Below are positions 1 through 64,000 of a stretch of DNA of 64,000 bases, piece after piece (the first letter of the stretch is position 1; the number at the start of each line of letters is the position of its first letter). Made by a program: the position numbers and the translations under genes. The stretch spans positions 1 through 64,000 of the forward strand of contig NZ_FMZV01000001.1 in assembly GCF_900101475.1 (NCBI RefSeq), written 5' to 3'. This DNA is from Ruegeria marina (GTDB lineage Bacteria > Pseudomonadota > Alphaproteobacteria > Rhodobacterales > Rhodobacteraceae). Below the pieces are notes generated by a model. The model was not told the DNA's origin and searched no databases. It saw only the letters and a list, made by a program, of their open reading frames with translations.

Positions 1-267
1 CAAACCCAGGGCAAGATCGAGCGCTGGCACCAGACCATGAAGAACCGCGTTCTGCTGGAAAACTACTTCCTGCCCGGCGAGTTGGAACGCCAGATCGGCG
101 CCTTCGTCGACCACTACAACAACCACCGATATCACGAGAGCCTGGCAAACCTGACCCCGGCCGACGTCTACCATGGTCGCGGCGCGAAGATCCTGAAGAT
201 GAGAGAGGAGATCAAGAAACAGACAATCCGGCAACGCCGCTTGCAGCACCAAGCAGCTGCCGCTTAA
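1..267 (+). CDS. IS3-family transposase, C-terminal fragment (5' end outside window)
   Basis: The reading frame is open from base 1 to the TAA at 265-267 (88 residues). It opens with Gln-Thr-Gln-Gly-Lys-Ile-Glu-Arg-Trp, the block holding the last catalytic Glu of the DDE integrase core (residue 7 of the fragment). It continues with the HYNNHRYHESL and LTPADVY motifs typical of IS3/IS150-type OrfB proteins. The tail is rich in Lys, Arg and Gln. This is the part that cuts and joins the element's DNA ends. Whether the whole transposase is intact cannot be seen. Confidence 0.85.
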   Translation, partial: QTQGKIERWHQTMKNRVLLENYFLPGELERQIGAFVDHYNNHRYHESLANLTPADVYHGRGAKILKMREEIKKQTIRQRRLQHQAAAA

Positions 268-341
268 ACTTAAACAGAAACCGAACCAGAGCCTCCGTTA
301 CGAAACGGCCTGCGAAGTCCGAAAAACCCTGACGACGGACA
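1..341 (+). mobile_element. Right-hand end of an IS3-family insertion sequence
   Basis: The window opens inside an insertion element. Bases 1-267 encode the C-terminal part of a DDE transposase. About 75 noncoding bases follow, and a TGACGACGGACA-type end stops near base 341. That terminus resembles the ends of IS3-group elements that finish in TGACGACG. The left end is outside the window, so the inverted repeat and target duplication cannot be checked. The element abuts a 5'-truncated catabolic gene, which suggests it inserted into that gene or deleted part of it. The exact boundary is inferred. Confidence 0.6.
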
Positions 342-344
342 CTG

Positions 345-761
345 ATGATGCATACGGATGGTGCGGTGCTGCCCCTGATCGACGACCTGATCGAGACCGG
401 AGCGGATATTCTGAACCCGGTGCAGACGTCGACGGCCGGGATGGGTGACACTGCCGCCCTGAACCAGAAATTTGGGGATCGGATTGCGTTCCACGGCGCG
501 ATGGACGTGCAGCAAATGATGCCGAACGCGACGCAGGACGAGCTGAAATGGGAAGTCGCCCGCCGCATGAAGGATCTGGGAACCAATGGGGGATATATCA
601 TCGCACCGTGCCACAATATCGGTCACGACATTCCGCCCGAGAACACGTTGGCGTTCTTTCAGATGGTGCGTGACATGGGGCGGTATCCGCTTGATCTGGA
701 TGCGGCGTTGTCCAGCGGCGCCTCATATTTCGAGCGACTGAAGCGCGAAGGTGGGGAATGA
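345..761 (+). pseudogene. Uroporphyrinogen decarboxylase-family corrinoid methyltransferase, 5'-truncated
   Basis: The frame gives 138 residues that match only the C-terminal third of the URO-D/MtaA/CmuA methyltransferase fold. It starts at the conserved His-Thr-Asp-Gly block, runs through ILNPVQ, FHGAMDVQ and GGYIIAPCHN, and ends with DIPPENTLAF. Family members have roughly 340-400 residues, so about 200 are missing. The insertion-sequence end lies directly upstream. A corrinoid protein gene nearby (5194-5835, other strand) would be the natural methyl-group partner, so the intact enzyme probably demethylated a small substrate onto cob(I)alamin. The stop codon overlaps the next start (ATGA), so the fragment may still be transcribed with the operon. 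Confidence 0.8.
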
Positions 762-1534
762 CACCCAATGCCCGCTTCAAGGCACGCCTGATCGCGCGTG
801 AGCCCCTGGTCGGGTGTTTCGTCAAGACGCCGCACCCGATTGTCGTCGAAGTTCTGGGGGCCGGGCCGCTGGATTTTCTGATCCTGGACGGTGAACATTC
901 GCCCTTTGACCGCGCCGCGATCGACGCTTGCATGCTTGCCGCCCGCGCCGTTGGTTGCGCCGTGCTGGTGCGGGTGCCGAATGACGACCCTTCGACCATT
1001 CTGGGTGTTCTGGACTGCGGGGCCGCCGGGGTGGTGGCGCCTCATGTCACAAGCGTTGAGCAGGCGCGCAAGTTGGCGCGGTCAATGCATTATGTGGCTG
1101 GTGGCCGCGGAATTGCGGGCACCACCCGCGCCGGCGGGTACGGTGTGCGGCCATTGACGGAACATCGCAAGGCATCCAGCGCCGAGGTGTCGCTGATCTG
1201 CCAGATTGAGGATCGCGAAGGTGTCGATTGCTATGACGGAATCGCCGCGGTTGATGGGGTCGATGCGTTGTTTGTCGGACGGGCGGATCTGAGCGTTTCA
1301 TACGGGCTTGACGATTTTGCCGCGCCCGAAACCGCAAAGATTTGCGGCGACGTTCTGTCTGCCAAGGGGGCTGCCACCGGCCTTTATTGCGCGCCGGGCG
1401 AGGATCCCGGCCCCTGGCGGGCCTGCGGTGCAAGTTTCTTCGTCACCGGCTCTGATCACAGCTTGCTGCAACACGGCGCCAAGGCGTTGAAGGCCAGCTT
1501 CACCCCCGCCAACAAGACGACAGGAGAGACATGA
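758..1534 (+). CDS. HpcH/HpaI aldolase family protein
   Basis: The 258-residue length is normal for class II pyruvate aldolases of the HpcH/HpaI (2,4-dihydroxyhept-2-ene-1,7-dioate aldolase) family, which cleave 4-hydroxy-2-oxo acids. Visible landmarks are LDGEH at residues 43-47 (catalytic His), the CQIEDREG block near 150 and FVGRADLS near 175, which supply the metal-binding Glu and Asp. The ATG overlaps the preceding stop and has a GGTGGGGA ribosome site. It ends in an ATGA overlap with the next gene, so translation is coupled along the operon. The substrate cannot be told from sequence. With the methyltransferase remnant and the hydroxyacid dehydrogenase it suggests catabolism of a methylated or methoxylated compound. 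Confidence 0.85.
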   Translation: MTPNARFKARLIAREPLVGCFVKTPHPIVVEVLGAGPLDFLILDGEHSPFDRAAIDACMLAARAVGCAVLVRVPNDDPSTILGVLDCGAAGVVAPHVTSVEQARKLARSMHYVAGGRGIAGTTRAGGYGVRPLTEHRKASSAEVSLICQIEDREGVDCYDGIAAVDGVDALFVGRADLSVSYGLDDFAAPETAKICGDVLSAKGAATGLYCAPGEDPGPWRACGASFFVTGSDHSLLQHGAKALKASFTPANKTTGET

Positions 1535-2787
1535 TGAACAGCCTTCTCACCCCCGATTTTGCGCGCAACATCCGCATTCTGGGTCATTCCGACCAGGGGG
1601 GACGTGCCGACGGCATTCAGATAATGGTCTCGGGCGGCTATGCCTATTTGGGGCACGTGTTCAACAACGGCTTTTCGGTCATCGACGTGCGCGATCCTAA
1701 GAACCCGGTCTTCGTAAAACACATCCCGCAGCCTGAAGGCACCTGGAGCCAGCACCTTCAGACTCATGGCGATATTCTGATCGTCAACAACATGTGTGAC
1801 ATGCTGAAGGTCGAGACCTCGGGCGCATTCGATCCGGGCGAGTATTACAAAGGGTCTGTCGCCGACAAAGTGGACCTGTCGGGCGGAGACAAGCCCTATT
1901 CCGCGGGCATGCGGGTTTATGACATATCAGACCGGGCCAACCCGCGTGAGATCGCATTTCTCGACGTGCCCGGCCTGGGCGTCCATCGGGTGTTCTGGGA
2001 TGGCGGCGATTGGGCCTATATCTCCGCTCTTCCTCCGGGGTTTTCGGATGATATCTTCATGATTGTTGACTTCCGCAACCCCGAGAAGCCCGAAGTGGTT
2101 TCAAAGCTTTGGAAGGAGGGCATGCACACGGCAGGAGGCGAGAAGCCGCGGTGGGATCCCAAGTACCGTTATGCGTTGCATCATGCGATCATCAAGGGTG
2201 ATCTGGGGGCTGCCGCGTGGCGGGACGGGGGAATGTCGTTGATTGACGTGTCCGATCGCTATAACCCGCGGTTCATCAGTCACGATAATCCTTGCCCGCC
2301 TTTTGCCGGTCACACGCACAACACCTTGCCGCTTCCGGGGCGCGGGCTGCTGTTTGTCGTCGAAGAAAGCCAGGCGGATAATTGCGAGGACGGGATCAAG
2401 CGCAACTGGGTCTATGACATCTCGGTCCCGGAGAACCCCGTGACCATCGCGACCACGCTGCCACCGGGCGAGGAAGACTATAAGCACAAAGGCGGGCAGT
2501 TCGGGCCGCACAATGTTCATGAAAACCGGTCGGAAGGGTTCCAAAGCGAAGAACTGATGTTCGTCACCTACCAAAACGCCGGGCTTCGGGTCTATGACAT
2601 CTCGAACCCGTTCCGCCCGGAAGAGGTTGCCGCCTGCGTTCCACCCGCCCCAACCAGGCTGATGGACTATCGGCCCAATCGCCCGTTGGTGGTCGACACC
2701 ACAGATGTCTATGTGGACAAGCAGGGCCTGATCTACACCACAGACATGAATGCGGGTCTGTATATCATGGAAATGGATGGGCTGTGA
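1531..2787 (+). CDS. LVIVD-repeat beta-propeller protein
   Basis: The 418-residue protein is built from repeated VYDISDxxNPxxI-type units (FSVIDVRDPKNP, MRVYDISDRANP, MSLIDVSDRYNP, LRVYDISNPFRP and others). These are the LVIVD repeats of a seven-bladed propeller-like fold. No signal peptide is evident. The start ATG overlaps the stop of the aldolase gene. The role of such proteins in catabolic clusters is not established. They may be esterases, lactonases or binding proteins, and no catalytic motif can be assigned here. His residues cluster in HxxH-like positions, which could bind metal. The family call is secure; the function is unknown. Confidence 0.75.
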   Translation: MMNSLLTPDFARNIRILGHSDQGGRADGIQIMVSGGYAYLGHVFNNGFSVIDVRDPKNPVFVKHIPQPEGTWSQHLQTHGDILIVNNMCDMLKVETSGAFDPGEYYKGSVADKVDLSGGDKPYSAGMRVYDISDRANPREIAFLDVPGLGVHRVFWDGGDWAYISALPPGFSDDIFMIVDFRNPEKPEVVSKLWKEGMHTAGGEKPRWDPKYRYALHHAIIKGDLGAAAWRDGGMSLIDVSDRYNPRFISHDNPCPPFAGHTHNTLPLPGRGLLFVVEESQADNCEDGIKRNWVYDISVPENPVTIATTLPPGEEDYKHKGGQFGPHNVHENRSEGFQSEELMFVTYQNAGLRVYDISNPFRPEEVAACVPPAPTRLMDYRPNRPLVVDTTDVYVDKQGLIYTTDMNAGLYIMEMDGL

Positions 2788-3773
2788 TGGCGAAGGTCGT
2801 AGTGTCTGGACAAATTCACCCTGATGGGATGGCTATTCTGAACGCGGAACCGGGATTAGAGGTCGAGCTGTTCACCGACCCCGGTACGCCGGTCCCGATG
2901 GACAGCCTTGCTTCGGCCGATGCGTTGCTGATCCGTTATGGGGTGGTGACCGCAGAGCAAGTTGAAAAGATGCCCAATCTGCAGGTCGTGTCGCGTCATG
3001 GTGTGGGTTGCGACAATCTTCCCACCGCCGAACTGGCCGCGCGCGGCGTGCCCGTCACCATCGTCGGTCCGGTCAATGCCGTTTCGGTCGCCGAACAGGT
3101 GATGGCAATGATGCTCGTGCTGGCAAAGCAACTGGTGCCGGGGGATGCCGCGGTGCGTGGGTCAGACTGGAACTTTCGCAATCACATCGTGATGAGCGAA
3201 CTGGCCGGGAAAAACCTGATGCTGTTGGGATTTGGCCGTATCGGTCGCGAGGTTGCCCGGCGCGCCCGCGCCTTCGATATGGAAGTTCGTGTGTTCGATC
3301 CCTTCGTCTCGGCGGAGATCGTGCTAGACGCTGGCTGCCTGCCCATCGCCGACTGGCAAGCAAACCTGCCCGAGGTGGATGTTCTGAGCCTTCATCTGCC
3401 CGCAACCCCCGAAACCAGGGGTATGATCGCGGCGCCCGAGTTTGCGCGAATGAAGCCGACCGCGATCCTGATCAACGCCGCGCGCGGCGGACTGATCGAC
3501 GAGGATGCGCTTTACGCCGCCCTTGGCGGACCGATGGCACAAGGTGGCGCCGGGCTGGATTGCCTGACTTCCGAACCACCCGCACCGGACCTGCCCCTGT
3601 TTGGCTTGCCCAATGTCGTGTTCAGTCCACATTCGGCAGCGCTCAGTGCCGAGGCCGTCCGCAGGATGGGCACGGTCGCGGCCCAGAACGTCGTGGATGG
3701 TCTGAACAGCCGTGTGAACCGCGAACTGATCTTCAACCGCCGTGCATTGGAAGAGGCCGGGCATGCAGTCTGA
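2787..3773 (+). CDS. D-isomer-specific 2-hydroxyacid dehydrogenase
   Basis: Starting at the ATG inside the TGATG overlap at 2785-2789, this gives about 328 residues, typical of the D-2-hydroxyacid/phosphoglycerate dehydrogenase family. A GTG three bases upstream is an alternative start. The NAD-binding motif is GFGRIG (near residue 150). The catalytic Arg lies in INAARGG, the Glu in TSEPP and the His in SPHSAAL, so the Arg-Glu-His triad is complete. It should reduce a 2-oxo acid, or oxidise a 2-hydroxy acid, with NAD(H). Its place after a pyruvate aldolase suggests that it handles a 2-oxo acid product of the same pathway. Confidence 0.85.
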   Translation: MAKVVVSGQIHPDGMAILNAEPGLEVELFTDPGTPVPMDSLASADALLIRYGVVTAEQVEKMPNLQVVSRHGVGCDNLPTAELAARGVPVTIVGPVNAVSVAEQVMAMMLVLAKQLVPGDAAVRGSDWNFRNHIVMSELAGKNLMLLGFGRIGREVARRARAFDMEVRVFDPFVSAEIVLDAGCLPIADWQANLPEVDVLSLHLPATPETRGMIAAPEFARMKPTAILINAARGGLIDEDALYAALGGPMAQGGAGLDCLTSEPPAPDLPLFGLPNVVFSPHSAALSAEAVRRMGTVAAQNVVDGLNSRVNRELIFNRRALEEAGHAV

Positions 3774-4497
3774 CATCCCAACCCACGGATATTTGCCGAT
3801 TGTCGACATCACGATCCCCATTCATTGGGACAACCATGCGCTGCTGATGTTCGGCATCTGGTTTCTGCTGGTGCCTGTGGCGGTGTTGTTCCTGCGGTTC
3901 GGCAAGATTCCCCCGACGACCTATGGCATCCCGCGCGGCACCCCGAAATGGGCGTGGCCAGAGCTCTGCTGGACCGTGCACAAGAAGCTTCTCTATGTGG
4001 CGATGTTTCTTGCCGTGGGCGGGACTGGGTTCGCGATGCTTCTCAGCGGTGGGTTCTCAGGGTCGCTCCATGCTTGGTTTGGTGTCGGCACCCTGATCCT
4101 GGGTGTGCTGCAAGTGGTGTCATCCTGGTTTCGCGGCAGCCATGGCGGGCGCAAGGACCCGCAGGCGGATCCTGATAACCGCGCCACATGGGGCGGTAAT
4201 CATTTCAACATGACCGCGCAGCGCTGGTGGTTCGAAGCGTATCACAAGACCGGGGGATATTTCGCCCTGTTCCTGGCCGTTGGGGCGGTGGCGACGGGCC
4301 TGTCGCAATTCTGGATGCCCGGGATTGCAATCTCATTGGGAGCCATCGTGTTTGCAGGCCTTGTTCTTGCAGTCGTCCTTCAAGGTCGTGGCCATCACCA
4401 CGACACTTGTCAATCGGTCTATGGCAGTCATCCCAATCACCCCTTCAACAAGCGGCGGTTTCGCAGGATGCTGACCGAGCAGGACGAGAGACCCTGA
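3763..4497 (+). CDS. Cytochrome b561-like membrane protein
   Basis: The chosen ATG at 3763 overlaps the end of the dehydrogenase gene by 11 bp and gives 244 residues. Five to six hydrophobic segments are visible. Candidate haem-ligand histidines sit in helix-like contexts: WTVHKKLLYVAM, GSLHAWFGVG and EAYHKTGGYFAL, with another in HWDNHALLMF. This layout resembles the eukaryotic-type cytochrome b561/ferric reductase (CYB561/DOMON-associated) transmembrane domain, which carries electrons across the membrane. It may link oxidation by the operon's enzymes to the quinone pool. The C-terminal tail is His-rich and cytoplasmic-looking. It converges with the gene at 4513, only 15 bp away. Confidence 0.65.
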   Translation: MQSDIPTHGYLPIVDITIPIHWDNHALLMFGIWFLLVPVAVLFLRFGKIPPTTYGIPRGTPKWAWPELCWTVHKKLLYVAMFLAVGGTGFAMLLSGGFSGSLHAWFGVGTLILGVLQVVSSWFRGSHGGRKDPQADPDNRATWGGNHFNMTAQRWWFEAYHKTGGYFALFLAVGAVATGLSQFWMPGIAISLGAIVFAGLVLAVVLQGRGHHHDTCQSVYGSHPNHPFNKRRFRRMLTEQDERP

Positions 4498-4512
4498 GTC
4501 GGTCGCGGGTGC

Positions 4513-5181
4513 CTAATCGTCGGGCAGGTGCAGCGCAAGCCCGAGAAGCGAGTTCAACGGCTGAAAACAGCCGGTGTCCGTCACCTTGAAGCCGGGATTG
4601 GCGTTGTCGAAGACGGATAGCAGCGCCTGCACCCGTGCCGGATCCCAGCTGCGCCGAACGCCACATTGTTCGCTGGCCAGCACGGGGATACGACGCGTTC
4701 GGCCAGTTGCCGCATTGTTCCGCAGATATCGGTGTGCGTCGCGTCCCAGTGCGAACAAGACCTCGCCACCCAGATCGGACTGAACGTGATGCGCGCCATA
4801 GTCCTTGCCAAGCCAGTCAAAAGCCTGCGCTTGCGTGTAGTTCAGGGTGAGAAGATAGGCCGTGATCGTGGCGCCGCGTTGCAGATCATTTGCATCAACG
4901 ATGCCTTCCAGCAGCACCCGGTCCGCGAGCAGCACACCCCGATCGGTCATCGTGGTCGTCACTGGCATGAAGAATGCCTCGGGCCGGGCCAGCGCCGTGA
5001 TACATGCTGATGCCTGGTCGAACCACGCCGCCAGCCCCTCCGCCCGCTTGCCGCCTTTATCCAGCGCGCGCGCATATTGCGTCTGACGCGCCAGCCGCGC
5101 CCGCGCGATATCCAGGAGCCCGGATACAGGCAATGTGAACCGCACCTCAGTATGAGTCATGGCGCCAAGGAGGCTCATCAC
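4513..5181 (-). CDS. Possible corrinoid-activation protein (MetH activation domain-like)
   Basis: The 222-residue protein follows the corrinoid protein gene after 12 bp on the same strand. Its C-terminal half holds a cysteine block (SEQCGVRRSWD) and a VTDTGCFQPLNSLLGL segment. These resemble, at low identity, the GYPACPD and TESYAMxPAASVSG blocks of the vitamin B12-dependent methionine synthase activation domain. Such stand-alone proteins are found beside corrinoid methyltransferase genes and are thought to keep the cobalamin reduced. The assignment rests on these weak matches and on context. The start could be the ATG at 5181, 5178 or 5160; none has a strong ribosome site. Confidence 0.45.
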   Translation of the reverse strand: MMSLLGAMTHTEVRFTLPVSGLLDIARARLARQTQYARALDKGGKRAEGLAAWFDQASACITALARPEAFFMPVTTTMTDRGVLLADRVLLEGIVDANDLQRGATITAYLLTLNYTQAQAFDWLGKDYGAHHVQSDLGGEVLFALGRDAHRYLRNNAATGRTRRIPVLASEQCGVRRSWDPARVQALLSVFDNANPGFKVTDTGCFQPLNSLLGLALHLPDD

Positions 5182-5193
5182 GCCAAGAGGCGC

Positions 5194-5835
5194 TCAGGCC
5201 ACCATTCCCAACGCGCGTTTGACCGCCTTGACCGCACCCGGAGCATCTTCGCCAAAGGCGTCGGCACCGATCTTGTCGGCATAATCCTGGGTGATAACGG
5301 CGCCTCCGATGACAATCTTGGCGCCGTTGCTGACCTCGCGCAAATGGTTCACAACGCTGATCATCTGGGGCTTGGTGGTCGTCAGAAGGGCGCTCAGGCA
5401 GACAACCTGGTTGCCGCGTTCCAGCGCCTTGGCGAATTCTTCGTTCGCCACGTCCACGCCAAGATCCTCGACCTCGAAGCCTGCGCCTTTCAGCATCATC
5501 ACGACCAGGTTCTTGCCGATGTCGTGCCAGTCCCCCTTTACACTTCCGATACACACGCGCGCCAGCGGTTCGTGGTCAGTTTGGGCTAGCACGGGTTCGA
5601 TAATGTCGATCCCACCCTGCATTGCGCGCGCGGCGACAAGCATTTCGGGCACAAAGACCTCGCCAGCAGAGAACTGTTCGCCCACCTCGGCCATGGCTGG
5701 GATCATCGCTTCGTTCAGCAAAACTGCAAGGTCGTCGCCGGCGTCGCGGGCTTTGGTGACGAGCGCGACGACGCAGTCGCGATCCCCGTCACAGATTGCC
5801 TCGAACAGGGCGTCTTTTTCGTCTTCGGTCAGCAT
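5194..5835 (-). CDS. Corrinoid (B12-binding) methyl-carrier protein, MtbC/MtaC type
   Basis: The 213-residue length and two-domain layout match stand-alone corrinoid proteins. An N-terminal four-helix cap occupies residues 1-90, with EVFVPEMLVAARAM typical of the methionine-synthase B12-binding module. A Rossmann-like B12 domain follows, carrying D102-x-H104-x-x-G107 in KGDWHDIGKNL, where His104 is the lower cobalt ligand. The protein shuttles methyl groups between a substrate-specific methyltransferase and an acceptor. The obvious methyltransferase partner, at 345-761 on the other strand, is truncated. The likely reactivase gene lies immediately downstream. The promoter region is shared with the LacI gene and contains two palindromes. 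Confidence 0.85.
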   Translation of the reverse strand: MLTEDEKDALFEAICDGDRDCVVALVTKARDAGDDLAVLLNEAMIPAMAEVGEQFSAGEVFVPEMLVAARAMQGGIDIIEPVLAQTDHEPLARVCIGSVKGDWHDIGKNLVVMMLKGAGFEVEDLGVDVANEEFAKALERGNQVVCLSALLTTTKPQMISVVNHLREVSNGAKIVIGGAVITQDYADKIGADAFGEDAPGAVKAVKRALGMVA

Positions 5836-5859
5836 AGATCAGGCTTTCGATTCTGCGAT

Positions 5860-5889
5860 GAATGCGCATTCAATATCATGCATTGATAT
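5860..5889. promoter_or_regulatory. Two palindromes in the corrinoid/LacI divergent promoter region
   Basis: A perfect 12-bp palindrome, GAATGCGCATTC, lies at 5860-5871, 25 bp upstream of the corrinoid gene start. Two bases later comes ATATCA-TGCAT-TGATAT (5873-5889), a 6-bp inverted repeat around five bases. Palindromes with a central CG are typical LacI-family operators, and a LacI-type gene starts divergently at 6029. Autoregulation and control of the corrinoid gene are inferred from position. Confidence 0.5.
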
Positions 5890-6028
5890 GCGCCGTCAAC
5901 ATTGCAAAATAGGCGTGAGCCGTGCATCATGCTGCGCTTGTCTTCGCCGATAAAGGTTTTCAGGCGGCGCGGACGGAGATAGAACGTACCGAATGCCGAT
6001 AAGACAAACGTGCCGAGGTTGTCGAAAA

Positions 6029-7078
6029 ATGAAAAGAAGATCAATTACATCATATGATGTCGCCCGAGCCGCCGGTGTGTCGCAATCGGCTGTGTCCCGG
6101 GCCTTTTCCCCCGGCGCGTCCATCGCTGACGCCACCAGAAAAAAAGTGCTGCGGGCCGCGCAAGAGCTGGGATACCAGCCGAATGCCATTGCAAGAAGTA
6201 TGTCGACCGCGCGTAAGGATGACCATCAGAAATCAGGTATGGTCGGCGTGATTGTCACCCGTCTGGAAGACCCGTTTTTTGCTCACACCATCGCCCATTT
6301 CAGCCGGAATCTTCAGGCGCAGGGTTGGCACATGCTGCTGTTTACTGTCGACAGCCAGGCCCAAGTCGACGACGCGCTGAACGCGCTGATGCAATACCAG
6401 ATTGATGGCGTGATCATCCTCTCGGCGTTACTGAGCAACCACATGACCAAGGTATGCCGCTCCAAGGGTATTCCGGTGATGCTTTACAACCGCAGTGCCG
6501 CCGAAAGCGGCGTCAGCTCGGTGGTGATTGACAACCGCGAGGGCGGGCGACTTGCCGCGGACCTGTTGCGCGAAGCGGGTCACGATCGGATCGCGTTTGT
6601 CGGCGCCGACACTGAGGATGAAACCTCTCGCGAGCGGCGGGCGGGGTTCGAGGAACGGTTGCGCGCGGACGGCTTGTCCCCGGTTCAGGTCGAGACGGGC
6701 GATTATACTTTTGTCAGCGGGCGTGAAGCGGGTCTGCGGCTGTTTGCGCGCAGCGAACGCCCGGACGCGGTGTTTTGTGCCAGCGACGTTATGGCACTCG
6801 GCGTGCTGCACGCGGTCCGGTTCGAGCTGGGTTTGCGCGTGCCGCAGGACTTGTCGCTGATCGGGTTCGACGATATTCCATCCGCGGCCTGGCCCGGGCA
6901 CTTGCTGACAACCATTCGCCAACCCATTCGGCGGATGATCCGCGAGGCCGTCGACATGCTGGTTGAGCGGATGGAAAATTCAGAAGCCGAAGCCAAGATC
7001 ACACGGTTTCCCGGTTCTCTCATCCTGCGCGATACGGTGCGGCGGATCGACACTGGGCAGACGAAGAACGAGACCTGA
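6029..7078 (+). CDS. LacI-family transcriptional regulator
   Basis: The chosen ATG at 6029 follows a GAGG site by ten bases and begins the protein directly at its DNA-binding domain. The helix-turn-helix SYDVARAAGVSQSAVSRAF lies at residues 8-26, followed by the LacI hinge region YQPNAIARSM. A periplasmic-binding-protein-like effector domain covers the rest (total 349 residues), with GRLAADLL and PDAVFCASDVMALG blocks. It probably senses a sugar-like or small organic inducer and represses the divergent corrinoid genes, and perhaps the operon at 345-4497. Two palindromes at 5860-5889 are candidate operators. Confidence 0.85.
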   Translation: MKRRSITSYDVARAAGVSQSAVSRAFSPGASIADATRKKVLRAAQELGYQPNAIARSMSTARKDDHQKSGMVGVIVTRLEDPFFAHTIAHFSRNLQAQGWHMLLFTVDSQAQVDDALNALMQYQIDGVIILSALLSNHMTKVCRSKGIPVMLYNRSAAESGVSSVVIDNREGGRLAADLLREAGHDRIAFVGADTEDETSRERRAGFEERLRADGLSPVQVETGDYTFVSGREAGLRLFARSERPDAVFCASDVMALGVLHAVRFELGLRVPQDLSLIGFDDIPSAAWPGHLLTTIRQPIRRMIREAVDMLVERMENSEAEAKITRFPGSLILRDTVRRIDTGQTKNET

Positions 7079-7179
7079 TCGACACGAACTCGCATGGCGT
7101 TTTCAGATCAGTCGTATCATGCCGCTGACGGAACGATTGTCAGCGCTGCCGGATCTTTCTTCGAGTTTAGGCTTCACGT

Positions 7180-8016
7180 CTATATTTCCCCTGCCAGCAT
7201 CGCTCGTTCATGCACCGCCAACGTTGCTGAAAACCTCCGGCACCCGAACTTGCGGATCACGTCGGGTACCCGCGCTTCATAGGCAGCATGCCCGATCAAA
7301 CGACACAGGTCGGACGCGTGGAACTGGCGGTTCGCAGTTGGTGCGGCTTGCATCTGTTTCAGCAATTCGCGCTCTTTGGGGTCCGTTATTGGTCTCGCGG
7401 GCGGCTTGGCCGCGGGACGAGTTGGAGTTCCCGACGAATTTCGCCATCGGCGCATGAAGCCAAGCAGGAAGCCGGCCGGCACCTTTCCGTTGCCTCGGGA
7501 CCGATTGAACGCGAGGAAGCGGTCCCAGATGATCTGGGTGTCGACGTTCCAGCAGGGCAGCGTGGCCTTCGCTGCTTTGATGAGCTCCGCCCAACTGGTC
7601 TGAAAAACGTTCGAACTCGCGGTGATGTCGATCAGTCCTGAGAAGATAGTTTTGTTATTATTATCTCTAGATAGTGATGTGTCACCTTCACCTGACACGA
7701 GATCATGGGTTTCACTCTCCTCATCGAAGGCGGAAAACCGAAAGATCCAGGGTGCGAACTTGCCATTCGTCTTCGCTCGCTCGAGCTGCAACTCCGACGT
7801 CTCAAGTTCGTTCAGAAGAACCGTAAGATACTGCCGTGAAACACCCATCTTCTCCGCCAGGGCCGAGAGGGTGAAGGCTGCCGTTCCGCGCGACAAACCG
7901 TTGTAGCCATCCTTCCAGGCGATAGCATCAAGGATGAGGGTGGCAAGCTTGTGCGCTGCAACAGAGAGATTTGTCTGCGTGATCCGTCGCAGGATCAGAC
8001 CAGTCGTAGGTTCCAT
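7180..8016 (-). CDS. HTH protein, possibly a plasmid replication initiator
   Basis: The start at 8016 has an AAGGAG site seven bases upstream and gives 278 residues. A helix-turn-helix-like segment, LAEKMGVSRQYLTVLLNELE, lies near residues 50-70. The C-terminal half has a basic, Pro/Ala-rich linker and ends in a short globular part. I do not recognise the family with certainty. Small plasmids of this group encode HTH proteins of this size next to a relaxase gene, and a decayed relaxase is present at 8420-8843 on the same strand, so a Rep-like role is plausible. Base composition is more AT-rich than the neighbours in the middle of the gene, in keeping with transfer. Confidence 0.5.
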   Translation of the reverse strand: MEPTTGLILRRITQTNLSVAAHKLATLILDAIAWKDGYNGLSRGTAAFTLSALAEKMGVSRQYLTVLLNELETSELQLERAKTNGKFAPWIFRFSAFDEESETHDLVSGEGDTSLSRDNNNKTIFSGLIDITASSNVFQTSWAELIKAAKATLPCWNVDTQIIWDRFLAFNRSRGNGKVPAGFLLGFMRRWRNSSGTPTRPAAKPPARPITDPKERELLKQMQAAPTANRQFHASDLCRLIGHAAYEARVPDVIRKFGCRRFSATLAVHERAMLAGEI

Positions 8017-8070
8017 GGTCGAGGTCTCCTTGGAGATCCGACGCCATGTCGCGAGGAAACAAAACCCTCG

Positions 8071-8091
8071 CCAGCAAAACAACTTTGCTGG
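8071..8091. repeat. Inverted repeat upstream of the HTH gene
   Basis: CCAGCAAA (8071-8078) and TTTGCTGG (8084-8091) form a perfect 8-bp stem around ACAAC. It lies about 55 bp upstream of the start of the HTH/Rep-like gene at 8016. It could be a rep-control hairpin, an operator or a terminator for rightward transcription. Otherwise the stretch 8017-8131 shows nothing. Confidence 0.4.
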
Positions 8092-8131
8092 TTGCAGGTG
8101 TTTTAGCGGAGCGCTAGCAACTGTATCTCTT

Positions 8132-8365
8132 ATGCTGCCATACCTGCAAGCGAACGGCCCGCTTGTGACCAGCGAACAAATACCTGCCATCGCTGATCCA
8201 CTTGATTTTGAAAATCGTGCATCATGGCATATTGCGCTCAACAAAGAACGCTCTTTCGCCACGCTTACGCTGGCCGATATGTGCAGCTTCTTCGTCTTCT
8301 GTCACGAGATCGGTCATGTCGTTTCCGGGCATAGCCTTTCGTTCCGTTGTCGCCTTCGTCCTTGA
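8132..8365 (+). pseudogene. Fragment with an HEIGH zinc-peptidase motif
   Basis: The frame from an ATG at 8132 gives 77 residues. It contains SFFVFCHEIGHVVSGH, the helix-plus-HExxH signature of zinc metallopeptidases of the M48/ImmA-like kind, preceded by an LTLADM segment. The coding stretch is lower in GC than its surroundings. The frame stops 11 residues after the motif, far short of any known family length, and there is no ribosome site, so this looks like a remnant. It sits between the HTH gene and the broken relaxase, inside what appears to be degraded mobile DNA. A chance HExxH cannot be fully excluded. Confidence 0.35.
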
Positions 8366-8419
8366 GCAGCACGATGGAACGTAAGGGCGCGACGCTTGCG
8401 ATGTGCGGTAAGTGCGTTG

Positions 8420-8843
8420 TTAAAAGGATCGAAAGGGGTGCGCCGCCTTGATCTCACGCGGATCGACTTCCGCGCGCTTTGCTTGTTGCCACTCGTTGCC
8501 CGTGACGGTCAGCGGATCACGCAGACGCCGATCTTGCAGGCCGCGCGGCATGTCTTAGCCATGTTCGGGAAAGAGCGAACGCGACACATCGGGAAACTTC
8601 GTCTTGTAGTGGGGCAGGTTGATCGCGCGCATCTTCTCGGTATCGATGCGCGACCACACAACATGCGAATTGCGTCTGCCATCATTTCCATGGAAGAGAA
8701 TGGCGCGGGGTTGTCCTTCCAGCCCCAGCTTTTTTCGATCATATCAGCGGTTTTCTCGAAGACTTCCGTTTCGAAGTAAGCGCCTTTAGGTGGGTTCAGG
8801 CTCATGGAGAACAGATAATTCTTGCAGCGCGTTCCGGGTGTGA
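8420..8843 (-). pseudogene. Relaxase/mobilisation nuclease, decayed
   Basis: Read on the minus strand, residues GTRCKNYLFSMSLNPPKG begin a clear match to rhodobacterial MobA/VirD2-type relaxases. After about 45 residues the match shifts to the next frame near 8700 and continues as FHGNDGRRNSHVVWSRID, the relaxase His-rich block. An in-frame TAA follows at the usual EHGW position. The frame then resumes with MPRGLQDRRLRDPL and NEWQQAKRAEVDPREIKA to a stop at 8420. The N-terminal catalytic Tyr region is missing; similarity ends near 8843. One frameshift, one nonsense codon and a 5' truncation mark it as dead. It indicates a former mobilisable plasmid or element. Confidence 0.8.
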
Positions 8844-9055
8844 TGGTATCTCCGCGGGACTTAACTGAATGGGCGGAAAGCGGAAGTTCGCCGCAGCAGC
8901 GAGGCGGCGGGAACAATTGGAAGGGTTCCGGACCTTCAGGCATTGGACCCCCGGGACGAAGCGGAACGCACCTGGCTGGGCGACGATTGACGCAAGCGCT
9001 TCAGCCGTGTCCCGGAATCACATGTTGACAAGGATTGGGCAGGGATTTTGCGGGC

Positions 9056-9706
9056 CTACCTCAAGCCACCGACAATCCGCTCCGAGGCTTCCTCAATATG
9101 ACGGACCATAGCGCTTTGCGCACCGGGCACATCTCCCGAAAGTAGCGCCGCAAGAATGGCTTCATGGTCGCGCCAGCTCTTTTCCGGCAGGCCGGGCTGA
9201 CGAAGCACAATGACCATGGCACGGCGAATGTGATGCCAATTTCCTGCCATCGACGACAAGAATACATCGTTGCCGCTCCAGCGATAAAGCATCTAGTGGA
9301 AGTGCATGTCGGCATCAACCACTGCGCGCACCGAGCCGCTGGCCAGTGCCTCTGCTCCTTCAGCCATAATCTGCCGTCCTTCTTCGGCGGCGGTGGCTGG
9401 CATGCGCTTGGCGGCAAGGCGCAGGACGAATGGCTCGATCGCGAGACGGAGCTCATAGATCGAGGCGAACAACATAGGGTCAATCGGCGCAACTACGACA
9501 CCGCGGCGACCCGTGTCTTCGACAAGACGATTCGTCTTAAGGATCGAAATCGCACTGTTCACCGGCTGCCGCGACACGTTTAAACGGGCAGCAATTTCGT
9601 CTTGAGTCAGGCGTTCGCCGGGCTTCAGCTCTCCGCTGCAGATCGCTTCGACCAGAATGTCATAGGTCTCTTCTGTCAGCGTTTTCTTGGGCCTGATCGT
9701 ATCCAT
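9056..9706 (-). pseudogene. GntR-family (FadR-type) regulator interrupted by one amber codon
   Basis: Residues 1-75 form a GntR winged helix (TYDILVEAICSGELKPGERL, DEIAARLNVSRQPVNSAI). An all-helical FCD effector domain follows, starting IYELRLAIEPFVLRLAAKRM. A TAG at 9293-9295 interrupts it right after the conserved DADMHFH. The next codon continues the same frame with LYRWSGNDVF, DHEAILAALLSGD and MVRHIEEA, the expected remainder of the FCD domain, to a stop at 9056. Without the TAG the protein would have about 216 residues, a normal length. The likely start at 9706 has GGCGGA seven bases before it. A recent mutation or a base error would explain it. Confidence 0.8.
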
Positions 9707-9777
9707 GCACATTCCGCCCTAACAGTGTCGTGATCCAAAATCCAGTCTGATGCGTCGTCGGTAGACCAATTTCCGAA

Positions 9778-9797
9778 TTTCGTATACAGAATACAGA
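9778..9797. promoter_or_regulatory. Candidate GntR operator / divergent promoter
   Basis: The interval between the GntR gene and the RHH gene holds an imperfect palindrome TTTCGTATACAGAA (9778-9791) centred on GTATAC, and a tandem ATACAGA repeat (9784-9797). It lies 23 bp before the RHH gene start. GntR/FCD regulators often bind short palindromes of this kind. The link to the adjacent broken regulator is inferred. Confidence 0.4.
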
Positions 9798-9819
9798 ATT
9801 GAGACGGAGGAGAGCCACC

Positions 9820-10110
9820 ATGTGTCACGTATTCGCCAATCAGGACCCGAACCGCTATGCCAGCACCACGCGGCGCCTGCGTCTGAACGGTCAATCGACC
9901 AGCATCCGGCTTGAAAACGCCTATTGGGACGTGCTCGATGGAATGGCCGAGGACGAAGGGATGACCACGCCCGCGTTCATTTCCACTCTGCACTCGGAAG
10001 TGCTGGAACTGCGTGGGGAGCCCGAAAACTTTACCTCTCTGCTTCGCTGTACCTGCTTGAAATTCATGGAACTTTCCGCGTCCCGCCCGACGATGATCGC
10101 CGCAGCATAA
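9820..10110 (+). CDS. Ribbon-helix-helix domain protein
   Basis: The ATG at 9820 follows a GGAGGAG site and gives 96 residues. The segment RLNGQSTSIRLENAYWDVLDGMAEDEG is split here as TSIRLENAYWDVL and GMAEDEGMTTPAFISTL. It fits the RHH_4 arrangement of one beta strand and two helices seen in small alphaproteobacterial DNA-binding or antitoxin-like proteins. A Cys-containing C-terminal part (LLRCTCLKFMEL) follows. It lies upstream of the VOC/GMC operon, separated by two strong inverted repeats, so it may regulate that operon. No toxin gene lies next to it. Confidence 0.65.
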   Translation: MCHVFANQDPNRYASTTRRLRLNGQSTSIRLENAYWDVLDGMAEDEGMTTPAFISTLHSEVLELRGEPENFTSLLRCTCLKFMELSASRPTMIAAA

Positions 10111-10133
10111 CGATGATCGCTCAAAAATGCGGC

Positions 10134-10155
10134 GGGTAGTAAACCGATACTACCC
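10134..10155. repeat. Perfect inverted repeat GGGTAGTA-N6-TACTACCC
   Basis: GGGTAGTA (10134-10141), AACCGA, TACTACCC (10148-10155). The arms match perfectly over 8 bp with a 6-bp spacer. This is the geometry of a dimeric-regulator operator, and the spacer is also short enough for a hairpin. It begins 24 bp after the RHH gene stop, and a second inverted repeat follows 15 bp later. Confidence 0.6.
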
Positions 10156-10170
10156 GGCCTCCCGGCAGGC

Positions 10171-10200
10171 TTTTCATCATCAGACAACCGATGATGAAAA
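10171..10200. repeat. Perfect 11-bp inverted repeat before the VOC gene
   Basis: TTTTCATCATC (10171-10181), AGACAACC, GATGATGAAAA (10190-10200). The arms match perfectly over 11 bp. The repeat ends four bases before the GGGAGG ribosome site of the VOC gene (10205-10210). It is a candidate operator or a leader hairpin controlling the five-gene oxidoreductase operon. It could also terminate transcription from the RHH gene. Confidence 0.6.
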
Positions 10201-10217
10201 CCTAAGGGAGGCCTCTC

Positions 10218-10613
10218 TTGGCCAAGACTATCCACTCCATGATCCGCGTGCTGGACGAGGGCCGTTCGGTCGCGTTCTACGAAAAAGCTTTCGGCCTGCA
10301 CGTCGCCGACCGGCTCGATTTTCCAACCTTTACCCTGATCTATATGTCGAACGCCGAACAGGAGTTCGAGCTTGAGTTGACGATCAACAAGGATCGGACC
10401 GAGCCCTACGATCTTGGCGAGGGCTACGGCCATCTGGCGGTGTCGGTCGATGACCTCGACGCCGAACATGCCCGCTTCGAGGCCGAAGGGATGAACCCCC
10501 GCAAGTTGGTTGAATTCGCACCCGCCGGCGAACTGGTCGGGCGCTTCTTCTTCGTGGCCGATCCAGACGGCTACCAGATCGAAGTTCTGGAACGCTCCGG
10601 ACGTTTCAAGTGA
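10218..10613 (+). CDS. VOC-family protein (glyoxalase I-like)
   Basis: The TTG at 10218 is preferred because GGGAGG lies seven bases upstream and the protein then starts AKTIHSMIRVLDEGRSVAFYEKAFG, split here as KTIHSMIRVLDEG and VAFYEKAFG, the standard N-terminus of lactoylglutathione lyase-type proteins (131 residues). An ATG at 10239 is the alternative but would cut the first strand. Candidate metal ligands are His6, Glu near 55 (EFELEL), His near 77 (YGHLAVSV) and Glu near 125 (YQIEVLE), the classic set. It probably removes a reactive aldehyde or ketoaldehyde made by the neighbouring dehydrogenases. Confidence 0.8.
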   Translation: MAKTIHSMIRVLDEGRSVAFYEKAFGLHVADRLDFPTFTLIYMSNAEQEFELELTINKDRTEPYDLGEGYGHLAVSVDDLDAEHARFEAEGMNPRKLVEFAPAGELVGRFFFVADPDGYQIEVLERSGRFK

Positions 10614-10636
10614 CTGAACTTATGGGAGGAAAGACA

Positions 10637-11161
10637 ATGACCAAGACGATGGGCCCCAAGGGCCTGACCCGTCGCCAGCTTCTGTCGCGTGCGACAGCGG
10701 CCGGTGCATCCTTCGTGGTCGGCAGCGGTTTTCTGGCCGCCCGCGACGCGGCCTGGGCCGCCGAGATAGACGCCGTAGCCCCTGAAACGTTCGCGACGCT
10801 CGTACAAATGGCGCGCGACATCTACCCCCACGACAAGGTGCCAGACGAAAACTATGTGCTGGCTGTCAAGGGCTATGACACGCCCGATGCGGCCGACATG
10901 GTCGAGCAAGGCATCAAGGCGATGAACGCCCGCGCCCAAGAGATGCACGGGCAGGATTACCTTGATCTGGGCTGGGAACGGGACCGCGTGGATGTGCTGC
11001 GCTCGATGGAGGACGACGGGTTCTTCCAGACGATCCGCGGTGGCCTTGTGACCGGGCTTTATAACCAGAAGGCAGTCTGGCCGATCTTCGGCTACGAGGG
11101 CTCGTCCTTCGAGTACGGCGGTTACATCGACCGCGGTTTCAACGACATCAATTGGCTCTGA
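10637..11161 (+). CDS. Tat-exported small subunit of a GMC-type dehydrogenase (gluconate 2-dehydrogenase subunit 3-like)
   Basis: The ATG at 10637 has GGGAGG eight bases upstream and gives 174 residues. The leader LTRRQLLSRATAAGASFVVG carries the twin-arginine motif and ends near AWAAE, so the protein is exported folded. The mature part contains ETFATLVQMARDIYPHDKVPD, split here as FATLVQMARDIYPHD and KVPD, a signature of the gluconate 2-dehydrogenase gamma-subunit family, which partners a GMC flavoprotein. The next gene encodes exactly such a flavoprotein. It probably carries its partner through the Tat pathway by piggy-backing, since the flavoprotein has no signal peptide of its own. Confidence 0.75.
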   Translation: MTKTMGPKGLTRRQLLSRATAAGASFVVGSGFLAARDAAWAAEIDAVAPETFATLVQMARDIYPHDKVPDENYVLAVKGYDTPDAADMVEQGIKAMNARAQEMHGQDYLDLGWERDRVDVLRSMEDDGFFQTIRGGLVTGLYNQKAVWPIFGYEGSSFEYGGYIDRGFNDINWL

Positions 11162-11183
11162 GCCGGCAGGGGAGGACAGAGTT

Positions 11184-12752
11184 ATGGCTGCACCTTTTGA
11201 CATGAATGACGACAGCATTGTCGTGGTGATCGGCACGGGCGCTGGTGGCGGCGTGCTGGCGAATGAACTTGCGCAGCGCGGGATCTCGGTCGTCGCGCTC
11301 GAGGCGGGCGGGCGCTATCTGCCCGAGGATTACATCAACGACGAATGGGACAGCTTCGGCCAACTGGCCTGGACCGATCCGCGCACCACGTCGGGCGACT
11401 GGCGCGTGGCCAAGGATTTCTCGGGCCTGCCCGCGTGGATCGTGAAGGCCGTAGGCGGTACGACGACCCACTGGGCCGGGGCCTCGATCCGGTTCCAGCC
11501 GCACGAATGGAAGGCGCTGACGACCTATGGCCCGGTCGAGGGCGCAAGCCTGCTGGACTGGCCTATCGACGCCGAGGAAATGGATCCTTGGTACGATCTG
11601 GCCGAGAAGAAACTTGGCGTGACCCGCACCAACGGCTGGCCGGGCCTGCCGGGCAACAACAACTACAAGGTTTTCGAGGCTGGCGCCAAAAAGCTGGGCT
11701 ATGAAGAGGTCCACACCGGCCGCATGGCGATCATGAGCCACGATGACGGCGACCGCATCAAATGCCAGCAGACCGGTTTCTGCTTTCAGGGCTGCAAGTG
11801 GGGCGCCAAGTGGTCGGCCGCCTATACAGACATCCCCAACGGCGAGGCGACCGGCAACCTCGAGGTCCGCGAGCGGTCCCATGTGGCGCGCATCCTGCAC
11901 AACGAAGCAGGCCGCGTAACCGGGGTCGAATATTTCGACGCCGACGGCAATCTGCACATGCAGAAGGCCGCCGTCGTGGCTGTCGCGGGCAACAGTTTCG
12001 AAAGCCCCCGGATACTTCTGAATTCGGCCTCGTCGATGTTCCCCGGGGGGCTTGCGAACTCGTCCGGGCAGGTGGGGCGCAACTATATGCGTCACCTGAC
12101 CGGCTCGGTTTACGGGATATTCGACAAGCCGGTGAAGATGTGGCGCGGCACCACCATGGCTGGCATCGTTCAGGACGAGGCCCGTCACGACCCGTCGCGT
12201 GGTTTCGTCGGCGGATACGAGCTTGAGACCTTGTCGCTGGGCCTGCCCTTCATGGCCGCCTTCCTCGATCCAGGCAGCTGGGGGCGCGAATTCACCACGG
12301 CGCTTGATTCCTATGAGAACATGGCCGGCATGTGGATAGTGGGCGAAGACATGCCGCAGGCCACGAACCGCGTGACTCTGTCGGATGTCGAGGACCAGTG
12401 GGGCCTGAAGGTCGCGAACGTCCACTACTCGGACCACCCCAACGACCGGGCGATGCGGGACCACGCCTACAAGCAGGGCATGGCGATCTATGACGCGGTG
12501 GGCGCCACGCGCACCCTGCCGACGCCGCCCTATCCGTCCACGCACAACCTTGGCACCAACCGGATGTCCGAGAACCCAGAGGACGGCGTGGTGAACAAGT
12601 GGGGCCAGACCCACGACATTCCGAACCTGTTCATTTCGGACGGGTCGCAGTTCACCACCGGTGCCGCCGAAAACCCGACGCTGACCATTGTGGCGCTGGC
12701 TATTCGCCAAGCCGACCACATGGCCCGCGAGCTGCGTGCGGGTAACATCTGA
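11184..12752 (+). CDS. GMC-family FAD oxidoreductase (sugar/alcohol dehydrogenase large subunit)
   Basis: The 522-residue protein starts at the ATG after an AGGGGAGGA site. The FAD-binding motif VIGTGAGGGVLANELA has its glycines at residues 17, 19, 21 and 22. A Cys-containing region (CQQTGFCFQGCKWG, near 195-208) resembles that of gluconate/fructose dehydrogenase-type GMC enzymes. The C-terminal FAD-contact block YPSTHNLGTNRM supplies the catalytic His, and GAAENPTLTI supplies the Asn. It oxidises an alcohol or sugar, passing electrons to a cytochrome. The upstream Tat-signal subunit and the downstream dihaem cytochrome c are its likely partners. Confidence 0.85.
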   Translation: MAAPFDMNDDSIVVVIGTGAGGGVLANELAQRGISVVALEAGGRYLPEDYINDEWDSFGQLAWTDPRTTSGDWRVAKDFSGLPAWIVKAVGGTTTHWAGASIRFQPHEWKALTTYGPVEGASLLDWPIDAEEMDPWYDLAEKKLGVTRTNGWPGLPGNNNYKVFEAGAKKLGYEEVHTGRMAIMSHDDGDRIKCQQTGFCFQGCKWGAKWSAAYTDIPNGEATGNLEVRERSHVARILHNEAGRVTGVEYFDADGNLHMQKAAVVAVAGNSFESPRILLNSASSMFPGGLANSSGQVGRNYMRHLTGSVYGIFDKPVKMWRGTTMAGIVQDEARHDPSRGFVGGYELETLSLGLPFMAAFLDPGSWGREFTTALDSYENMAGMWIVGEDMPQATNRVTLSDVEDQWGLKVANVHYSDHPNDRAMRDHAYKQGMAIYDAVGATRTLPTPPYPSTHNLGTNRMSENPEDGVVNKWGQTHDIPNLFISDGSQFTTGAAENPTLTIVALAIRQADHMARELRAGNI

Positions 12753-12759
12753 CCCGCCG

Positions 12760-12787
12760 GGGCGCGCCGACGAGGAGCGGCGCGCCC
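12760..12787 (+). repeat. Perfect 10-bp GC-rich stem between GMC and PQQ dehydrogenase genes
   Basis: GGGCGCGCCG (12760-12769), eight bases, CGGCGCGCCC (12778-12787). No T tract follows, so full rho-independent termination is unlikely. An intra-operon stem that stabilises the upstream mRNA or attenuates the downstream genes fits better. Confidence 0.6.
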
Positions 12788-12816
12788 AAAGTTATTTCAA
12801 CCAGGGAGGACACTGA

Positions 12817-14070
12817 ATGACGATCAAGAAGCTGACCGCAGGGCTTTTGCTGTCGACCATTCTGGCCGCGCCATTGGCGGCACAGGACAACATGGAACGG
12901 CTCGGTAACATGCAGAAGACCGACGCTGAATTCACTTTCATCGCGCAGGACGGCGAACGCGCAGATGCGCTTAAAAAAATCCTGCCTGCGATCGACGTGC
13001 CCGCAGGGTTCGAGGTCTCGCTCTATGCCGTGGTGCCGGATGCGCGTTCCATGGCGGTGGCGCCGCAGGGCACGGTGACCTTCGTGGGCACCCGCAAAGA
13101 CAAGGTCTGGTCCATTGTCGATCGCGACAAGGACCGCGTCGCCGACGAGGTGAAGGATTTCGCACCTTCGGTCACCTTCGACATCCCCAACGGGCCGTGC
13201 TTTTCGCGCGATGGGTTCCTGTATATCGCGGAACGCAACCGTGTCCTGAACTTCCCGGCGGCCGAATTCTTCTTCGAAGGCCCCGATCAGCCGGTAGCTG
13301 TTGTCGTCCCTCAGGGCGAGTTGATCCCCGAGGAAGAAGAAAGCTTCAACCACTCGGCCCGCGTCTGCCGCGTGGGACCGGACGGCAAGCTTTATATCTC
13401 GCTCGGGCAGCCCTACAATGTGCAGCCCGTGGAGAAGCACGTGATGTACGACGAGATCGGTATCGGCGGCATTATCCGGATGAACACCGACGGCTCGGAC
13501 CGCGAGGTCTATACCCGCGGCGTGCGCAACTCGGTTGGGCATGACTTCAACCCTGCGACAGGCGAGCTGTGGTTCACCGACAACCAGGTCGACGGCCTGG
13601 GCGATGACATCCCGCCGGGCGAGCTCAACCGTCAGACCGAAGCCGGCCAGCACTTCGGTTTCCCTTGGACCAACGGCGAATACGAGATCCCCGACTACAA
13701 GGACGTGCCTCGCCCCGAAGGCGTCTCCTTCACTGAACCTCAGGTCAAGACGACGGCCCATGCCGCCGACCTTGGGATGCGCTTCTACGCAGGCTCGCAA
13801 TTCCCGGCGAAATATCAGGGTGGCATCTTCATCGCCCAGCACGGGTCGTGGAACCGCACTACGCCGGTCGGCGCGCGGGTGATGTTTGTCCCCATCGCCG
13901 AGGACGGCAACGCAGGCGAGATCGAAGTCTTTGCCGACGGCTGGCTGGTTGAGGAGACCGGCGAATACCTCGGCCGTCCCATGGACATCGCCTTCCTGCC
14001 TGACGGCTCGATGCTGGTTTCTGACGACTTCGCGGGAGCGGTCTGGCGCATCGCGTATACCGGCGAATGA
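12817..14070 (+). CDS. PQQ-dependent sugar dehydrogenase family protein (sorbosone dehydrogenase-like)
   Basis: The 417-residue protein has a Sec signal peptide (LTAGLLLSTILAAPLAAQ), so it is periplasmic. The mature part follows the six-bladed soluble glucose/L-sorbosone dehydrogenase fold. It has FVGTRKDKVW and FLYIAERNRVL strands and the family block GVRNSVGHDFNPATGELWF, whose His is expected at the active site. It should oxidise a sugar or aldehyde with PQQ. No PQQ biosynthesis genes are in the window. The gene follows the GMC dehydrogenase and overlaps the cytochrome c gene by ATGA, so the three probably form one periplasmic oxidation chain. Confidence 0.8.
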   Translation: MTIKKLTAGLLLSTILAAPLAAQDNMERLGNMQKTDAEFTFIAQDGERADALKKILPAIDVPAGFEVSLYAVVPDARSMAVAPQGTVTFVGTRKDKVWSIVDRDKDRVADEVKDFAPSVTFDIPNGPCFSRDGFLYIAERNRVLNFPAAEFFFEGPDQPVAVVVPQGELIPEEEESFNHSARVCRVGPDGKLYISLGQPYNVQPVEKHVMYDEIGIGGIIRMNTDGSDREVYTRGVRNSVGHDFNPATGELWFTDNQVDGLGDDIPPGELNRQTEAGQHFGFPWTNGEYEIPDYKDVPRPEGVSFTEPQVKTTAHAADLGMRFYAGSQFPAKYQGGIFIAQHGSWNRTTPVGARVMFVPIAEDGNAGEIEVFADGWLVEETGEYLGRPMDIAFLPDGSMLVSDDFAGAVWRIAYTGE

Positions 14071-14639
14071 TCCGGGCCCCGATACTGGCACTCGGCGGGC
14101 TGATGCTCGCCGGGGTCGCCGCGGCGCAGGATCTGCCTGTGGGCGATCCCGCAAGCGGCGAATCCTTGATGCCGAAATGCCGGACCTGCCATGGTGCGGA
14201 CGGGATCGCGAAGTTGATGATCGCGCCCAACATAGCGGGCGAGCCTGCGTCGTATCTGGGCGCGCAGCTACAGGCCTATCGCGATGGCACTCGCCAGAAC
14301 GAGATGATGTCCGTGATTGCCAAGACGCTGTCGGATCAGGACATCGCGGATATCGCCGCTTGGTTCACTGAGCAGACGCCTGTGTCTACGCTGTCGGCTG
14401 ATCCGGGCGACGCGCCCGCGATTTGCACCGCTTGCCACGGTGCCGATGGAATCGCGGTGGGCGAAGGTGTGCCGCATCTGGCGGGTGATTCTGAGATGTA
14501 CCTTACAGCCCAATTGCAGGCCTTCCGGGACGGCACGCGCGGTGGCGATGTTATGCCTGGCATTGCCGCTGGCCTCTCGGACGAAGACATCAAGGTGATG
14601 GCGCGCTGGTATGCCTCGATCCAACTGAGCGTCGAATGA
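14067..14639 (+). CDS. Dihaem cytochrome c (c4-like)
   Basis: The 190-residue protein has a signal peptide (residues 1-20, ending GVAAA) and two class I haem domains. The first has C38-R-T-C41-H42 and the second C120-T-A-C123-H124, both in the form CxxCHGADG. Candidate Met ligands lie in NEMMSVIAKTLSD and GDVMPGIAAGLSD. The two halves are clear internal duplicates, as in cytochrome c4 and cytochrome c553-type electron carriers. It should accept electrons from the GMC and PQQ dehydrogenases of the operon and pass them to a terminal oxidase. It is the last gene before a terminator-like stem. Confidence 0.9.
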   Translation: MIRAPILALGGLMLAGVAAAQDLPVGDPASGESLMPKCRTCHGADGIAKLMIAPNIAGEPASYLGAQLQAYRDGTRQNEMMSVIAKTLSDQDIADIAAWFTEQTPVSTLSADPGDAPAICTACHGADGIAVGEGVPHLAGDSEMYLTAQLQAFRDGTRGGDVMPGIAAGLSDEDIKVMARWYASIQLSVE

Positions 14640-14643
14640 ACGC

Positions 14644-14668
14644 AAGGGTGGCCTATTGGGCCGCCCTT
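14644..14668 (+). terminator. Terminator-like stem after the cytochrome c gene
   Basis: AAGGGTGGCC (14644-14653), TATTG, GGCCGCCCTT (14659-14668) form a 10-bp stem with one G-T pair, five bases after the cytochrome c stop. The 3' T run is only two bases, so termination efficiency is uncertain. Confidence 0.55.
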
Positions 14669-15246
14669 CAACCACGTCGGGCCCGTCTTACGGATTGAGT
14701 TGCGCCGCAGCGATGAGCAACCCCACTGAGGTCGGCTTGGCGTCGGATGGTGGATCGGTCGAAGTGGTCCTCGCGGTCATCTCCCGTGCGTCTTGCGGAG
14801 GGGCCGCGTTTCAGAAGGCTGGCCTGATCCTGGCCACGCGTCCCAACTGGACGCATTCCTGAAGCCGTCAGTTGGTCAGTAGTGGTCTTTTGATCTCATG
14901 CATCCGCCCCGCTCCAGCGGAACGGTGTGTTTGAATCCCTTTTGTCAACACGGCCTAGCCAACGCAAAAGCTTGTGCTACCCGGCTCATTCATTCGCAGC
15001 AAACTTCAAAAGTTCCCGGATCGTCGTGAGCGCACTGACTTGCTCCGACTGGGAACGGCGCCTGAATAGGGAACGCCACGGAGGCCAAACCGCCTGACAG
15101 ACTTCACGGATGCAACCCGTTTGGTGAAAATCGATCAGGATAGGTTTGTCAGCCTCCTCAAGTCCTGCAATCTCTCCGTTGAGCAGCGCAATGGAGACCG
15201 ACCGCGCGGCGATACGCGAACAGGCTGTGGTCGGTCCACCGCCGGA
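14669..15246. other. Noncoding stretch with no feature recognised
   Basis: These 578 bases between the cytochrome c operon and the copper island hold only short frames without ribosome sites or family motifs. No inverted repeat, RNA gene or mobile-element end was recognised. It marks the boundary of two functional blocks. Confidence 0.4.
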
Positions 15247-15714
15247 TCAGATATGTCGTTGGAATATCTCCGTCGATCCATCCCAGAACATCAGCAAGGT
15301 ATCGAACGTCTCGCGCTGATTTCCCATCTCCATGCCCGGTGAGCCGATCGGCATGCCGGGCACCGACAGGCCCAGAGCTTGAGGCCGTTCAGTGAGCAGA
15401 CGCTCGACATCACCGGCAGGCACATGGCCTTCCAGGACATACCCATCGACAAGCGCGGTGTGGCAGGAGATGAGGTCCGGCGTAATGCCGGACTGCTGCT
15501 TGAGCGCGTTAAGGCTGTCCTGGTCGACGTCCCGCGCGTCCACTACAAACCCGGCGCTTTCCATGTGCTCGACCCATGCCGAGCAGCATCCGCAGGTCGG
15601 TGACTTGTAGACCACGATGCGGGGCGCCAGGGTCTGAGCGCGAACCCGCCCCGCCAGCCCGGCGGCAGCGGTGCCGATAACCAGAAAAGCGCGTCTGTTC
15701 ATTCGTATGTCCAT
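15247..15714 (-). CDS. DUF411 metal-binding periplasmic protein
   Basis: The ATG at 15714, with AAGGA upstream, gives 155 residues; an internal ATG at 15702 would remove four. A signal region follows an Arg-Arg (NRRAFLVIGTAAAGLAG). The mature protein has the DUF411 hallmark YKSPTCGCCSAWVEHM with a Cys-Gly-Cys-Cys cluster, then SCHTALVDGYVLEGHVPA and GMPIGSPGMEMG. DUF411 proteins are found in copper and other metal-resistance clusters and probably bind the metal in the periplasm. Here it is the last gene of the copA operon. Confidence 0.8.
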   Translation of the reverse strand: MDIRMNRRAFLVIGTAAAGLAGRVRAQTLAPRIVVYKSPTCGCCSAWVEHMESAGFVVDARDVDQDSLNALKQQSGITPDLISCHTALVDGYVLEGHVPAGDVERLLTERPQALGLSVPGMPIGSPGMEMGNQRETFDTLLMFWDGSTEIFQRHI

Positions 15715-15769
15715 TTCCAAATCCTTTTCGGTTTCAGCGGTCATCCGGTGCCGGAGCCCAGTCGGGTCG

Positions 15770-15964
15770 TCAGACCTGTGTCGCGTGATAGCCGGCATCC
15801 GTCAGGGCGGCCCGGAGTGCAGCAGCATCCTTTCCCGACGTGATCGTGATGGTCTTCGAGGTCAGGTCGCTATCGACCTTTGCATCCGGATCGATCGCCT
15901 TTAGGGCCTTGTCTATGGCGGCGGTGCAGTGGCTGCAACTCATGTCGGGGATGTGAAACTTCAT
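15770..15964 (-). CDS. copZ: Heavy-metal-associated domain protein (CopZ-like copper chaperone)
   Basis: The ATG at 15964 follows AAGGAG and gives 64 residues, a complete single HMA domain. The metal motif MSCSHCTAAI has C-x-x-C with the usual Met before it. The predicted fold (beta-alpha-beta-beta-alpha-beta) ends in LTDAGYHATQV. The protein should carry Cu(I) in the cytoplasm to CopA. This is notable because the CopA encoded upstream lacks its own N-terminal HMA domain. Confidence 0.85.
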   Translation of the reverse strand: MKFHIPDMSCSHCTAAIDKALKAIDPDAKVDSDLTSKTITITSGKDAAALRAALTDAGYHATQV

Positions 15965-16112
15965 TTCGTTTTCTCCTTTCCTACTGAATTCTAAAGGGTC
16001 GTCTGCGGGATTCAAGCTGACGGAAATCCTTTGGCCCTGGGCAGAATCCGCGCAGGCCGGTGTTCCGACAAATTGAAACTGCGGGAAAGCCGGGTCTGGC
16101 AGGTGGCACCTC

Positions 16113-18446
16113 TCAGAGTTCCAGACGCCGAAGCCGGAGGGCGTTCGAGATGACCGATACAGACGACAGGCTCATCGCCGCCGCCGCGATCATCGGCGAA
16201 AGCAGCAGGCCGACAAACGGGTAGAGGACACCGGCCGCGATCGGCACTCCGGCCGCGTTGTAGGCGAAGGCGAAGAACAAGTTCTGCTTGATGTTTCGCA
16301 GCGTCCCTTTTGCGAGTTTCCGGGCACGCACGAGCCCCGCGAGATCGCCGCGCATCAGGGTGATCCCGGCGCTTTCAACGGCGACGTCCGCGCCGGTGCT
16401 CATGGCGATGCCGACGTCCGCGGCAGCGAGAGCGGGCGCGTCGTTCACACCGTCGCCTGCCATGGCGATGTGGGCTCCATTAGCCCGGAGCTCCTCCACG
16501 AGCGTCTTCTTGTCTTCGGGAAGAACGCCCGCGCGCACTTCGTCGATGCCGAGTTTCCGCGCCACCGCCTCTGCTGTTCGCTGGTTGTCCCCGGTCGCCA
16601 TGATCACGGTCAACCCCAGGGCGTGCAAATCGCGGATGGCGCTTTCGGTGGTCTTCTTGATCGGGTCGGTTACGGCGACAATCCCCGCCAACTTGCCGTC
16701 GAAGGCGACGAACATCGCCGTTTTCCCTTCGGCCCGCAACCCGTCGGCTGCCTCGTCCGCGTCATCGATGCGAATATCCAGTTCGGCCATCATGGCGCTG
16801 TTGCCAAGTGCCACCGGGCGTCCATTTACAGTGCCGCGAACCCCCTTGCCGGTAACCGCGTCGAAGTCTTCCGCTTGACCGGGTTCCGTATCGCGCGCGC
16901 GCGCGCCTTCCACGATGGCTTCTGCCAGCGGATGCTCGGACCCGCGTTCGAGGGCCGCGGCAAGTGACAGGACCTCGCTCTCTTCGTGCCCCTCCAGCGC
17001 AATGACATCCGTGAGTTTCGGCTTGCCTTCGGTCAGCGTTCCGGTCTTGTCCACGATCACCGTGTCGACGCGCGCCATCCGTTCCAGCGCCTCGGCGTCC
17101 TTGATCAGCACACCCGCCTGGGCGCCACGTCCGGCCGCCGTCGTGATCGAGATCGGCGTGGCAAGCCCGAGCGCGCAGGGGCAGGCGATGATGAGGACGG
17201 AAACGGCCGAGGCGATGGCAAAGGCCAGCGCCGGTTCGGGACCCAAGGCAAGCCAGGTAAAGAACGCCGCGATCGCTACCGCGACGACCGTCGGAACGAA
17301 GATTGACGAGACTCTGTCGGCCAGCCCCTGGATCGGAGCACGCGAGCGCCGGGCGCCGGCCACCATGTCGACGATCTGGGCAAGCACCGTGTCGGCGCCG
17401 ACCTGCGTTGCGCGGATGGCCAGGGTTCCGTTCTTGTTGATCGTGCTGCCCGTGACACGGTCACCTGTGGTCTTCTCCACAGGCACGGGTTCGCCCGTGA
17501 TCATGCTTTCATCAATGGACGATCGGCCCTCGACCACCTCGCCGTCCACTGGCACGCTGTCGCCCGGTCGCACACGCAACAGGTCGCCTTCGACGATGTT
17601 CTCAAGCGGCGCGTCATATTCGCTACCGTCCGGCAAGATGCGCCGGGCGGTCTTCGGCGCGAGGTCCAGAAGCGCGCGGATCGCGTCGCCGGTCCGTTCT
17701 CGCGCACGAAGTTCGAGCACCTGACCCACGAAGATCAAGGCGATGATGACGACAGCGGCTTCATAGTATGTGCCGACACCTTCGCCCATGCGGTATTGTT
17801 CCGGAAACACACCGGGCGCGAAGGTGGCGAAAAGCGAATACAGGTAGGCAGACCCGACCCCAAGCGAGATCAGCGTCCACATGTTGGGAGACAGGTTCCG
17901 CAAGGAGTCGAAACCGCGCAGGAAGAACGGACGAGCCGCCCAGAGAACGATGGGCGTGGCCAAGGCAAACTCGATATGGACCGAGAGTTGATGACCCAGC
18001 CAGTCGCGCACCGGCAGGCCGATCAGTTCTCCCATTGTCAGGATCATGAGCGGCACGGCCGCGGCCGTGCTGATCCACATTCGGCGCGTGAAGTCCGTCA
18101 ATTCCTCACTGGGTTGATCCGTCGGAACAACCGGTTCCAGCGCCATGCCGCAGATTGGGCAGCTTCCGGGTTCGTCGCGGACGATCTCAGGGTGCATCGG
18201 GCAGGTCCATTGCGTGCCGGGCAGGGCTTGCTGACCAGCCTTTTCGGCATTTCCCGAGGCATAGAAATAGGGATCGGCCTCGAACTTCGCTTCGCAGCCT
18301 TCCGAGCAGAACCACCAGGTCTTGCCGCCGTATTCGCGCGAGCGGGCATCCTCGCTTACTTCGACCTGCATGCCGCAAACAGGATCTGTCGCGGTCTCGG
18401 CTCCGGGTGCGGGAGCGCGGTGATCGTGATGGGCGTGGTCGGACAT
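16113..18446 (-). CDS. copA: Copper-translocating P1B-type ATPase
   Basis: The 777-residue protein begins with a His-rich leader, then a YHS-type metal domain (DPVCGM at 21-26, FCSEGC at 46-51), then a heavy-metal-binding domain with TCPMHPEI (81-88) and CPICGM (96-101). It lacks the usual HMA domains. The ATPase core is intact: ITGEP in the actuator, C422-P-C424 in the transport helix, the phosphorylated Asp466 in DKTGT, and [10 protein letters not shown]. The C-terminal membrane pair has NAAGVP and [17 protein letters not shown], typical of Cu(I) exporters. YHS- and HMBD-bearing CopA-type pumps work in copper or silver export. It is preceded by a membrane protein gene 24 bp upstream. Confidence 0.92.
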
Positions 18447-18470
18447 AGGATATCCCCTTTCACTCGGTCT

Positions 18471-18848
18471 TTATGGGGGTTCCAGTTGAGGGAAGGTCAA
18501 GGGGGGCGTAGCCTTGGGGTCATCGGCCTCCTTTCGGCCGTGATCATGGTCTTCGTCCCCGGGCGGATTGAGCCTCAGGAAGACGCGCTCGAACGCAAGG
18601 ACGGCTGTCATGCTGGCAAGGGCAATCACTGGATTCGCCGGGTCGCTGTGCCATTGCATCACCGCGAAGGCTCCGATCACCATGGCGTCCAGTCCGATAG
18701 CGGTAAGAAGGATCCAGCCCCGTGCGCCGATCTCCGTCCTGAGGTGTCGCCAGTCGCCCCGATGGATCAGTATGTCCATCCTGGAAGGGGGCCCAAGCGA
18801 GGCGACGCGGCTGAAGTCGAAAAAGACGGTCAGCGCACCGGCGATCAC
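18471..18848 (-). CDS. Small membrane protein of unknown function in the copper operon
   Basis: The frame gives 125 residues from a GTG at 18848, with two or three hydrophobic segments: VVIAGALTVFFDFSRVASL, WILLTAIGLDAMVIGAFAVM and NPVIALASMTAVLAFERVFL. It ends in an acidic His-rich tail (DEDHDHG). The start is uncertain. Protein-like sequence (HTPVYTVV) continues upstream in frame without an ATG, and a good ribosome site (AAGGAAG near 18905) precedes an ATG in a different frame. A frameshift near the start, or a non-ATG start, would explain this. No family recognised. Confidence 0.5.
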   Translation of the reverse strand: MIAGALTVFFDFSRVASLGPPSRMDILIHRGDWRHLRTEIGARGWILLTAIGLDAMVIGAFAVMQWHSDPANPVIALASMTAVLAFERVFLRLNPPGDEDHDHGRKEADDPKATPPLTFPQLEPP

Positions 18849-18919
18849 GACCGTGTAGACAGGCGTATGGTCCCGGATGATGCCCGGCGGCCCGGAGGTG
18901 TTCTCATCGCATACTTCCT

Positions 18920-19306
18920 TCAGGCTGCATCCACTGCTTGAACCAGCATGTCGCGGACCTGACCGGCAACCGCGTGCAACTTGGTATTGTCGACAGCCGC
19001 CATGGACGCGACCGGATCTACGGCGCTTACCTCGGTACCGTCCTCCACGCTGCGCAGGATCACGTTGCAGGGCAACATCGCGCCAATTCGTGGCTCGATG
19101 CCGATAGCCTCCCAGGCCATTTTCGGATTGCAGGCGCCGAGGATCCTGTAGCCGTCCATGTCCTTGTCGATCTTCTGCTTCATCGTTGCCTTGACGTCGA
19201 TCTCGGTCAGGATGCCGAAACCCCTGGCCGTCAGCGCCGCGCGGACGCGGGCCTCCGCCTCGTCGATGCCGGTGTCCGCCAGCAGGCGGTCGTGCGTGTA
19301 TGCCAT
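18920..19306 (-). CDS. DUF302 domain protein
   Basis: The start at 19306 has AAGGA upstream and gives 128 residues. The pattern EARVRAALTARGFGILTEID, a YRILGACNP segment, and MLPCNVILRS with a conserved Cys is typical of DUF302. These small alpha/beta proteins are often encoded with heavy-metal efflux genes and may bind metals or hydrophobic ligands. It lies between the EF-hand gene and the membrane protein gene on the same strand, in the copper operon. The biochemical function is unknown. Confidence 0.8.
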   Translation of the reverse strand: MAYTHDRLLADTGIDEAEARVRAALTARGFGILTEIDVKATMKQKIDKDMDGYRILGACNPKMAWEAIGIEPRIGAMLPCNVILRSVEDGTEVSAVDPVASMAAVDNTKLHAVAGQVRDMLVQAVDAA

Positions 19307-19381
19307 TCTGTCTGTCCTTTCACGGTTAAGCCCCGGCCCCACGCGATGCGGGACCGGGAAGGGGGGAGTTGTCCGGCGGGG

Positions 19382-19966
19382 TCAGTTGCTGCCCGTCCCA
19401 CCCTGGCCGGGTGTCCCCATCATGCCGCCGGTTCCGTGCATGCCGCCTTTGTTTCCCGGCATCATGTCGTGATGCATCATCTCCTTGTGCTTCATCATGT
19501 CGGCCGGCTTGACGATCTCTGACGCCGACACCGCGCCATCACCGTCGTCGTCAAGAAACTGGAAACGGTCCACCATGGTTTCGCGAACAAGCGCGCTGTG
19601 GAGTGTCTCGAATTCGCTCAGCGACAGGGCTTCGTCGCCGTCGGCGTCATATTCAGCCAGCAGGGTCTGGAGCCCTTCGCGGGCCTCCTGCGATGTTATC
19701 TTGCCATCGCCATCCGTGTCGAACAGGTCCTTGGCAATGCTCATCAGCGAGGCGCCATCGCCCATCATGCCCATGCTCGACATGTGGCCACCGGACCCCA
19801 TCATATGCGCGTGCATCCGCATCATCATCTGCTTCATGTCGTGATTGCTGGTCCCCTGGCCTCGGGCTCCCTGACTGCCATGGCCATGATCGCCCGCAGC
19901 CAGCGCGGTACTCCCCAGAGATATCAGGACCGCCGTTGCCGCCGCGAGTTTCCTTGTTGTTGTCAT
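19382..19966 (-). CDS. Exported EF-hand protein with Met/His-rich segment
   Basis: The 194-residue protein has a signal peptide (KLAAATAVLISLGSTALA). Next comes a Met/His-rich stretch with repeated MM, MH and HM pairs (residues about 44-72), which is a typical Cu(I)/Ag(I)-binding composition. Three EF-hand loops follow: DTDGDGKITSQE, DADGDEALSLSE and DDDGDGAVSASE, each with the DxDxD spacing. A second Met/His/Gly-rich tail closes the protein. It may combine calcium binding with periplasmic copper buffering. It is the first gene of the copper operon and lies divergent from the two-component system. Confidence 0.8.
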   Translation of the reverse strand: MTTTRKLAAATAVLISLGSTALAAGDHGHGSQGARGQGTSNHDMKQMMMRMHAHMMGSGGHMSSMGMMGDGASLMSIAKDLFDTDGDGKITSQEAREGLQTLLAEYDADGDEALSLSEFETLHSALVRETMVDRFQFLDDDGDGAVSASEIVKPADMMKHKEMMHHDMMPGNKGGMHGTGGMMGTPGQGGTGSN

Positions 19967-20045
19967 GTCAGCATCCTTTCCTATGTGAATTGCCTCACCG
20001 ACATGGGAAAGTAGAAAAGAACGCCAAGGCCGCGTCATGTGCGGA

Positions 20046-20093
20046 TTTGTATCCGTTCGTCGCAAAACGCGCGTCCGATACAAAGCGTTACAA
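20046..20093. promoter_or_regulatory. Candidate response-regulator binding region between the copper operon and its regulators
   Basis: TACAA occurs twice in direct orientation exactly 10 bp apart (20079-20083 and 20089-20093). This is the spacing used by OmpR-family dimers. An inverted copy, TTTGTATC (20046-20053), pairs with GATACAAA (20077-20084). The region separates the EF-hand/copA operon (start 19966) from the response regulator (start 20137), so it could control both. Confidence 0.4.
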
Positions 20094-20136
20094 TCGCGGT
20101 GCTGACTGTGGGTCGCCGCCTTGTCAAACAGGGGGA

Positions 20137-20859
20137 ATGGACAACTTGCCACATATCCTGGTTGTCGACGATCACCGCCAGATACGGGATTCGGTCACGC
20201 GCTTCCTGGAACGCAATGGCATGCGGGCGACGGCGGCGAAAGATGCCCGGGAAATGGACGAGAAACTCGCCAAAGGTCACTACGACCTGATGGTGCTGGA
20301 TGTCATGATGCCGGGCGAGGACGGGCTTTCGGTGTGCAAGCGTATCTCGGCCGAGAAAAGGCTGCCCATCATCATGCTGACGGCGCTCGGGCAGGATTCG
20401 GACCGTATCGTCGGGCTGGAAATCGGTGCGGACGACTACTTGCCAAAACCCTTCAACCCGCGGGAACTTCTGGCCCGGATCAAGGCGGTGCTGCGCCGCG
20501 CAGCCTACGAGACGAGCGAGGCCGGGACGATTTCGGGTCGCATTCTGCGTTTCGGCGGGCTGACGCTCGATACCGATGCCCATGTCATCATGGACGGGGA
20601 TGGCACTCGCGTGCAACTGACAACAGCGGATTTTCGGCTTTTGACGGTTCTTCTCGCGCGTCCGCGCATGGTTCTGAGCCGTGAGCAGCTTCTTGATCTT
20701 ACGGCGGGGCGCGCGGCGGGCCCGCTCGACCGCACGATCGACAACCAGATCAGCCGGCTGCGGCGCAAGATCGAGGCGGACCCGTTGCACCCGGCGCTCA
20801 TCACCACCGTCCGCAGCCACGGCTACAGTCTGAACGCGGACGTCGAGGTGATCGCGTGA
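20137..20859 (+). CDS. OmpR-family response regulator
   Basis: The 240-residue protein has a receiver domain with Asp11-Asp12, the phospho-acceptor Asp55 (LMVLDVMMPG), the Thr in IIMLTALG and the Lys in DYLPKPFN. A winged-helix domain follows, with REQLLDLTAGR and DNQISRLRRKIE. It is co-encoded with a sensor kinase (GTGA overlap) and divergent from the copper operon, so it is probably the copper-responsive activator (CopR/CusR-like), though the kinase's metal is not proven. The ATG at 20137 has GGGGGA immediately upstream, tighter than usual. Confidence 0.88.
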   Translation: MDNLPHILVVDDHRQIRDSVTRFLERNGMRATAAKDAREMDEKLAKGHYDLMVLDVMMPGEDGLSVCKRISAEKRLPIIMLTALGQDSDRIVGLEIGADDYLPKPFNPRELLARIKAVLRRAAYETSEAGTISGRILRFGGLTLDTDAHVIMDGDGTRVQLTTADFRLLTVLLARPRMVLSREQLLDLTAGRAAGPLDRTIDNQISRLRRKIEADPLHPALITTVRSHGYSLNADVEVIA

Positions 20860-22277
20860 CCCGGCCCCGCATGGGCAGCCTGCGCACACAGCTTGTGATC
20901 CTCATTCTTGGGGCGCTGGCAATCGCGCAGGTGGTAAGCCTGTGGCTTTTCGCGGACGAGCGCAGCCTGGCCGTCCGGGCTGCGCTCGGCTTCGAGGCGG
21001 CCGGGCGCGCCGCCCACATCGTGCGCCTTTTGGAGGAAGCTCCGCCGGATCTTTCCGACGCGATCGTGCGGGCCGCGAATTCGCCGCTGGTGCGTTTCGA
21101 CCTCGCGTCTGCCCCGCGCGTCACGACGCCCGACCATCATCACGCCACCTATATCGAATCGCGCGTCCGGGCATTGCTTGGCCACAACACTGATCGCGAT
21201 ATCCGGGTCAACCTAAGGGAAACCCTGGTCCCTCTGCATCCGATCCCGAACCTGTCGCCACAGATGGCCGAACTGCATGAAGAGATGATGCATGGCCGGA
21301 TGCAGGCGGTCGAAATGACCCTGTCAATCGCGTTGGACGGTGGCCAATGGCTGAACGTCGGAACCCGGTTCGAACGCCCGCCCTTGCAATGGCCGCTCGC
21401 CTCCGTCCTGACTTTCGGACTGACCGCCGCGCTGATCCTTGTCGCGGCGTTCTGGTTCGTCGTGACCCGCCTGACCGGGCCGCTGCGCGAACTTTCGCGC
21501 GCCGCCGAGAACGTGGGGCGCGGCGATGAGGTCGCCCCGTTGCCGGTCGCCGGTCCTGACGAGGTGCGGAATCTCACCCGCGCGTTCAACCGGATGCAGG
21601 AAAGGCTGACGCGCTTTGTCGCGGATCGTACCCGCATTATTGCGGCCGTAAGCCATGATCTGCGTTCTCCGCTCACGGCGATGCGGTGCGATGCCGAACT
21701 CGTCGAGGACGAGGTGATCCGCGAGAGTCTGATCGCGTCTATCGACGAGATGCAGACGATGGCTGAAGCCACGCTCAACTTCGCCGAGGGGCTGGCAGGC
21801 CGCGAACCCTCCGAGATTGTCGATCTGGACGACTGGCTCCAGACATTGGCGCGGGACATGGCCACACCTTTCGAGCTGACCGATGGCCCGTCGATGAAGG
21901 TGCGCATACACCCGCTTGCGCTGCGCAGGGCCGTACGCAACCTGGCGGAGAATGCCGTCCGCTATGCTGGCGGCGCCACGGTCAGCTGGCACCGCGCGGG
22001 CGATGATATGGTAATCGAGGTCATCGATGAGGGGCCCGGAATCCCGGACGAAGAGCTTGAAGAAGTCTTTGCGCCGTTTCACAGACTCGAAGCGTCCCGC
22101 TCACTCGAAACCGGCGGGCACGGGCTGGGCCTTGCCATCGCCCGCGCGATCGTGCGCGGGCACGGCGGCGACATCCGGCTCGAAAACCGCCCCGAAGGCG
22201 GGCTGAAGGCGTCCATTTTCATCCCGCTCGATGAGGACGGCGCCGTCGACGATGGGCGGCGGCAGAAGGAGCATTGA
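20856..22277 (+). CDS. Sensor histidine kinase
   Basis: The GTG start at 20856 overlaps the regulator's stop. The 473-residue protein has a first membrane helix (12-32), a periplasmic loop of about 150 residues and a second helix (183-204). A HAMP linker follows, then a HisKA domain with phospho-His267 in AVSHDLRSP, and a HATPase domain with NLAENAVRYA, DEGPGIP and GHGLGLAIA. The periplasmic loop contains a His triplet (94-96) and an HEEMMHGRM segment, which could be metal ligands and would suit copper sensing. That function is inferred from context and these residues. Confidence 0.88.
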   Translation: MTRPRMGSLRTQLVILILGALAIAQVVSLWLFADERSLAVRAALGFEAAGRAAHIVRLLEEAPPDLSDAIVRAANSPLVRFDLASAPRVTTPDHHHATYIESRVRALLGHNTDRDIRVNLRETLVPLHPIPNLSPQMAELHEEMMHGRMQAVEMTLSIALDGGQWLNVGTRFERPPLQWPLASVLTFGLTAALILVAAFWFVVTRLTGPLRELSRAAENVGRGDEVAPLPVAGPDEVRNLTRAFNRMQERLTRFVADRTRIIAAVSHDLRSPLTAMRCDAELVEDEVIRESLIASIDEMQTMAEATLNFAEGLAGREPSEIVDLDDWLQTLARDMATPFELTDGPSMKVRIHPLALRRAVRNLAENAVRYAGGATVSWHRAGDDMVIEVIDEGPGIPDEELEEVFAPFHRLEASRSLETGGHGLGLAIARAIVRGHGGDIRLENRPEGGLKASIFIPLDEDGAVDDGRRQKEH

Positions 22278-22597
22278 AATGAACCGAACGGCACGTCCTG
22301 CAATCACGGGTCTTGCGGCGCCGCCTCCGGCCGCCTCGGGCGTCGGGGAAAACTGGCAGGAAGAACGACGGAAGAGTTCGACCGTCGGCGAAAGGTGATG
22401 GAAAAGTGATGCAACGCGACCCGAACGTACACGCCTGGGCGGGAAAAGATCGGGGGTGATCGACATGTCCTGACACGGGCGCGCGGCAATGCAGTGTCAG
22501 GTCTGCCCGGCGAGCACCAGGGTGACGTCGACCGGATGTCCGGGCATGAATTCGAGATACTCCCTCCGACCCACTGACCCAGGCCGATGGTTTCATT
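22278..22597. other. Intergenic stretch, no gene supported
   Basis: These 320 bases lie between the kinase and the AraC-type gene, which converge. A 32-residue minus-strand frame ending near 22498 (REYLEFMPGHPVDVTLVLAG) reads like the C-terminus of a protein, but it has no start or upstream homology. No terminator with a T run is evident. Confidence 0.35.
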
Positions 22598-23611
22598 CTA
22601 ATTGGATCTGTTCTGCATTCTGAACTGTTTTGGTGTCAGCCCTTTTCTGGACTTGAAGGCCCGTTCGAAGGCCGAGGTGGTGCTGTAACCCAGATAGTCC
22701 GATATTTCGGATACCGACTTGCCGGACTCCCGAAGGGCGATTTCGGAAAATCGGATACGGCAGTCAGAGAGGATGGAATTGAAGGATTTGCTCTCATCCT
22801 CCAGCCTGCGGCGAAGTGTGCGCCGGGAAAGCCCCAGCGCGGCGGCAATGATTGTCTGATCCAGCTCGTCCCGACCCAGCCGCCGTACGATTTCCCGTCT
22901 TACCCGGGCGGAAACAGGCGCCTCGCGCTCTTGCTGCCAGGCGTGGCGCAAGAAGGCTCGGGAGACATCGTTGTGATTTTCGGCCTTCGCTTGCGCCATC
23001 GGACGATCCAGCAAGCGCGCCGGAAAACGCAAACTGTTGGCTGGGGCATTGTACTGGACGGGGCATCTGGGTCCAATGCGCGCGTCATTCCAGATCGCGC
23101 TTGTCTCATGCTCAATTGACACCAAGGTCGGTCGCCAATCCTTGCCCGCGACAGACTTGATCAATTGGTGAAACACCGAGATCGTCATTTCGGAATCCTG
23201 GGCGCGGGGCCAGATATCGAGGTCAAGGATGCGGTAGTTCAGGACGGCTTCGTCATCCTCTACCTGCAGAGCCAGTTCGGAATCGCTCTGGACCAAGGAA
23301 AACGCGTTCTTGAAAAGCGAAAGCGCCGCGCCAAGCGTCGGCGCTTCCAGGATGAACTCCCCGAAGGCCCCTATATTGTGCAGGTCAAAATGTGTCCCGA
23401 CCTCCCAGCCAAAAACCGGGTGGCGCAAGTCGGCGGCCGCCTTTTCAAAAAACGCCACGTATTTGCTGAGCGAAATGGTCTCGTCCATGTCGAGCGGGTT
23501 CATTCCGGACGCGTTGCCGAGTCCTTCAAAATCGCCACCCAGTTCCTGATAGACACGGAACGGGTCTGTCAAAGCGGAAGCGACGATTTGCGGACTGTAA
23601 ATGGCATGCAT
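22598..23611 (-). CDS. qhpR: AraC-family regulator of the amine dehydrogenase locus
   Basis: The ATG at 23611 gives 337 residues. The N-terminal domain is the arabinose-binding-like type found in OruR-class regulators (ISLSKYVAFFEKAAADL, FDLHNIGAFGEFILEAPTLG). The C-terminal AraC domain has two HTH motifs: DQTIIAAALGLSRRTLRRRL and SVSEISDYLGYSTTSAFERA. It is divergent from the qhp genes, which in Paracoccus are activated by an AraC-type regulator in response to amines. The symbol is assigned by that analogy. Confidence 0.8.
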   Translation of the reverse strand: MHAIYSPQIVASALTDPFRVYQELGGDFEGLGNASGMNPLDMDETISLSKYVAFFEKAAADLRHPVFGWEVGTHFDLHNIGAFGEFILEAPTLGAALSLFKNAFSLVQSDSELALQVEDDEAVLNYRILDLDIWPRAQDSEMTISVFHQLIKSVAGKDWRPTLVSIEHETSAIWNDARIGPRCPVQYNAPANSLRFPARLLDRPMAQAKAENHNDVSRAFLRHAWQQEREAPVSARVRREIVRRLGRDELDQTIIAAALGLSRRTLRRRLEDESKSFNSILSDCRIRFSEIALRESGKSVSEISDYLGYSTTSAFERAFKSRKGLTPKQFRMQNRSN

Positions 23612-23786
23612 GGCTGTTTGGCTTGCTTTGTTGGCCGAGTTTACGGTCGAGTCGGGGGTTTGACCAAGATCAATCTGGGCATCCCGCTCTCCGCACGAAG
23701 CCCAAAGCCGATTTTGTCCGGAAATGTTGTGTCGCTGTCCGCCGCTGTACTGGAGGCGCCGTCCTGTTCCACGCTGGAATATACGG

Positions 23787-25115
23787 ATGGAAGAAACCTT
23801 TGAACTTTTCGATGTCGCAATTGGCGGAGGTGGGCCGGCCGGTGCGGTGGCCGCCATCCTGCTGGCGCGTGCAGGGTATCGCGTGGGCCTCGCGACCTCC
23901 GTGCCACGGCGCGATAGGATTGAAGGTCTGTCGACGCGGGTTGCGGAAATGTTGCGCAATCATCGGCTTCCATTGAACGGGGTATCACGACCGTCACAGC
24001 GCCGCGCCGCATGGGGGGTCATGGCGGGTGCGCAGAATGTTGAACGGATCGTTCTGAGAAAAGCGTTCGATCAGGGGCTTCTGGCGCAGGCCCGAACAGA
24101 AGGTGTCACGGTTCTGACGGGTAACATTGCCTCAATGCAGCCTGACGAAAGTGTGATCCGCATGGCCGATGGCCGGAGACTGCTGGCCGGGCTGCTGTTT
24201 GATGCCCGTGGTCGACGGGCTCCGCGAAAAGCGTATTCAGATATGAACAGGGCCCAGTTGATCGGCCCTGAAAGCATCAGCATATCCGGGTTTCTGGACG
24301 CGCCGTTCCTGGATCAGGCCGGGTCGCATATCGAGGCTCATCCCGAAGGTTGGACCTGGCGCGCAAGACTGTCTGACGGGCGTGAATGGTTGCAGGTCGT
24401 TGGCGACAAGCGAGAACTGCGCGGCGGACAGTCCGCAAGCCAGCGTCTGGCGGGGATGTGGCAGCATGTGGTTGGCGCGAGCAGCGCCAAAGCGCCGTTG
24501 CCATCGACCTTTCATGTGAGCGCCGCCGGCCTCAGATTGAATAGCCCGGAACTGGATCCGCGTTGCCCGGCACTGGGTGACGCGGCGGTTGCCCTGGACC
24601 CGTTATCGGGGCACGGTCTGTTCTGGGCGATCTCGTCCGCCCTGATGACCCCGGCCATGGCGCAGGCGCTTCTTGGCGGGCACGCGGATTTGGCGCGCGA
24701 GTTTTACCGTGACCGGGTAGTGGACACATTTTGGCGTCAAGCCCGGATCGGGCGCGACTTCTATGCCAGTTCGGGACAAGACGGGGTGTTTTGGCTGTCG
24801 CGGCGAGTCTGGCCCGACGCGCGCCCGGCGCATCCGCCGCTGGCGCGTCCCCGGCTGGAGCCCCGCGTTCTGTTGTGTGACGGCGCGCTTTGCCGTGGCG
24901 AGGTTCTGGTGACAGAACGGGACCCCGGGGGGGCTGCCTTCGTGCTGGGACAGGCGATCGCCCCGATCCTGCGCGCCATCGGAAACAGGCCGCTGCCTGA
25001 AAGAGCCGTGTTTCATCGCACCTACCTGCCTTCACTTCCTGCAAGCACGGCCGCGCAGCTGCACGGCTGGCTGATTTCCCGAGGGCTGGGCCAAACCCCC
25101 GCCGTCATGAACTGA
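23787..25115 (+). CDS. qhpG: FAD-dependent monooxygenase for CTQ cofactor biogenesis
   Basis: The ATG at 23787 gives 442 residues. An FAD-binding dinucleotide fold opens the protein (DVAIGGGGPAGAVAAILLARAG), and GDAAVALDPLSGHGLFWAIS carries the second FAD motif of PHBH-type hydroxylases. In the quinohemoprotein amine dehydrogenase pathway QhpG hydroxylates the precursor tryptophan of QhpC on the way to cysteine tryptophylquinone. The gene directly precedes qhpA. Its ribosome site is weak (GGAATATACGG). A start further upstream at 23724 is possible but unlikely. Confidence 0.85.
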   Translation: MEETFELFDVAIGGGGPAGAVAAILLARAGYRVGLATSVPRRDRIEGLSTRVAEMLRNHRLPLNGVSRPSQRRAAWGVMAGAQNVERIVLRKAFDQGLLAQARTEGVTVLTGNIASMQPDESVIRMADGRRLLAGLLFDARGRRAPRKAYSDMNRAQLIGPESISISGFLDAPFLDQAGSHIEAHPEGWTWRARLSDGREWLQVVGDKRELRGGQSASQRLAGMWQHVVGASSAKAPLPSTFHVSAAGLRLNSPELDPRCPALGDAAVALDPLSGHGLFWAISSALMTPAMAQALLGGHADLAREFYRDRVVDTFWRQARIGRDFYASSGQDGVFWLSRRVWPDARPAHPPLARPRLEPRVLLCDGALCRGEVLVTERDPGGAAFVLGQAIAPILRAIGNRPLPERAVFHRTYLPSLPASTAAQLHGWLISRGLGQTPAVMN

Positions 25116-25139
25116 ACGAACCGACAAGGAGACTGCACG

Positions 25140-26663
25140 ATGTGGACAAAAACGAGCTGCCTGAGCGCGGCGATCCTGTTAGCGGCGGGCGGGGCGCAGA
25201 TGGCACATGCCGACGCACAGTTGCTGAAAAAGACCTGTGGGAGCTGTCATTCTGAAACCGACAACCAACTGAGCCGAATTTCCGGTCAGCGCAAATCGCC
25301 GGAAGGATGGATGATGACCATCGTTCGCATGCAGCATCAGCATGGGCTGCAAGTCTCGGTCGAGGACAGGCGCGCCATCGTCCAGTTCCTTGCCGATACG
25401 CAAGGATTGGCCCCCGCCGAGGCGGCGCCTTTCCGCTATGCTCTTGAGAAAGACCCCAACCACGTCGAGACTTTCGAGGAACCCATGGCCTCGATGTGCG
25501 CGCGGTGCCACACCGGCGCGCGGGTCGGGTTGCAGCGCCGCACGGCGGACGAGTGGCTGATTCACATGGATTTCCACGTCGGAAACTATCCTACCATCGA
25601 GTACCAAGCCCTTGGCCGGGACCGGGAATGGTACAAGATCGCCCGTGAAGAAATCGCGCCCTATCTCGCTGCGGCCTATCCTTTGGAAACATCGGAGTGG
25701 GACAGTTGGCAAGAGGCCGAGAAAGTTCCGGTGGCCGGTGACTGGATCGTGATCACGGAATTGCCAGGGGTCGGAGAGGCCTATGGACGGCTGAGCGTGT
25801 CCGGGGACGCGTCGCCATACCAGGTCGCAGGCACGCTGATGTCTGCCGATGGCCAGGGCCGCTCCGTCTCGGGCACCATGAACCTTTACACCGGCTACGA
25901 ATGGCGGGCGACGCTCGACATTGACGGCCAGGATTATCGCCAGGTTCTGGCTGTATCCGAAGACGGGACCACGCTCGCTGGGCGACAGTTCCAACGTGAT
26001 CATGACAGTCTCGGCGGCAGCCTGCGCGGGGTCCGCGCCGATCAGCCGGGTGTGATGCTCGGCACGGTTCCTTCGGCCGTGCCGGCCGGTTCGGCCACGG
26101 TGCAGGTGGTCGGCAGCGGGCTGGACGGGCTGAGCGCCAGCAACGGCAGTGCGAGCGCCAACACATACGGCGCTGCGGTCGCGCTGGAGACCGAGGGCAA
26201 CGGCTTCGTGACCCTGTCCACCGACGCGGGCGAAGCCAAAGTCGCCTATTACACAACGATTGACGGCATTGCCGTCGACCCGGCGTTTACGATTGCCCGC
26301 ATCGGCGGCGGCAGCGAAGTGGGCCCCGAGGCCGTGCCCGCGCATTTCCGGGCCATCGGTCTGTGGAACGGCCCGGACGGGGCGCCTGGGACCGAGGACG
26401 ATGTCCGCATCGGACGGGTCAACGCGGAATGGACCGTAACCAACCTGCACGAACATGCCGCCAAGATGGAGGATGCCGGTTATGCGGGTCAAATCGACGA
26501 CACCGGGATATTTACCCCAGCCGTCGCCGGCCCCAACGCCGAACGGCCCTTCAGCACCAACAACGCCGGTGAGTTGACGGTGGTCGCCGACGCGATGGGC
26601 CAGAGCGGCAGCGCCACGCTGATCGTGACCGTCCAGCGCTTCATCGATCCGCCGATCCGCTGA
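25140..26663 (+). CDS. qhpA: Quinohemoprotein amine dehydrogenase alpha subunit (dihaem)
   Basis: The 507-residue protein has a signal peptide (SCLSAAILLAAGGAQMAHA). It has two c-type haem motifs: C33-G-S-C36-H37 and C120-A-R-C123-H124. The remaining about 350 residues form beta-rich domains (GTMNLYTGYEWRATLD, NGFVTLSTDAGEAKV), as in the Paracoccus enzyme, whose alpha subunit has a dihaem domain followed by beta-barrel domains. It takes electrons from the CTQ cofactor in the gamma subunit during periplasmic oxidation of primary amines and hands them to a soluble cytochrome or azurin-type carrier. It is followed by qhpD after 14 bp. Confidence 0.93.
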   Translation: MWTKTSCLSAAILLAAGGAQMAHADAQLLKKTCGSCHSETDNQLSRISGQRKSPEGWMMTIVRMQHQHGLQVSVEDRRAIVQFLADTQGLAPAEAAPFRYALEKDPNHVETFEEPMASMCARCHTGARVGLQRRTADEWLIHMDFHVGNYPTIEYQALGRDREWYKIAREEIAPYLAAAYPLETSEWDSWQEAEKVPVAGDWIVITELPGVGEAYGRLSVSGDASPYQVAGTLMSADGQGRSVSGTMNLYTGYEWRATLDIDGQDYRQVLAVSEDGTTLAGRQFQRDHDSLGGSLRGVRADQPGVMLGTVPSAVPAGSATVQVVGSGLDGLSASNGSASANTYGAAVALETEGNGFVTLSTDAGEAKVAYYTTIDGIAVDPAFTIARIGGGSEVGPEAVPAHFRAIGLWNGPDGAPGTEDDVRIGRVNAEWTVTNLHEHAAKMEDAGYAGQIDDTGIFTPAVAGPNAERPFSTNNAGELTVVADAMGQSGSATLIVTVQRFIDPPIR

Positions 26664-26677
26664 TCAGGAGAAAACCG

Positions 26678-28114
26678 ATGAAGGATTTTTTCTATCAACC
26701 CGCGAACTCTCACAGGGTGACGGTCGAGGGGCAGGACATGCTGTTCCACGTACCCACCACGTCGCTTTTTGCGATGGACGCAATGGATGTGGCCGTTCTG
26801 GACTTTGCCTCTGCGCAGGAAACCGGCTTTACCTTTGACGAACTTGAGGACCGCTTCGGGGGCGACGCGGCGCGCCTTGCAGCGGAACGACTGGATACCT
26901 TCGTGCGGCTCGATGTGGTCAATGACGGCCGCCCGCTCAAGCCCGAACGCCCGCCAATCGAGATCGAGAACTTTCCGCTCACGACCATCGTCCTGAACGT
27001 GAATACGGGCTGCAACCTGGCCTGTTCCTATTGCTACAAGGAGGATCTGGCGATCCCGTCTAAAGGCCAGAAGATGGCCTTTGACACGGCGGTGAAGTCC
27101 GTCGAATTGCTGCTCAAGGAAAATCCCGGCCGCGACAGCTATAACGTCGTGTTCTTTGGCGGGGAACCGCTGTCGAACCTGCCGCTGATCCGGCAGGTGG
27201 TCGATTGGGCCGAGCCGCATTTCGCCGCCCTCGGCAAGAAGGTCGATTTCAGCCTGACCACCAACGCGACACTTCTCAACGAACAGATCGTCGATTGGCT
27301 GGATGCGCATCGCTTTGGCCTCACCGTGTCGATGGACGGGCCCAAGGCGCTGCACGATCTCAACCGCAAGACGGTGGGCGGCAAGGGCACCTATGATACG
27401 GTGGCCGCCAAGGTGCGCATGCTGCTGTCCCGCTACCGGTCCAAGCCGGTCGGTGCCCGGGTCACGTTGACCGCCGGGGTAACGCAGATCCACGCGATCT
27501 GGGATCACCTCAAGAACGACCTGGGCTTTGCCGAAGTGGGCTTTTCGCCCGTCACCTCGGGCGAAATGGATGCCTTCAACCTCAACGGCGACGAGTTGCA
27601 CGAGGTGTTCGAAGGCATGAAATCGCTTGGGCAGTTGTTCCTGCAAGAGGCAATCGCGGGCCGCAATATCGGCTATTCCAACATGCATCAACTGATGCAA
27701 GATCTCTGGGAGGGCCGGTCGAAGGCGCTGCCCTGCGGCGCGGGTGTGGGCATGCTGGCCGTCAACCATGACGGGGCGCTCAATCTCTGCCACCGTTTCG
27801 TTGGGTCCGAGATGCAGCAGTTCGGGTCGGTCGAAACCGGCATCGCCCGCAAGGAGCTTGCCGGGTTCATCAAGGCGCGCTCGGACCGGACCGAGAAGGG
27901 CTGTTCCACCTGCCGCATCCGCAACCTGTGCGCAGGCGGCTGCTACCACGAAAGCTATGCGCATTTCTCCGACCCGATGAAGCCGACCTATCACTACTGC
28001 GATCTGATGCGCGACTGGGTCGACTTCGGGATTGGCGTCTATTCGCGGCTGATCAATGAGGCCCCGGAATATTTCCACAACCACATCTCGCCAAGGAGGG
28101 CGTTTGGAAAATGA
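26678..28114 (+). CDS. qhpD: Radical SAM peptide thioether-forming enzyme
   Basis: The 478-residue radical SAM enzyme carries the cluster motif C112-x3-C116-x2-C119 ([13 protein letters not shown]). FFGGEPL and [12 protein letters not shown] follow, and a SPASM/twitch domain with many cysteines ends the protein ([33 protein letters not shown]). QhpD installs three Cys-to-Asp/Glu thioether bonds in the nascent gamma subunit in the cytoplasm. The gene overlaps qhpC by ATGA, so enzyme and substrate are made together. Confidence 0.95.
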
Positions 28115-28434
28115 AACCGCTGAACCAAAAGGCCGAACGCGTCCAGCAGGCGGCGGCCGAGGACAAGATGGACGAAGTGCGCGCCATGCAGACCGTGACC
28201 GCGGGATGCGCCACCACCTTTGACCCCGGCTGGGAAGTCGACCCCTTTGGTGGTGTCGCAGCCCTGTGCCAACCGATGGAGGCCGACCTTTACGGCTGTA
28301 CCGATCCATGCTGGTGGCCCGCACAGGTGCCGGACACCACGATCAATCACAAGTCCTGGGACGACGGGGCCGACAATGCGGCGCGCGACTGGCGCTCGCT
28401 TGGGGCGGCCTATCCCAAAGACGCAGAGACCTGA
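28111..28434 (+). CDS. qhpC: Amine dehydrogenase gamma subunit (CTQ carrier)
   Basis: The 107-residue precursor has no Sec signal but an unusual charged leader of about 26 residues, as expected for QhpC. All residues of the cofactor chemistry are present with the Paracoccus spacing. CTQ is Cys63-Trp69 (in [11 protein letters not shown]). The thioether pairs are Cys33-Glu42, Cys53-Asp59 and Cys67-Asp75; each is offset by +26 from the mature Paracoccus numbering 37/43, 7/16, 27/33 and 41/49. After crosslinking by QhpD it is exported (QhpF) and its leader is cut (QhpE). Confidence 0.95.
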
Positions 28435-28446
28435 GGAGACCGAGAG

Positions 28447-29526
28447 ATGAAAACCATAATGACAGCCGTCGTCCTGGCGCTGGCGGGAACGCTTCCTGCT
28501 CTGGCGGGAGACCTCTTGCTGACGACGGCGCGGCCTTCGAACCTCTATGTGTTTGATGCTGCGACCCGGTCGCTCAAGAACGATTGCGATCTGGGCAGCA
28601 ACATGCTGCCCGGTATTACCGTTATGTCGCCCGACAATTCCGTGGCCTTCGTGCTGGTGAACAACTGGGAAGACGTGATCGGTGTGAACATCGAAACCTG
28701 TGAAAAGGTGTTTCACGCCCGGCAATCCTCGGAGGATATCATCCGCCGCTCCATCGCGTCCTTCGCGGTCTCGAAAGATGGGACGCAGCTTTACACCGTG
28801 CGCAATCCTGTTCGGAAGCACAGCGACCGGTTCGAGGTGCTACCCACCGAATTTGCGGTGTTCGACATTTCTGCGGGACTGGGGGCGGAACCCGTTGCGC
28901 TGTTCGATGCGCCGCGTCGGTCGACCCTTATGGCCACTGACCGCAAGGGATCGGTCTATATCGCCGGACATGATATCTATCGCGTCGATCCGGCCACGGG
29001 CGATACCGAGGTCGCGATTGCCAACGCCTCCTGGGACCGGCCGACCTACAGCCCGCCCGATGTTCTGGCTTTCTGGCCCACCGGCAGCCAGAACGACGAG
29101 TTCCTGCTGATGTATACGGCGGCGGTCTTTTCCGACGAGTCCCAGCAGGAGCTGGCGGATTTCGTCTGGGGCTACGAGTCGGTGAACCTGACCACCGGCG
29201 AGACCGAGATTGCCGATTTCACCTCGTTCGAAGTGCTGATGTTCTCGGCTGTACGGTCCGCCACGGATCCAAAGCACCTCTATGGCGTCTATACGCAGCT
29301 CTCCAAGCACAACCTGGAGACCAACGAACTCGTCAAGCGCGTTGACCTGCCGCATACCTACTATGTCATCAACGTCTCGTCGGACGGCAAGGAACTCTAT
29401 GTCGGTGGCACCAATGACGACATTGGCATCTACGATTCCGAGACGCTCGAACGGGTCGGAGAGATCCGCATGCCATCGGGTGGCGACATGGGGGTGTCAA
29501 CCGTGCATGTCATCCCGCAAGGATGA
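28447..29526 (+). CDS. qhpB: Amine dehydrogenase beta subunit (propeller)
   Basis: The 359-residue protein has a Sec signal peptide (TAVVLALAGTLPALAG). It then has repeated four-stranded units (NLYVFDAATRSL, AFVLVNNWEDVIGVN, DGKELYVGGTNDDIGIYD) of the YVTN/YncE-like seven-bladed propeller found in the beta subunit of quinohemoprotein amine dehydrogenase. It helps enclose the gamma subunit in the periplasmic heterotrimer. It lies 12 bp after qhpC and ends in an overlap with qhpF. Confidence 0.92.
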   Translation: MKTIMTAVVLALAGTLPALAGDLLLTTARPSNLYVFDAATRSLKNDCDLGSNMLPGITVMSPDNSVAFVLVNNWEDVIGVNIETCEKVFHARQSSEDIIRRSIASFAVSKDGTQLYTVRNPVRKHSDRFEVLPTEFAVFDISAGLGAEPVALFDAPRRSTLMATDRKGSVYIAGHDIYRVDPATGDTEVAIANASWDRPTYSPPDVLAFWPTGSQNDEFLLMYTAAVFSDESQQELADFVWGYESVNLTTGETEIADFTSFEVLMFSAVRSATDPKHLYGVYTQLSKHNLETNELVKRVDLPHTYYVINVSSDGKELYVGGTNDDIGIYDSETLERVGEIRMPSGGDMGVSTVHVIPQG

Positions 29527-31277
29527 GCCAGACGACCGACATACTCGGTCCCGGACCGGAGCGCCCTCTGGCGCCCCGGTCGTCCGGTGGGCTCGCGGCG
29601 CGTGCTGGGCAGGCCCTGTTCGGGGCGTCGCCTGCCGGTTGGCTGATGCCGATCCTGCGGCCCTATTCGGCGCGACTGTCACTCTTGCTGCTGTTGGGTC
29701 TGATCGCTGCCTGCATCGGCCTTGTACCGCCCTATCTCAGCAAGCTGGTCATTGATCAGGGGCTGATGGCGGGCAATATCGACGCGCTCGTCTTCTGGTC
29801 TGGCACCTTGTTCGCGGTCGGACTGTTTGCCGTCGGGTTCGGCGCGCTCAACAATATCCTGCACATGCGCGCGTCCGTCCGGATGCTTGCCGATCTCCGG
29901 CGCACGCTGTTGGACGCGCTGATCGCGCGGCCGCCACAGTGGTACGGCGCGCAACGGGCAGGGGAGCTGTTGGCAAGGATCGATGGCGATGCAGGCGAAG
30001 TGCAACAGTTTGCGTTCAACTCGGTTCTGGGAGGCCTGTCGTCGATCGTGCGGCTGATCGGTGGCACGGCCATGTTGCTGGTTCTGAACTGGAAACTGGG
30101 GCTGGCGGCGGCTGTACTCGCCCCGATCGAACTGGCCTTCCTGATCTGGGCGCGGCCGCGAACCGAGCGTCTGGCCGGAACTGCCCGGTCGGCCCGAGGA
30201 CGGCTGACCGCCGGCTTGTCCGAGACGCTGCACGGTATGCCGGCCCTGCAACTCGCGCGCGGCACCGACTGGGCGCGCGGCCGTACCGTCATGGATCAGG
30301 GGGCGCTCAATGAACGATTGATGATCCAGCAAGGCTGGACCGAGTTCATCCGAGCCGTGCCGCAAGTGCTCTCGGCGCTTCTGCGTGCGGGGATCTTCAT
30401 CGCTGGCGGCATCATGGTCATTCAGGGCCATTGGCCATTGGGATCGCTCATAGCCTTTGTCGCCTACATGGGCTTCATGATCGGCCCCATGCAGTCGCTT
30501 CTGGGAATCTGGCACGCGCAAGCGCGCGCCCGGGTGGCGCTGCGGCGTCTGGATGCGCTCATGACGACCGGCCCCTGCCAGACTGACTCTGTTGCTGCGG
30601 CCTGCCCTGATGCCTTTGACCTGAGGCTCGAAGGTGTGTCGTTTGGACCTGACAGGACGCATCCGTTCGGGCCGGTCGATGCCGACATTCGGCACGGCAC
30701 CAAGCTGCTGCTCACCGGGCCAAGCGGCGCGGGAAAGACCAGCCTTCTCATGCTGGTTCTTGGACAACAGCGCCCGATCTCCGGTAGGGTCCTGGTTGGT
30801 GGCGTCGACGTTGGCTCGCTGGCGAAGAACACGTCGGCGGGCATCTTCGCCATGGTCTCGCAACGTCCGATCATTGTTCAGGCAACCTTGCGCGAAAACC
30901 TGTTCCTGGATGACAGTCTGGTAAACAGCCCGGATGCCGACGACAAGGTTTGGGCCATGCTGGACGCGCTGGACCTGGGCGACCGGTTTCGTTCGGCCGA
31001 AGGGCTGGACACCGTTCTGGGAGAAAACGGTCTTACCCTGTCAGGAGGCGAGCGCCAGCGTATCTGCCTTGCCCGCGCGCTTCTTTCCCCGTTCCATATC
31101 CTCGTGCTCGACGAAGCCCTCTCGGAGGTGGACACCGCACGGGTTAGCGCGATCATGGCCTTTATCGACCGCGAGTTCGCCGGGCTTACCCGCATCGTCA
31201 CAACACACGCCAGCGTCGAATCCTACGGAGCCTTCGATCAGGTGCTCGAGCTTTCGGGGGCTGCGCGATGCCGGTGA
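29523..31277 (+). CDS. qhpF: ABC exporter for the crosslinked gamma subunit
   Basis: This is a 584-residue half transporter with an N-terminal membrane domain of about six helices (LSLLLLLGLIAACIGLV, WSGTLFAVGLFAVGFG, GGLSSIVRLIGGTAMLLV and others). The C-terminal ATPase has Walker A GPSGAGKTS (near 400), signature LSGGERQR and Walker B ILVLDEALSEVD. QhpF is needed to move the modified QhpC, which lacks a Sec signal, across the inner membrane. It overlaps both neighbours. Confidence 0.9.
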   Translation: MSQTTDILGPGPERPLAPRSSGGLAARAGQALFGASPAGWLMPILRPYSARLSLLLLLGLIAACIGLVPPYLSKLVIDQGLMAGNIDALVFWSGTLFAVGLFAVGFGALNNILHMRASVRMLADLRRTLLDALIARPPQWYGAQRAGELLARIDGDAGEVQQFAFNSVLGGLSSIVRLIGGTAMLLVLNWKLGLAAAVLAPIELAFLIWARPRTERLAGTARSARGRLTAGLSETLHGMPALQLARGTDWARGRTVMDQGALNERLMIQQGWTEFIRAVPQVLSALLRAGIFIAGGIMVIQGHWPLGSLIAFVAYMGFMIGPMQSLLGIWHAQARARVALRRLDALMTTGPCQTDSVAAACPDAFDLRLEGVSFGPDRTHPFGPVDADIRHGTKLLLTGPSGAGKTSLLMLVLGQQRPISGRVLVGGVDVGSLAKNTSAGIFAMVSQRPIIVQATLRENLFLDDSLVNSPDADDKVWAMLDALDLGDRFRSAEGLDTVLGENGLTLSGGERQRICLARALLSPFHILVLDEALSEVDTARVSAIMAFIDREFAGLTRIVTTHASVESYGAFDQVLELSGAARCR

Positions 31278-31966
31278 TCGCCCTGATAGACGGGCTTTTG
31301 CCGCGCGCATGGCCCGGGTTGAAGGAGCGGGTCGCCTTCCATGAAACGCAGCCGTACCAATCCGGGAGCCCGGCAACAAGCCACGCGATGCAGATGGCGC
31401 TGGCGATCCGGCGCAACGCGCCGGACGCAGAGTTTGAAAGCCTTGGCGTCTTTGCCGGTTCCCTGGCCTGTTCGGTCTCATCAGTGTGCGATGCTCTTGC
31501 GTACGCGGCGCAGAGCGATGCGAGCATCGTGCATTGCTCGTTCGGACTCGGCCGGGATGTTCCGGAACTTGGCAAGTCGGTCGCGCGGATTCTGGCCTCG
31601 GGCAAGTTCCTTGTCGCCTCTGCACCGGCCCGGGGGGCGGTATCATTCCCGGCGGCCTATGAGGGCGTGATCGCGGTGCAAGGAGATGCGCGGTGCACGC
31701 CCGGTCAGTGGTCGCACCTCAACCTGTCCCATGCCGAATTCGGTGCCTGCCCGCATGGGCCGGACGGGATGACAAACGGCGCAAGTACTGCGGCTGCGCA
31801 TTTTTCGGGGCATCTGGCACGGGCGCTGGCCCTGAACTCGCTCGGCACGCTGAGAGCGGACCCGGCGTTTCGGGGCCGAGAACGGATATTGCGAAGTCAG
31901 GAGGTGCCGGACGCGTTGGCCCTTTGTCGTTCTCCCGGCGTAACGGCCGGGCATGATGGTGCCTAA
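31268..31966 (+). CDS. qhpE: Subtilisin-like leader protease for the gamma subunit
   Basis: The 232-residue protease has the subtilase triad in order: Asp in VIALIDGLL, His in SPATSHAMQMAL and Ser in TNGASTAAAHFSGHLA. No signal peptide or pro-domain is visible, in agreement with the cytoplasmic QhpE that removes the QhpC leader after crosslinking. It overlaps qhpF by 10 bp and is the last gene of the operon. Confidence 0.88.
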   Translation: MPVIALIDGLLPRAWPGLKERVAFHETQPYQSGSPATSHAMQMALAIRRNAPDAEFESLGVFAGSLACSVSSVCDALAYAAQSDASIVHCSFGLGRDVPELGKSVARILASGKFLVASAPARGAVSFPAAYEGVIAVQGDARCTPGQWSHLNLSHAEFGACPHGPDGMTNGASTAAAHFSGHLARALALNSLGTLRADPAFRGRERILRSQEVPDALALCRSPGVTAGHDGA

Positions 31967-32058
31967 CCTGGATGTTCTCGCAATGCTTCCGGATTTCAGC
32001 GGCCAGTCGCGCGCTTGCGGCGTTGGCAAGCGCCGCCGCAGCCGATTGGGACGGCGAT

Positions 32059-32089
32059 GCCGGTTTTTCCCGAGCAGGAGAAAACCGGC
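32059..32089 (+). terminator. Terminator-like inverted repeat after the qhp operon
   Basis: GCCGGTTTT (32059-32067), 13 bases, AAAACCGGC (32081-32089); perfect 9-bp arms. It is the only structure seen in the 415-bp gap between qhpE and PolX (31967-32381), which otherwise shows no supported gene. Confidence 0.45.
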
Positions 32090-32381
32090 GTTCCGCGCTT
32101 CCTAAATCGTTTGTTTCGAACGCTTCAAGGGCGAAGGCGCGGAAGGGTTCGAGGATGAGCATGTCACGGGCCGGAGACGGAGAAGGCCCGGTGTGCGGGA
32201 TTTTCGTTGATGCCTTTTTACCGGCGGCCACGACTGTCACCAACGCCCGGTAGCGGCGACACGGATCACGTCGTGGTCGGGGCCGATCCCGGCTTCAAAC
32301 TGGAGAAAGCGCAGTTCGAAGGTGTCTGGATGTTGGACCAAGACGCCTTTGCAAGCATACTCGGTCAGGAAAGGAGAGGTG

Positions 32382-34103
32382 ATGCCTGTGCACAACAGCG
32401 AAATCGCGGCGATGTTCGACCATGTCGCCGACCTGCTGGAAGTCCAGAGCGCCAACCGCTTTCGCGTGCGCGCCTACCGCAACGCCGCCAACACGATCCG
32501 GGACCAGAGCCGGCCGATGGCGCGCATGGTGGAGGAGGGGGCCGACCTGTCCCAACTGCCGGATATCGGCGACGATCTTGCAGGCAAGATCACCGAGATC
32601 GTGCGCACCGGTCATCTGGAACTGCTGGATGAGTTATCGGAGGACGTGCCCGAGGCCATTGTCGAAGCCACGCGCATTCCCGGCGTCGGGCCTAAACGGG
32701 CGCGGGCGCTGTTCGAAGAGCTTGACCTCAAGTCCCTCGACGATCTGAGACAGGCCGCCGAGCAGGGTCGGATCGCCGATGTAAAGGGCTTCGGCGAGAG
32801 GACGCAGGCGAAGATCCGTGAGGAGTTGGCAGAGGGCGACATCACCGAACGCCGCTTCCGACTTGATACTGCCGAGGATTTCGCGGAACCGCTGGTTGCC
32901 TATGTCCGCAGGATCGACGGTGTGCAGAAGGCCGAGATCGCCGGCAGCTATCGCCGTCGCAAGGAAACGGTCGGGGATCTTGATATTCTGGCGGCCGGAG
33001 AGGATGGTGGCGCAATCATTGATCGCTTCGTGGAATACGACGAGGTCGACAAGGTCGTCTCGAAAGGAAAGACCCGGTCGACCGTGACGCTGCGCGCGGG
33101 ATTGAACGTGGATCTGCGAGTCGTGCCCGAGGCGAGCTGGGGTGCGGCGATGCATTACTTCACCGGATCGAAGGCGCACAATGTCGCCGGGCGCAGGCGG
33201 GCCCAGGACCGTAGTCTGAAACTCAACGAATACGGGCTTTATGACGGTGAAACCCGCATTTCAGGTGCAACCGAAGAGGGTGTCTATGAAGGAATCGGCC
33301 TGCCCTGGATCGAGCCGGTCCTGCGCGAGAACCGTGGTGAGATCGAGGCGGCCGAGAAGGGCGAATTGCCCGACCTGATAAAGCCGGACGACATCAGGGG
33401 CGATCTGCACGCCCATACGACGGCCTCGGATGGCAGGAATTCGCTGCTTGAAATGGCTGAAGCGGCGATGGAGCGCGGGTACGGCTATCTTGCGATCACC
33501 GATCATTCAAGAAGCCAGACCCAGGCCGGAGGGCTGAGCGCCGACAAGCTGGAGGCGCAGATCGACGAGATTGCGGAACTGAATGAAGGGTTCGAGGGGT
33601 TTCGCCTTTTGGCCTCCTGCGAGGTCGATATCCTCGAAAACGGCGATCTCGATTTTCCGGACAAGTTGCTTGCACGGCTCGATCTTGTCGTGGCCTCGGT
33701 GCATTCGAAGTTCAATCTTGGCGAAGAGGCGCAGACCGACCGGATCATCCGTGCGATGGACAACCCGGCGGTCAGCATCATCGGACATCCGACCGGCCGG
33801 CTTCTCGGGCAGCGAAGGGCCTATCCCGTTGACATGGAACGATTGATCGAGGCAGCAGGGGAGCGCGGATGCGTGTTGGAACTGAACGCGAACCCGAACC
33901 GTCTGGACCTCAGCGACATTCAGTGCCGCATGGCCGTCGAACGGGGCGTCAAGATCGCCATTTCGACTGATGCCCACGCGACAGGTGGGCTTGCACACAT
34001 GCGATACGGTGTGGATCAGGCCAGACGCGGCTGGCTGTCGGCCGACGATGTGGCAAACACGCTTGACTGGAGCGATCTGGAGAAAATGCTCAAGCGCGGC
34101 TGA
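32382..34103 (+). CDS. polX: DNA polymerase X (PolX) with PHP domain
   Basis: The ATG at 32382 follows AAAGGAGAGG and gives 573 residues. An HhH-rich N-terminal region (PDIGDDLAGKI, IPGVGPKRARALF, VKGFGERTQAKI) leads into a Pol X palm with AGSYRRRKETVGDLDIL (two catalytic Asp) and NVDLRVV (third Asp). The C-terminal PHP domain has DLHAHTTASDG, ITDHS, VVASVHSKF, IIGHPTGRLLG and ISTDAHATG, the metal ligands of a 3'-5' exonuclease. It fills short gaps in base-excision repair. It opens the stress island but has no copy of the island's 14-bp box upstream. Confidence 0.92.
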   Translation: MPVHNSEIAAMFDHVADLLEVQSANRFRVRAYRNAANTIRDQSRPMARMVEEGADLSQLPDIGDDLAGKITEIVRTGHLELLDELSEDVPEAIVEATRIPGVGPKRARALFEELDLKSLDDLRQAAEQGRIADVKGFGERTQAKIREELAEGDITERRFRLDTAEDFAEPLVAYVRRIDGVQKAEIAGSYRRRKETVGDLDILAAGEDGGAIIDRFVEYDEVDKVVSKGKTRSTVTLRAGLNVDLRVVPEASWGAAMHYFTGSKAHNVAGRRRAQDRSLKLNEYGLYDGETRISGATEEGVYEGIGLPWIEPVLRENRGEIEAAEKGELPDLIKPDDIRGDLHAHTTASDGRNSLLEMAEAAMERGYGYLAITDHSRSQTQAGGLSADKLEAQIDEIAELNEGFEGFRLLASCEVDILENGDLDFPDKLLARLDLVVASVHSKFNLGEEAQTDRIIRAMDNPAVSIIGHPTGRLLGQRRAYPVDMERLIEAAGERGCVLELNANPNRLDLSDIQCRMAVERGVKIAISTDAHATGGLAHMRYGVDQARRGWLSADDVANTLDWSDLEKMLKRG

Positions 34104-34211
34104 CGGGCTCGTCGTGCGCCGGGCCTCCGGGATCGCCCGTGACGTCAAGCCCGTAATCGGCCAGGAGCGGGTCTGCCGTTCGGTGAATGAACAGGTTTCG
34201 GAACCTGGCCA

Positions 34212-35654
34212 CTAGGGTTGCCCGTTATCGCAATCCACGGGGGCGTCCTTGCATCGGATGGCCTCGAGTTCTCCAACATCGACATCGCAGTTCCGAAGCG
34301 TCGCCCGCAGTGCGCGCCGCAACACTTCTTCGTGAGTCGGATGGTAGGACGGCATCCTGAGCAGATTTTTGAGGCCGTCATCCCGGCTGACTGCATAAGC
34401 CAGCAAGTGGGCCAGGTGCTCTGCCTCGGGCGCGACGATGGCTGCCCCGAGGAGACGGCCGGTCGCCTTTTCGGCGTAGATACGAATGACGCCGCCCTGG
34501 CCACGCTGCAACCTGGTCCGGCCGCTCCTGTCGAATGTTGCTTCACCGATCGCCACCCCGTCCGCTCGCGCTTCCAGGGTATCCCAGGATTCCCCCGCAT
34601 GCGCGATCTGGGGATCGCAGAACACCAGGCGCAACGGCGTCCGGCGCCGGAAAACGGCATCTTCAGCGCGTGCGGCGAAATAGCCGGCGATGCGGCCTTC
34701 GTCCGAGGCCTCGTGCAAGAGGGCAGGGCCCGGGCCGGAATCGCCCGCGAAATAAAGCCGTGTGCCGGGCAGGTCGAGCCGGTCCTCGGGCAGGTCCGGA
34801 CGTCCGGTTTCACCAAGATCGACGCCAAGGACATCGAGGCCTAGCCTGTCGAGGTTCGGCACCCGTCCCATTGCCGCCAGTACATAATCCACCTCGGTTT
34901 CGCCTTCGTTCCATCGCATCCTGATGCCGGTCTGGTCGACATGAACCGGCTCGGCCTGATCCATGATGATGGTCATCTCCGCCGCGAGCGCCTCGCGCAG
35001 TCGGGATTGCAGATCGGGATCGGCCACACCGCCGATGGACGGTGAGGGATCGAACCCGGTCACTTGCACACCCAGTCGGGCGAACGCCTGGCCGAGTTCC
35101 AGCCCCACCGGCCCGAGGCCGATGATCGCCAGACGCTGCGGGAGTTCGGGGAGTTCGAAGAGATCGTCCGAGGTGAGAAGGCGATCCCCGAGCTTGTCGT
35201 GCCAGTCTTTGGGGATCCGTGGGCGCGATCCGGTTGCGATTACGGTCGCACGAGGCTGGAATCGCGCCTGGCCCGCCCGCAGGACGCCTTTGGCCTCGAA
35301 CACAGCCTGATGCGGTACGAGATTGCTTTCGCGCCATGCCCGCATGCCTTCGATCACGCCATCGACCAAGCCATCCCGCACGCGGCGGGTTTCGGCCAGA
35401 ACGCGTTTGGAATCGACGTCGAGGGATTCACCGCCGACAATCCCGAGCAAGCCGAAGGCATGCCGTCGGTGAAAGTCATGCGCAGACTGAATGAACGCCT
35501 TCGATGGCATGCAGGCAGATCTCGCGCAGGTCGTGCCGTAGGGGCCCGGGTCGAATACCCGGTAGCTGTCGGTGACTTTAGCGACCTCGGATCGCGCCGA
35601 AAGACCGGCCGTGCCGGCACCGATGATCGCAACATCGAGAGGTTCGGGTGTCAT
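34212..35654 (-). CDS. Dihydrolipoamide dehydrogenase-like flavoprotein disulfide reductase
   Basis: The 480-residue protein has the FAD motif AIIGAGTAGLSA (residues 9-20) and the redox-active disulfide C43-ARSA-C48 before MPSK. It has the NAD-binding IIGLGPVGLELG, a second FAD block (LYFAGDSGPGPALLHEA) and the dimer-interface HPTHEE that gives the catalytic His-Glu. The Cys motif differs from the usual GGTCLNVGCIPSK, so the partner may not be a 2-oxoacid complex. No E2 gene is nearby. It overlaps the HPF/cold-shock gene by ATGA, so both are probably made in stress or stationary phase, perhaps for thiol redox upkeep. Confidence 0.85.
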   Translation of the reverse strand: MTPEPLDVAIIGAGTAGLSARSEVAKVTDSYRVFDPGPYGTTCARSACMPSKAFIQSAHDFHRRHAFGLLGIVGGESLDVDSKRVLAETRRVRDGLVDGVIEGMRAWRESNLVPHQAVFEAKGVLRAGQARFQPRATVIATGSRPRIPKDWHDKLGDRLLTSDDLFELPELPQRLAIIGLGPVGLELGQAFARLGVQVTGFDPSPSIGGVADPDLQSRLREALAAEMTIIMDQAEPVHVDQTGIRMRWNEGETEVDYVLAAMGRVPNLDRLGLDVLGVDLGETGRPDLPEDRLDLPGTRLYFAGDSGPGPALLHEASDEGRIAGYFAARAEDAVFRRRTPLRLVFCDPQIAHAGESWDTLEARADGVAIGEATFDRSGRTRLQRGQGGVIRIYAEKATGRLLGAAIVAPEAEHLAHLLAYAVSRDDGLKNLLRMPSYHPTHEEVLRRALRATLRNCDVDVGELEAIRCKDAPVDCDNGQP

Positions 35655-36244
35655 CGCCGGCCTGGCTTGGTTTCGGGCACGAACTCCATCGTGCCGATCC
35701 GGCGCACGGTGCTGGCCTGCGGCCCGATGGGGCTTTCGCCGGTCTGGACGACCAGTTCGACGGTGTCCCGGGGCTGGAGTTCGTCGAAGCTGCCATCGAC
35801 GACGCTGTTTCGGTGGAAGTAGATCATTCGATTGTCCGTTGTAATGATCTGGCCGAAACCCTCATCGTGGCGGATCTCGACGATCTTGCCCTGAAGCATT
35901 CCGTCGTGGGTTTTCACATTACCTTCGATCTGGTTCTTCCAGCGCTTCAATTCGATTGCCATTGCGGCGAAGGCGTCGCGCACGGCGACGCGCAAATGTT
36001 CATGTTCTGCGACGTCGTTCTGGTCGTGCCGGACGACGAGTTCATTTCCTGGAACCCGTACTTCGATCGTCACCTCGTAGAGATTGCCTTTGCGCTGACT
36101 CTTGTGCGGCGCGCGGATGTAGACGTGACAGCTTGTGATCCTGTCGGAGAACTTTTCCAGTTGTTCCGCCTTTTCGTGCACCAATGCCTTGATCTCTTCG
36201 GATGGCTCGACATGCTGGAATGAAAGCTCGATTGGTGTTTGCAT
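35651..36244 (-). CDS. Ribosome hibernation factor (HPF/RaiA) fused to a cold-shock domain
   Basis: The 197-residue protein has an HPF/RaiA-like domain at residues 1-110 (IKALVHEKAEQLEKFSDRIT, VTIEVRVPGNELVV, VAVRDAFAAMAIELKRW). A cold-shock nucleic-acid-binding domain follows at 117-180 (GKIVEIRHDEGFGQIITT, YFHRNSVVDGSFDEL). HPF binds the 30S decoding region and silences ribosomes; the added RNA-binding domain may replace the usual C-terminal dimerisation domain of long HPF. It shares its promoter interval with an L35 gene, and one TTAGC-N4-GTTAA box (36320-36333) lies between them. Confidence 0.85.
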   Translation of the reverse strand: MQTPIELSFQHVEPSEEIKALVHEKAEQLEKFSDRITSCHVYIRAPHKSQRKGNLYEVTIEVRVPGNELVVRHDQNDVAEHEHLRVAVRDAFAAMAIELKRWKNQIEGNVKTHDGMLQGKIVEIRHDEGFGQIITTDNRMIYFHRNSVVDGSFDELQPRDTVELVVQTGESPIGPQASTVRRIGTMEFVPETKPGRR

Positions 36245-36319
36245 CGGGAATCCTTCAGCTCTGGCTGTTCGTTCTTGGCGGGTGTTCCGCCTTGTACCTG
36301 TGCCGTGCGGGCTCGTGCC

Positions 36320-36333
36320 TTAGCATGGGTTAA
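36320..36333. promoter_or_regulatory. Island box A: TTAGC-ATGG-GTTAA
   Basis: This 14-bp inverted repeat of Crp/Fnr geometry lies between the divergent HPF/cold-shock gene (start 36244, centre 82 bp away) and the L35 gene (start 36397, 71 bp away). It is one of seven copies in the 36-60 kb island. Confidence 0.6.
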
Positions 36334-36396
36334 GTCGCCCTCGGGATTTCTCAATAGGATGCTGCCCTGAGACGGATCCGCACCCGGGAGGCTGAT

Positions 36397-36600
36397 GTGC
36401 CGAAACTGAAATCGAAGAGTTCAGCCAAGAAACGGTTCAAGTTCACCCGCACCGGCAAGGTGCTGCGCGCGCAGGCTGGCAAGCGCCATGGCATGATCAA
36501 GCGCACCAAGAAGCAGATCCGCGACAAGCGCGGCATGGTCGTGATGGACGAGGCCGACGCACAGACGGTCCGCAAGCACTACCTGCCTTATGGAAACTGA
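36397..36600 (+). CDS. rpmI: Ribosomal protein L35, orphan paralogue
   Basis: The 67-residue protein is a complete L35, with [20 protein letters not shown], then [21 protein letters not shown], split here as [10 protein letters not shown] and KKQIRDKRG, and a YLPYGN end. Normally rpmI lies beside rplT and infC. Here it stands alone in a stress island, next to a hibernation factor and under the shared box A. That suggests a second, condition-specific L35 that could alter or mark stationary-phase ribosomes. Its C-terminal half diverges from typical alphaproteobacterial L35. A GC-rich 7-bp stem (36603-36621) follows before the next gene. Confidence 0.92.
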
Positions 36601-36656
36601 GCGGGCGCGTGCCGCGCGCCCTCTGACCGGTAAGCCTGGAGAAAGGAAAGAGAACC

Positions 36657-37130
36657 ATGAATCTGGAAAACGGCACCTGGGTCGTCGTCGCCGATGGCGA
36701 GAAATACCTGCTCCTGCGCAACAAGGGGGATCAGGACTTCCTGCATCTCGAGGTCGTCGATCATGCAGCCAGTCCGAACGCCCCGGCGCATGAGCTTTCC
36801 TCGGATCGGTCCGGGCGTCAGCATGACGCCACGCGGGACGTGTCGGGGCAGGTCGAAAGCTGGGGCAAGAGTGCAATGGAGGAAACCGACTGGCACCGCG
36901 TTGCCGAGACGCGATTTGCCGACGAACTCGCCGGCAAGCTGAAGGACTGGGCGGCCTCGGGACGGTTTCGGCATCTTGTCATCGTTGCGGATCCCCGATC
37001 GCTGGGGACCATGCGCAAGGCATATGATGACGCGCTGAGATCGGTGATCGTGGCCGAGATCGACAAGGATCTGACAAACCTGCCGCTTGACGGGATCGAG
37101 GCTTCGATCAAGGCCTACAATGCCGGGTGA
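36657..37130 (+). CDS. Host attachment family protein
   Basis: The ATG at 36657 follows AGGAAAGAG and gives 157 residues. TWVVVADGEKYLLLRNKG, RHDAT-like HDATRDVSG, and HLVIVADPRSLGTMRKAY are the core blocks of the family first linked to plant attachment in Agrobacterium. The fold resembles the eRF1/Pelota domain 1-3 type (baeRF), so a ribosome- or RNA-related role is possible. It follows the L35 gene by 56 bp and is probably co-transcribed with it from box A. Confidence 0.8.
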   Translation: MNLENGTWVVVADGEKYLLLRNKGDQDFLHLEVVDHAASPNAPAHELSSDRSGRQHDATRDVSGQVESWGKSAMEETDWHRVAETRFADELAGKLKDWAASGRFRHLVIVADPRSLGTMRKAYDDALRSVIVAEIDKDLTNLPLDGIEASIKAYNAG

Positions 37131-37163
37131 TCCGCCGTCCTGACCGCGGCTGGCGACCACCGT

Positions 37164-37613
37164 TCATCGAGCGGGTTCGAGATCGCCTATCAATTGCCTC
37201 ATCAGGTCGATTTCACGCCGTTGCGTGTCGATGATCTGGTCGGCGAGCTGGCGCACACGCGGGTCTGTGATCTTGGCGCGTTCGCTTGTCAGAATGGCGA
37301 TGGAATGGTGCGGGATCATCGCGCGCATCCAGTCGATGTCACCAACGCTCCGCTGGGTGCGCAGCATGAAGACCGATGCCGCAAAGACCAGCGCGGCGGC
37401 GAAAATGATCGCGATGTTCAGCGCAGGATCGCGATATTTGCCGAACATGTATCCAAGCATAATGATCGCCATGCCAGCACCCATGTAAAGCGCCATCCAC
37501 GCTCGGGTCTGGCTCCAGTAGACGTGTTCGAAACTGTACGTGTTCAGATACATCATGACGTACATCGCAACGGTCGAGGTTGCGATCATCGCCGCGAAAC
37601 GCAGGTATGACAT
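37164..37613 (-). CDS. DUF305 family membrane protein
   Basis: The 149-residue protein has three hydrophobic helices (AAMIATSTVAMYVMMYLN, AWMALYMGAGMAIIMLGYM, ALNIAIIFAAALVFAASVF). These are followed by the DUF305 helix pair with WMRAMIPHHSIAIL and ADQIIDTQRREIDLMRQL. The MIPHH pair and nearby Met/His residues suggest metal binding. The first half also resembles small DUF2231-like membrane modules. It is the last gene of a minus-strand unit that begins with dodecin under box B. Confidence 0.75.
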   Translation of the reverse strand: MSYLRFAAMIATSTVAMYVMMYLNTYSFEHVYWSQTRAWMALYMGAGMAIIMLGYMFGKYRDPALNIAIIFAAALVFAASVFMLRTQRSVGDIDWMRAMIPHHSIAILTSERAKITDPRVRQLADQIIDTQRREIDLMRQLIGDLEPAR

Positions 37614-37667
37614 AGCATATTCCCGGTTGTGCGACCGAGCGGGCCGGTTACGGCCCGTCGGGCGCAG

Positions 37668-37781
37668 TCAGTCGTCGAGATCGGCCGGTTCGCTCACGAA
37701 ACTCATTCCCGAGAAGATCGGGTTCGCGGCGGCGGCGAATGACGCGATTTCGACCGCGAGGTCGATCGGTTGCGGTTTCAT
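37668..37781 (-). CDS. Small hypothetical protein (37 residues)
   Basis: A complete frame runs from the ATG at 37781 (MKPQPIDLAVEIASFAAAAN) to the TGA at 37668, ending SFVSEPADLDD. A weak AAGGG lies about 13 bases upstream. It fits neatly between dodecin and DUF305 on the same strand, and its codon use resembles its neighbours. No family is recognised. The role is unknown, and it may be a small stress peptide. Confidence 0.5.
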   Translation of the reverse strand: MKPQPIDLAVEIASFAAAANPIFSGMSFVSEPADLDD

Positions 37782-37808
37782 CTCTGAATACCCTTGCGTC
37801 TGGGTAGA

Positions 37809-38012
37809 CTAGCCGTCGAGTTCGAAGCTGATCTTCGCGTTCACCCCGTAGCTGGTGATCTTGCCGTTCTCGACCCGGGCGTTCATTTCCTTGATGTAGA
37901 TGGATTTGATGTTGTGAACCGTTTTCGAGGCCTGGGCCACAGCTTCTTGCGCGGCCTGGTCGAATCCGCCGGGTGAATTCGCGAGGACTTCGATGACCTT
38001 GATCGTCGACAT
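37809..38012 (-). CDS. Dodecin (flavin-binding)
   Basis: The ATG at 38012 follows AAAGGAG and gives 67 residues, the normal dodecin length. The sequence STIKVIEVLANSPGGFDQAA, then SIYIKEMNARVENGKI and YGVNAKISFELDG, matches the family of 12-mer flavin-storage proteins that protect free flavin. It is the first gene of a unit with box B 94 bp upstream. Confidence 0.9.
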   Translation of the reverse strand: MSTIKVIEVLANSPGGFDQAAQEAVAQASKTVHNIKSIYIKEMNARVENGKITSYGVNAKISFELDG

Positions 38013-38098
38013 GGATAATCTCCTTTGAGTCATTTGTGCTGACGGGGGGCTCCCTGGGACAGCTTCCGGCATTCTGGAGCTTTGAAGATCAGTGGGCA

Positions 38099-38112
38099 TT
38101 TACTTCGGTTAA
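38099..38112. promoter_or_regulatory. Island box B: TTTAC-TTCG-GTTAA
   Basis: This 14-bp repeat, with one mismatch to the perfect TTAAC/GTTAA form, is centred 94 bp upstream of the dodecin start (38012, minus strand). Confidence 0.5.
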
Positions 38113-38172
38113 GATGTCGACGCGTGTTGTCGCCTATTGTGTTGCCCTTCGCGGCAGGCTGAAATCCCCCGA

Positions 38173-38794
38173 TCAGTTCGCGCCGGCGCGACCTTTCCAT
38201 ACCAGCCATGCCTGACCCCGGAGCAGCGGGAGGATGCTCGCGCCGGCTGCGAGTGCAAGTCCGGCCCGGCTGGATGGCTCGAGTTTGAGAATCCCGGACA
38301 GCCCTGTCAGCCAAAGTTCCAGCCCGATCAGGCAAAGGCAGAGGACGATGGCGCCCCGGACGTATCTGTTGTGCGAAACGTCATTCACGACTAACCCCGT
38401 TTCCAAAGCGCGCAGGTTGATGACAGTCCACAAGTGTCCCAGCGCCAGGGTCAGGAACGCCACCGTCACGGCGGCGCCGGTCTCGAGTTCGAGCCAATAG
38501 AGCGCGAGGCCGTAAGCCCCCAGAATGCCGACGGTCAGAAACCCACCGAGCACCGCCGTGTGGATCCAGTTGGTGCGGTTTACGATGGGTTCGTCGGGGT
38601 CACGGGGCGCGGGCGCCCCATGACATTCTCGCCGCCGGGTCCGAGGCCGAGAGCCAGGGCGGGGATTCCCCGGGCAGAATGGCCTCGTCGATTTCCAGAT
38701 TGGCAGCTTCGGTCAGCCTCAGCTCCGCCGTCACCATGTCTCCGGCTTCGAGAATGACAATGTCAGCCGGAACGATATCCGTCGCGTCGATCAC
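38173..38794 (-). pseudogene. Cation-transporting P-type ATPase with its middle deleted
   Basis: On the minus strand, the frame from 38794 gives the actuator domain of a PMA/Ca2+-type ATPase (IVPADIVILEAGDMVTAELR, NLEIDEAILPGES). Right after GES the sequence jumps, in the next frame, to the M6 region ALALGLGPGGENVMGRP. It then passes through another frame change to DPDEPIVNRTNWIH and the complete C-terminal membrane domain (LGHLWTVINLRALETGLVVN, HNRYVRGAIVLCLCLIGLEL) ending at 38173. The phosphorylation and nucleotide domains (about 400 residues) and the N-terminus are missing. The part from 38553 down could still encode a 125-residue membrane protein. Confidence 0.8.
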
Positions 38795-39366
38795 AAGGGT
38801 TTTGCCGCCGCGGCATCGTCTGCTTCACGTTTCAGGTGTTGTTCCGACTTCAGACTCAGACGTTGAAATACGCCAAGGCCAACGACGATGATGACCGAAA
38901 CGCAAAGAAGCATGATGGGATAAAGCAGAAGTTCCGGATGGGATCTGCCAAGCTCGAAGACAAGCACGATCCCCTCGATCGACACCACCAGCGCGATGAT
39001 GACCATGAACTTGGTCACGGCCTCGCGGGCCTCGCGCGGTCGTCGCAACTCGCGGCTGCGCAGCACCTCTTCTTCCATCACGTATTTCGCGACATCCAGA
39101 ACGGCCACTGATATGACCAGGGAGCTCACGGCGTCCAGCAGGACGGTCTCGCTCGATTCCGGCGTTGCAATCGCGGTGTACAGGCGAAAGACAGACAAGG
39201 TGATCAGGCCGAGAGAAACCGAAGCCATGGCCAATGCGGCCAACGCATAGAATGCGGCCGCACCAATGATGAACACGTCAGCGATACGGTGAAACAGCTG
39301 CGGACGCGAAGACTCGCGATCCCTGTTGTCCGACGCGGTTTCAGGCGATTGTTTCCCGGGTGTCAT
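38791..39366 (-). CDS. Four-helix membrane protein of unknown function
   Basis: The 191-residue protein has hydrophobic segments near 30-60 (VFIIGAAAFYALAALAMASV), 80-95 (LLDAVSSLVISVAVLDVAKY), 117-140 (FMVIIALVVSIEGIVLVFEL) and 145-165 (LLLYPIMLLCVSVIIVVGLG). A charged loop, EEEVLRSRELRRPREAREAV, lies between the middle pairs. It resembles PsiE/DUF-type small membrane proteins in layout only. It overlaps the SpoIIAA-like gene by ATGA upstream and the ATPase remnant downstream, so it is inside the box C transcription unit. Confidence 0.65.
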   Translation of the reverse strand: MTPGKQSPETASDNRDRESSRPQLFHRIADVFIIGAAAFYALAALAMASVSLGLITLSVFRLYTAIATPESSETVLLDAVSSLVISVAVLDVAKYVMEEEVLRSRELRRPREAREAVTKFMVIIALVVSIEGIVLVFELGRSHPELLLYPIMLLCVSVIIVVGLGVFQRLSLKSEQHLKREADDAAAAKPL

Positions 39367-39749
39367 TTTTTTGCGTCATTTTCATCTGGGGTCTCGGCAA
39401 GCCAGGCCTCGGCGTCGGCTTCGCGTTCGATCGGAAAGAATTTCATCTCGGCTTTTGCGAAGGGTGCTGCCAGTGTGGAGCCCCACTTTTTCAGATGAGT
39501 TTCGCCGAGAACTGCGATCCGGCCGCAGTCACCGCGATACTCCAGGTCCAGTTCGAGTTCGTGCCACAGGGCGCCGATTTCCCAGCCCCGGAAATCCTCT
39601 AGATGGATCAGTACCCGCAGCGGACCCTTTGTCGCTTCGAACACATGTTCAAGTTCCGGGATGGCATCGATGTAGTCCTGCGTCGTCAACGTGCCCGAGG
39701 TACGAAGAATGATCAGGTCACGCTCGCGGTTATGCTCGATGCGGATCAT
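39363..39749 (-). CDS. SpoIIAA-like (STAS-fold) protein
   Basis: The ATG at 39749 overlaps the stop of the HdeD gene and gives 128 residues. The pattern is that of SpoIIAA-like single-domain proteins: LIILRTSGTLTTQDYIDAIP, LRVLIHLEDFRGWE, GRIAVLGETHLKKWGS and MKFFPIEREADAEAWL. These are widespread in proteobacterial stress clusters and have no known enzymatic role. It may act as a regulator of a membrane partner encoded alongside. Confidence 0.8.
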   Translation of the reverse strand: MIRIEHNRERDLIILRTSGTLTTQDYIDAIPELEHVFEATKGPLRVLIHLEDFRGWEIGALWHELELDLEYRGDCGRIAVLGETHLKKWGSTLAAPFAKAEMKFFPIEREADAEAWLAETPDENDAKK

Positions 39750-40351
39750 GTCAAACTCACCATGCCGTCGGACGAAGACAGCGCCAGTGCCAGGGCAATT
39801 TCCGAAGCTCCGAGCAAGGTCAGGTCCAATCCGATGAGCAGGCCAACCGCCCAGACGGCAGTGACAGGCAGACCCAGAAACAAGACCACCCCCAGCACGA
39901 GGGACAAGATACCGGAAAACGCCAGCCAGCTCCAACCGGGGATTTCCGGCAGATGGTTGGCCTCGCGGCCTGGCGGGCTCAGCTGCCAGGCGCCCCAGAG
40001 TTTCACGATTCCGCCGAGCACGAAGAAGGTGGCGAGAAGGATCGTCAGTGTCACGGCACCCTCAAGCGGGAACATGATCAGGGCAGCACCCGTGGTGAGC
40101 GACAGGAAGCCGAAAACGAACACCCATATGCGCGAAACGATGCCGGCGGAAAACGCTGCGCGAAGGATCTGAAGCACGCCCAATGCCGCCAGAAGAATGC
40201 CGAACAGCAATTCTGCCGCCAGTGTTGCGACGAGCGGGAACAAGATCGCCAAAGCGCCGAGGATGACAGACGTGACGCCGGCGATCCAAAGCCCGATCTT
40301 GAAGCTTCGGATCTGTCCCGAACTTGGAAAGACTGCATCTTGCACGCTCAT
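39746..40351 (-). CDS. HdeD family (DUF308) membrane protein
   Basis: The ATG at 40351 follows AAAGGAG and gives 201 residues. Six hydrophobic helices are arranged as three pairs (GVTSVILGALAILFPLVATL, LFGILLAALGVLQILRAAF, FGFLSLTTGAALIMFPLEGA and others), the HdeD/DUF308 repeat layout. HdeD has been linked to acid resistance at high cell density in E. coli. It follows the bacterioferritin gene after 64 bp on the same strand. Confidence 0.8.
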   Translation of the reverse strand: MSVQDAVFPSSGQIRSFKIGLWIAGVTSVILGALAILFPLVATLAAELLFGILLAALGVLQILRAAFSAGIVSRIWVFVFGFLSLTTGAALIMFPLEGAVTLTILLATFFVLGGIVKLWGAWQLSPPGREANHLPEIPGWSWLAFSGILSLVLGVVLFLGLPVTAVWAVGLLIGLDLTLLGASEIALALALSSSDGMVSLT

Positions 40352-40415
40352 TTGCACTCCTTTCCCAACCCGGCATGGACCAGTAATCGAGTCTCGTGGA
40401 GCGGTAGCTGGACGG

Positions 40416-40901
40416 TCAGACGCTTTCCGCGACGTCGCTCATGTTCTGGGCCGTGTAGGTGGGTTCTCCCAGACGTTCGAGCAGGCTCAACTGGCGCGTG
40501 AGCCAGTCCTTGTGACCCTCCTCGTCCAGCACGATCTCCTCGAAGAGTATCCTTGTGCCGAGGTCGCGATCCTCGTCCGCCGCCCGGGCTGCATCGGAAT
40601 AGAACGCGATCGCCCCCTTTTCTTCGTCTAGATCGGCGGAAAACAGACCTTCCAGCCCGGTGGCGTAATCAGGTGCCTTGCCTGCCTTCACCTTCGGTTC
40701 GCCGCCAAGAAACAGAATCCGGTCGATGAAACGGCTTGCGTGACCGAGTTCTTCGGTCATTTCCTCGCGCATCTTCGCTGCAAGGACGTCAAGCCCCCAG
40801 TCGTCGAGAACATGCGCATGCAACAGGTATTGGTGCACCGCTGTCATTTCCATGGCGAGCGCCTTCTGAAGGCTCTCCAGGCTGCGGGATTGCTCCGTCA
40901 T
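40416..40901 (-). CDS. bfr: Bacterioferritin-type ferritin
   Basis: The ATG at 40901 follows CAGGAGAG and gives 161 residues. A four-helix ferritin core carries the di-iron ligands Glu18 (ALAMEMTAVHQYL), Glu and His in MTEELGHASRFIDRILFLGG, and EEIVLDEEGHKDW. The haem Met of bacterioferritin is probably in HASRFIDR-adjacent positions but cannot be fixed here. It should oxidise and store iron and limit Fenton chemistry. It sits in the middle of the box C unit. Confidence 0.85.
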   Translation of the reverse strand: MTEQSRSLESLQKALAMEMTAVHQYLLHAHVLDDWGLDVLAAKMREEMTEELGHASRFIDRILFLGGEPKVKAGKAPDYATGLEGLFSADLDEEKGAIAFYSDAARAADEDRDLGTRILFEEIVLDEEGHKDWLTRQLSLLERLGEPTYTAQNMSDVAESV

Positions 40902-40902
40902 G

Positions 40903-41403
40903 TCACTCTCCTGTATTCGGGTCGGAATCCAAAGCCGCCGCGGTCTCGTCCCAGGCAGTTTCCAGATCGGTCCAGCCGTTTCGCACACCCATCATCAGAT
41001 CGTCCCATGCGCTGCCTGTACCTTGTGACAGCGCGCCGAATGCCTGGCTGAGCCGGTTCCGGCGCTCGCGCAGGGCACTCAGGGAGGCAGTCGTTCGTTC
41101 CCGCGTGGCCTCGGACATGTCCGCCCATTGGTCTCTGACGCGGCGTTCCAGGTCATCGATCTGTTGGTCTATGCGGGCGAGGGTCGTTTCCACCGCGTCC
41201 AGCGCCTTTTCGCGCTGCCCTGCGGAATAGGCGCCGATCACCTCGAAAGCTTCAGTTACCTCCGCCTGCACATCGTCGATGTTTGTCTGAGTGTCGGACT
41301 GCTGCGACCATGCCAAAGATGGCAGCGCGAGCAATGCCGCTCCCAGGCAAGTGGCGAGGAGATGGCGTGACAACCGCGTCCGGTCAATTGTTCCGATACT
41401 CAT
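40903..41403 (-). CDS. Exported coiled-coil stress protein
   Basis: The 166-residue protein has a signal peptide (HLLATCLGAALLALPSLAWS), then a long helical region (EKALDAVETTLARIDQQIDD, RDQWADMSEATRERTTASLS). It ends with GSAWDDLMMGVRNGWTDLET. This C-terminal amphipathic Trp-containing repeat also ends the next gene's protein, so the two are related parts, one periplasmic and one cytoplasmic. The proteins resemble the sll1863-type stress family. The function is unknown. Confidence 0.6.
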   Translation of the reverse strand: MSIGTIDRTRLSRHLLATCLGAALLALPSLAWSQQSDTQTNIDDVQAEVTEAFEVIGAYSAGQREKALDAVETTLARIDQQIDDLERRVRDQWADMSEATRERTTASLSALRERRNRLSQAFGALSQGTGSAWDDLMMGVRNGWTDLETAWDETAAALDSDPNTGE

Positions 41404-41404
41404 A

Positions 41405-41692
41405 TCAGCCGAACCTTTCGGATGCGCTTTTCACCGCCGCACCAAGATCGTCCCAGGCCTTTTCGATGCCGCTTTTGAGGTCCTTCCACGCTTCACCGCC
41501 GGCCTGATCGAGTTTCTCGAGCTTCTCGCGCGCTTCTTGCTGCAGCCCGCGCAGTTTCTCGATCTGCTTTTCATATTCCAGACGGGCATCGGCGCTGGCT
41601 TCGTTGGCCTTGGCCTGCAACTTGTCGATATCGGCGCGCCATTGGTCGAGGCGCGCCTCGAGCTTCTGACGGTATGCGTTTTTTTCGTCCAT
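41405..41692 (-). CDS. Cytoplasmic coiled-coil stress protein (sll1863-like)
   Basis: The 95-residue, almost fully helical protein is rich in Glu, Lys and Ala: KLEARLDQWRADIDKLQAKA, YEKQIEKLRGLQQEAREKLE. It ends with GEAWKDLKSGIEKAWDDLGA, which mirrors the tail of the preceding exported protein. There is no signal peptide. Its stop lies one base from the next start, so the two are translationally linked. Probably structural or chaperone-like; function unknown. Confidence 0.6.
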   Translation of the reverse strand: MDEKNAYRQKLEARLDQWRADIDKLQAKANEASADARLEYEKQIEKLRGLQQEAREKLEKLDQAGGEAWKDLKSGIEKAWDDLGAAVKSASERFG

Positions 41693-41749
41693 CGGGTTTT
41701 CTCCTTTTTTCGATTAAGATGACGGGCTTACCTCTCTGGGCAGGCATGG

Positions 41750-42181
41750 TCACACTGGGGTCGAGTGCTTGGTATTGGCCGCAGATTTCGTCCTCTTGGC
41801 GACTTCTTCGGCACCTTCCTTCCCGGCTTCCGCCTCTGCTTCGGCCATACGTCCGGTGCAGTTCGCGCAGAGTTCGACCCATTGCTGCATGTCTTCGGCC
41901 ACGCGCTTGAACGAATTTTGCTGCCAATCGGCCATGGCCCTTATCGCCGCCGAGGGGTCGGCAGCATCACCATTCAACTTGCGCACCGCATCCAGTGCGG
42001 ATTGAGCCGCCTCGTGGCGGCGTTTGAACCACGCCTTCGAAAAGGCCTCGGTCTCGCTGAGGATGCGGTCCTGAGCCTTCCAGAAATGTTCCATCTGCGG
42101 AGCGATCGCCGGATTGACAGCCATCATGCCGCGCGCCTGTTCCATCAGTTCTCCAAGCGCTGTCGTCTCTTTACTTGCCAT
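41750..42181 (-). CDS. phaP: Phasin family protein
   Basis: The ATG at 42181 follows GGAGGTGA, the strongest ribosome site in the neighbourhood, and gives 143 residues. The helical phasin_2-like core is visible (HFWKAQDRILSETEAFSKAW, RRHEAAQSALDAVRKLN, AIRAMADWQQNSFKRVAEDM). An Ala/Glu-rich tail and a Cys pair in ELCANCTGRM follow. It should coat PHB granules made by the PhaC encoded at 53.6 kb. It is the first gene after box C. Confidence 0.8.
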   Translation of the reverse strand: MASKETTALGELMEQARGMMAVNPAIAPQMEHFWKAQDRILSETEAFSKAWFKRRHEAAQSALDAVRKLNGDAADPSAAIRAMADWQQNSFKRVAEDMQQWVELCANCTGRMAEAEAEAGKEGAEEVAKRTKSAANTKHSTPV

Positions 42182-42261
42182 CAGGTCACCTCCATCTAGA
42201 CCGGTCGCACATGATCGCGCGCTTGGTTCCGCCAATGTGGAAGCGGAAGAAGGGCGTCGCA

Positions 42262-42275
42262 TTAACCTGGGTAAA
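42262..42275. promoter_or_regulatory. Island box C: TTAAC-CTGG-GTAAA
   Basis: This 14-bp inverted repeat with one mismatch is centred 88 bp upstream of the phasin start (42181, minus strand). It would head the seven-gene run from phasin to the 191-residue membrane protein. Confidence 0.5.
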
Positions 42276-42399
42276 GGTGGCGACGGTCAGAAAGACGCGC
42301 AATGAAACAGGAGGTTTTCTGAGTTCCGGCGATCTCGGGTTGCGCTGAAGCGGCTGTATGTTACCATTTGCGCACTGATAATTCTCGAGAGTTTGGGTG

Positions 42400-42416
42400 A
42401 ACCCGTAAACCGGGTT
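42400..42416. promoter_or_regulatory. Inverted repeat before the Crp/Fnr gene
   Basis: AACCCG (42400-42405), TAAAC, CGGGTT (42411-42416). Perfect 6-bp arms, ending 59 bp before the Crp/Fnr start. It differs from the island box and may be a separate operator or a leader hairpin. Confidence 0.4.
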
Positions 42417-42475
42417 TGTGAATCCTGCTTATTTATCAGGATTTCCCAAGATCTCTAACGCAACGGGGGCCGCCA

Positions 42476-43240
42476 ATGGAAAACAAGGTAGCAGGCTCTG
42501 CTACGGAACTCGATGTATTTGGACCGGATTGGGAAGTTCCTTTCCTTGGGGCGTCGCCAGATCTGGCGCGCGTACTCAAGGCGAACAAGCGCGGCTTCCA
42601 AGCTGGAACGACTGTGAAGCTGGAAGGCGGAGACAGCGCCTCGGTCTATGTCGTGATCTCGGGTTGGCTCGCCCTCTCAAAGTCGATGGAGGACGGCGCA
42701 CGGCAGATCGTGGATATCATTTTGCCGGGCGGGATCATCGATCCGTCCTCGGCGAAGGGGTCAACCAGTACGGTTCAGATCGAAACGCTCTCGTATGCCA
42801 GGATCGCGGTTGTGCCTCGCTCCGACTGGATGCAGCTCAACGAAGATGACCCCTCCGTCCTGCAGTTTCATGCCGACAGCATCGCCGCGGCGCAATCTAG
42901 AATGTCGGAACGCATGCTGCGCCTGGGCAAGGCCTCGGCCGAAGCCCGCATCGCCTATGCGCTGATAGAGCTTTGTCTGCGCGTGTCCGCGATTGGCGAG
43001 GCGACGGGAAACAGCTACCATTTACCGCTCACTCAGCAACTTCTTGGCGAATACACCGGCCTGTCGTCTGTCCACGTCTGCCGAACGATCAGACGTTTGA
43101 CGCGCGGTGGGGTGATCAGCATGGCGGATCACATGGACATCGTGATCCATGACCTGGACGCGCTTGCCAAGATTGCCGAAATTGATGTGAGCATGTTGCG
43201 CGAACATATCATCGTGGAGAATGGACCAACCGCCGCCTAG
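42476..43240 (+). CDS. Crp/Fnr-family regulator, probable controller of the island
   Basis: The 254-residue protein has an effector domain of the cyclic-nucleotide-binding fold (FQAGTTVKLEGGDSASVYVV, SGWLALSKSMEDGARQIVDI) but no Fnr-type N-terminal Cys cluster. A long dimer helix and a Crp-type winged HTH follow (LTQQLLGEYTGLSSVHVCRT, IRRLTRGGVISM). The recognition helix reads SSVHVCR, where Fnr has xxETVSR. The Glu and Ser that read the G of TTGAT are replaced, and the Arg is kept. That fits a different box, and TTWRC-N4-GTTAA is repeated around this gene. The signal is unknown. Confidence 0.85.
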   Translation: MENKVAGSATELDVFGPDWEVPFLGASPDLARVLKANKRGFQAGTTVKLEGGDSASVYVVISGWLALSKSMEDGARQIVDIILPGGIIDPSSAKGSTSTVQIETLSYARIAVVPRSDWMQLNEDDPSVLQFHADSIAAAQSRMSERMLRLGKASAEARIAYALIELCLRVSAIGEATGNSYHLPLTQQLLGEYTGLSSVHVCRTIRRLTRGGVISMADHMDIVIHDLDALAKIAEIDVSMLREHIIVENGPTAA

Positions 43241-43366
43241 CGTGCCTCGTTGATCTCTCCAAGCGCCGTCCGGCTGATAGCTCTGGGATGTTCTCGGGGG
43301 TATAAGCTATCTGACTGTTTCGTCCCGCAAGATCGCCGCGGCTTGGTCGGCGCTCTGATTCATGCG

Positions 43367-43552
43367 TCAGGTGATGGGATGCGGCGACATCACGTCGCCG
43401 ATCATGAAGTCACGTATGTCTTTGCCGAGGAACTTCGGTAGTCCGCGCAGGACAAGGTCGCGGTTGGTGGCGATGCCTACGCTCAGTTGGACCTCGTCCG
43501 GCGCGAAATCCCTAAGGCCCAGGAAATACCGGTTCTTCAGATTGCAGCCCAT
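43367..43552 (-). pseudogene. Composite remnant: ornithine carbamoyltransferase start joined to a CBS-domain fragment
   Basis: A strong GAGGAGG site precedes the ATG at 43552. The first residues (GCNLKNRYFLGLRDFAPDEV) match the N-terminus of catabolic ornithine carbamoyltransferase (ArcB). From there the frame changes subject: VGIATNRDLVLRGLP and FMIGDVMSPHPIT look like the linker and start of a CBS domain. The frame stops at 43367 after 61 residues. It looks like the two outer ends of a deleted stretch joined together. A CAGCCT/AGGCTG stem (43556-43571) covers the ribosome site. It could be expressed, but a function is unlikely. Confidence 0.5.
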
Positions 43553-43678
43553 CGTCAGCCTCCTCAGGCTGGGTCGCATGTCGTGCCGCCCAAGTCGGAC
43601 AGAGTGATCAGGATCGGGAGCCTCCGGACCCCGCGCCCCGCTTTCGACTGCATCCCCTTGGTTCCCCATGCTTCTTGA

Positions 43679-45610
<1,932 letters not shown>

Positions 45611-45611
<1 letters not shown>

Positions 45612-45901
45612 TGAGCGACGACGGATCGGAAGAGACTCGGGAAATCAAGCGAAAGGCCCGGCGGCTGGAAAAGGCCCGCAGGCAAGGCCGCGGCAACGCC
45701 TGGTTCGGGTTGGGCATGTTCGGCATGGTCGGGTGGGCCGTGGCGGTGCCGACGGTCGCGGGCATCGCACTGGGCCTTTACATCGACTCGCGCTGGCCGG
45801 GCGAAAGGTCCTGGACGCTGGCGCTGCTGCTGGCCGGGGTCGCCCTTGGATGTCTGAACGCCTGGTACTGGGTACAAAGGGAGGGCAGGGGCGATGACTG
45901 A
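45611..45901 (+). CDS. atpQ: N-ATPase AtpQ (AtpI-like) membrane protein
   Basis: The 96-residue protein starts at the TGATG overlap with atpC. A charged N-terminus (EIKRKARRLEKARRQGRG) is followed by two helices (MFGMVGWAVAVPTVAGIALG and TLALLLAGVALGCLNAWYWV). It matches the ATPase_gene1/AtpI-like proteins that occupy this slot in N-ATPase operons, where they may help assemble the c ring or bring in Mg2+. Confidence 0.82.
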
Positions 45902-45946
45902 CCCTGTCGTCCGCAGACCGGCAGAACAGCGAAAGGAGCGTGACGC

Positions 45947-46246
45947 ATGACTCTCGATATCGGGTTGGTTCTGGCGGCCTTCCTCGCGGGTGCAGTCTTC
46001 GGGGCGCTTCATCTTTCGCTCCTGCGTGTTGCGACACGGGCGCTTGCCGGTCCACGCCCGGCACGGGTCTTCATCGCGTTCGCGATCCTGCGCACGGCGC
46101 TCGTCGTCGCCGCTCTGGCGGGGCTGGCCGCGCTTGGCGCGGGTGCGCCAGAGTTCGTGGCCGCGCTTGCGGGTTTCCTCGCGGCGCGCATCGCGGCGAC
46201 GCGCATGGTTCGTGACCGGGTCGGGAAGGAGGCAACATGGAAATAA
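45947..46246 (+). CDS. atpR: N-ATPase AtpR membrane protein
   Basis: The 99-residue protein has three hydrophobic helices (GLVLAAFLAGAVFGALHLSL, VFIAFAILRTALVVAALAGL, EFVAALAGFLAARIAATRMV). Arg residues lie in or beside the helices, typical of AtpR, a subunit unique to N-ATPases. The Arg residues have been proposed to contact c-ring glutamates. It overlaps atpB by 10 bp. Confidence 0.82.
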   Translation: MTLDIGLVLAAFLAGAVFGALHLSLLRVATRALAGPRPARVFIAFAILRTALVVAALAGLAALGAGAPEFVAALAGFLAARIAATRMVRDRVGKEATWK

Positions 46247-46950
46247 GCCCCGACGCATGGGTCCTCTACCAATGGCGCGGTCTTGAACTGACCGCGACGA
46301 TTGTCTTCACCTGGGCCGTCATGGCCGTTCTTGTCATCGGGTGCCGGGCGGTGACGTCTCGGCTCAGCGACAGCGAAAAGGTATCCCGCTGGCAAGTGAT
46401 GCTCGAAGTCATCGTCACCCAGATCCGCGATCAGATCGACGACATGGGCAGCGGCGACCCCGACCGTTACCTGCCATTCATCGGTACGCTGTTCCTGTTC
46501 ATCGCCACCTCCAATCTGCTGATGATCGTGCCGGGCTACCAGCCGCCAACCGGCTCGCTGTCGACCACCGCGGCGCTGGCGATCTGCGTGCTGATCGCCG
46601 TGCCGCTTTTTTCCGTCGGTCGGCGCGGGCTCGGCGGGTATCTCAGGACTTATGTCCGCCCGACGCCCTTGATGCTGCCCTTCAACGTGATCAGCGAGGT
46701 GTCGCGCACCGTTGCACTGGCGATCCGCCTTTACGGCAATGTGATGAGCGGGACGGTCATCGTCGGCATCCTGATCAGCGTTGCACCGTTCTTCTTTCCC
46801 ATCCTGCTGCAACTCCTGGGTCTGCTCACCGGGCTGATCCAGGCTTACATCTTCGCGGTTCTGGCGATGGTCTACATCGCATCAGCCAGCCGCGACCGAT
46901 CCTCCGGGCAGGAGGGTGACAGGCAAAATTCCAAAGATCAGGGAGACTGA
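46237..46950 (+). CDS. atpB: N-type ATP synthase subunit a
   Basis: The 237-residue protein has about six membrane helices. The essential stator Arg is R164 in SRTVALAIRLYGNVMSGT. The N-terminal part is typical of the N-ATPase group (WVLYQWRGLELTATIVFTW). With the c ring it forms the ion path through the membrane. Confidence 0.9.
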   Translation: MEISPDAWVLYQWRGLELTATIVFTWAVMAVLVIGCRAVTSRLSDSEKVSRWQVMLEVIVTQIRDQIDDMGSGDPDRYLPFIGTLFLFIATSNLLMIVPGYQPPTGSLSTTAALAICVLIAVPLFSVGRRGLGGYLRTYVRPTPLMLPFNVISEVSRTVALAIRLYGNVMSGTVIVGILISVAPFFFPILLQLLGLLTGLIQAYIFAVLAMVYIASASRDRSSGQEGDRQNSKDQGD

Positions 46951-46952
46951 CC

Positions 46953-47231
46953 ATGGACCCAGCGACATGGATCGCCATCATTTCCATCGTGACCGCCGGC
47001 CTCACGATCGCCATCGGCTCCATCGGCCCCGCATTCGCCGAGGGCCGGGCCGCATCGCAGGCGCTGCAGGCCATCGCGCAGCAGCCCGACGCCTCGGATA
47101 CAATCACGCGGACGCTCTTCGTCAGCCTCGCGATGATCGAATCCACCGCAATCTACTGTTTCGTGGTCTCGATGATCCTGATCTTCGCCAATCCGTTCAT
47201 CGATCTCGTGACCCAAACCGCCGGAGGCTGA
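46953..47231 (+). CDS. atpE: N-type ATP synthase subunit c, sodium-type ion site
   Basis: The 92-residue hairpin has helix 1 with P26-x3-E30 (GPAFAEGRAASQAL) and helix 2 with E63-S64-T65-x2-Y68 (MIESTAIYCF). The E-S-T-x2-Y set equals the Na+ ligands E65, S66, T67 and Y70 of Ilyobacter c, and E30 stands where Ilyobacter has Q32. A Na+-coordinating c ring is therefore likely, with a second carboxylate. Helix 2 ends in FVVSMILIFANPF. Confidence 0.92.
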   Translation: MDPATWIAIISIVTAGLTIAIGSIGPAFAEGRAASQALQAIAQQPDASDTITRTLFVSLAMIESTAIYCFVVSMILIFANPFIDLVTQTAGG

Positions 47232-47235
47232 GCCC

Positions 47236-48048
47236 GTGCAGATCGACTGGCTGACCGTCGCGGCCCAGATCGTCAACTTCCTGGTCCTGGTCTGGCTGCT
47301 GCAAAGGTTCCTGTACAGGCCGATCACGAACGCCATGCGCCGCCGCGAGGAGCGCATCGAGGAACGTCTCGCCGAGGCCAAGGCCGCTCGTGAGGAGGCG
47401 GAAGAAGAGGCGGCGTCCCTGAAGCGGAAGAAGGCGGAACTGGAGGAAAGCAAGGAGGGCATCCTCTCTTCGGCGCGGGAGGAGGCCGATGAGTTGCGCG
47501 AAAAGCTGAAAGGCGAGATCCGCAAGGAGATGGAGGAGAAGCGCGACGCATGGCGCGCCCATCTCGCCGAGGAACGCGAGGCTTTCGTCTCTGCTTTGCA
47601 GCGCAAGGCCGGACAGCAGATTCTCGACATCACCGGTCATATCCTGGCCGAGTACGCAGATATGGAGATTTCCGAACGCTTGGTCGCGACCTTCGCCGAC
47701 CGACTGGCCTCTCTCAATCCGGACAAGCGCGCCAAACTGACCGAAGCGGCATCGGAGGCCGAGACCGCAGTGGTCGAGACCGGGGCGGCGCTGACGAGCA
47801 GCGCCAAGCGCCGGATCACCCGGGCGCTTCATGACGTCCTGTCGAGCGATATCGACGTGGACTACCGCGAAGACGAGGAGATGGTGCTCGGCGTCAGGTT
47901 GACCATCGGTGGCGTGACGGCGGAATGGTCGGCGGCACGCTATCTCGACCGGCTCAGGGCCGAACTCGACGAAGCGATCGACCTCGGCAGTCACGGAGGG
48001 GGACCAGAGCAGGAGCATGTTGCAACCGCAGAGAGGGGGTCCGGATGA
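47236..48048 (+). CDS. atpF: N-type ATP synthase subunit b with delta-like C-terminus
   Basis: The GTG at 47236 gives 270 residues, much longer than a usual b subunit (about 160). One N-terminal membrane helix ([18 protein letters not shown]) is followed by a long charged coiled coil ([20 protein letters not shown]). A C-terminal domain of about 100 residues ([40 protein letters not shown]) resembles the delta subunit's end. This explains why the operon has no separate delta gene. Confidence 0.9.
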
Positions 48049-49574
48049 TTTCGCTGAAGGACATCCCGCGTGACTTCTTCGCACCGCTCGAACACGCCTT
48101 GCGCAAGGTACGACCGGAGGTGGATACGGCCGAACTGGCGCGGATCGTGTCGGTGGGTAACGGGGTCGCGCAGGTGACGGGCTTCACCGACCTTCACGCG
48201 GACGAGTTGGTCCGATTTTCGAACGGCGTTGTCGGCCTCGCATCGAGCCTCGGCCGCCGCCAGATTGGCGTGATCGTCCTGGGTAGCACGGACGGACTGC
48301 GGCCCGGTGACCGGCTGCGCCGCACAGGCCGGGTTGCCGATGTTCCCGTCGGCGAGGCGCTTCTGGGCCGGATCGTGGACGGACTTGGCCGGCCGTTGGA
48401 TGGCGGCGACAGGATCGATGCCGAGGACCGCCTGCCTGTTGAGCGTCCCGCGCCACCGATCATGCACCGCGATCCCGTCGAGGTGCCGCTTCAGACAGGG
48501 ATCAAGGCGGTCGACGCAGCCATTCCCATCGGGCGTGGGCAGCGTGAACTGATCGTGGGCGACCGGCAGACCGGCAAGACAGCCATCGCCGTCGACGCCA
48601 TTCTCAACCAGCAAGACAGCGGGGTGATCTCGGTCTACTGCGCCATCGGGCAGCGCGCGTCGGCGGTTGCGCGCGTCGTACATGACCTGCGAAAGGCCGG
48701 CGCGCTCGATCGGACCATCGTGGTGGTTGCAGGCGGCGACGACGCGCCGGGTCTGCAGTTCATCGCGCCCTATGCCGCGACCACGATGGCCGAGTATTTC
48801 ATGGCGAAGGGCCGCGATGTGCTCCTTGTCTACGACGATCTCACCCGGCATGCCCGGGCCTACAGGGAATTGTCCTTGCTGCTGCGCCGTCCTCCGGGGC
48901 GCGAGGCCTATCCCGGCGACATTTTCTACATCCATTCCCGGCTGCTGGAACGCGCCACGCATCTGCGCGCCGAACATGGTGGCGGATCGCTGACCGCGCT
49001 TCCGGTGATCGAGACCCAGGCACAGAACATCTCGGCCTTTATCCCGACCAATCTCATTTCGATCACCGACGGGCAGATCTACCTTTCGCCGGACCTGTTC
49101 GAGAAGGGGCACCTTCCCGCGATCGACATCGGCACCTCGGTCAGCCGGGTCGGTGGCAAGGCACAGTTGCCGGCGTTCCGCGCCGTCGCGGGAAACCTCC
49201 GGCTCAGCTATTCCCAGTTCGAGGAACTGGAGAGCTTCGCCCGCTTCGGCACACAACTCGACGAGGAGACGCGGGCCAAACTGACCCGCGGGCAACGCGT
49301 GCGCGCTGTCTTGACCCAGAACGAACACGATCACCTGACGGTTCCCGAACAGATCGCCGTTCTGCTCGCCGCGACCGAGGGTCTTTTCGATGATCTGGAG
49401 CCGGGCGCAATCCCGGACGCCGAGACGAAGCTGCGGCGCGCCATGCGGGAAGACCTGGCCGACCTGGGTGCAGAGATCACCGCGGGCGAACCGTTGTCCG
49501 ACGAGCACCGCCAAGGGCTGATCGACGCGATGCGCGAGGTATTGGAGCGGGGGCAGAAAAATGGAGACGCTTGA
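48045..49574 (+). CDS. atpA: N-type ATP synthase alpha subunit
   Basis: The ATG at 48045 overlaps atpF and gives 509 residues. The P-loop GDRQTGKT is at 172-179. [36 protein letters not shown] and [20 protein letters not shown] are typical of F1 alpha. It forms the non-catalytic nucleotide sites and the stator face. It overlaps atpG by 14 bp. Confidence 0.93.
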
Positions 49575-50445
49575 ATCCCTTTCGGACATGCTGGATACGA
49601 CAGGTGACATCCAGTCCATCGTTCGTACGATGAAATCGCTCTCGGCCGTCAGCATTCGCCAGTATGAACGCGCCGAGGCCGCGATGTCGGCATATGAGCA
49701 GACCATTGACCTCGGCCTTGCGGCGATGCTCGGGGACAGGCGGGCGCGGGGTCTCGCCTTGCCGAGGACCATCGGAAGCCCCGCCTCGGGAGAAGCACTT
49801 GTCGTGATCGGTTCGGACCGTGGATTATGTGGTCGCTACAACGAAATCATTGCCCGCTATGCCGAAACGCGCATGAGCGACCGAACCGCCATTCTCGCCG
49901 TCATCGGTGCCCGGGCCGCAGCGCGGCTTGATGCCTCTGGTCACAGCGTCGACCGGTTGTTTCTGCAGCCGGGATCCGTGGCCGGCCTGCGGCCCCTTGT
50001 GCACTCCGTCATTGTCGAGATCGAGCGCTGGACCCGCAGTCGCGGCGTGGGTGATGTGCGCGTCGTTCACAACCGCCGCGAGGGTCGGTCGCGTGCGGCG
50101 CCCGTCGAGCGCCAGCTCCTGCCGATTCCCGAAAGCTATCTGGAGGGTCTTGTACAAGACGGATGGCCGGGCAGGGGGCTGCCGTTCTTTCGCGCCGACC
50201 CTGAGCGTCTGCTGTCCTGGCTGGTGCGGCAACGGCTCTTTGTTGTCCTCTATCGCGCGCTGGCCGAGGCTCTGGCCAGCGAACATGCGACCCGTCTGGC
50301 GGCGATGCAGAACGCCGAGCGCAACATCGAAGAGCGCCGCGAGGAGTTGAACGCGGCCTATCGTCTGAAACGGCAGGAAACGATTACCCGCGAATTGCTG
50401 GACATCGTATCGGGGTTCGAGGCGGTCAACGCTCCGGACAACTAA
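49561..50445 (+). CDS. atpG: N-type ATP synthase gamma subunit
   Basis: The 294-residue rotor protein has N- and C-terminal helices for the coiled coil ([52 protein letters not shown]). The Rossmann-like middle includes [17 protein letters not shown]. It is somewhat more divergent than housekeeping gamma, as expected for this subgroup. It is the last gene of the operon. Confidence 0.9.
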
Positions 50446-50455
50446 GCGTCACCGC

Positions 50456-50478
50456 ACAGTTCATGCTTCCGGAACTGT
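50456..50478 (+). terminator. Terminator-like stem after the N-ATPase operon
   Basis: ACAGTTC (50456-50462), nine bases, GAACTGT (50472-50478). Perfect 7-bp arms, ten bases after the atpG stop. No T tract follows. Confidence 0.4.
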
Positions 50479-50554
50479 CGCCTTGTACGAGGGGGGATCC
50501 TTCCGGGTGCCGGGGCGCTGCATGTTTCGCCGGACCCGACGGCTTGCCTCACCG

Positions 50555-50568
50555 TTAGCGCATGTTAA
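50555..50568. promoter_or_regulatory. Island box E: TTAGC-GCAT-GTTAA
   Basis: This 14-bp inverted repeat is centred about 105 bp upstream of the CBS-domain gene (start 50666). The rest of 50479-50665 shows nothing else. Confidence 0.55.
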
Positions 50569-50665
50569 GGCCAGTGATGGCGCTCTCGCGATAAATCTGG
50601 TTTCAAAAATGGCGGTGCTACAGGGGCGGTTTCGAAAATCTTGATCCATATGCGGATACATCAGA

Positions 50666-50926
50666 ATGGAAGTCGGTTCTCTGATGACACGCAAGGTCTG
50701 CCGGGTTCACTGGAATACCGGGATCAGACGTGTCGCCGAGATCATGCGGGCCAACGGTATCGGCGCGGTTCCCGTCGAACAGGACGGGCGTCTCGTGGGC
50801 ATGCTGACCGACCGGGACATCGTCACGGCTATCATCGGAAACGGCGCCAGAAGGGATCAGCGAGGAATTGGGCGGATAGCAGGAATGATTGCTCCTCCCG
50901 AACAGGTCGCGTTCGGAAGGCATTAG
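50666..50926 (+). CDS. Truncated CBS-domain protein
   Basis: The 86-residue protein starts EVGSLMTRKVCRVHWNTGIR and continues RVAEIMRANGIGAVPVEQDG and LVGMLTDRDIVTAII, a complete first CBS motif. Where the second CBS motif should follow, the frame runs into an unrelated tail (NGARRDQRGIGRIAGMIAPP, ending AFGRH). CBS proteins of this kind normally have 140-150 residues with two motifs. The second half therefore looks deleted or replaced. The CBS scrap at 43367-43552 may be related. CBS pairs sense adenine nucleotides. Confidence 0.65.
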   Translation: MEVGSLMTRKVCRVHWNTGIRRVAEIMRANGIGAVPVEQDGRLVGMLTDRDIVTAIIGNGARRDQRGIGRIAGMIAPPEQVAFGRH

Positions 50927-50966
50927 GTCATGTTTGTGCGCGCCCTTGGTCAACGGTGTCTGCGGA

Positions 50967-52157
50967 TCAGGAACGCAACAGCCCTTCCGCATGCCGGGCC
51001 AATACGGATTCCTCGTCGGTCGGGATCATCAGCGTTGTCACACGCGCCTGCGCGGCAGACAGTTGCGTTGCCCCCTTCCGGTTTGCACCTTCGTCCAGGA
51101 CCACGCCGAGCCAACCGAGGTCCGAGCAGATCCGCTTGCGGATCGCGGGCGCGTGTTCGCCGATGCCGCCGGTGAATACGAGCCCGTCGAGCCCGCCAAG
51201 CGCTGCGGCCAGGGATCCGATCTCGCGTTGGCAGCGGTAGACGAAGAAGTCGACGGCCCGGGCGGCATCCTTGCTGTCGCTGGCCAGGAGGTCCGGCATT
51301 TCACCGCTGATACCCGACAGGCCGAGAAGGCCCGAGCGTTCATAGAGCATGTCGCGCAGGTCCGCCGGGGACATGCCTCTTTCTTCAATCAGATAGAGAA
51401 TGATGCCGGGGTCGAGCGCTCCGGGGCGACGGCCCATCGGCAGCCCGTCGAGCGCGGTCATGCCCATAGTCGTGGCGACGGAGGTTCCGCCCTTGAGCGC
51501 GCACATGCTCACCCCATGGCCGAGATGCGCAACGATGACCCGACCCCTTGCAAGCGCGGGCCGGGTCCCGGCAAGAGCCGCGGCCACGTGTTCATAGGAC
51601 AGCCCGTGAAAACCGTATCTGACCACACCTTCCTCCGACAGGTGCCTGGGCAGCGCGAAGATTCGGTCGTTGTGCGGCAAGCTGCGGTGAAAGGCGGTGT
51701 CGAAACAGGCGATCTGGGGGACACCCGGAAACCTCTCCGAAAGGTCGCGGATGGCGTCCAGGTTGTGCGGCTGATGACTTGGCGCGAGCGGCGAGAGCGC
51801 GTCGAGCCGGGAAAGCACCGTACTGTCGACCTTGACCGGGTCGGCGTAGCGCGCCCCGCCATGGACAACCCGGTGCGAGATCGCCGCGATGGCTTTTTCG
51901 TCCACTTCCTCGACCAGTCGCTGCACCATGGTAGCGCGGGCCGCGCCTTGTGCCGTCGCCTTGTCTTCGGGCGGGTCGAGTTCAAATTCCTCGGTCTCGT
52001 CCGCGCAGAGATCACGGCGTTCCAAGATCATCCTTGCCGGAAGTCCGCGCAGGCTCAGGCGGATCCTGGGCCGCGGTCCGTCGTCGGTCCGGTCGAACAC
52101 CGCACAGCGCAGGCTCGATGACCCGGCGTTGAGAGTGACGAGGGTATTCGCCGTCAT
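50967..52157 (-). CDS. ackA: Acetate kinase
   Basis: The 396-residue protein has the ASKHA-fold marks TLNAGSSSLRCAVF (start), SHRVVHGG, CFDTAFHRSLP and VAHLGHGVSMCALKGG. Near the end are FTGGIGEHAPAIRKRIC and a final segment with Glu. It converts acetyl phosphate and ADP to acetate and ATP, or the reverse. It overlaps the pta gene by ATGA. Together they give substrate-level ATP from acetyl-CoA, useful when respiration fails, or acetate activation. Confidence 0.93.
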   Translation of the reverse strand: MTANTLVTLNAGSSSLRCAVFDRTDDGPRPRIRLSLRGLPARMILERRDLCADETEEFELDPPEDKATAQGAARATMVQRLVEEVDEKAIAAISHRVVHGGARYADPVKVDSTVLSRLDALSPLAPSHQPHNLDAIRDLSERFPGVPQIACFDTAFHRSLPHNDRIFALPRHLSEEGVVRYGFHGLSYEHVAAALAGTRPALARGRVIVAHLGHGVSMCALKGGTSVATTMGMTALDGLPMGRRPGALDPGIILYLIEERGMSPADLRDMLYERSGLLGLSGISGEMPDLLASDSKDAARAVDFFVYRCQREIGSLAAALGGLDGLVFTGGIGEHAPAIRKRICSDLGWLGVVLDEGANRKGATQLSAAQARVTTLMIPTDEESVLARHAEGLLRS

Positions 52158-53566
52158 GGAATGTCACCGCCGTGGCCATTGCCGGCCGCCATGATTGCGG
52201 CCAGAGCCGCCGAGGCGCGTCGTTCGCGCGCGGTGTCGGCCCTGCTGGTCAGGGCAATCGGCACCCTGGCGCCAAGCGCGATGCCCGCCGCCTCGGCCCC
52301 GGCCAGATAGTCGAGATCCTTGGCGAGGATGTTCGCGGCCTCGATGTCGGGCGCGACGAGGATGTCGGCCCGGCCCGCGACGGGTGACGCGATGCCCTTG
52401 ATCCGTGCCGCCTGTTCGGACACTGCATTGTCCATCGCGAGTGGCCCATCGACATCGGCGCCCGTGATCTCGCCCCGGTCCGCCATCTTGCAGATCGCCG
52501 CGGCGGCGATGGTGGAGGGGATGGTCTCGGTCACGGTTTCAACCGCCGACAGCATCGCGACCCGCGGCCGCTCGATGCCAAGCGCATGTGCAAGGTCGAT
52601 CGCGTTCTGCACGATATCGCGCAACGTGGAGAGGTCGGGCGCGATGTTCACGGCGGCATCCGCAACGAACAGAAGCCTCAGATAGCCTGGAACATCCTCG
52701 ACGAAGACGTGGCTGAGTTTGCGTCCGGTTCGCAGTTCCCGTCGATCCAGCACGGCATGCAGCAGGGCGTCGGTGTGGATCTTGCCCTTCATGATCGCGC
52801 CGCACTCACCCTTCGCGGCCAGGCTGGCCGCGTTCCTCGCGGCGGCTTCGGCATTCACGCAATCGATTGTCTCCACGCCTGACATGTCACGTCTGGCGTC
52901 CCTAGCGGCCTTGCGCAGCGCCGCCTCGGGGGCGATCAGAACGGGTGTAATCAAGCCGGCCTCGGTTGCGTCCAGCGCCCCTGACAGCGAAGGGGCGTCG
53001 ATCGGATTGACGACCGCGGTGCGGACCGGTCCGGCCCTGCGGCCAAGCTCTTCGATCTGCTCCAGCCTGTCGGGCGGTGTATCTGTTTCAAGGGCCACCG
53101 GCCTGCCGAACGGGCGAGAGATCGGTGCGTCCGGCGCGACCGCCTCGATCCTGCCGGACAGGATCGGGGTGCCGTCCGCGCGAGAGCATCGTATATCGAG
53201 GGTTGCCGTTCGGCTGTCCGCGTCCAGCTTGGCAATGGTTGCCTCGGCCACGGCCACATCCCCCTTGCGCAGAGGGTTCCCGATGTCGACGGAAAGTCTG
53301 CGCAGACGTGTTCCGGGCCCCGGCAGGCGCGTGGCGACAAGCCCCACCAGCAGGCTGACCGCCATGCCGCCCTGCGACAGCACCGCCCGGAAACCGGGAT
53401 CGGCGGCCAATTCGAGATCCACCGAATCCTCCAGCACATCGCCAAGGAAAGTGACAAAGGAACGGATGTCGGTATGGGCGATCAGGCGCCGAACGCTTTC
53501 GGTGTCGCCGACCCGGAGATCCGGGAATGGACGGTTGCGCACGAGGCGGGTCATCGCAGGCTCCAT
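52154..53566 (-). CDS. pta: Phosphotransacetylase with N-terminal MaoC-like domain
   Basis: The start at 53566 (GGGGGAGG just upstream) gives 470 residues. Residues 1-150 form a MaoC/hot-dog domain (FLGDVLEDSVDLELAADPGF, LRRLSVDIGNPLRKGDVAVA). Residues 160-470 form a phosphate acetyl/butyryltransferase (DATEAGLITPVLIAPEAALR, GECGAIMKGKIHTDALLHAV, DAAVNIAPDLSTLRDIVQNA, GRADILVAPDIEAANILAKD). This fused form occurs with acetate kinase and PHB genes in proteobacteria. It should make acetyl phosphate, while the hydratase-like part might bind hydroxyacyl-CoA. Confidence 0.88.
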   Translation of the reverse strand: MEPAMTRLVRNRPFPDLRVGDTESVRRLIAHTDIRSFVTFLGDVLEDSVDLELAADPGFRAVLSQGGMAVSLLVGLVATRLPGPGTRLRRLSVDIGNPLRKGDVAVAEATIAKLDADSRTATLDIRCSRADGTPILSGRIEAVAPDAPISRPFGRPVALETDTPPDRLEQIEELGRRAGPVRTAVVNPIDAPSLSGALDATEAGLITPVLIAPEAALRKAARDARRDMSGVETIDCVNAEAAARNAASLAAKGECGAIMKGKIHTDALLHAVLDRRELRTGRKLSHVFVEDVPGYLRLLFVADAAVNIAPDLSTLRDIVQNAIDLAHALGIERPRVAMLSAVETVTETIPSTIAAAAICKMADRGEITGADVDGPLAMDNAVSEQAARIKGIASPVAGRADILVAPDIEAANILAKDLDYLAGAEAAGIALGARVPIALTSRADTARERRASAALAAIMAAGNGHGGDIP

Positions 53567-53597
53567 GTTCCTCCCCCGGCGCGCGCTGGAAATCTGG

Positions 53598-55484
53598 TTA
53601 ACGTTGGAAGACATACGAACCGGGCGCATTCTCGATCGCCTGATAAGGGGCCGTATCTGTCCCGAGCCCCGGAGGCGGCACCTCTTTCCCCGACCGCTCG
53701 CTTAGCCAGGCGACAAGTTCGGGCCACCAGGACCCGTCGCGGCGGTCTGCTGCCGCCAGCCAGTCTTCGGGAGAGGCATAGGGCTCGTCCTCGCCCGTCG
53801 TCCGGATGCGGAACTCGCGGCCTTCGTGCCCCGGTTCGCTGACGATCCCGGCATTGTGCCCGCCGCTGGTCAGCAGAAAAGTGATCGGCGTGTCCGCCAG
53901 CAGATGCAGCTTGTAGACCGATTGCCAGGGCGCGACATGGTCCGACGTGGTCGAGACACAGAAGATCGGCACGTCGATCTCACCTATCGCGATGGGTTTC
54001 CCGCCCAGCCTGTACTTGCCTTCGGCCAATTCGTTGCCAAGGAAGATCTGGCGCAGGTATTCGCTGTGCATCCTGTAGGGCATCCGTGTCGCGTCGGCAT
54101 TCCAGGCCATCAGGTCGAACATCTCCTGCCGGCGACCCATCAGGTATTCGTGGATGTAGCGCGACCAGATCAGGTCGGCAGAGCGCAGAAGCTGAAACGC
54201 CCCCGCCATCTGCTTGGTCTCGAGATAGCCCTGGTCCCACATCATGTTTTCCAGGAAAGCGACCTCGCTTTCGCTCACGAAAAGCTGCAATTCGCCGGGC
54301 TCCTCGAAATCGGTCTGCGTGGCGAACAGAGCCAGCGTTGCCAGCCGGTCGTCGCCGTCGCGCGCCATCTGTGCGGCTTTCGCCGCCATCAAGGTTCCGC
54401 CGAGGCAGTAGCCGACACCGTGCATCCCGGTATCGGGCACGATCGCGGTAACGGCATCCATCGCCTCGGCCACGGCGCCGAAATAGTCGTTCATCCCCTT
54501 GTCGCGATCCTCGGCCGTCGGGTTCCGCCACGAGACCATGAAGACGGTGAATCCCTGGTCCACCAGATAGCGGGCCAGCGAATTGTGCGGGCTGAGATCG
54601 AGGATGTAATACTTCATGATCCAGGCCGGCACGATCAGGATCGGTTCGGGCTTCACCTTCCCGGTCGTCGGCGCATACTGGATGAGTTCCAGCAGGCGGT
54701 TCCGGAACACCACCTTGCCCGGCGTCGTGGCCACGTCGCGCCCCGGCAGGTAGTCTTCGGTCCCGATCGGCAGCTTGCCGGATACCGCCCGTTCCCAGTC
54801 TTCGAGAAAGTTCTGATAGCCGCGCAGCAGGTTCGCGCCGCCTTCGCGCAGGGTCGTCTGCGCAACTTCGGGGTTCGTCGCTATGAAATTCGACGGCGAG
54901 ATCATGTCGAGCATCTGCCGGCTGAGAAACGACACGACCTGCTCATCGCGCGCGCTGACCCCATCGATGTCGCAGGCGGCGTTGTACCACCATTGCTGGC
55001 TCAGCAGGAAAGCCTGGTAGATCAGGTTGTAGGGCCATGTCTGCCAGGCCTCGTGCTCGAAACGGTGATCGTGGGGCAGAGGCTTGATGCAGGGCGGCGT
55101 TTCAGGGTCGCGGGCAAGCTGCCCTGCGTAGATGCCAAGCCGCATGGCCTTGCGGGCCGCCTTTTCCATCAGTTGCACCTGCTTGCCGGGCGCCCCCATG
55201 AGATGCACCCACCAGGTGAAGAAGGTCGATGACAACCCATAGGGCGAGACGCCAAGCGTGAAGCGCGCGAGATGCGCATTGGCGGCCCTGTCGAGACTCT
55301 TGGTGCTGTAACGATCCAGCGCTTCGAGCGGCGAGGTGTAGACGATTTCGGGAGGCTCGGCATGGAGACCGCTACGTTCTTCCTCCTGGGAGCCCGAGGG
55401 TTCCTTGCTGTCCGGGCTCTGCCTGGAGGTTTCCCCGGCTGCCTTTGTCTTTAGATCTTCGGTCACTGCTTTGGTGTCGGGCAT
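53598..55484 (-). CDS. phaC: Class I poly(3-hydroxyalkanoate) synthase
   Basis: The 628-residue protein has the lipase-like box G-Y-C360-L-G-G in GVGYCLGGTLMA, with Asp515 (TTSDHVAPW) and His543 (SGGHNAGI) completing the Cys-Asp-His triad. The His-Asp spacing equals that of Ralstonia PhaC. FMVSWRNPTAEDRDKGMNDY is the usual family block. It polymerises 3-hydroxybutyryl-CoA from the PhaB reaction. The N-terminal 45 residues are charged and disordered-looking. It lies 44 bp after phaB. Confidence 0.95.
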   Translation of the reverse strand: MPDTKAVTEDLKTKAAGETSRQSPDSKEPSGSQEEERSGLHAEPPEIVYTSPLEALDRYSTKSLDRAANAHLARFTLGVSPYGLSSTFFTWWVHLMGAPGKQVQLMEKAARKAMRLGIYAGQLARDPETPPCIKPLPHDHRFEHEAWQTWPYNLIYQAFLLSQQWWYNAACDIDGVSARDEQVVSFLSRQMLDMISPSNFIATNPEVAQTTLREGGANLLRGYQNFLEDWERAVSGKLPIGTEDYLPGRDVATTPGKVVFRNRLLELIQYAPTTGKVKPEPILIVPAWIMKYYILDLSPHNSLARYLVDQGFTVFMVSWRNPTAEDRDKGMNDYFGAVAEAMDAVTAIVPDTGMHGVGYCLGGTLMAAKAAQMARDGDDRLATLALFATQTDFEEPGELQLFVSESEVAFLENMMWDQGYLETKQMAGAFQLLRSADLIWSRYIHEYLMGRRQEMFDLMAWNADATRMPYRMHSEYLRQIFLGNELAEGKYRLGGKPIAIGEIDVPIFCVSTTSDHVAPWQSVYKLHLLADTPITFLLTSGGHNAGIVSEPGHEGREFRIRTTGEDEPYASPEDWLAAADRRDGSWWPELVAWLSERSGKEVPPPGLGTDTAPYQAIENAPGSYVFQR

Positions 55485-55528
55485 GATGCTCCTCGTTGCG
55501 TTCGCGGTCTTTGCTGATGGCGGGGTGT

Positions 55529-56260
55529 CTAGCCCATAAGCAGGCCGCCATTGACCGGCAGGGTCGCGCCGGTGATGAACCCTGCATCCTGCGAGGCGAG
55601 AAACCGCACGCAGCGGCCGATCTCATCAGGCTCGGCCAGGCGCGATAGCGGCACCTTTGCAAGGATCTGGTCCAGGATGTCGTCGGGCAGCGCCGCGACC
55701 ATGGCCGTATCGGCATAGCCGGGCGCTATAGCATTGACGGTAACGCCCTTGCCGGCGCTCTCGTGCGCCAGGGCACGGGTGAAGCCCTCGACGCCCGCCT
55801 TGGCGGCGCAGTAATTCGTCTGGCCCGCCTGGCCCTTCGCAGCGTTGACCGACGAGATGTTGATGATCCGTCCGAACCCGCGCTGGCGCATGCCGCCGAT
55901 GACCTGTCGCGTGACGTTGAACATCGAACCGAGATCGACACGCAGGACAGCGTCCCAATCCTTGCGGTCCATCTTGTGAAACATGCCATCGCGATTGACG
56001 CCGGCATTGTTGACGAGAATGTCGATCGGGCCGATCGCCTCTTCCACGTCAGCAACTCCCCTGGCACAGGCGTCGAAGTCGCCGACATCCCATTCGAAGA
56101 CCGGTATCCCGGTCTCGCGGCCGAACGCCTCGGCCTGCGCGCCGCAGCCGAGATGCCCGACGGCCACCACCACATCGGCTTCGGCGAGCGCACGTGCGGC
56201 CGCTGCACCGAGGCCCTGCACACCTCCGGTGACGAGGGCGGTTCGCTGTTTTGCTGCCAT
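55529..56260 (-). CDS. phaB: Acetoacetyl-CoA reductase
   Basis: The ATG at 56260 follows GGGAGC and gives 243 residues. It is a classical short-chain dehydrogenase: TGGVQGLGAAAARALAEADV, then LVNNAGVNRDGMFHKM, the catalytic Ser (INISSVN) and Y-x3-K (NYCAAKAG). Its position before phaC supports NADPH-dependent reduction of acetoacetyl-CoA to (R)-3-hydroxybutyryl-CoA. The thiolase that should make its substrate is reduced to a remnant just upstream. Confidence 0.9.
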   Translation of the reverse strand: MAAKQRTALVTGGVQGLGAAAARALAEADVVVAVGHLGCGAQAEAFGRETGIPVFEWDVGDFDACARGVADVEEAIGPIDILVNNAGVNRDGMFHKMDRKDWDAVLRVDLGSMFNVTRQVIGGMRQRGFGRIINISSVNAAKGQAGQTNYCAAKAGVEGFTRALAHESAGKGVTVNAIAPGYADTAMVAALPDDILDQILAKVPLSRLAEPDEIGRCVRFLASQDAGFITGATLPVNGGLLMG

Positions 56261-56298
56261 AAGCTGCTCCCTTTCTTGGGTTTGCTCGATTGCCGGGG

Positions 56299-56490
56299 TC
56301 ACATGTCGCGCTCAAGTATCAAGGCGATGTCCCGGCCGCCGCCGATGCAGAACGACACCAGGCCACGACCAGTCCCGCCGCGCTTGACCGAGGCACCTGA
56401 AGCGGGGGCTGGCCTGGAGGCGAGCATCCCGCCGGAACGTCCCGTGGGCATCCGCCGGGCATGGCAGAGCCTCACCTTGGTCTGCGACAT
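56299..56490 (-). pseudogene. Acetyl-CoA acetyltransferase (PhaA) remnant, middle deleted
   Basis: The ATG at 56490, with AAGGAGA upstream, opens with SQTKVRLCHARRMPTGRSGG and MLASR, the N-terminus of a thiolase. About 30 residues on, the frame reads ASGASV and then GRGLVSFCIGGGRDIALILE, which are thiolase C-terminal blocks (GHPxGASGA region and CIGGGxG). Some 330 internal residues, including the active-site Cys89 region and GHP His, are gone. Only 63 residues remain. Its place before phaB fits an original phaA-phaB-phaC order. Confidence 0.75.
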
Positions 56491-56509
56491 GAGATCTCCT
56501 TAGACGAGA

Positions 56510-56764
56510 TCAGGTTTCGGGAAAATCGACGCTGTCGTCCGGCTTGGAATCGGTCTTGCCGCTTCTGGATCGCCACCCGGGATCATCCCGCTTGATCCAG
56601 CGCGACACTGCGTATGCGGCGGGCCACGTCAGGATCAACCCGATGGCAATCGCCGCCGCGATCGGCTGCCAGTTGTAGTAGCCCAGCGACAGGACGAGGA
56701 TTAGCAGACCGCCCACGAGGGCAGGCCCGGTCATGAAGATCAGAACGATACTCAGGCGGTCCAT
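56510..56764 (-). CDS. Small two-helix membrane protein
   Basis: The ATG at 56764, after AAAAGGAGG, gives 84 residues. Two hydrophobic helices, LSIVLIFMTGPALVGGLLIL and IAAAIAIGLILTWPAAYAVS, are followed by a hydrophilic tail (WRSRSGKTDSKPDDSVDFPE). No family recognised. It is the first gene on the minus side of box G (74 bp) and may head the pha/pta/ack transcript. Confidence 0.65.
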   Translation of the reverse strand: MDRLSIVLIFMTGPALVGGLLILVLSLGYYNWQPIAAAIAIGLILTWPAAYAVSRWIKRDDPGWRSRSGKTDSKPDDSVDFPET

Positions 56765-56830
56765 GTGTTGCCTCCTTTTCGCGGCGATTGGCGCTGGGTC
56801 GCAGGCTGACCTTTCTTGCACCAGTCGGCA

Positions 56831-56844
56831 TTAACGCGCGTTAA
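56831..56844. promoter_or_regulatory. Island box G: perfect palindrome TTAAC-GCGC-GTTAA
   Basis: A perfect 14-bp palindrome between divergent genes starting at 56764 (minus, 74 bp from the centre) and 56907 (plus, 70 bp). It is the best copy of the island box and could control both the pha/pta/ack unit and the HhH/SDR unit. Confidence 0.65.
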
Positions 56845-56906
56845 CGACCGAACCTCTGCGGTTTGGCTGAATGCGGGTCATGACCAAAAAGGGGGATGGC
56901 CCCAAA

Positions 56907-57572
56907 ATGACGACCGAGACCGACCTTGTCCTTGATCGATTGCTTGACCGCCATGGAACACTGTTTTCCGAGGAACTCGGCCTCGATCTGGCGCGGAATT
57001 CCCCGTCGGTTCTGTTTCAATGGCTTTGCGGCGCGCTTGTGATGAGCGCCCGGATTTCTCATGAGATCGCGATCGAGGCGGCCCGCGCCCTGTCCGATGC
57101 AGGCTGGACGACGGCTGATCGAATGGCTCAGAGCAGTTGGGACGACCGCGTCGAGGTGCTCAACCGTGCCGGCTATGCGCGCATCGACGCAAGAACAGCC
57201 CGCATGCTGGGCGAAACGGCAGAGCGCGCGCAGGACGAGTATGAAGGGGACCTGCGCAAGCTCCGCGAGGCGTCGGGCCGCGATCCCGAGGTCGAGCGGG
57301 CGGCGCTGAGGGCGTTCAAGGGGGTCGGAGATGTCGGGGCCGACATCTTCTTTCGCGAAATGCAGATGGTCTGGTCTGAACACTATCCGTTTCTCGACAG
57401 GATGGCACGGAACGCCGCGAAGCGACTCGGTGTGCCCGAGACTCCCGACACCCTCGCCGAATGGGCAGGTCGGGAAAGCTATCCACATCTTGTCACGGGG
57501 CTTGTCCGGGCAGAGTTGAAGGGCATCGACCGGTCCCGGCTGCTCGAAACCGGGGAAGGAGCAGCGTCATGA
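56907..57572 (+). CDS. HhH-GPD-like DNA repair family protein
   Basis: The start at 56907 gives 221 residues; ATGs at 56880 and 56871 are possible but less well placed. The protein is helical throughout. A helix-hairpin-helix, AFKGVGDVGADIFFREMQ, lies near residue 145, and FLDRMARNAAKRLG follows. This resembles endonuclease III/HhH-GPD glycosylase-like proteins without the iron-sulphur cluster. The catalytic Lys of endonuclease III is not seen in the hairpin. A base-excision or DNA-binding role is plausible. It overlaps the next gene by ATGA. Confidence 0.6.
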   Translation: MTTETDLVLDRLLDRHGTLFSEELGLDLARNSPSVLFQWLCGALVMSARISHEIAIEAARALSDAGWTTADRMAQSSWDDRVEVLNRAGYARIDARTARMLGETAERAQDEYEGDLRKLREASGRDPEVERAALRAFKGVGDVGADIFFREMQMVWSEHYPFLDRMARNAAKRLGVPETPDTLAEWAGRESYPHLVTGLVRAELKGIDRSRLLETGEGAAS

Positions 57573-58276
57573 CGCCCCGCGAATTCGTCATTTCGGAAAG
57601 CATTCAGGCTCCGACTGGGAACGACGGGCGTTACGAATATCGTGTCTGGCCACGACCGGGGCACCCGGCCATAGCCATTCTGAACAGCAACTGGCCGCTG
57701 GTCGCTGCCGAACGCCGCAGCGACATCTATCTCGTCCACGCAGCCAGCGACCGGATACTGGTGAAGTTGCGATCCGGTCGCCGTCTCGAAATCAAGCGTC
57801 GCGAAGGGGATGTGGGCAGGATCCAGTATTGGACGATGCCGTTTACAAGTGAGTTCCCGCTGACGGCTTCGGGCCGCCACAGGCTCGCCGGAGCCTTGAG
57901 CCTGCATGGCGACCTGCCAAGAGCCGCCAGCCTGTCACCTGCGCATCTTCTGGCCGCGATTGACGCGCGGGACGGTCGGGTCTTTCCGCAAACGGTGCGC
58001 AAGTCCCGGATGCTGTTCCGAAACGGCGGCTGTCGGGCCGAGATATGTCGAGTCGCGGTCGGCGGCTGGACAGGGAGAACGGTTGCACTCGAAGCGCCCG
58101 ATCTTCCATCGATTGCGTTGGCGATCGATCCGTTGCACCTCGGGACCCTTGCCAACCGGTCCTACGGCGATGCGCTGTCGCGGCTCTTCGCGCCACATCT
58201 GGAACGGCGCGGCACGCCTTTGGATCGGCCCGGCCTCCTCGTTCGAACGCAGCTTCAGGAAAAGAAATCACAATGA
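57569..58276 (+). CDS. Unknown protein, possibly CYTH-like
   Basis: The ATG at 57569 overlaps the HhH gene stop and gives 235 residues. The first half has YEYRVWPRPG, RRSDIYLVHAASDRILVKLR and GRRLEIKRREGD, a charged beta-strand arrangement reminiscent of CYTH/triphosphate tunnel proteins. The key ExExK motif is not clearly present. The second half has no recognised motif. It sits between a DNA-repair-like gene and an SDR gene in a unit under box G. Function unknown. Confidence 0.5.
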   Translation: MTPREFVISESIQAPTGNDGRYEYRVWPRPGHPAIAILNSNWPLVAAERRSDIYLVHAASDRILVKLRSGRRLEIKRREGDVGRIQYWTMPFTSEFPLTASGRHRLAGALSLHGDLPRAASLSPAHLLAAIDARDGRVFPQTVRKSRMLFRNGGCRAEICRVAVGGWTGRTVALEAPDLPSIALAIDPLHLGTLANRSYGDALSRLFAPHLERRGTPLDRPGLLVRTQLQEKKSQ

Positions 58277-59019
58277 AACGGCTCGATGGCAGAACCTGCA
58301 TCGTTACCGGCGGTGCCCATCGCATAGGCAAGGCCACCTGCCTGAGGCTGGCCGAAGAAGGCGCCAGGGTCACGATCACCGACATCGAAGACTACGACGG
58401 CCAGAGCCTGTGCGAAGACATCGTCGGGCACGGAGGCACCGCCGAATACTGGCATCTAGACGTGACGGACGAGGATGCGGTCGAAACGGTATTCGGCGAA
58501 GTCGCCGACAGGTTTGGTGGAGTCGATGTCGTCGTCAACAACGCCGGTATCTTCGGTGCCGACAAGCCGACTGACGAGGTCACGTCGGAGGAATGGCGCA
58601 AGGTCATGGACGTCAATGTCAACGGCGTCTTCTGCTGCACCAAGGCCGCGACCCCGCATATGCGGCAGAACGGGGGAGGCAGTATCGTCAACCTGTCTTC
58701 GATCTATGGCATTGTCGGCGCGCCCGACATCCCGCCCTACGATGCCTCGAAGGGAGCCGTGCGCGAGATGAGCAAGACCGACACGGTTCTCTATGCAAAA
58801 GAGGGCATCCGGGTCAATTCGATCAATGTCGGGTTCATCTGGACTCCGCTGGTCGAGGCCATGGCCGAAGCCTCCGAAGATGGGCCGGAGACGTTCCTCG
58901 CGCATCTCGACGAGTTGCATCCGGTCGGCCATGTCGGTGTGCCCGAAGACATCGCCGCCGGGATAGCCTATCTCGCATCCGGCGACGTCAAGTTCGTGGT
59001 CGGCTCCGAGCTTTTGTGA
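58273..59019 (+). CDS. Short-chain dehydrogenase/reductase, C-terminus out of frame
   Basis: The ATG at 58273 overlaps the previous stop and gives 248 residues. TGGAHRIGKATCLRLAEEGA binds NAD(P), and VVNNAGIFGA, NLSSIYG and YDASKGAVREM give the Ser-Tyr-Lys set. The frame ends at a TGA (59017-59019) after GSELL. In the next frame the expected SDR ending VIDGGYTAR follows to a TAG at 59042-59044. The shift lies in a TTTT run near 59011-59016, so a real frameshift or a base error has replaced the last nine residues. That tail helps form the substrate pocket. Confidence 0.85.
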   Translation: MKRLDGRTCIVTGGAHRIGKATCLRLAEEGARVTITDIEDYDGQSLCEDIVGHGGTAEYWHLDVTDEDAVETVFGEVADRFGGVDVVVNNAGIFGADKPTDEVTSEEWRKVMDVNVNGVFCCTKAATPHMRQNGGGSIVNLSSIYGIVGAPDIPPYDASKGAVREMSKTDTVLYAKEGIRVNSINVGFIWTPLVEAMAEASEDGPETFLAHLDELHPVGHVGVPEDIAAGIAYLASGDVKFVVGSELL

Positions 59020-59302
59020 TCGATGGCGGCTATACCGCGCGCTAGTAACCGACATCACCAAGCGGCAGGAATTCCCTAAGCACAAACCGAACCACGCCGT
59101 CGATCCCGCCGATTTCCCGGCCGATCATCGGTTGGCGGATCGGCTGTGCCTTCCTCTGAACCATGCGGCACCGCCCGTCAGGCCATGAAAACCCAAAGGC
59201 ACAGGTTCTGTGCGTGCGAGGAATGTGGACAAAAGCAGTGTTCAGAGATCCAGACCAGTAATCAAAATGGCTTGGAAAGCTGGGCTGACGAAAAGGCCGT
59301 CT

Positions 59303-59334
59303 CGCCGCGACCGGGAGGGTGCTGGGTCGCGGCG
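59303..59334. terminator. Inverted repeat between convergent genes
   Basis: CGCCGCGACC (59303-59312), 12 bases, GGTCGCGGCG (59325-59334). Perfect 10-bp arms between the SDR gene and the DUF892 gene, which converge. No T tract. The remaining bases of 59045-59345 show no gene. Confidence 0.45.
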
Positions 59335-59345
59335 GTGCGTCCTTG

Positions 59346-59837
59346 TCAATGCAACTTCGTGTCAATGCCGTTCTGGGCAATTTGGGTCAGACGGGCATCG
59401 CACACCTTGTCGTCTTCGAGGATTCCCGACAGAACCGTGGCATCGTGATCGTATCCGAGCTTGCTGGCCCAGCTTGCCAGTGTGCCCAGTACCGCGATTT
59501 CGTAGTGCTCCATGCGTTGAAGCGAGGCGATCAGCCCGGCATCCCTGAGGTTGCTGTCGTCGATCATCTCCGCCCATTTGTCCGTCTCGGCGAGGATCGC
59601 ATGCATCGAGGCGTCGTCGTGACTGTCCCCGGCTGTTGCGCCGTGTCCCTGCAGAAGCGTGTCGATCCGGTCGCGATGGTTCTCCGTCGCGTTGCGGTGG
59701 GCCGTAATCGCGTCCGCAAGCGACGTGTTTGTCGCCTGCGTTGCCAGGGCTCCCAGATGATCTGCCATCTGAGCCTCGACGGAACGCAGTTCCGAAAGTT
59801 CGGCGATGTAGAGATCCTGAAAATCGTTCACTTTCAT
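59346..59837 (-). CDS. Ferritin-like DUF892 protein (YciE/YciF type)
   Basis: The ATG at 59837, after GGAAAGG, gives 163 residues. The sequence FQDLYIAELSELRSVEAQMA, HRDRIDTLLQGHGA, LQRMEHYEIAVLGTLASWAS and GILEDDKVCDARLTQIAQN matches DUF892, a four-helix di-metal ferritin-like family induced by stress. It is downstream of a small membrane protein gene and box H. Confidence 0.85.
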   Translation of the reverse strand: MKVNDFQDLYIAELSELRSVEAQMADHLGALATQATNTSLADAITAHRNATENHRDRIDTLLQGHGATAGDSHDDASMHAILAETDKWAEMIDDSNLRDAGLIASLQRMEHYEIAVLGTLASWASKLGYDHDATVLSGILEDDKVCDARLTQIAQNGIDTKLH

Positions 59838-59887
59838 TGGTTTGCCTTTCCAGTTGGGTGTGTTTGCCTGTTCCGGTGATCTGCACC

Positions 59888-60208
59888 TCACTTCGGCATG
59901 CGGCGCCATTGCGGGCGTCGCACGATCCAGCGTGCGGCGGCAAATCCTGGCGCAAGAGACAAAAGGATGATCGCAACGGCGAAACCGGTCCGATCCAACG
60001 CGCCGGGTGCGAAAACCGTGCTGGCAACCCGGATCAGGATCCAGAACGCGGCCGCCGAGACAAGCACCAGCAACGAGGTGAACAGCAGATAAGCCGCAAG
60101 TGGATGAAGCTTTTCGTGTCGCAACGCCTGCGCGATCGGCCAGCATGCCGCGAGTGCCAAGATGGCGATGAACCATGCTGTGGGTTGGTCCGAGAGAGTG
60201 TTGGTCAT
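59888..60208 (-). CDS. Small membrane protein, three helices
   Basis: The 106-residue protein has hydrophobic stretches WFIAILALAACWPIAQAL, AYLLFTSLLVLVSAAAFWIL and FAVAIILLSLAPGFAAARWI, and a basic C-terminus (RRPQWRRMPK). No family recognised. It probably forms one unit with the DUF892 gene 50 bp downstream. Confidence 0.65.
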   Translation of the reverse strand: MTNTLSDQPTAWFIAILALAACWPIAQALRHEKLHPLAAYLLFTSLLVLVSAAAFWILIRVASTVFAPGALDRTGFAVAIILLSLAPGFAAARWIVRRPQWRRMPK

Positions 60209-60318
60209 GTCTGCTCCTTGGCGGTTCGCGAGGGCATCTTTGGCAGCTACCGCGTCAAATGGCGGACCTCCTGCGATGCTTGTTCGGGAAAGTATGCGAT
60301 CCAGAGGGGACGTGCGCC

Positions 60319-60332
60319 TTAACCGGCGTTAG
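60319..60332. promoter_or_regulatory. Island box H: TTAAC-CGGC-GTTAG
   Basis: This 14-bp inverted repeat with one mismatch is centred about 117 bp upstream of the membrane protein start (60208, minus strand). It lies in a 381-bp gap (60209-60589) with no other supported feature, and is the last copy before the NRPS-like gene. Confidence 0.5.
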
Positions 60333-60589
60333 CGCCGTGTTCTAACCGCTGCCCTGGCAGGCCAGGTTTACTTGTGCAGACGGGCCGTTTGTCGGGTTTT
60401 CCCGTGTCGATCCGGTACGGGTCTGCGGTTGATGGGCTTGAAATCGGCGGATTTCATTTGACTCACGGACGACAGGAAGTGGACACTCGGGGCATATTTT
60501 TTTCGGCATGGCTGTTGCAAGCCTTTCGCAAGACGCCGTGCAACTCGTCATTTTCGGCCCGGCAGAAGGCAGGTGGCAGAAGGTAAGAA

Positions 60590-63106
60590 ATGGTTGACAT
60601 CAATGCATTGAGTTCCGATGACGTTGTCGGAACCTTCCCTACCTCGATAACGCAAAAGCGCGCCTGGTTCATGGATCAGATCCATCCAGGCAATCGCGGG
60701 TTGAATATCGCGGTCCGATGGGAACTGCGAGGACCCGTGAGCAGCGATGCTGTCGAGGCCGCATTCCAGAAGATCGTGGATCGTCACGAGGTATTCCGCA
60801 CCCGGTTCGTGGAACGCGATGGGGAACCGCTTCAGGAGGTGATGCGGCGGGTCGAGTTCAAGCTGAATCGGCTTGATATCCGGAACCTGCCCGAGGCAGC
60901 GCGTGACGAGAAGCTGCGGCAGATCGCGCGCGAACATGCAGAAGAACCGTTTGACCTGAGTGAGGCCGGCCTGTTGCGGGTTGCGATGGTGCGGATCGAG
61001 ACGCAACGCGCCGCGCTGCTGATCTCGGTGCACAACAGCGTTTTCGACGGCTATTCCATCGGGGTGCTGGGCCACGAGTTGGGGTCGTTTTTGGCCGCGA
61101 AGGAAGAAGGCAAGCCCGCCGATCTGCCCGAACTGCAGCTGCAATATGGCGATTTCGCGATGTGGCAGGCCGATTACGAGGCGAGCGGCGCCTTCGCCGA
61201 GGATGAGGAATATTGGCGGCAGACCCTTGAGGGGATGCGCTATTTCGAGCTTCCCCCGGATCGGCCGCGCCGGGCCAAGGAGCCGGAAAGCCGCAGCTTT
61301 GCGGCCGATCTGCCCGCGGATTTCGAAACCCGCCTCGCCGAGACGGCGAAGGCGCTGGAAACCTCGGTCTTTGCGCTGGGGACGGCCGCCTTCGGCATTG
61401 CCCTTGAACGGATTTCTTCGCGCCGGGATGTCAGTTTCGCGATTCAGGTCGCCGGCCGGAACGAGGTGGATCTGGAGCCGCTGATCGGGATCTTCACCAA
61501 TCCGATCGTGCTGCGCTTTGACGTGGACCCGGATGCGTCTCTGTCCGATCATGCCAAGCGGACCCGTGACGTGGTCAACGGTGCGCTGGCGCATCAGACG
61601 CTACCGTTTGACCGGCTTGTCCAGGTTCTGAACCCGCCTCGGGACCCGCTGCGCATTCCGCTGGTTTCGATCATGTTCAACCTGCAAAGGGCCTTTCTGA
61701 AAGAGCGCACCTACGGTTCGGTCGAACTGGTGTCGGTCCAGTCGCATTCGCCGGGTACGCTCTATGATCTGAACGTGAACATCGTTGGCCGGAATGCGGG
61801 CTGGCGAATGGTTATCGACTATAACGCCGATCTCTTCGATGAGGTGACGATCGAGCGGCTGTCGAAGCTGGTCGTCGAGGTGTTTGACGGGCTGATGCAC
61901 CGGGTCGAGACGCGGATCCACGAGATTGACAGCGGAGTTCCGGATGTACGGGCCGAGCTTGTCGGGGAGTTGGTGCCCCCCGAGATCCGCGCCAGGCCGG
62001 CAGCCGAACCGGCGGAGCGGCAGTCCGAAGTCGTGTCGCGGTTGCGGGAGATCTGGTCGGAGGTTCTGGCCTTGCCGGCCGAAAAGGTTACGGGCAACTT
62101 CTTCGATCTCGGAGGGTATTCGGTTCTGGCGTTGCGGATGCTGTCAAAGGTCGGCGAATGCTTTGGGGTGCGCCCAAGCCTTAATGCCTTTCTGGCCGAG
62201 CCGACAGTCGAGGGCCTTGCGGCTCTGCTGGAAAAAGCGCAGCCGCTGGCCGCTCCGCAAAAGGCCCTGGAGTCGCAACCGGGCGCGATCTGGGATCTGT
62301 TCGAGTTGCGGAAGTCTTCGACCGGGGCGCCGGTGCTGATCACGGTGAATCAGCCGTTCATGTATCAGGCCCTGGCGCGTCAGATGACATCGGATTGCGC
62401 GGTGGCAAGCCTGAACGTGCCGGGGATGGCCCAGTTGAACACGCTGGAACAGGCGGGCTTTGACAAGGCGGTCGACGAGGCGCTTTCGCCTGTTCTCGAA
62501 CGCTATTCCGGGCGGCCCTTGATGCTGTGCGGGCTCTGCGTGGATGGTCGGGTGGCGCTTCGGCTTGCACAAAGGCTGAAGGACAAGGGGCAGACCGTTT
62601 CATGCGTAGCGATGATCGATACCTGGGCGCCCGGCGCGATCAAGGCGTTTTCTGCCTTCGAGCGGGGGCTTGACCGGTGGCGGATCCGGCTGAGGCGGCT
62701 GCGCTACTATCTGGGCCTGCGGCGGCAGGGCGAGATCGGCTGGGGCGATGTCCTGCGGCAGAATGATTTCGCGGCCAAGCTGCTTTCCATGTTCAGCCGG
62801 TCGCCGGCAAAGGATGAAACCGCAATTCTGGTCGATGCGACGGTCGACCGCCTGGTTGAACAGACCAAGGCCTATACATTCGCGCACTATGACGGCGAGG
62901 TCGCGCTTTTCGTGACCCGCTCGCAGGGGATGGTCCCGCGCGATGGGGTCCTCGGCTGGTCTGACCTGCTGTTGCCGGATGTGGCGGTCTTCCCCGTCAA
63001 CGGCTGGCACGGGGATGCCTTGATGCGGTCGGGTTTCGGGCGGATCATCGGGGTCCTTGATGTCAAGGCTGCAAGGTTGAACGCGGTCCGAACTTCGGAT
63101 GAGTGA
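60590..63106 (+). CDS. NRPS-like protein: condensation, carrier and thioesterase domains
   Basis: The 838-residue protein has a condensation domain at residues 14-440. Its active-site motif reads H148-N-x3-D153-G instead of HHxxxDG, so the catalytic second His is replaced by Asn. A peptidyl-carrier domain at 475-545 has the phosphopantetheine Ser511 in FFDLGGYSVLAL. A thioesterase domain at 575-830 has a nucleophile motif G-L-C650-V-D-G, with Cys for Ser, and a His in NGWHGDAL. There is no adenylation domain, so the acyl unit must be loaded in trans. The start has only a weak AAGGTAAG site. The next gene overlaps by 8 bp. Confidence 0.88.
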   Translation: MVDINALSSDDVVGTFPTSITQKRAWFMDQIHPGNRGLNIAVRWELRGPVSSDAVEAAFQKIVDRHEVFRTRFVERDGEPLQEVMRRVEFKLNRLDIRNLPEAARDEKLRQIAREHAEEPFDLSEAGLLRVAMVRIETQRAALLISVHNSVFDGYSIGVLGHELGSFLAAKEEGKPADLPELQLQYGDFAMWQADYEASGAFAEDEEYWRQTLEGMRYFELPPDRPRRAKEPESRSFAADLPADFETRLAETAKALETSVFALGTAAFGIALERISSRRDVSFAIQVAGRNEVDLEPLIGIFTNPIVLRFDVDPDASLSDHAKRTRDVVNGALAHQTLPFDRLVQVLNPPRDPLRIPLVSIMFNLQRAFLKERTYGSVELVSVQSHSPGTLYDLNVNIVGRNAGWRMVIDYNADLFDEVTIERLSKLVVEVFDGLMHRVETRIHEIDSGVPDVRAELVGELVPPEIRARPAAEPAERQSEVVSRLREIWSEVLALPAEKVTGNFFDLGGYSVLALRMLSKVGECFGVRPSLNAFLAEPTVEGLAALLEKAQPLAAPQKALESQPGAIWDLFELRKSSTGAPVLITVNQPFMYQALARQMTSDCAVASLNVPGMAQLNTLEQAGFDKAVDEALSPVLERYSGRPLMLCGLCVDGRVALRLAQRLKDKGQTVSCVAMIDTWAPGAIKAFSAFERGLDRWRIRLRRLRYYLGLRRQGEIGWGDVLRQNDFAAKLLSMFSRSPAKDETAILVDATVDRLVEQTKAYTFAHYDGEVALFVTRSQGMVPRDGVLGWSDLLLPDVAVFPVNGWHGDALMRSGFGRIIGVLDVKAARLNAVRTSDE

Positions 63107-64000
63107 TCCCCTACATCCGCCCTTGCGGATTGTGCTGGTTGTCGATGCGCTGCACGATCTGACTGATGCCGAGGCGCTGTTGATCGACCGGTTGAGCGCG
63201 GACCCGAAGGTCGTGATTTGTGGGCGGATCGCCGGTACGGCTGGCCAGCGGGCTGACCCGCTGCCCATCAGTTTGCGTGGCTTTCTGGGTCTTGAACGGT
63301 TTGTCGTCGGCCGCCGGATTCTTCCCTATGACACCCGGAAGGCTGTGCGCTTGATGGCGGGCTTGCCCGAGGTCGCGCCAGATGCCGGGTCAGGGGCCTT
63401 CGACCTGGCGCTGGTGCTCGGTGCGAAGCGACTGGCGGCCGAGCAGCTTGCACTGGCCCGGTTCGGGGAATGGATGCTGTCCTATGGCGGGGCTGCTGAT
63501 CCAGGCTGGATCTGGACTGTGCCGGACTTGCGCGCGAAACCCCGCGTCGAGGTCGAAATCACGCAGCGGCACAGCGCGTCTCCCGCGCCGGTCACGATCC
63601 GGCGGACAAGCTACAACCCCAAGCCCGGTGCGGTTCTGACCGGAGCTTTCGTTGCGGAAAAATCGGTTCTGTTCCTGCATCATGCCTTGAGCGAACTTGC
63701 CGACAGGCGTGCCGTTCCGCAGGGTTCCGGGACACCCCTGATCGCGCCGGCGCCACCGGCTCTCGGGGATGTACTGTCTTATGCAGGCGCCTTTGCCCGC
63801 ACTTCTTTCCGCAAGTTTTCCGAACGGATACGTGAGCGCCAAAACCGGGCGCGCCAGTTCTGGCGCGTTGCCCATGGCACAGGGTCCGTGACCGCGATCA
63901 ACCCGATGGAGGCGGCGGATCTGCCGGACCGCAGGCAGATCATGGCGGATCCTTTCCTTTTCGAACATCAGGGAGAGCTGTGGGTCTTTTACGAGGCGAT
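63099..64000 (+). CDS. Partial gene coupled to the NRPS-like gene; glucosyltransferase/GH43-like end
   Basis: The ATG at 63099 lies inside the end of the NRPS-like gene, and the frame is open to the window edge (300 residues). It begins LRIVLVVDALHDLTDAEALL, and contains LVLGAKRLAAEQLALARFGE and an LSYGGAADPGWIW block. Near the end comes MADPFLFEHQGELWVFYEA, a pattern found at the start of the five-bladed propeller region of GH43-like and glucosamine inositolphosphorylceramide transferase-like proteins. The earlier part could be a formyl- or methionyl-transferase-like domain. Probably a tailoring enzyme for an exported product; substrate unknown. Confidence 0.55.
   Translation, partial: MSDPLHPPLRIVLVVDALHDLTDAEALLIDRLSADPKVVICGRIAGTAGQRADPLPISLRGFLGLERFVVGRRILPYDTRKAVRLMAGLPEVAPDAGSGAFDLALVLGAKRLAAEQLALARFGEWMLSYGGAADPGWIWTVPDLRAKPRVEVEITQRHSASPAPVTIRRTSYNPKPGAVLTGAFVAEKSVLFLHHALSELADRRAVPQGSGTPLIAPAPPALGDVLSYAGAFARTSFRKFSERIRERQNRARQFWRVAHGTGSVTAINPMEAADLPDRRQIMADPFLFEHQGELWVFYEA

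Follow-up and report, generated by a model that had tools for sequence, protein, structure and literature searches.

In streptothricin biosynthesis, the C-PCP protein ORF18, whose condensation (C) domain carries an HQxxxDM motif, links a beta-lysine chain, held on a carrier, to an aminoglycoside, and replacement of its Gln by Ala lowers the activity (PMC11546977). The same account presents the role of the second His of the HHxxxDG motif as disputed between base, acid and positioning, and describes heterocyclization (Cy) domains, in which DxxxxD replaces HHxxxDG (PMC11546977). Cys thioesterases (TEs) at the end of an NRPS are described for ObiF1, SulM and AB3403 (PMC11298585). The C-PCP-TE protein analysed here resembles ORF18, as far as the published description of the latter goes, in being an A-less C-PCP protein with an amide residue in place of the second His and in the beta-amino acid predicted for its chain. 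Unlike ORF18, for which that description gives HQxxxDM and names no TE, it reads HNSVFDG with the DG kept, has a TE added and would be fed by a PKS-NRPS hybrid. By analogy with this published description, ORF18 is the nearest functional precedent, and the family of the protein is not classed as a member of the ORF18 group.

The protein is encoded near the end of the window, that is, the whole stretch of 64,000 nucleotides that was analysed (positions 1-64000 of contig 17, in a 4.99-Mb genome). Specifically, the open reading frame list gives a coding sequence at 60590-63106 on the plus strand, 838 amino acids from an ATG start, with three Pfam domains above cut-off. The C domain (residues 15-448, 60632-61933; PF00668, 295.4 bits against a curated cut-off of 30.6) was also located here by the genome search and contains the HNSVFDG motif at residues 148-154 (61031-61051), in which Asn149 (codon AAC, 61034-61036) stands for the second His. 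It is followed by a carrier (PCP) domain (residues 484-547, 62039-62230; PF00550, 46.4 bits) with Ser511 in the motif GGYS, and by a TE domain running from residue 591 to about 838 (62360-63103; PF00975, 34.8 bits against a cut-off of 26.4), of which the Pfam match covers residues 591-705 and the alpha/beta pattern of the model supports the whole. By alignment, the TE motif GLCVDG (residues 648-653, 62531-62548) holds the nucleophile Cys650, and Asp677 (62618-62620) and His807 (63008-63010), on the same strand, complete the expected triad. The Pfam search detected no AMP-binding (A) domain anywhere in the 838 residues, and in an NCBIfam search with the protein no model reached its cut-off. The domain order without an A domain, the HN in place of HH and the Cys nucleophile, all read from the sequence in the earlier note, are thus borne out by these matches and alignments.

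An AlphaFold2 model of the protein, built from 32 sequences (mean pLDDT 83.9, pTM 0.63), shows a C domain that resembles solved C domains (Foldseek match 8qnf, TMt 0.87), and the top Foldseek match of the whole model is AB3403 (4zxh). The order of C domain, carrier and TE is that of SrfA-C (2vsq) terminal modules, yet, compared with SrfA-C, the protein lacks an A domain and carries Asn in place of the second His and Cys in place of the nucleophilic Ser. In a profile search of the genome, Condensation matches occur only in this protein and in a neighbouring synthetase. Elsewhere in the window, on the minus strand at 50967-56302, genes for an acetate kinase, a phosphate acetyl/butyryl transferase with an N-terminal extension, a PhaC-type polyester synthase and an SDR stand in a row.

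A scan of genome contigs gave at least 586 confirmed stretches, of which the best 80 were kept; ten of these 80 are ordinary NRPS loci. The family loci among them, nine loci from other searches and the window were combined in an alignment of 80 rows. Among these best matches, position 149, the second motif position, is Gln in 57 rows, His in 14, Asn in 8 and Ser in 1, while the first His and the Asp of the motif are both kept in all 80 rows, so that the family motif mostly reads HQxxFDG with the DG preserved. The Cy-type DxxxxD form was not matched, the first motif residue being His in 80/80 rows. The eight Asn rows, comprising the window, Ruegeria and Sulfitobacter, form one clade (SH-aLRT 100), and all of them use the codon AAC. 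Gln is encoded by CAG or CAA and His by CAC or CAT, so a single base separates His from Gln and His from Asn. L008, the row with Ser, shares 28% identity with the window protein; it is a distant outlier and may not be an orthologue. Beside the Asn clade stand two metagenome-assembled HH-form loci (L048 and L089), in which the stretch covered holds no full-strength synthetase match.

Two trees built with position 149 left out place at least nine changes between His and non-His at this position, a count that is soft because the trees come from quick methods and include several long branches; eight independent pairs fall on branches that have support. Since HH is retained in 14 of the 80 rows, loss of the second His is not a requirement of the family.

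In the partner synthetase, by comparison, the C domain carries HH in 72/72 readable loci (74 examined, two not covered). Six non-His matches from an initial motif scan over the partner C domains were discarded, five being chance pattern matches and one the C-PCP-TE protein of locus L112. Ten ordinary NRPS loci gave HH in 32/32 motif matches, and a class-wide sample of 29 loci gave 23 HH matches in 22 loci and no match in seven, with two further matches (HP and HR) from loci where HH was matched as well; the pattern requires the first His, so motifs without it would be missed in these scans.

The variable position sits in a strongly conserved domain. Mean pairwise identity is 53.9% for the C domain, 44.4% for the PCP and 32.5% for the TE, which makes the C domain the best conserved part of the protein. 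Within the Asn clade, dN/dS of the C domain is 0.058, 0.061 and 0.067 in three Ruegeria pairs and 0.143 between the window and L042; in a fifth pair synonymous sites are saturated and give no value. By these ratios, the C domain of the Asn clade is under purifying selection. That the Asn arose from a sequencing or assembly error, or marks a decaying gene, is a reading to which we give next to no weight: some homologues do keep HH, but the AAC codon is identical in eight genomes, Gln fills the position in 57 rows, dN/dS is low and the frame stays open over 838 residues, which together refute a sequencing error behind the HN motif.

The earlier note had left two alternatives for the C domain, a binding or scaffold domain or one that works by a different mechanism on an acyl group loaded in trans. 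A scaffold would make no bonds; it would dock the synthetase and hand the chain over, either to the protein's own carrier or directly to Cys650, which would do the chemistry. The absence of the usual catalytic His from 66/80 rows and the invariance of the Cys among intact TEs speak for such a role. Yet among the three domains the C domain shows the highest conservation, with the first His and the Asp in every row, whereas the TE varies most, and its dN/dS is low, which makes a bond-free scaffold improbable in our estimate. Conservation and dN/dS favour a working domain over a dead scaffold, and the C domain is likely to be catalytically working.

Similar constancy is found at the carrier and at the TE nucleophile. 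The carrier Ser is conserved in 79/79 aligned rows, and the nucleophile is Cys in 78/78 rows with an intact TE and Ser in none of them. The earlier note had held that homologues with HHxxxDG and a Ser thioesterase would reduce the HN motif and the Cys to sequence errors; the HHxxxDG half of this pair does occur in the family, and the Ser thioesterase is absent from every intact TE. Judged from the alignment, the HN motif and the Cys nucleophile are family traits, not errors. The window TE shares its Cys nucleophile with ObiF1, SulM and AB3403, as these are described (PMC11298585). In the model, the strand that comes after the nucleophile strand 644-649 is 670-676, and D677 stands immediately behind it, so the Asp is at position I, as described for AB3403, and not at position II, as described for ObiF1 and SulM. 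Also unlike these three described enzymes, the window protein lacks an A domain, and the usual His is absent in 27/78 relatives.

In particular, the triad Asp is present in 77/78 intact rows and the C-terminal His, at the His807 site, in 51/78. All 27 TEs without the C-terminal His have a His two residues after the nucleophile and read CVHG, or CWHG in L112, and none of the 51 others does; L035, L037, L038 and L066 are among the switched rows. We record this apparent relocation of the TE His beside the nucleophile as an observation rather than a test, because it amounts to one change on the tree. The C-PCP-TE protein of Acuticoccus (L112:10001-12622) reads GGCWHG at the nucleophile and has Asn for the triad Asp. 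No trade-off between the C domain and the TE was seen, the triad His being the same within each of the eight independent pairs with different residues at position 149.

The gene following the C-PCP-TE gene encodes a GINT1_N domain protein of 519 amino acids on the plus strand (63099-64000 within the window, ending at contig position 64658; PF24793, 102 bits), which also resembles GH43 below cut-off. It starts at 63099, upstream of the C-PCP-TE stop codon at 63104-63106, an overlap of eight bases. An ATGA overlap at contig position 64655 offers a start for a third gene, which from a longer start gives a weak Glyco_hydro_cc match (18.5 bits, below the cut-off of 21). The coupled tailoring gene proposed in the earlier note therefore stands as regards the overlap; as regards a usual NRPS tailoring enzyme it does not, given the GINT1_N domain and the polysaccharide genes around it. 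The GINT1_N family is named for a plant-type sphingolipid glycosyltransferase, and is here bacterial and translationally coupled to an NRPS end module. Among the 76 family loci (window excluded), a GINT1-type gene lies directly downstream in 46 of the 49 that keep the triad His, lies at a distance in two and is lacking in one, and the 25 with the TE His switch have it in 0/25. This distribution, which reflects a single split on the tree, suggests that the TE and the GINT1-type protein act together.

The DNA beyond the window supplies the activating enzyme that the C-PCP-TE protein lacks. A synthetase of 3336 amino acids (contig 66318-76328, minus strand; L003:6319-16329, minus strand, in its own locus numbering) begins 2.3 kb past the window end and converges on the C-PCP-TE gene, and Pfam matches order it as A-PCP-KS-AT-ACP-class III aminotransferase-C-A-PCP; three carrier matches were reported, of which one was placed and the positions of the other two were inferred. 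That the cluster continues past the window, as the earlier note inferred, is confirmed; reading the following DNA for an adenylation gene, the check proposed there, reveals two A domains in this synthetase on the other strand. The proposed loading of an acyl chain in trans gains support from this neighbour; a cluster without any activating enzyme is ruled out. MycA-type hybrid synthetases, which make mycosubtilin and iturin, combine KS-AT-ACP with an in-line class III aminotransferase followed by a C domain. The neighbouring synthetase shows the same arrangement and differs from the MycA type in its starter, which the code of its first A domain (A1) suggests to be an amino acid, in the Gly that comes next and in its polysaccharide setting.

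With code positions placed by PheA numbering, the second A domain has a DILQ-type code in 76/77 aligned stretches, and DILQLGxIW presumably specifies glycine. The A1 code, DGWFFAGVF in the window's synthetase, is highly variable; with A1 changing between loci and the second A domain constantly glycine-type, it is as if the line swaps its starter. A fatty-acyl starter was considered and dropped, Asp being first in all 30 distinct A1 codes from 62 aligned stretches. From the domain order, the chain is predicted to consist of an amino acid, a malonyl unit bearing a beta amine, and glycine.

Beyond the synthetase lie genes for a flippase, a polysaccharide export protein, a Wzz/kinase protein, glycosyltransferases and a CocE-type hydrolase, and also for a phosphopantetheinyl transferase (PPTase), an initiating sugar transferase, more glycosyltransferases, an acyltransferase and a TIGR04325 methyltransferase. 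With flippase, export, Wzz/kinase and glycosyltransferase genes around it, the locus looks like a polysaccharide cluster that contains an assembly line. This company recurs: across the 76 family loci, the synthetase is present in 73 and a PPTase in 65, at least one polysaccharide marker in 60, at least two in 59 and none, in the stretch covered, in 16. Control stretches lack these markers (0/10 ordinary NRPS loci and 0/3 stretches of the window's first 57 kb); the markers were chosen from the family loci, the stretch lengths vary and the ordinary NRPS loci come from distant phyla. Counting against an amino-sugar acceptor, the window's own cluster yielded no enzyme for a free-amine sugar; a DegT aminotransferase occurs in 32/76 family loci. 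The same gene company is seen on annotated plasmids of Rhodobacter, Rhizobium, Loktanella and Jannaschia, the rhizobial copies being on large plasmids. The polysaccharide cluster with a C-PCP-TE gene is common to many marine and soil bacteria. In full-text searches of the open-licence PMC literature, none of the titles and abstract openings listed described it, which is weak evidence.

The steady polysaccharide neighbours bear on a further alternative, ordinary extension in trans, in which the glycine A domain of the line, or another, would load the carrier of the C-PCP-TE protein, one more peptide bond would be made, and the TE would free a small peptide, the polysaccharide genes being mere neighbours. 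The invariant carrier Ser, the nearly invariant glycine-type A domain and the full TE triad of the window protein all suit this reading; but polysaccharide genes accompany most of the family loci, and in the loci read neither the space between the two proteins nor their flanks hold a second A domain. We consider it rather unlikely, though less so than the scaffold.

We instead lean, with a little more than even confidence, towards a working A-less terminal module (C-PCP-TE) of a conserved PKS-NRPS line, whose residue at position 149 would position a substrate rather than deprotonate it. A link of this line to polysaccharide synthesis is, from the gene company, most likely. In the proposed mechanism, the synthetase would make the short chain predicted above and pass it to the C-PCP-TE protein; the C domain would couple the chain to an acceptor not activated in cis; and Cys650 would accept the chain and then release or transfer it. 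Asn, Gln or His at position 149 would orient the acceptor by hydrogen bonding, so that no general base would be needed there. Repeated swapping of His, Gln and Asn within a strongly conserved domain fits a hydrogen-bonding residue and would be odd for an obligatory base. On the other hand, the repeated exchange could mean that position 149 has become unimportant, with constraint relaxed at that residue. By analogy with ORF18 and its aminoglycoside, the acceptor may tentatively be taken as an amino-sugar amine of a polysaccharide repeat unit or its precursor. More speculative still is the combined proposal of an alphaproteobacterial PKS-NRPS family whose Gln/Asn C domain would attach an aminated, Gly-ended peptide-polyketide to an amino sugar in a Wzx/Wzy-type exopolysaccharide and so give a peptide-decorated polysaccharide, with position 149 orienting the acceptor and not acting as base.

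A single family with His, Gln and Asn at one site, and with a partner C domain that is always HH where readable, amounts to a set of naturally occurring mutants with which the role of the second His can be tested. Decoration of a polysaccharide by the line, if it occurs, would give assembly-line peptides a part in the surface sugars of marine bacteria and rhizobia.
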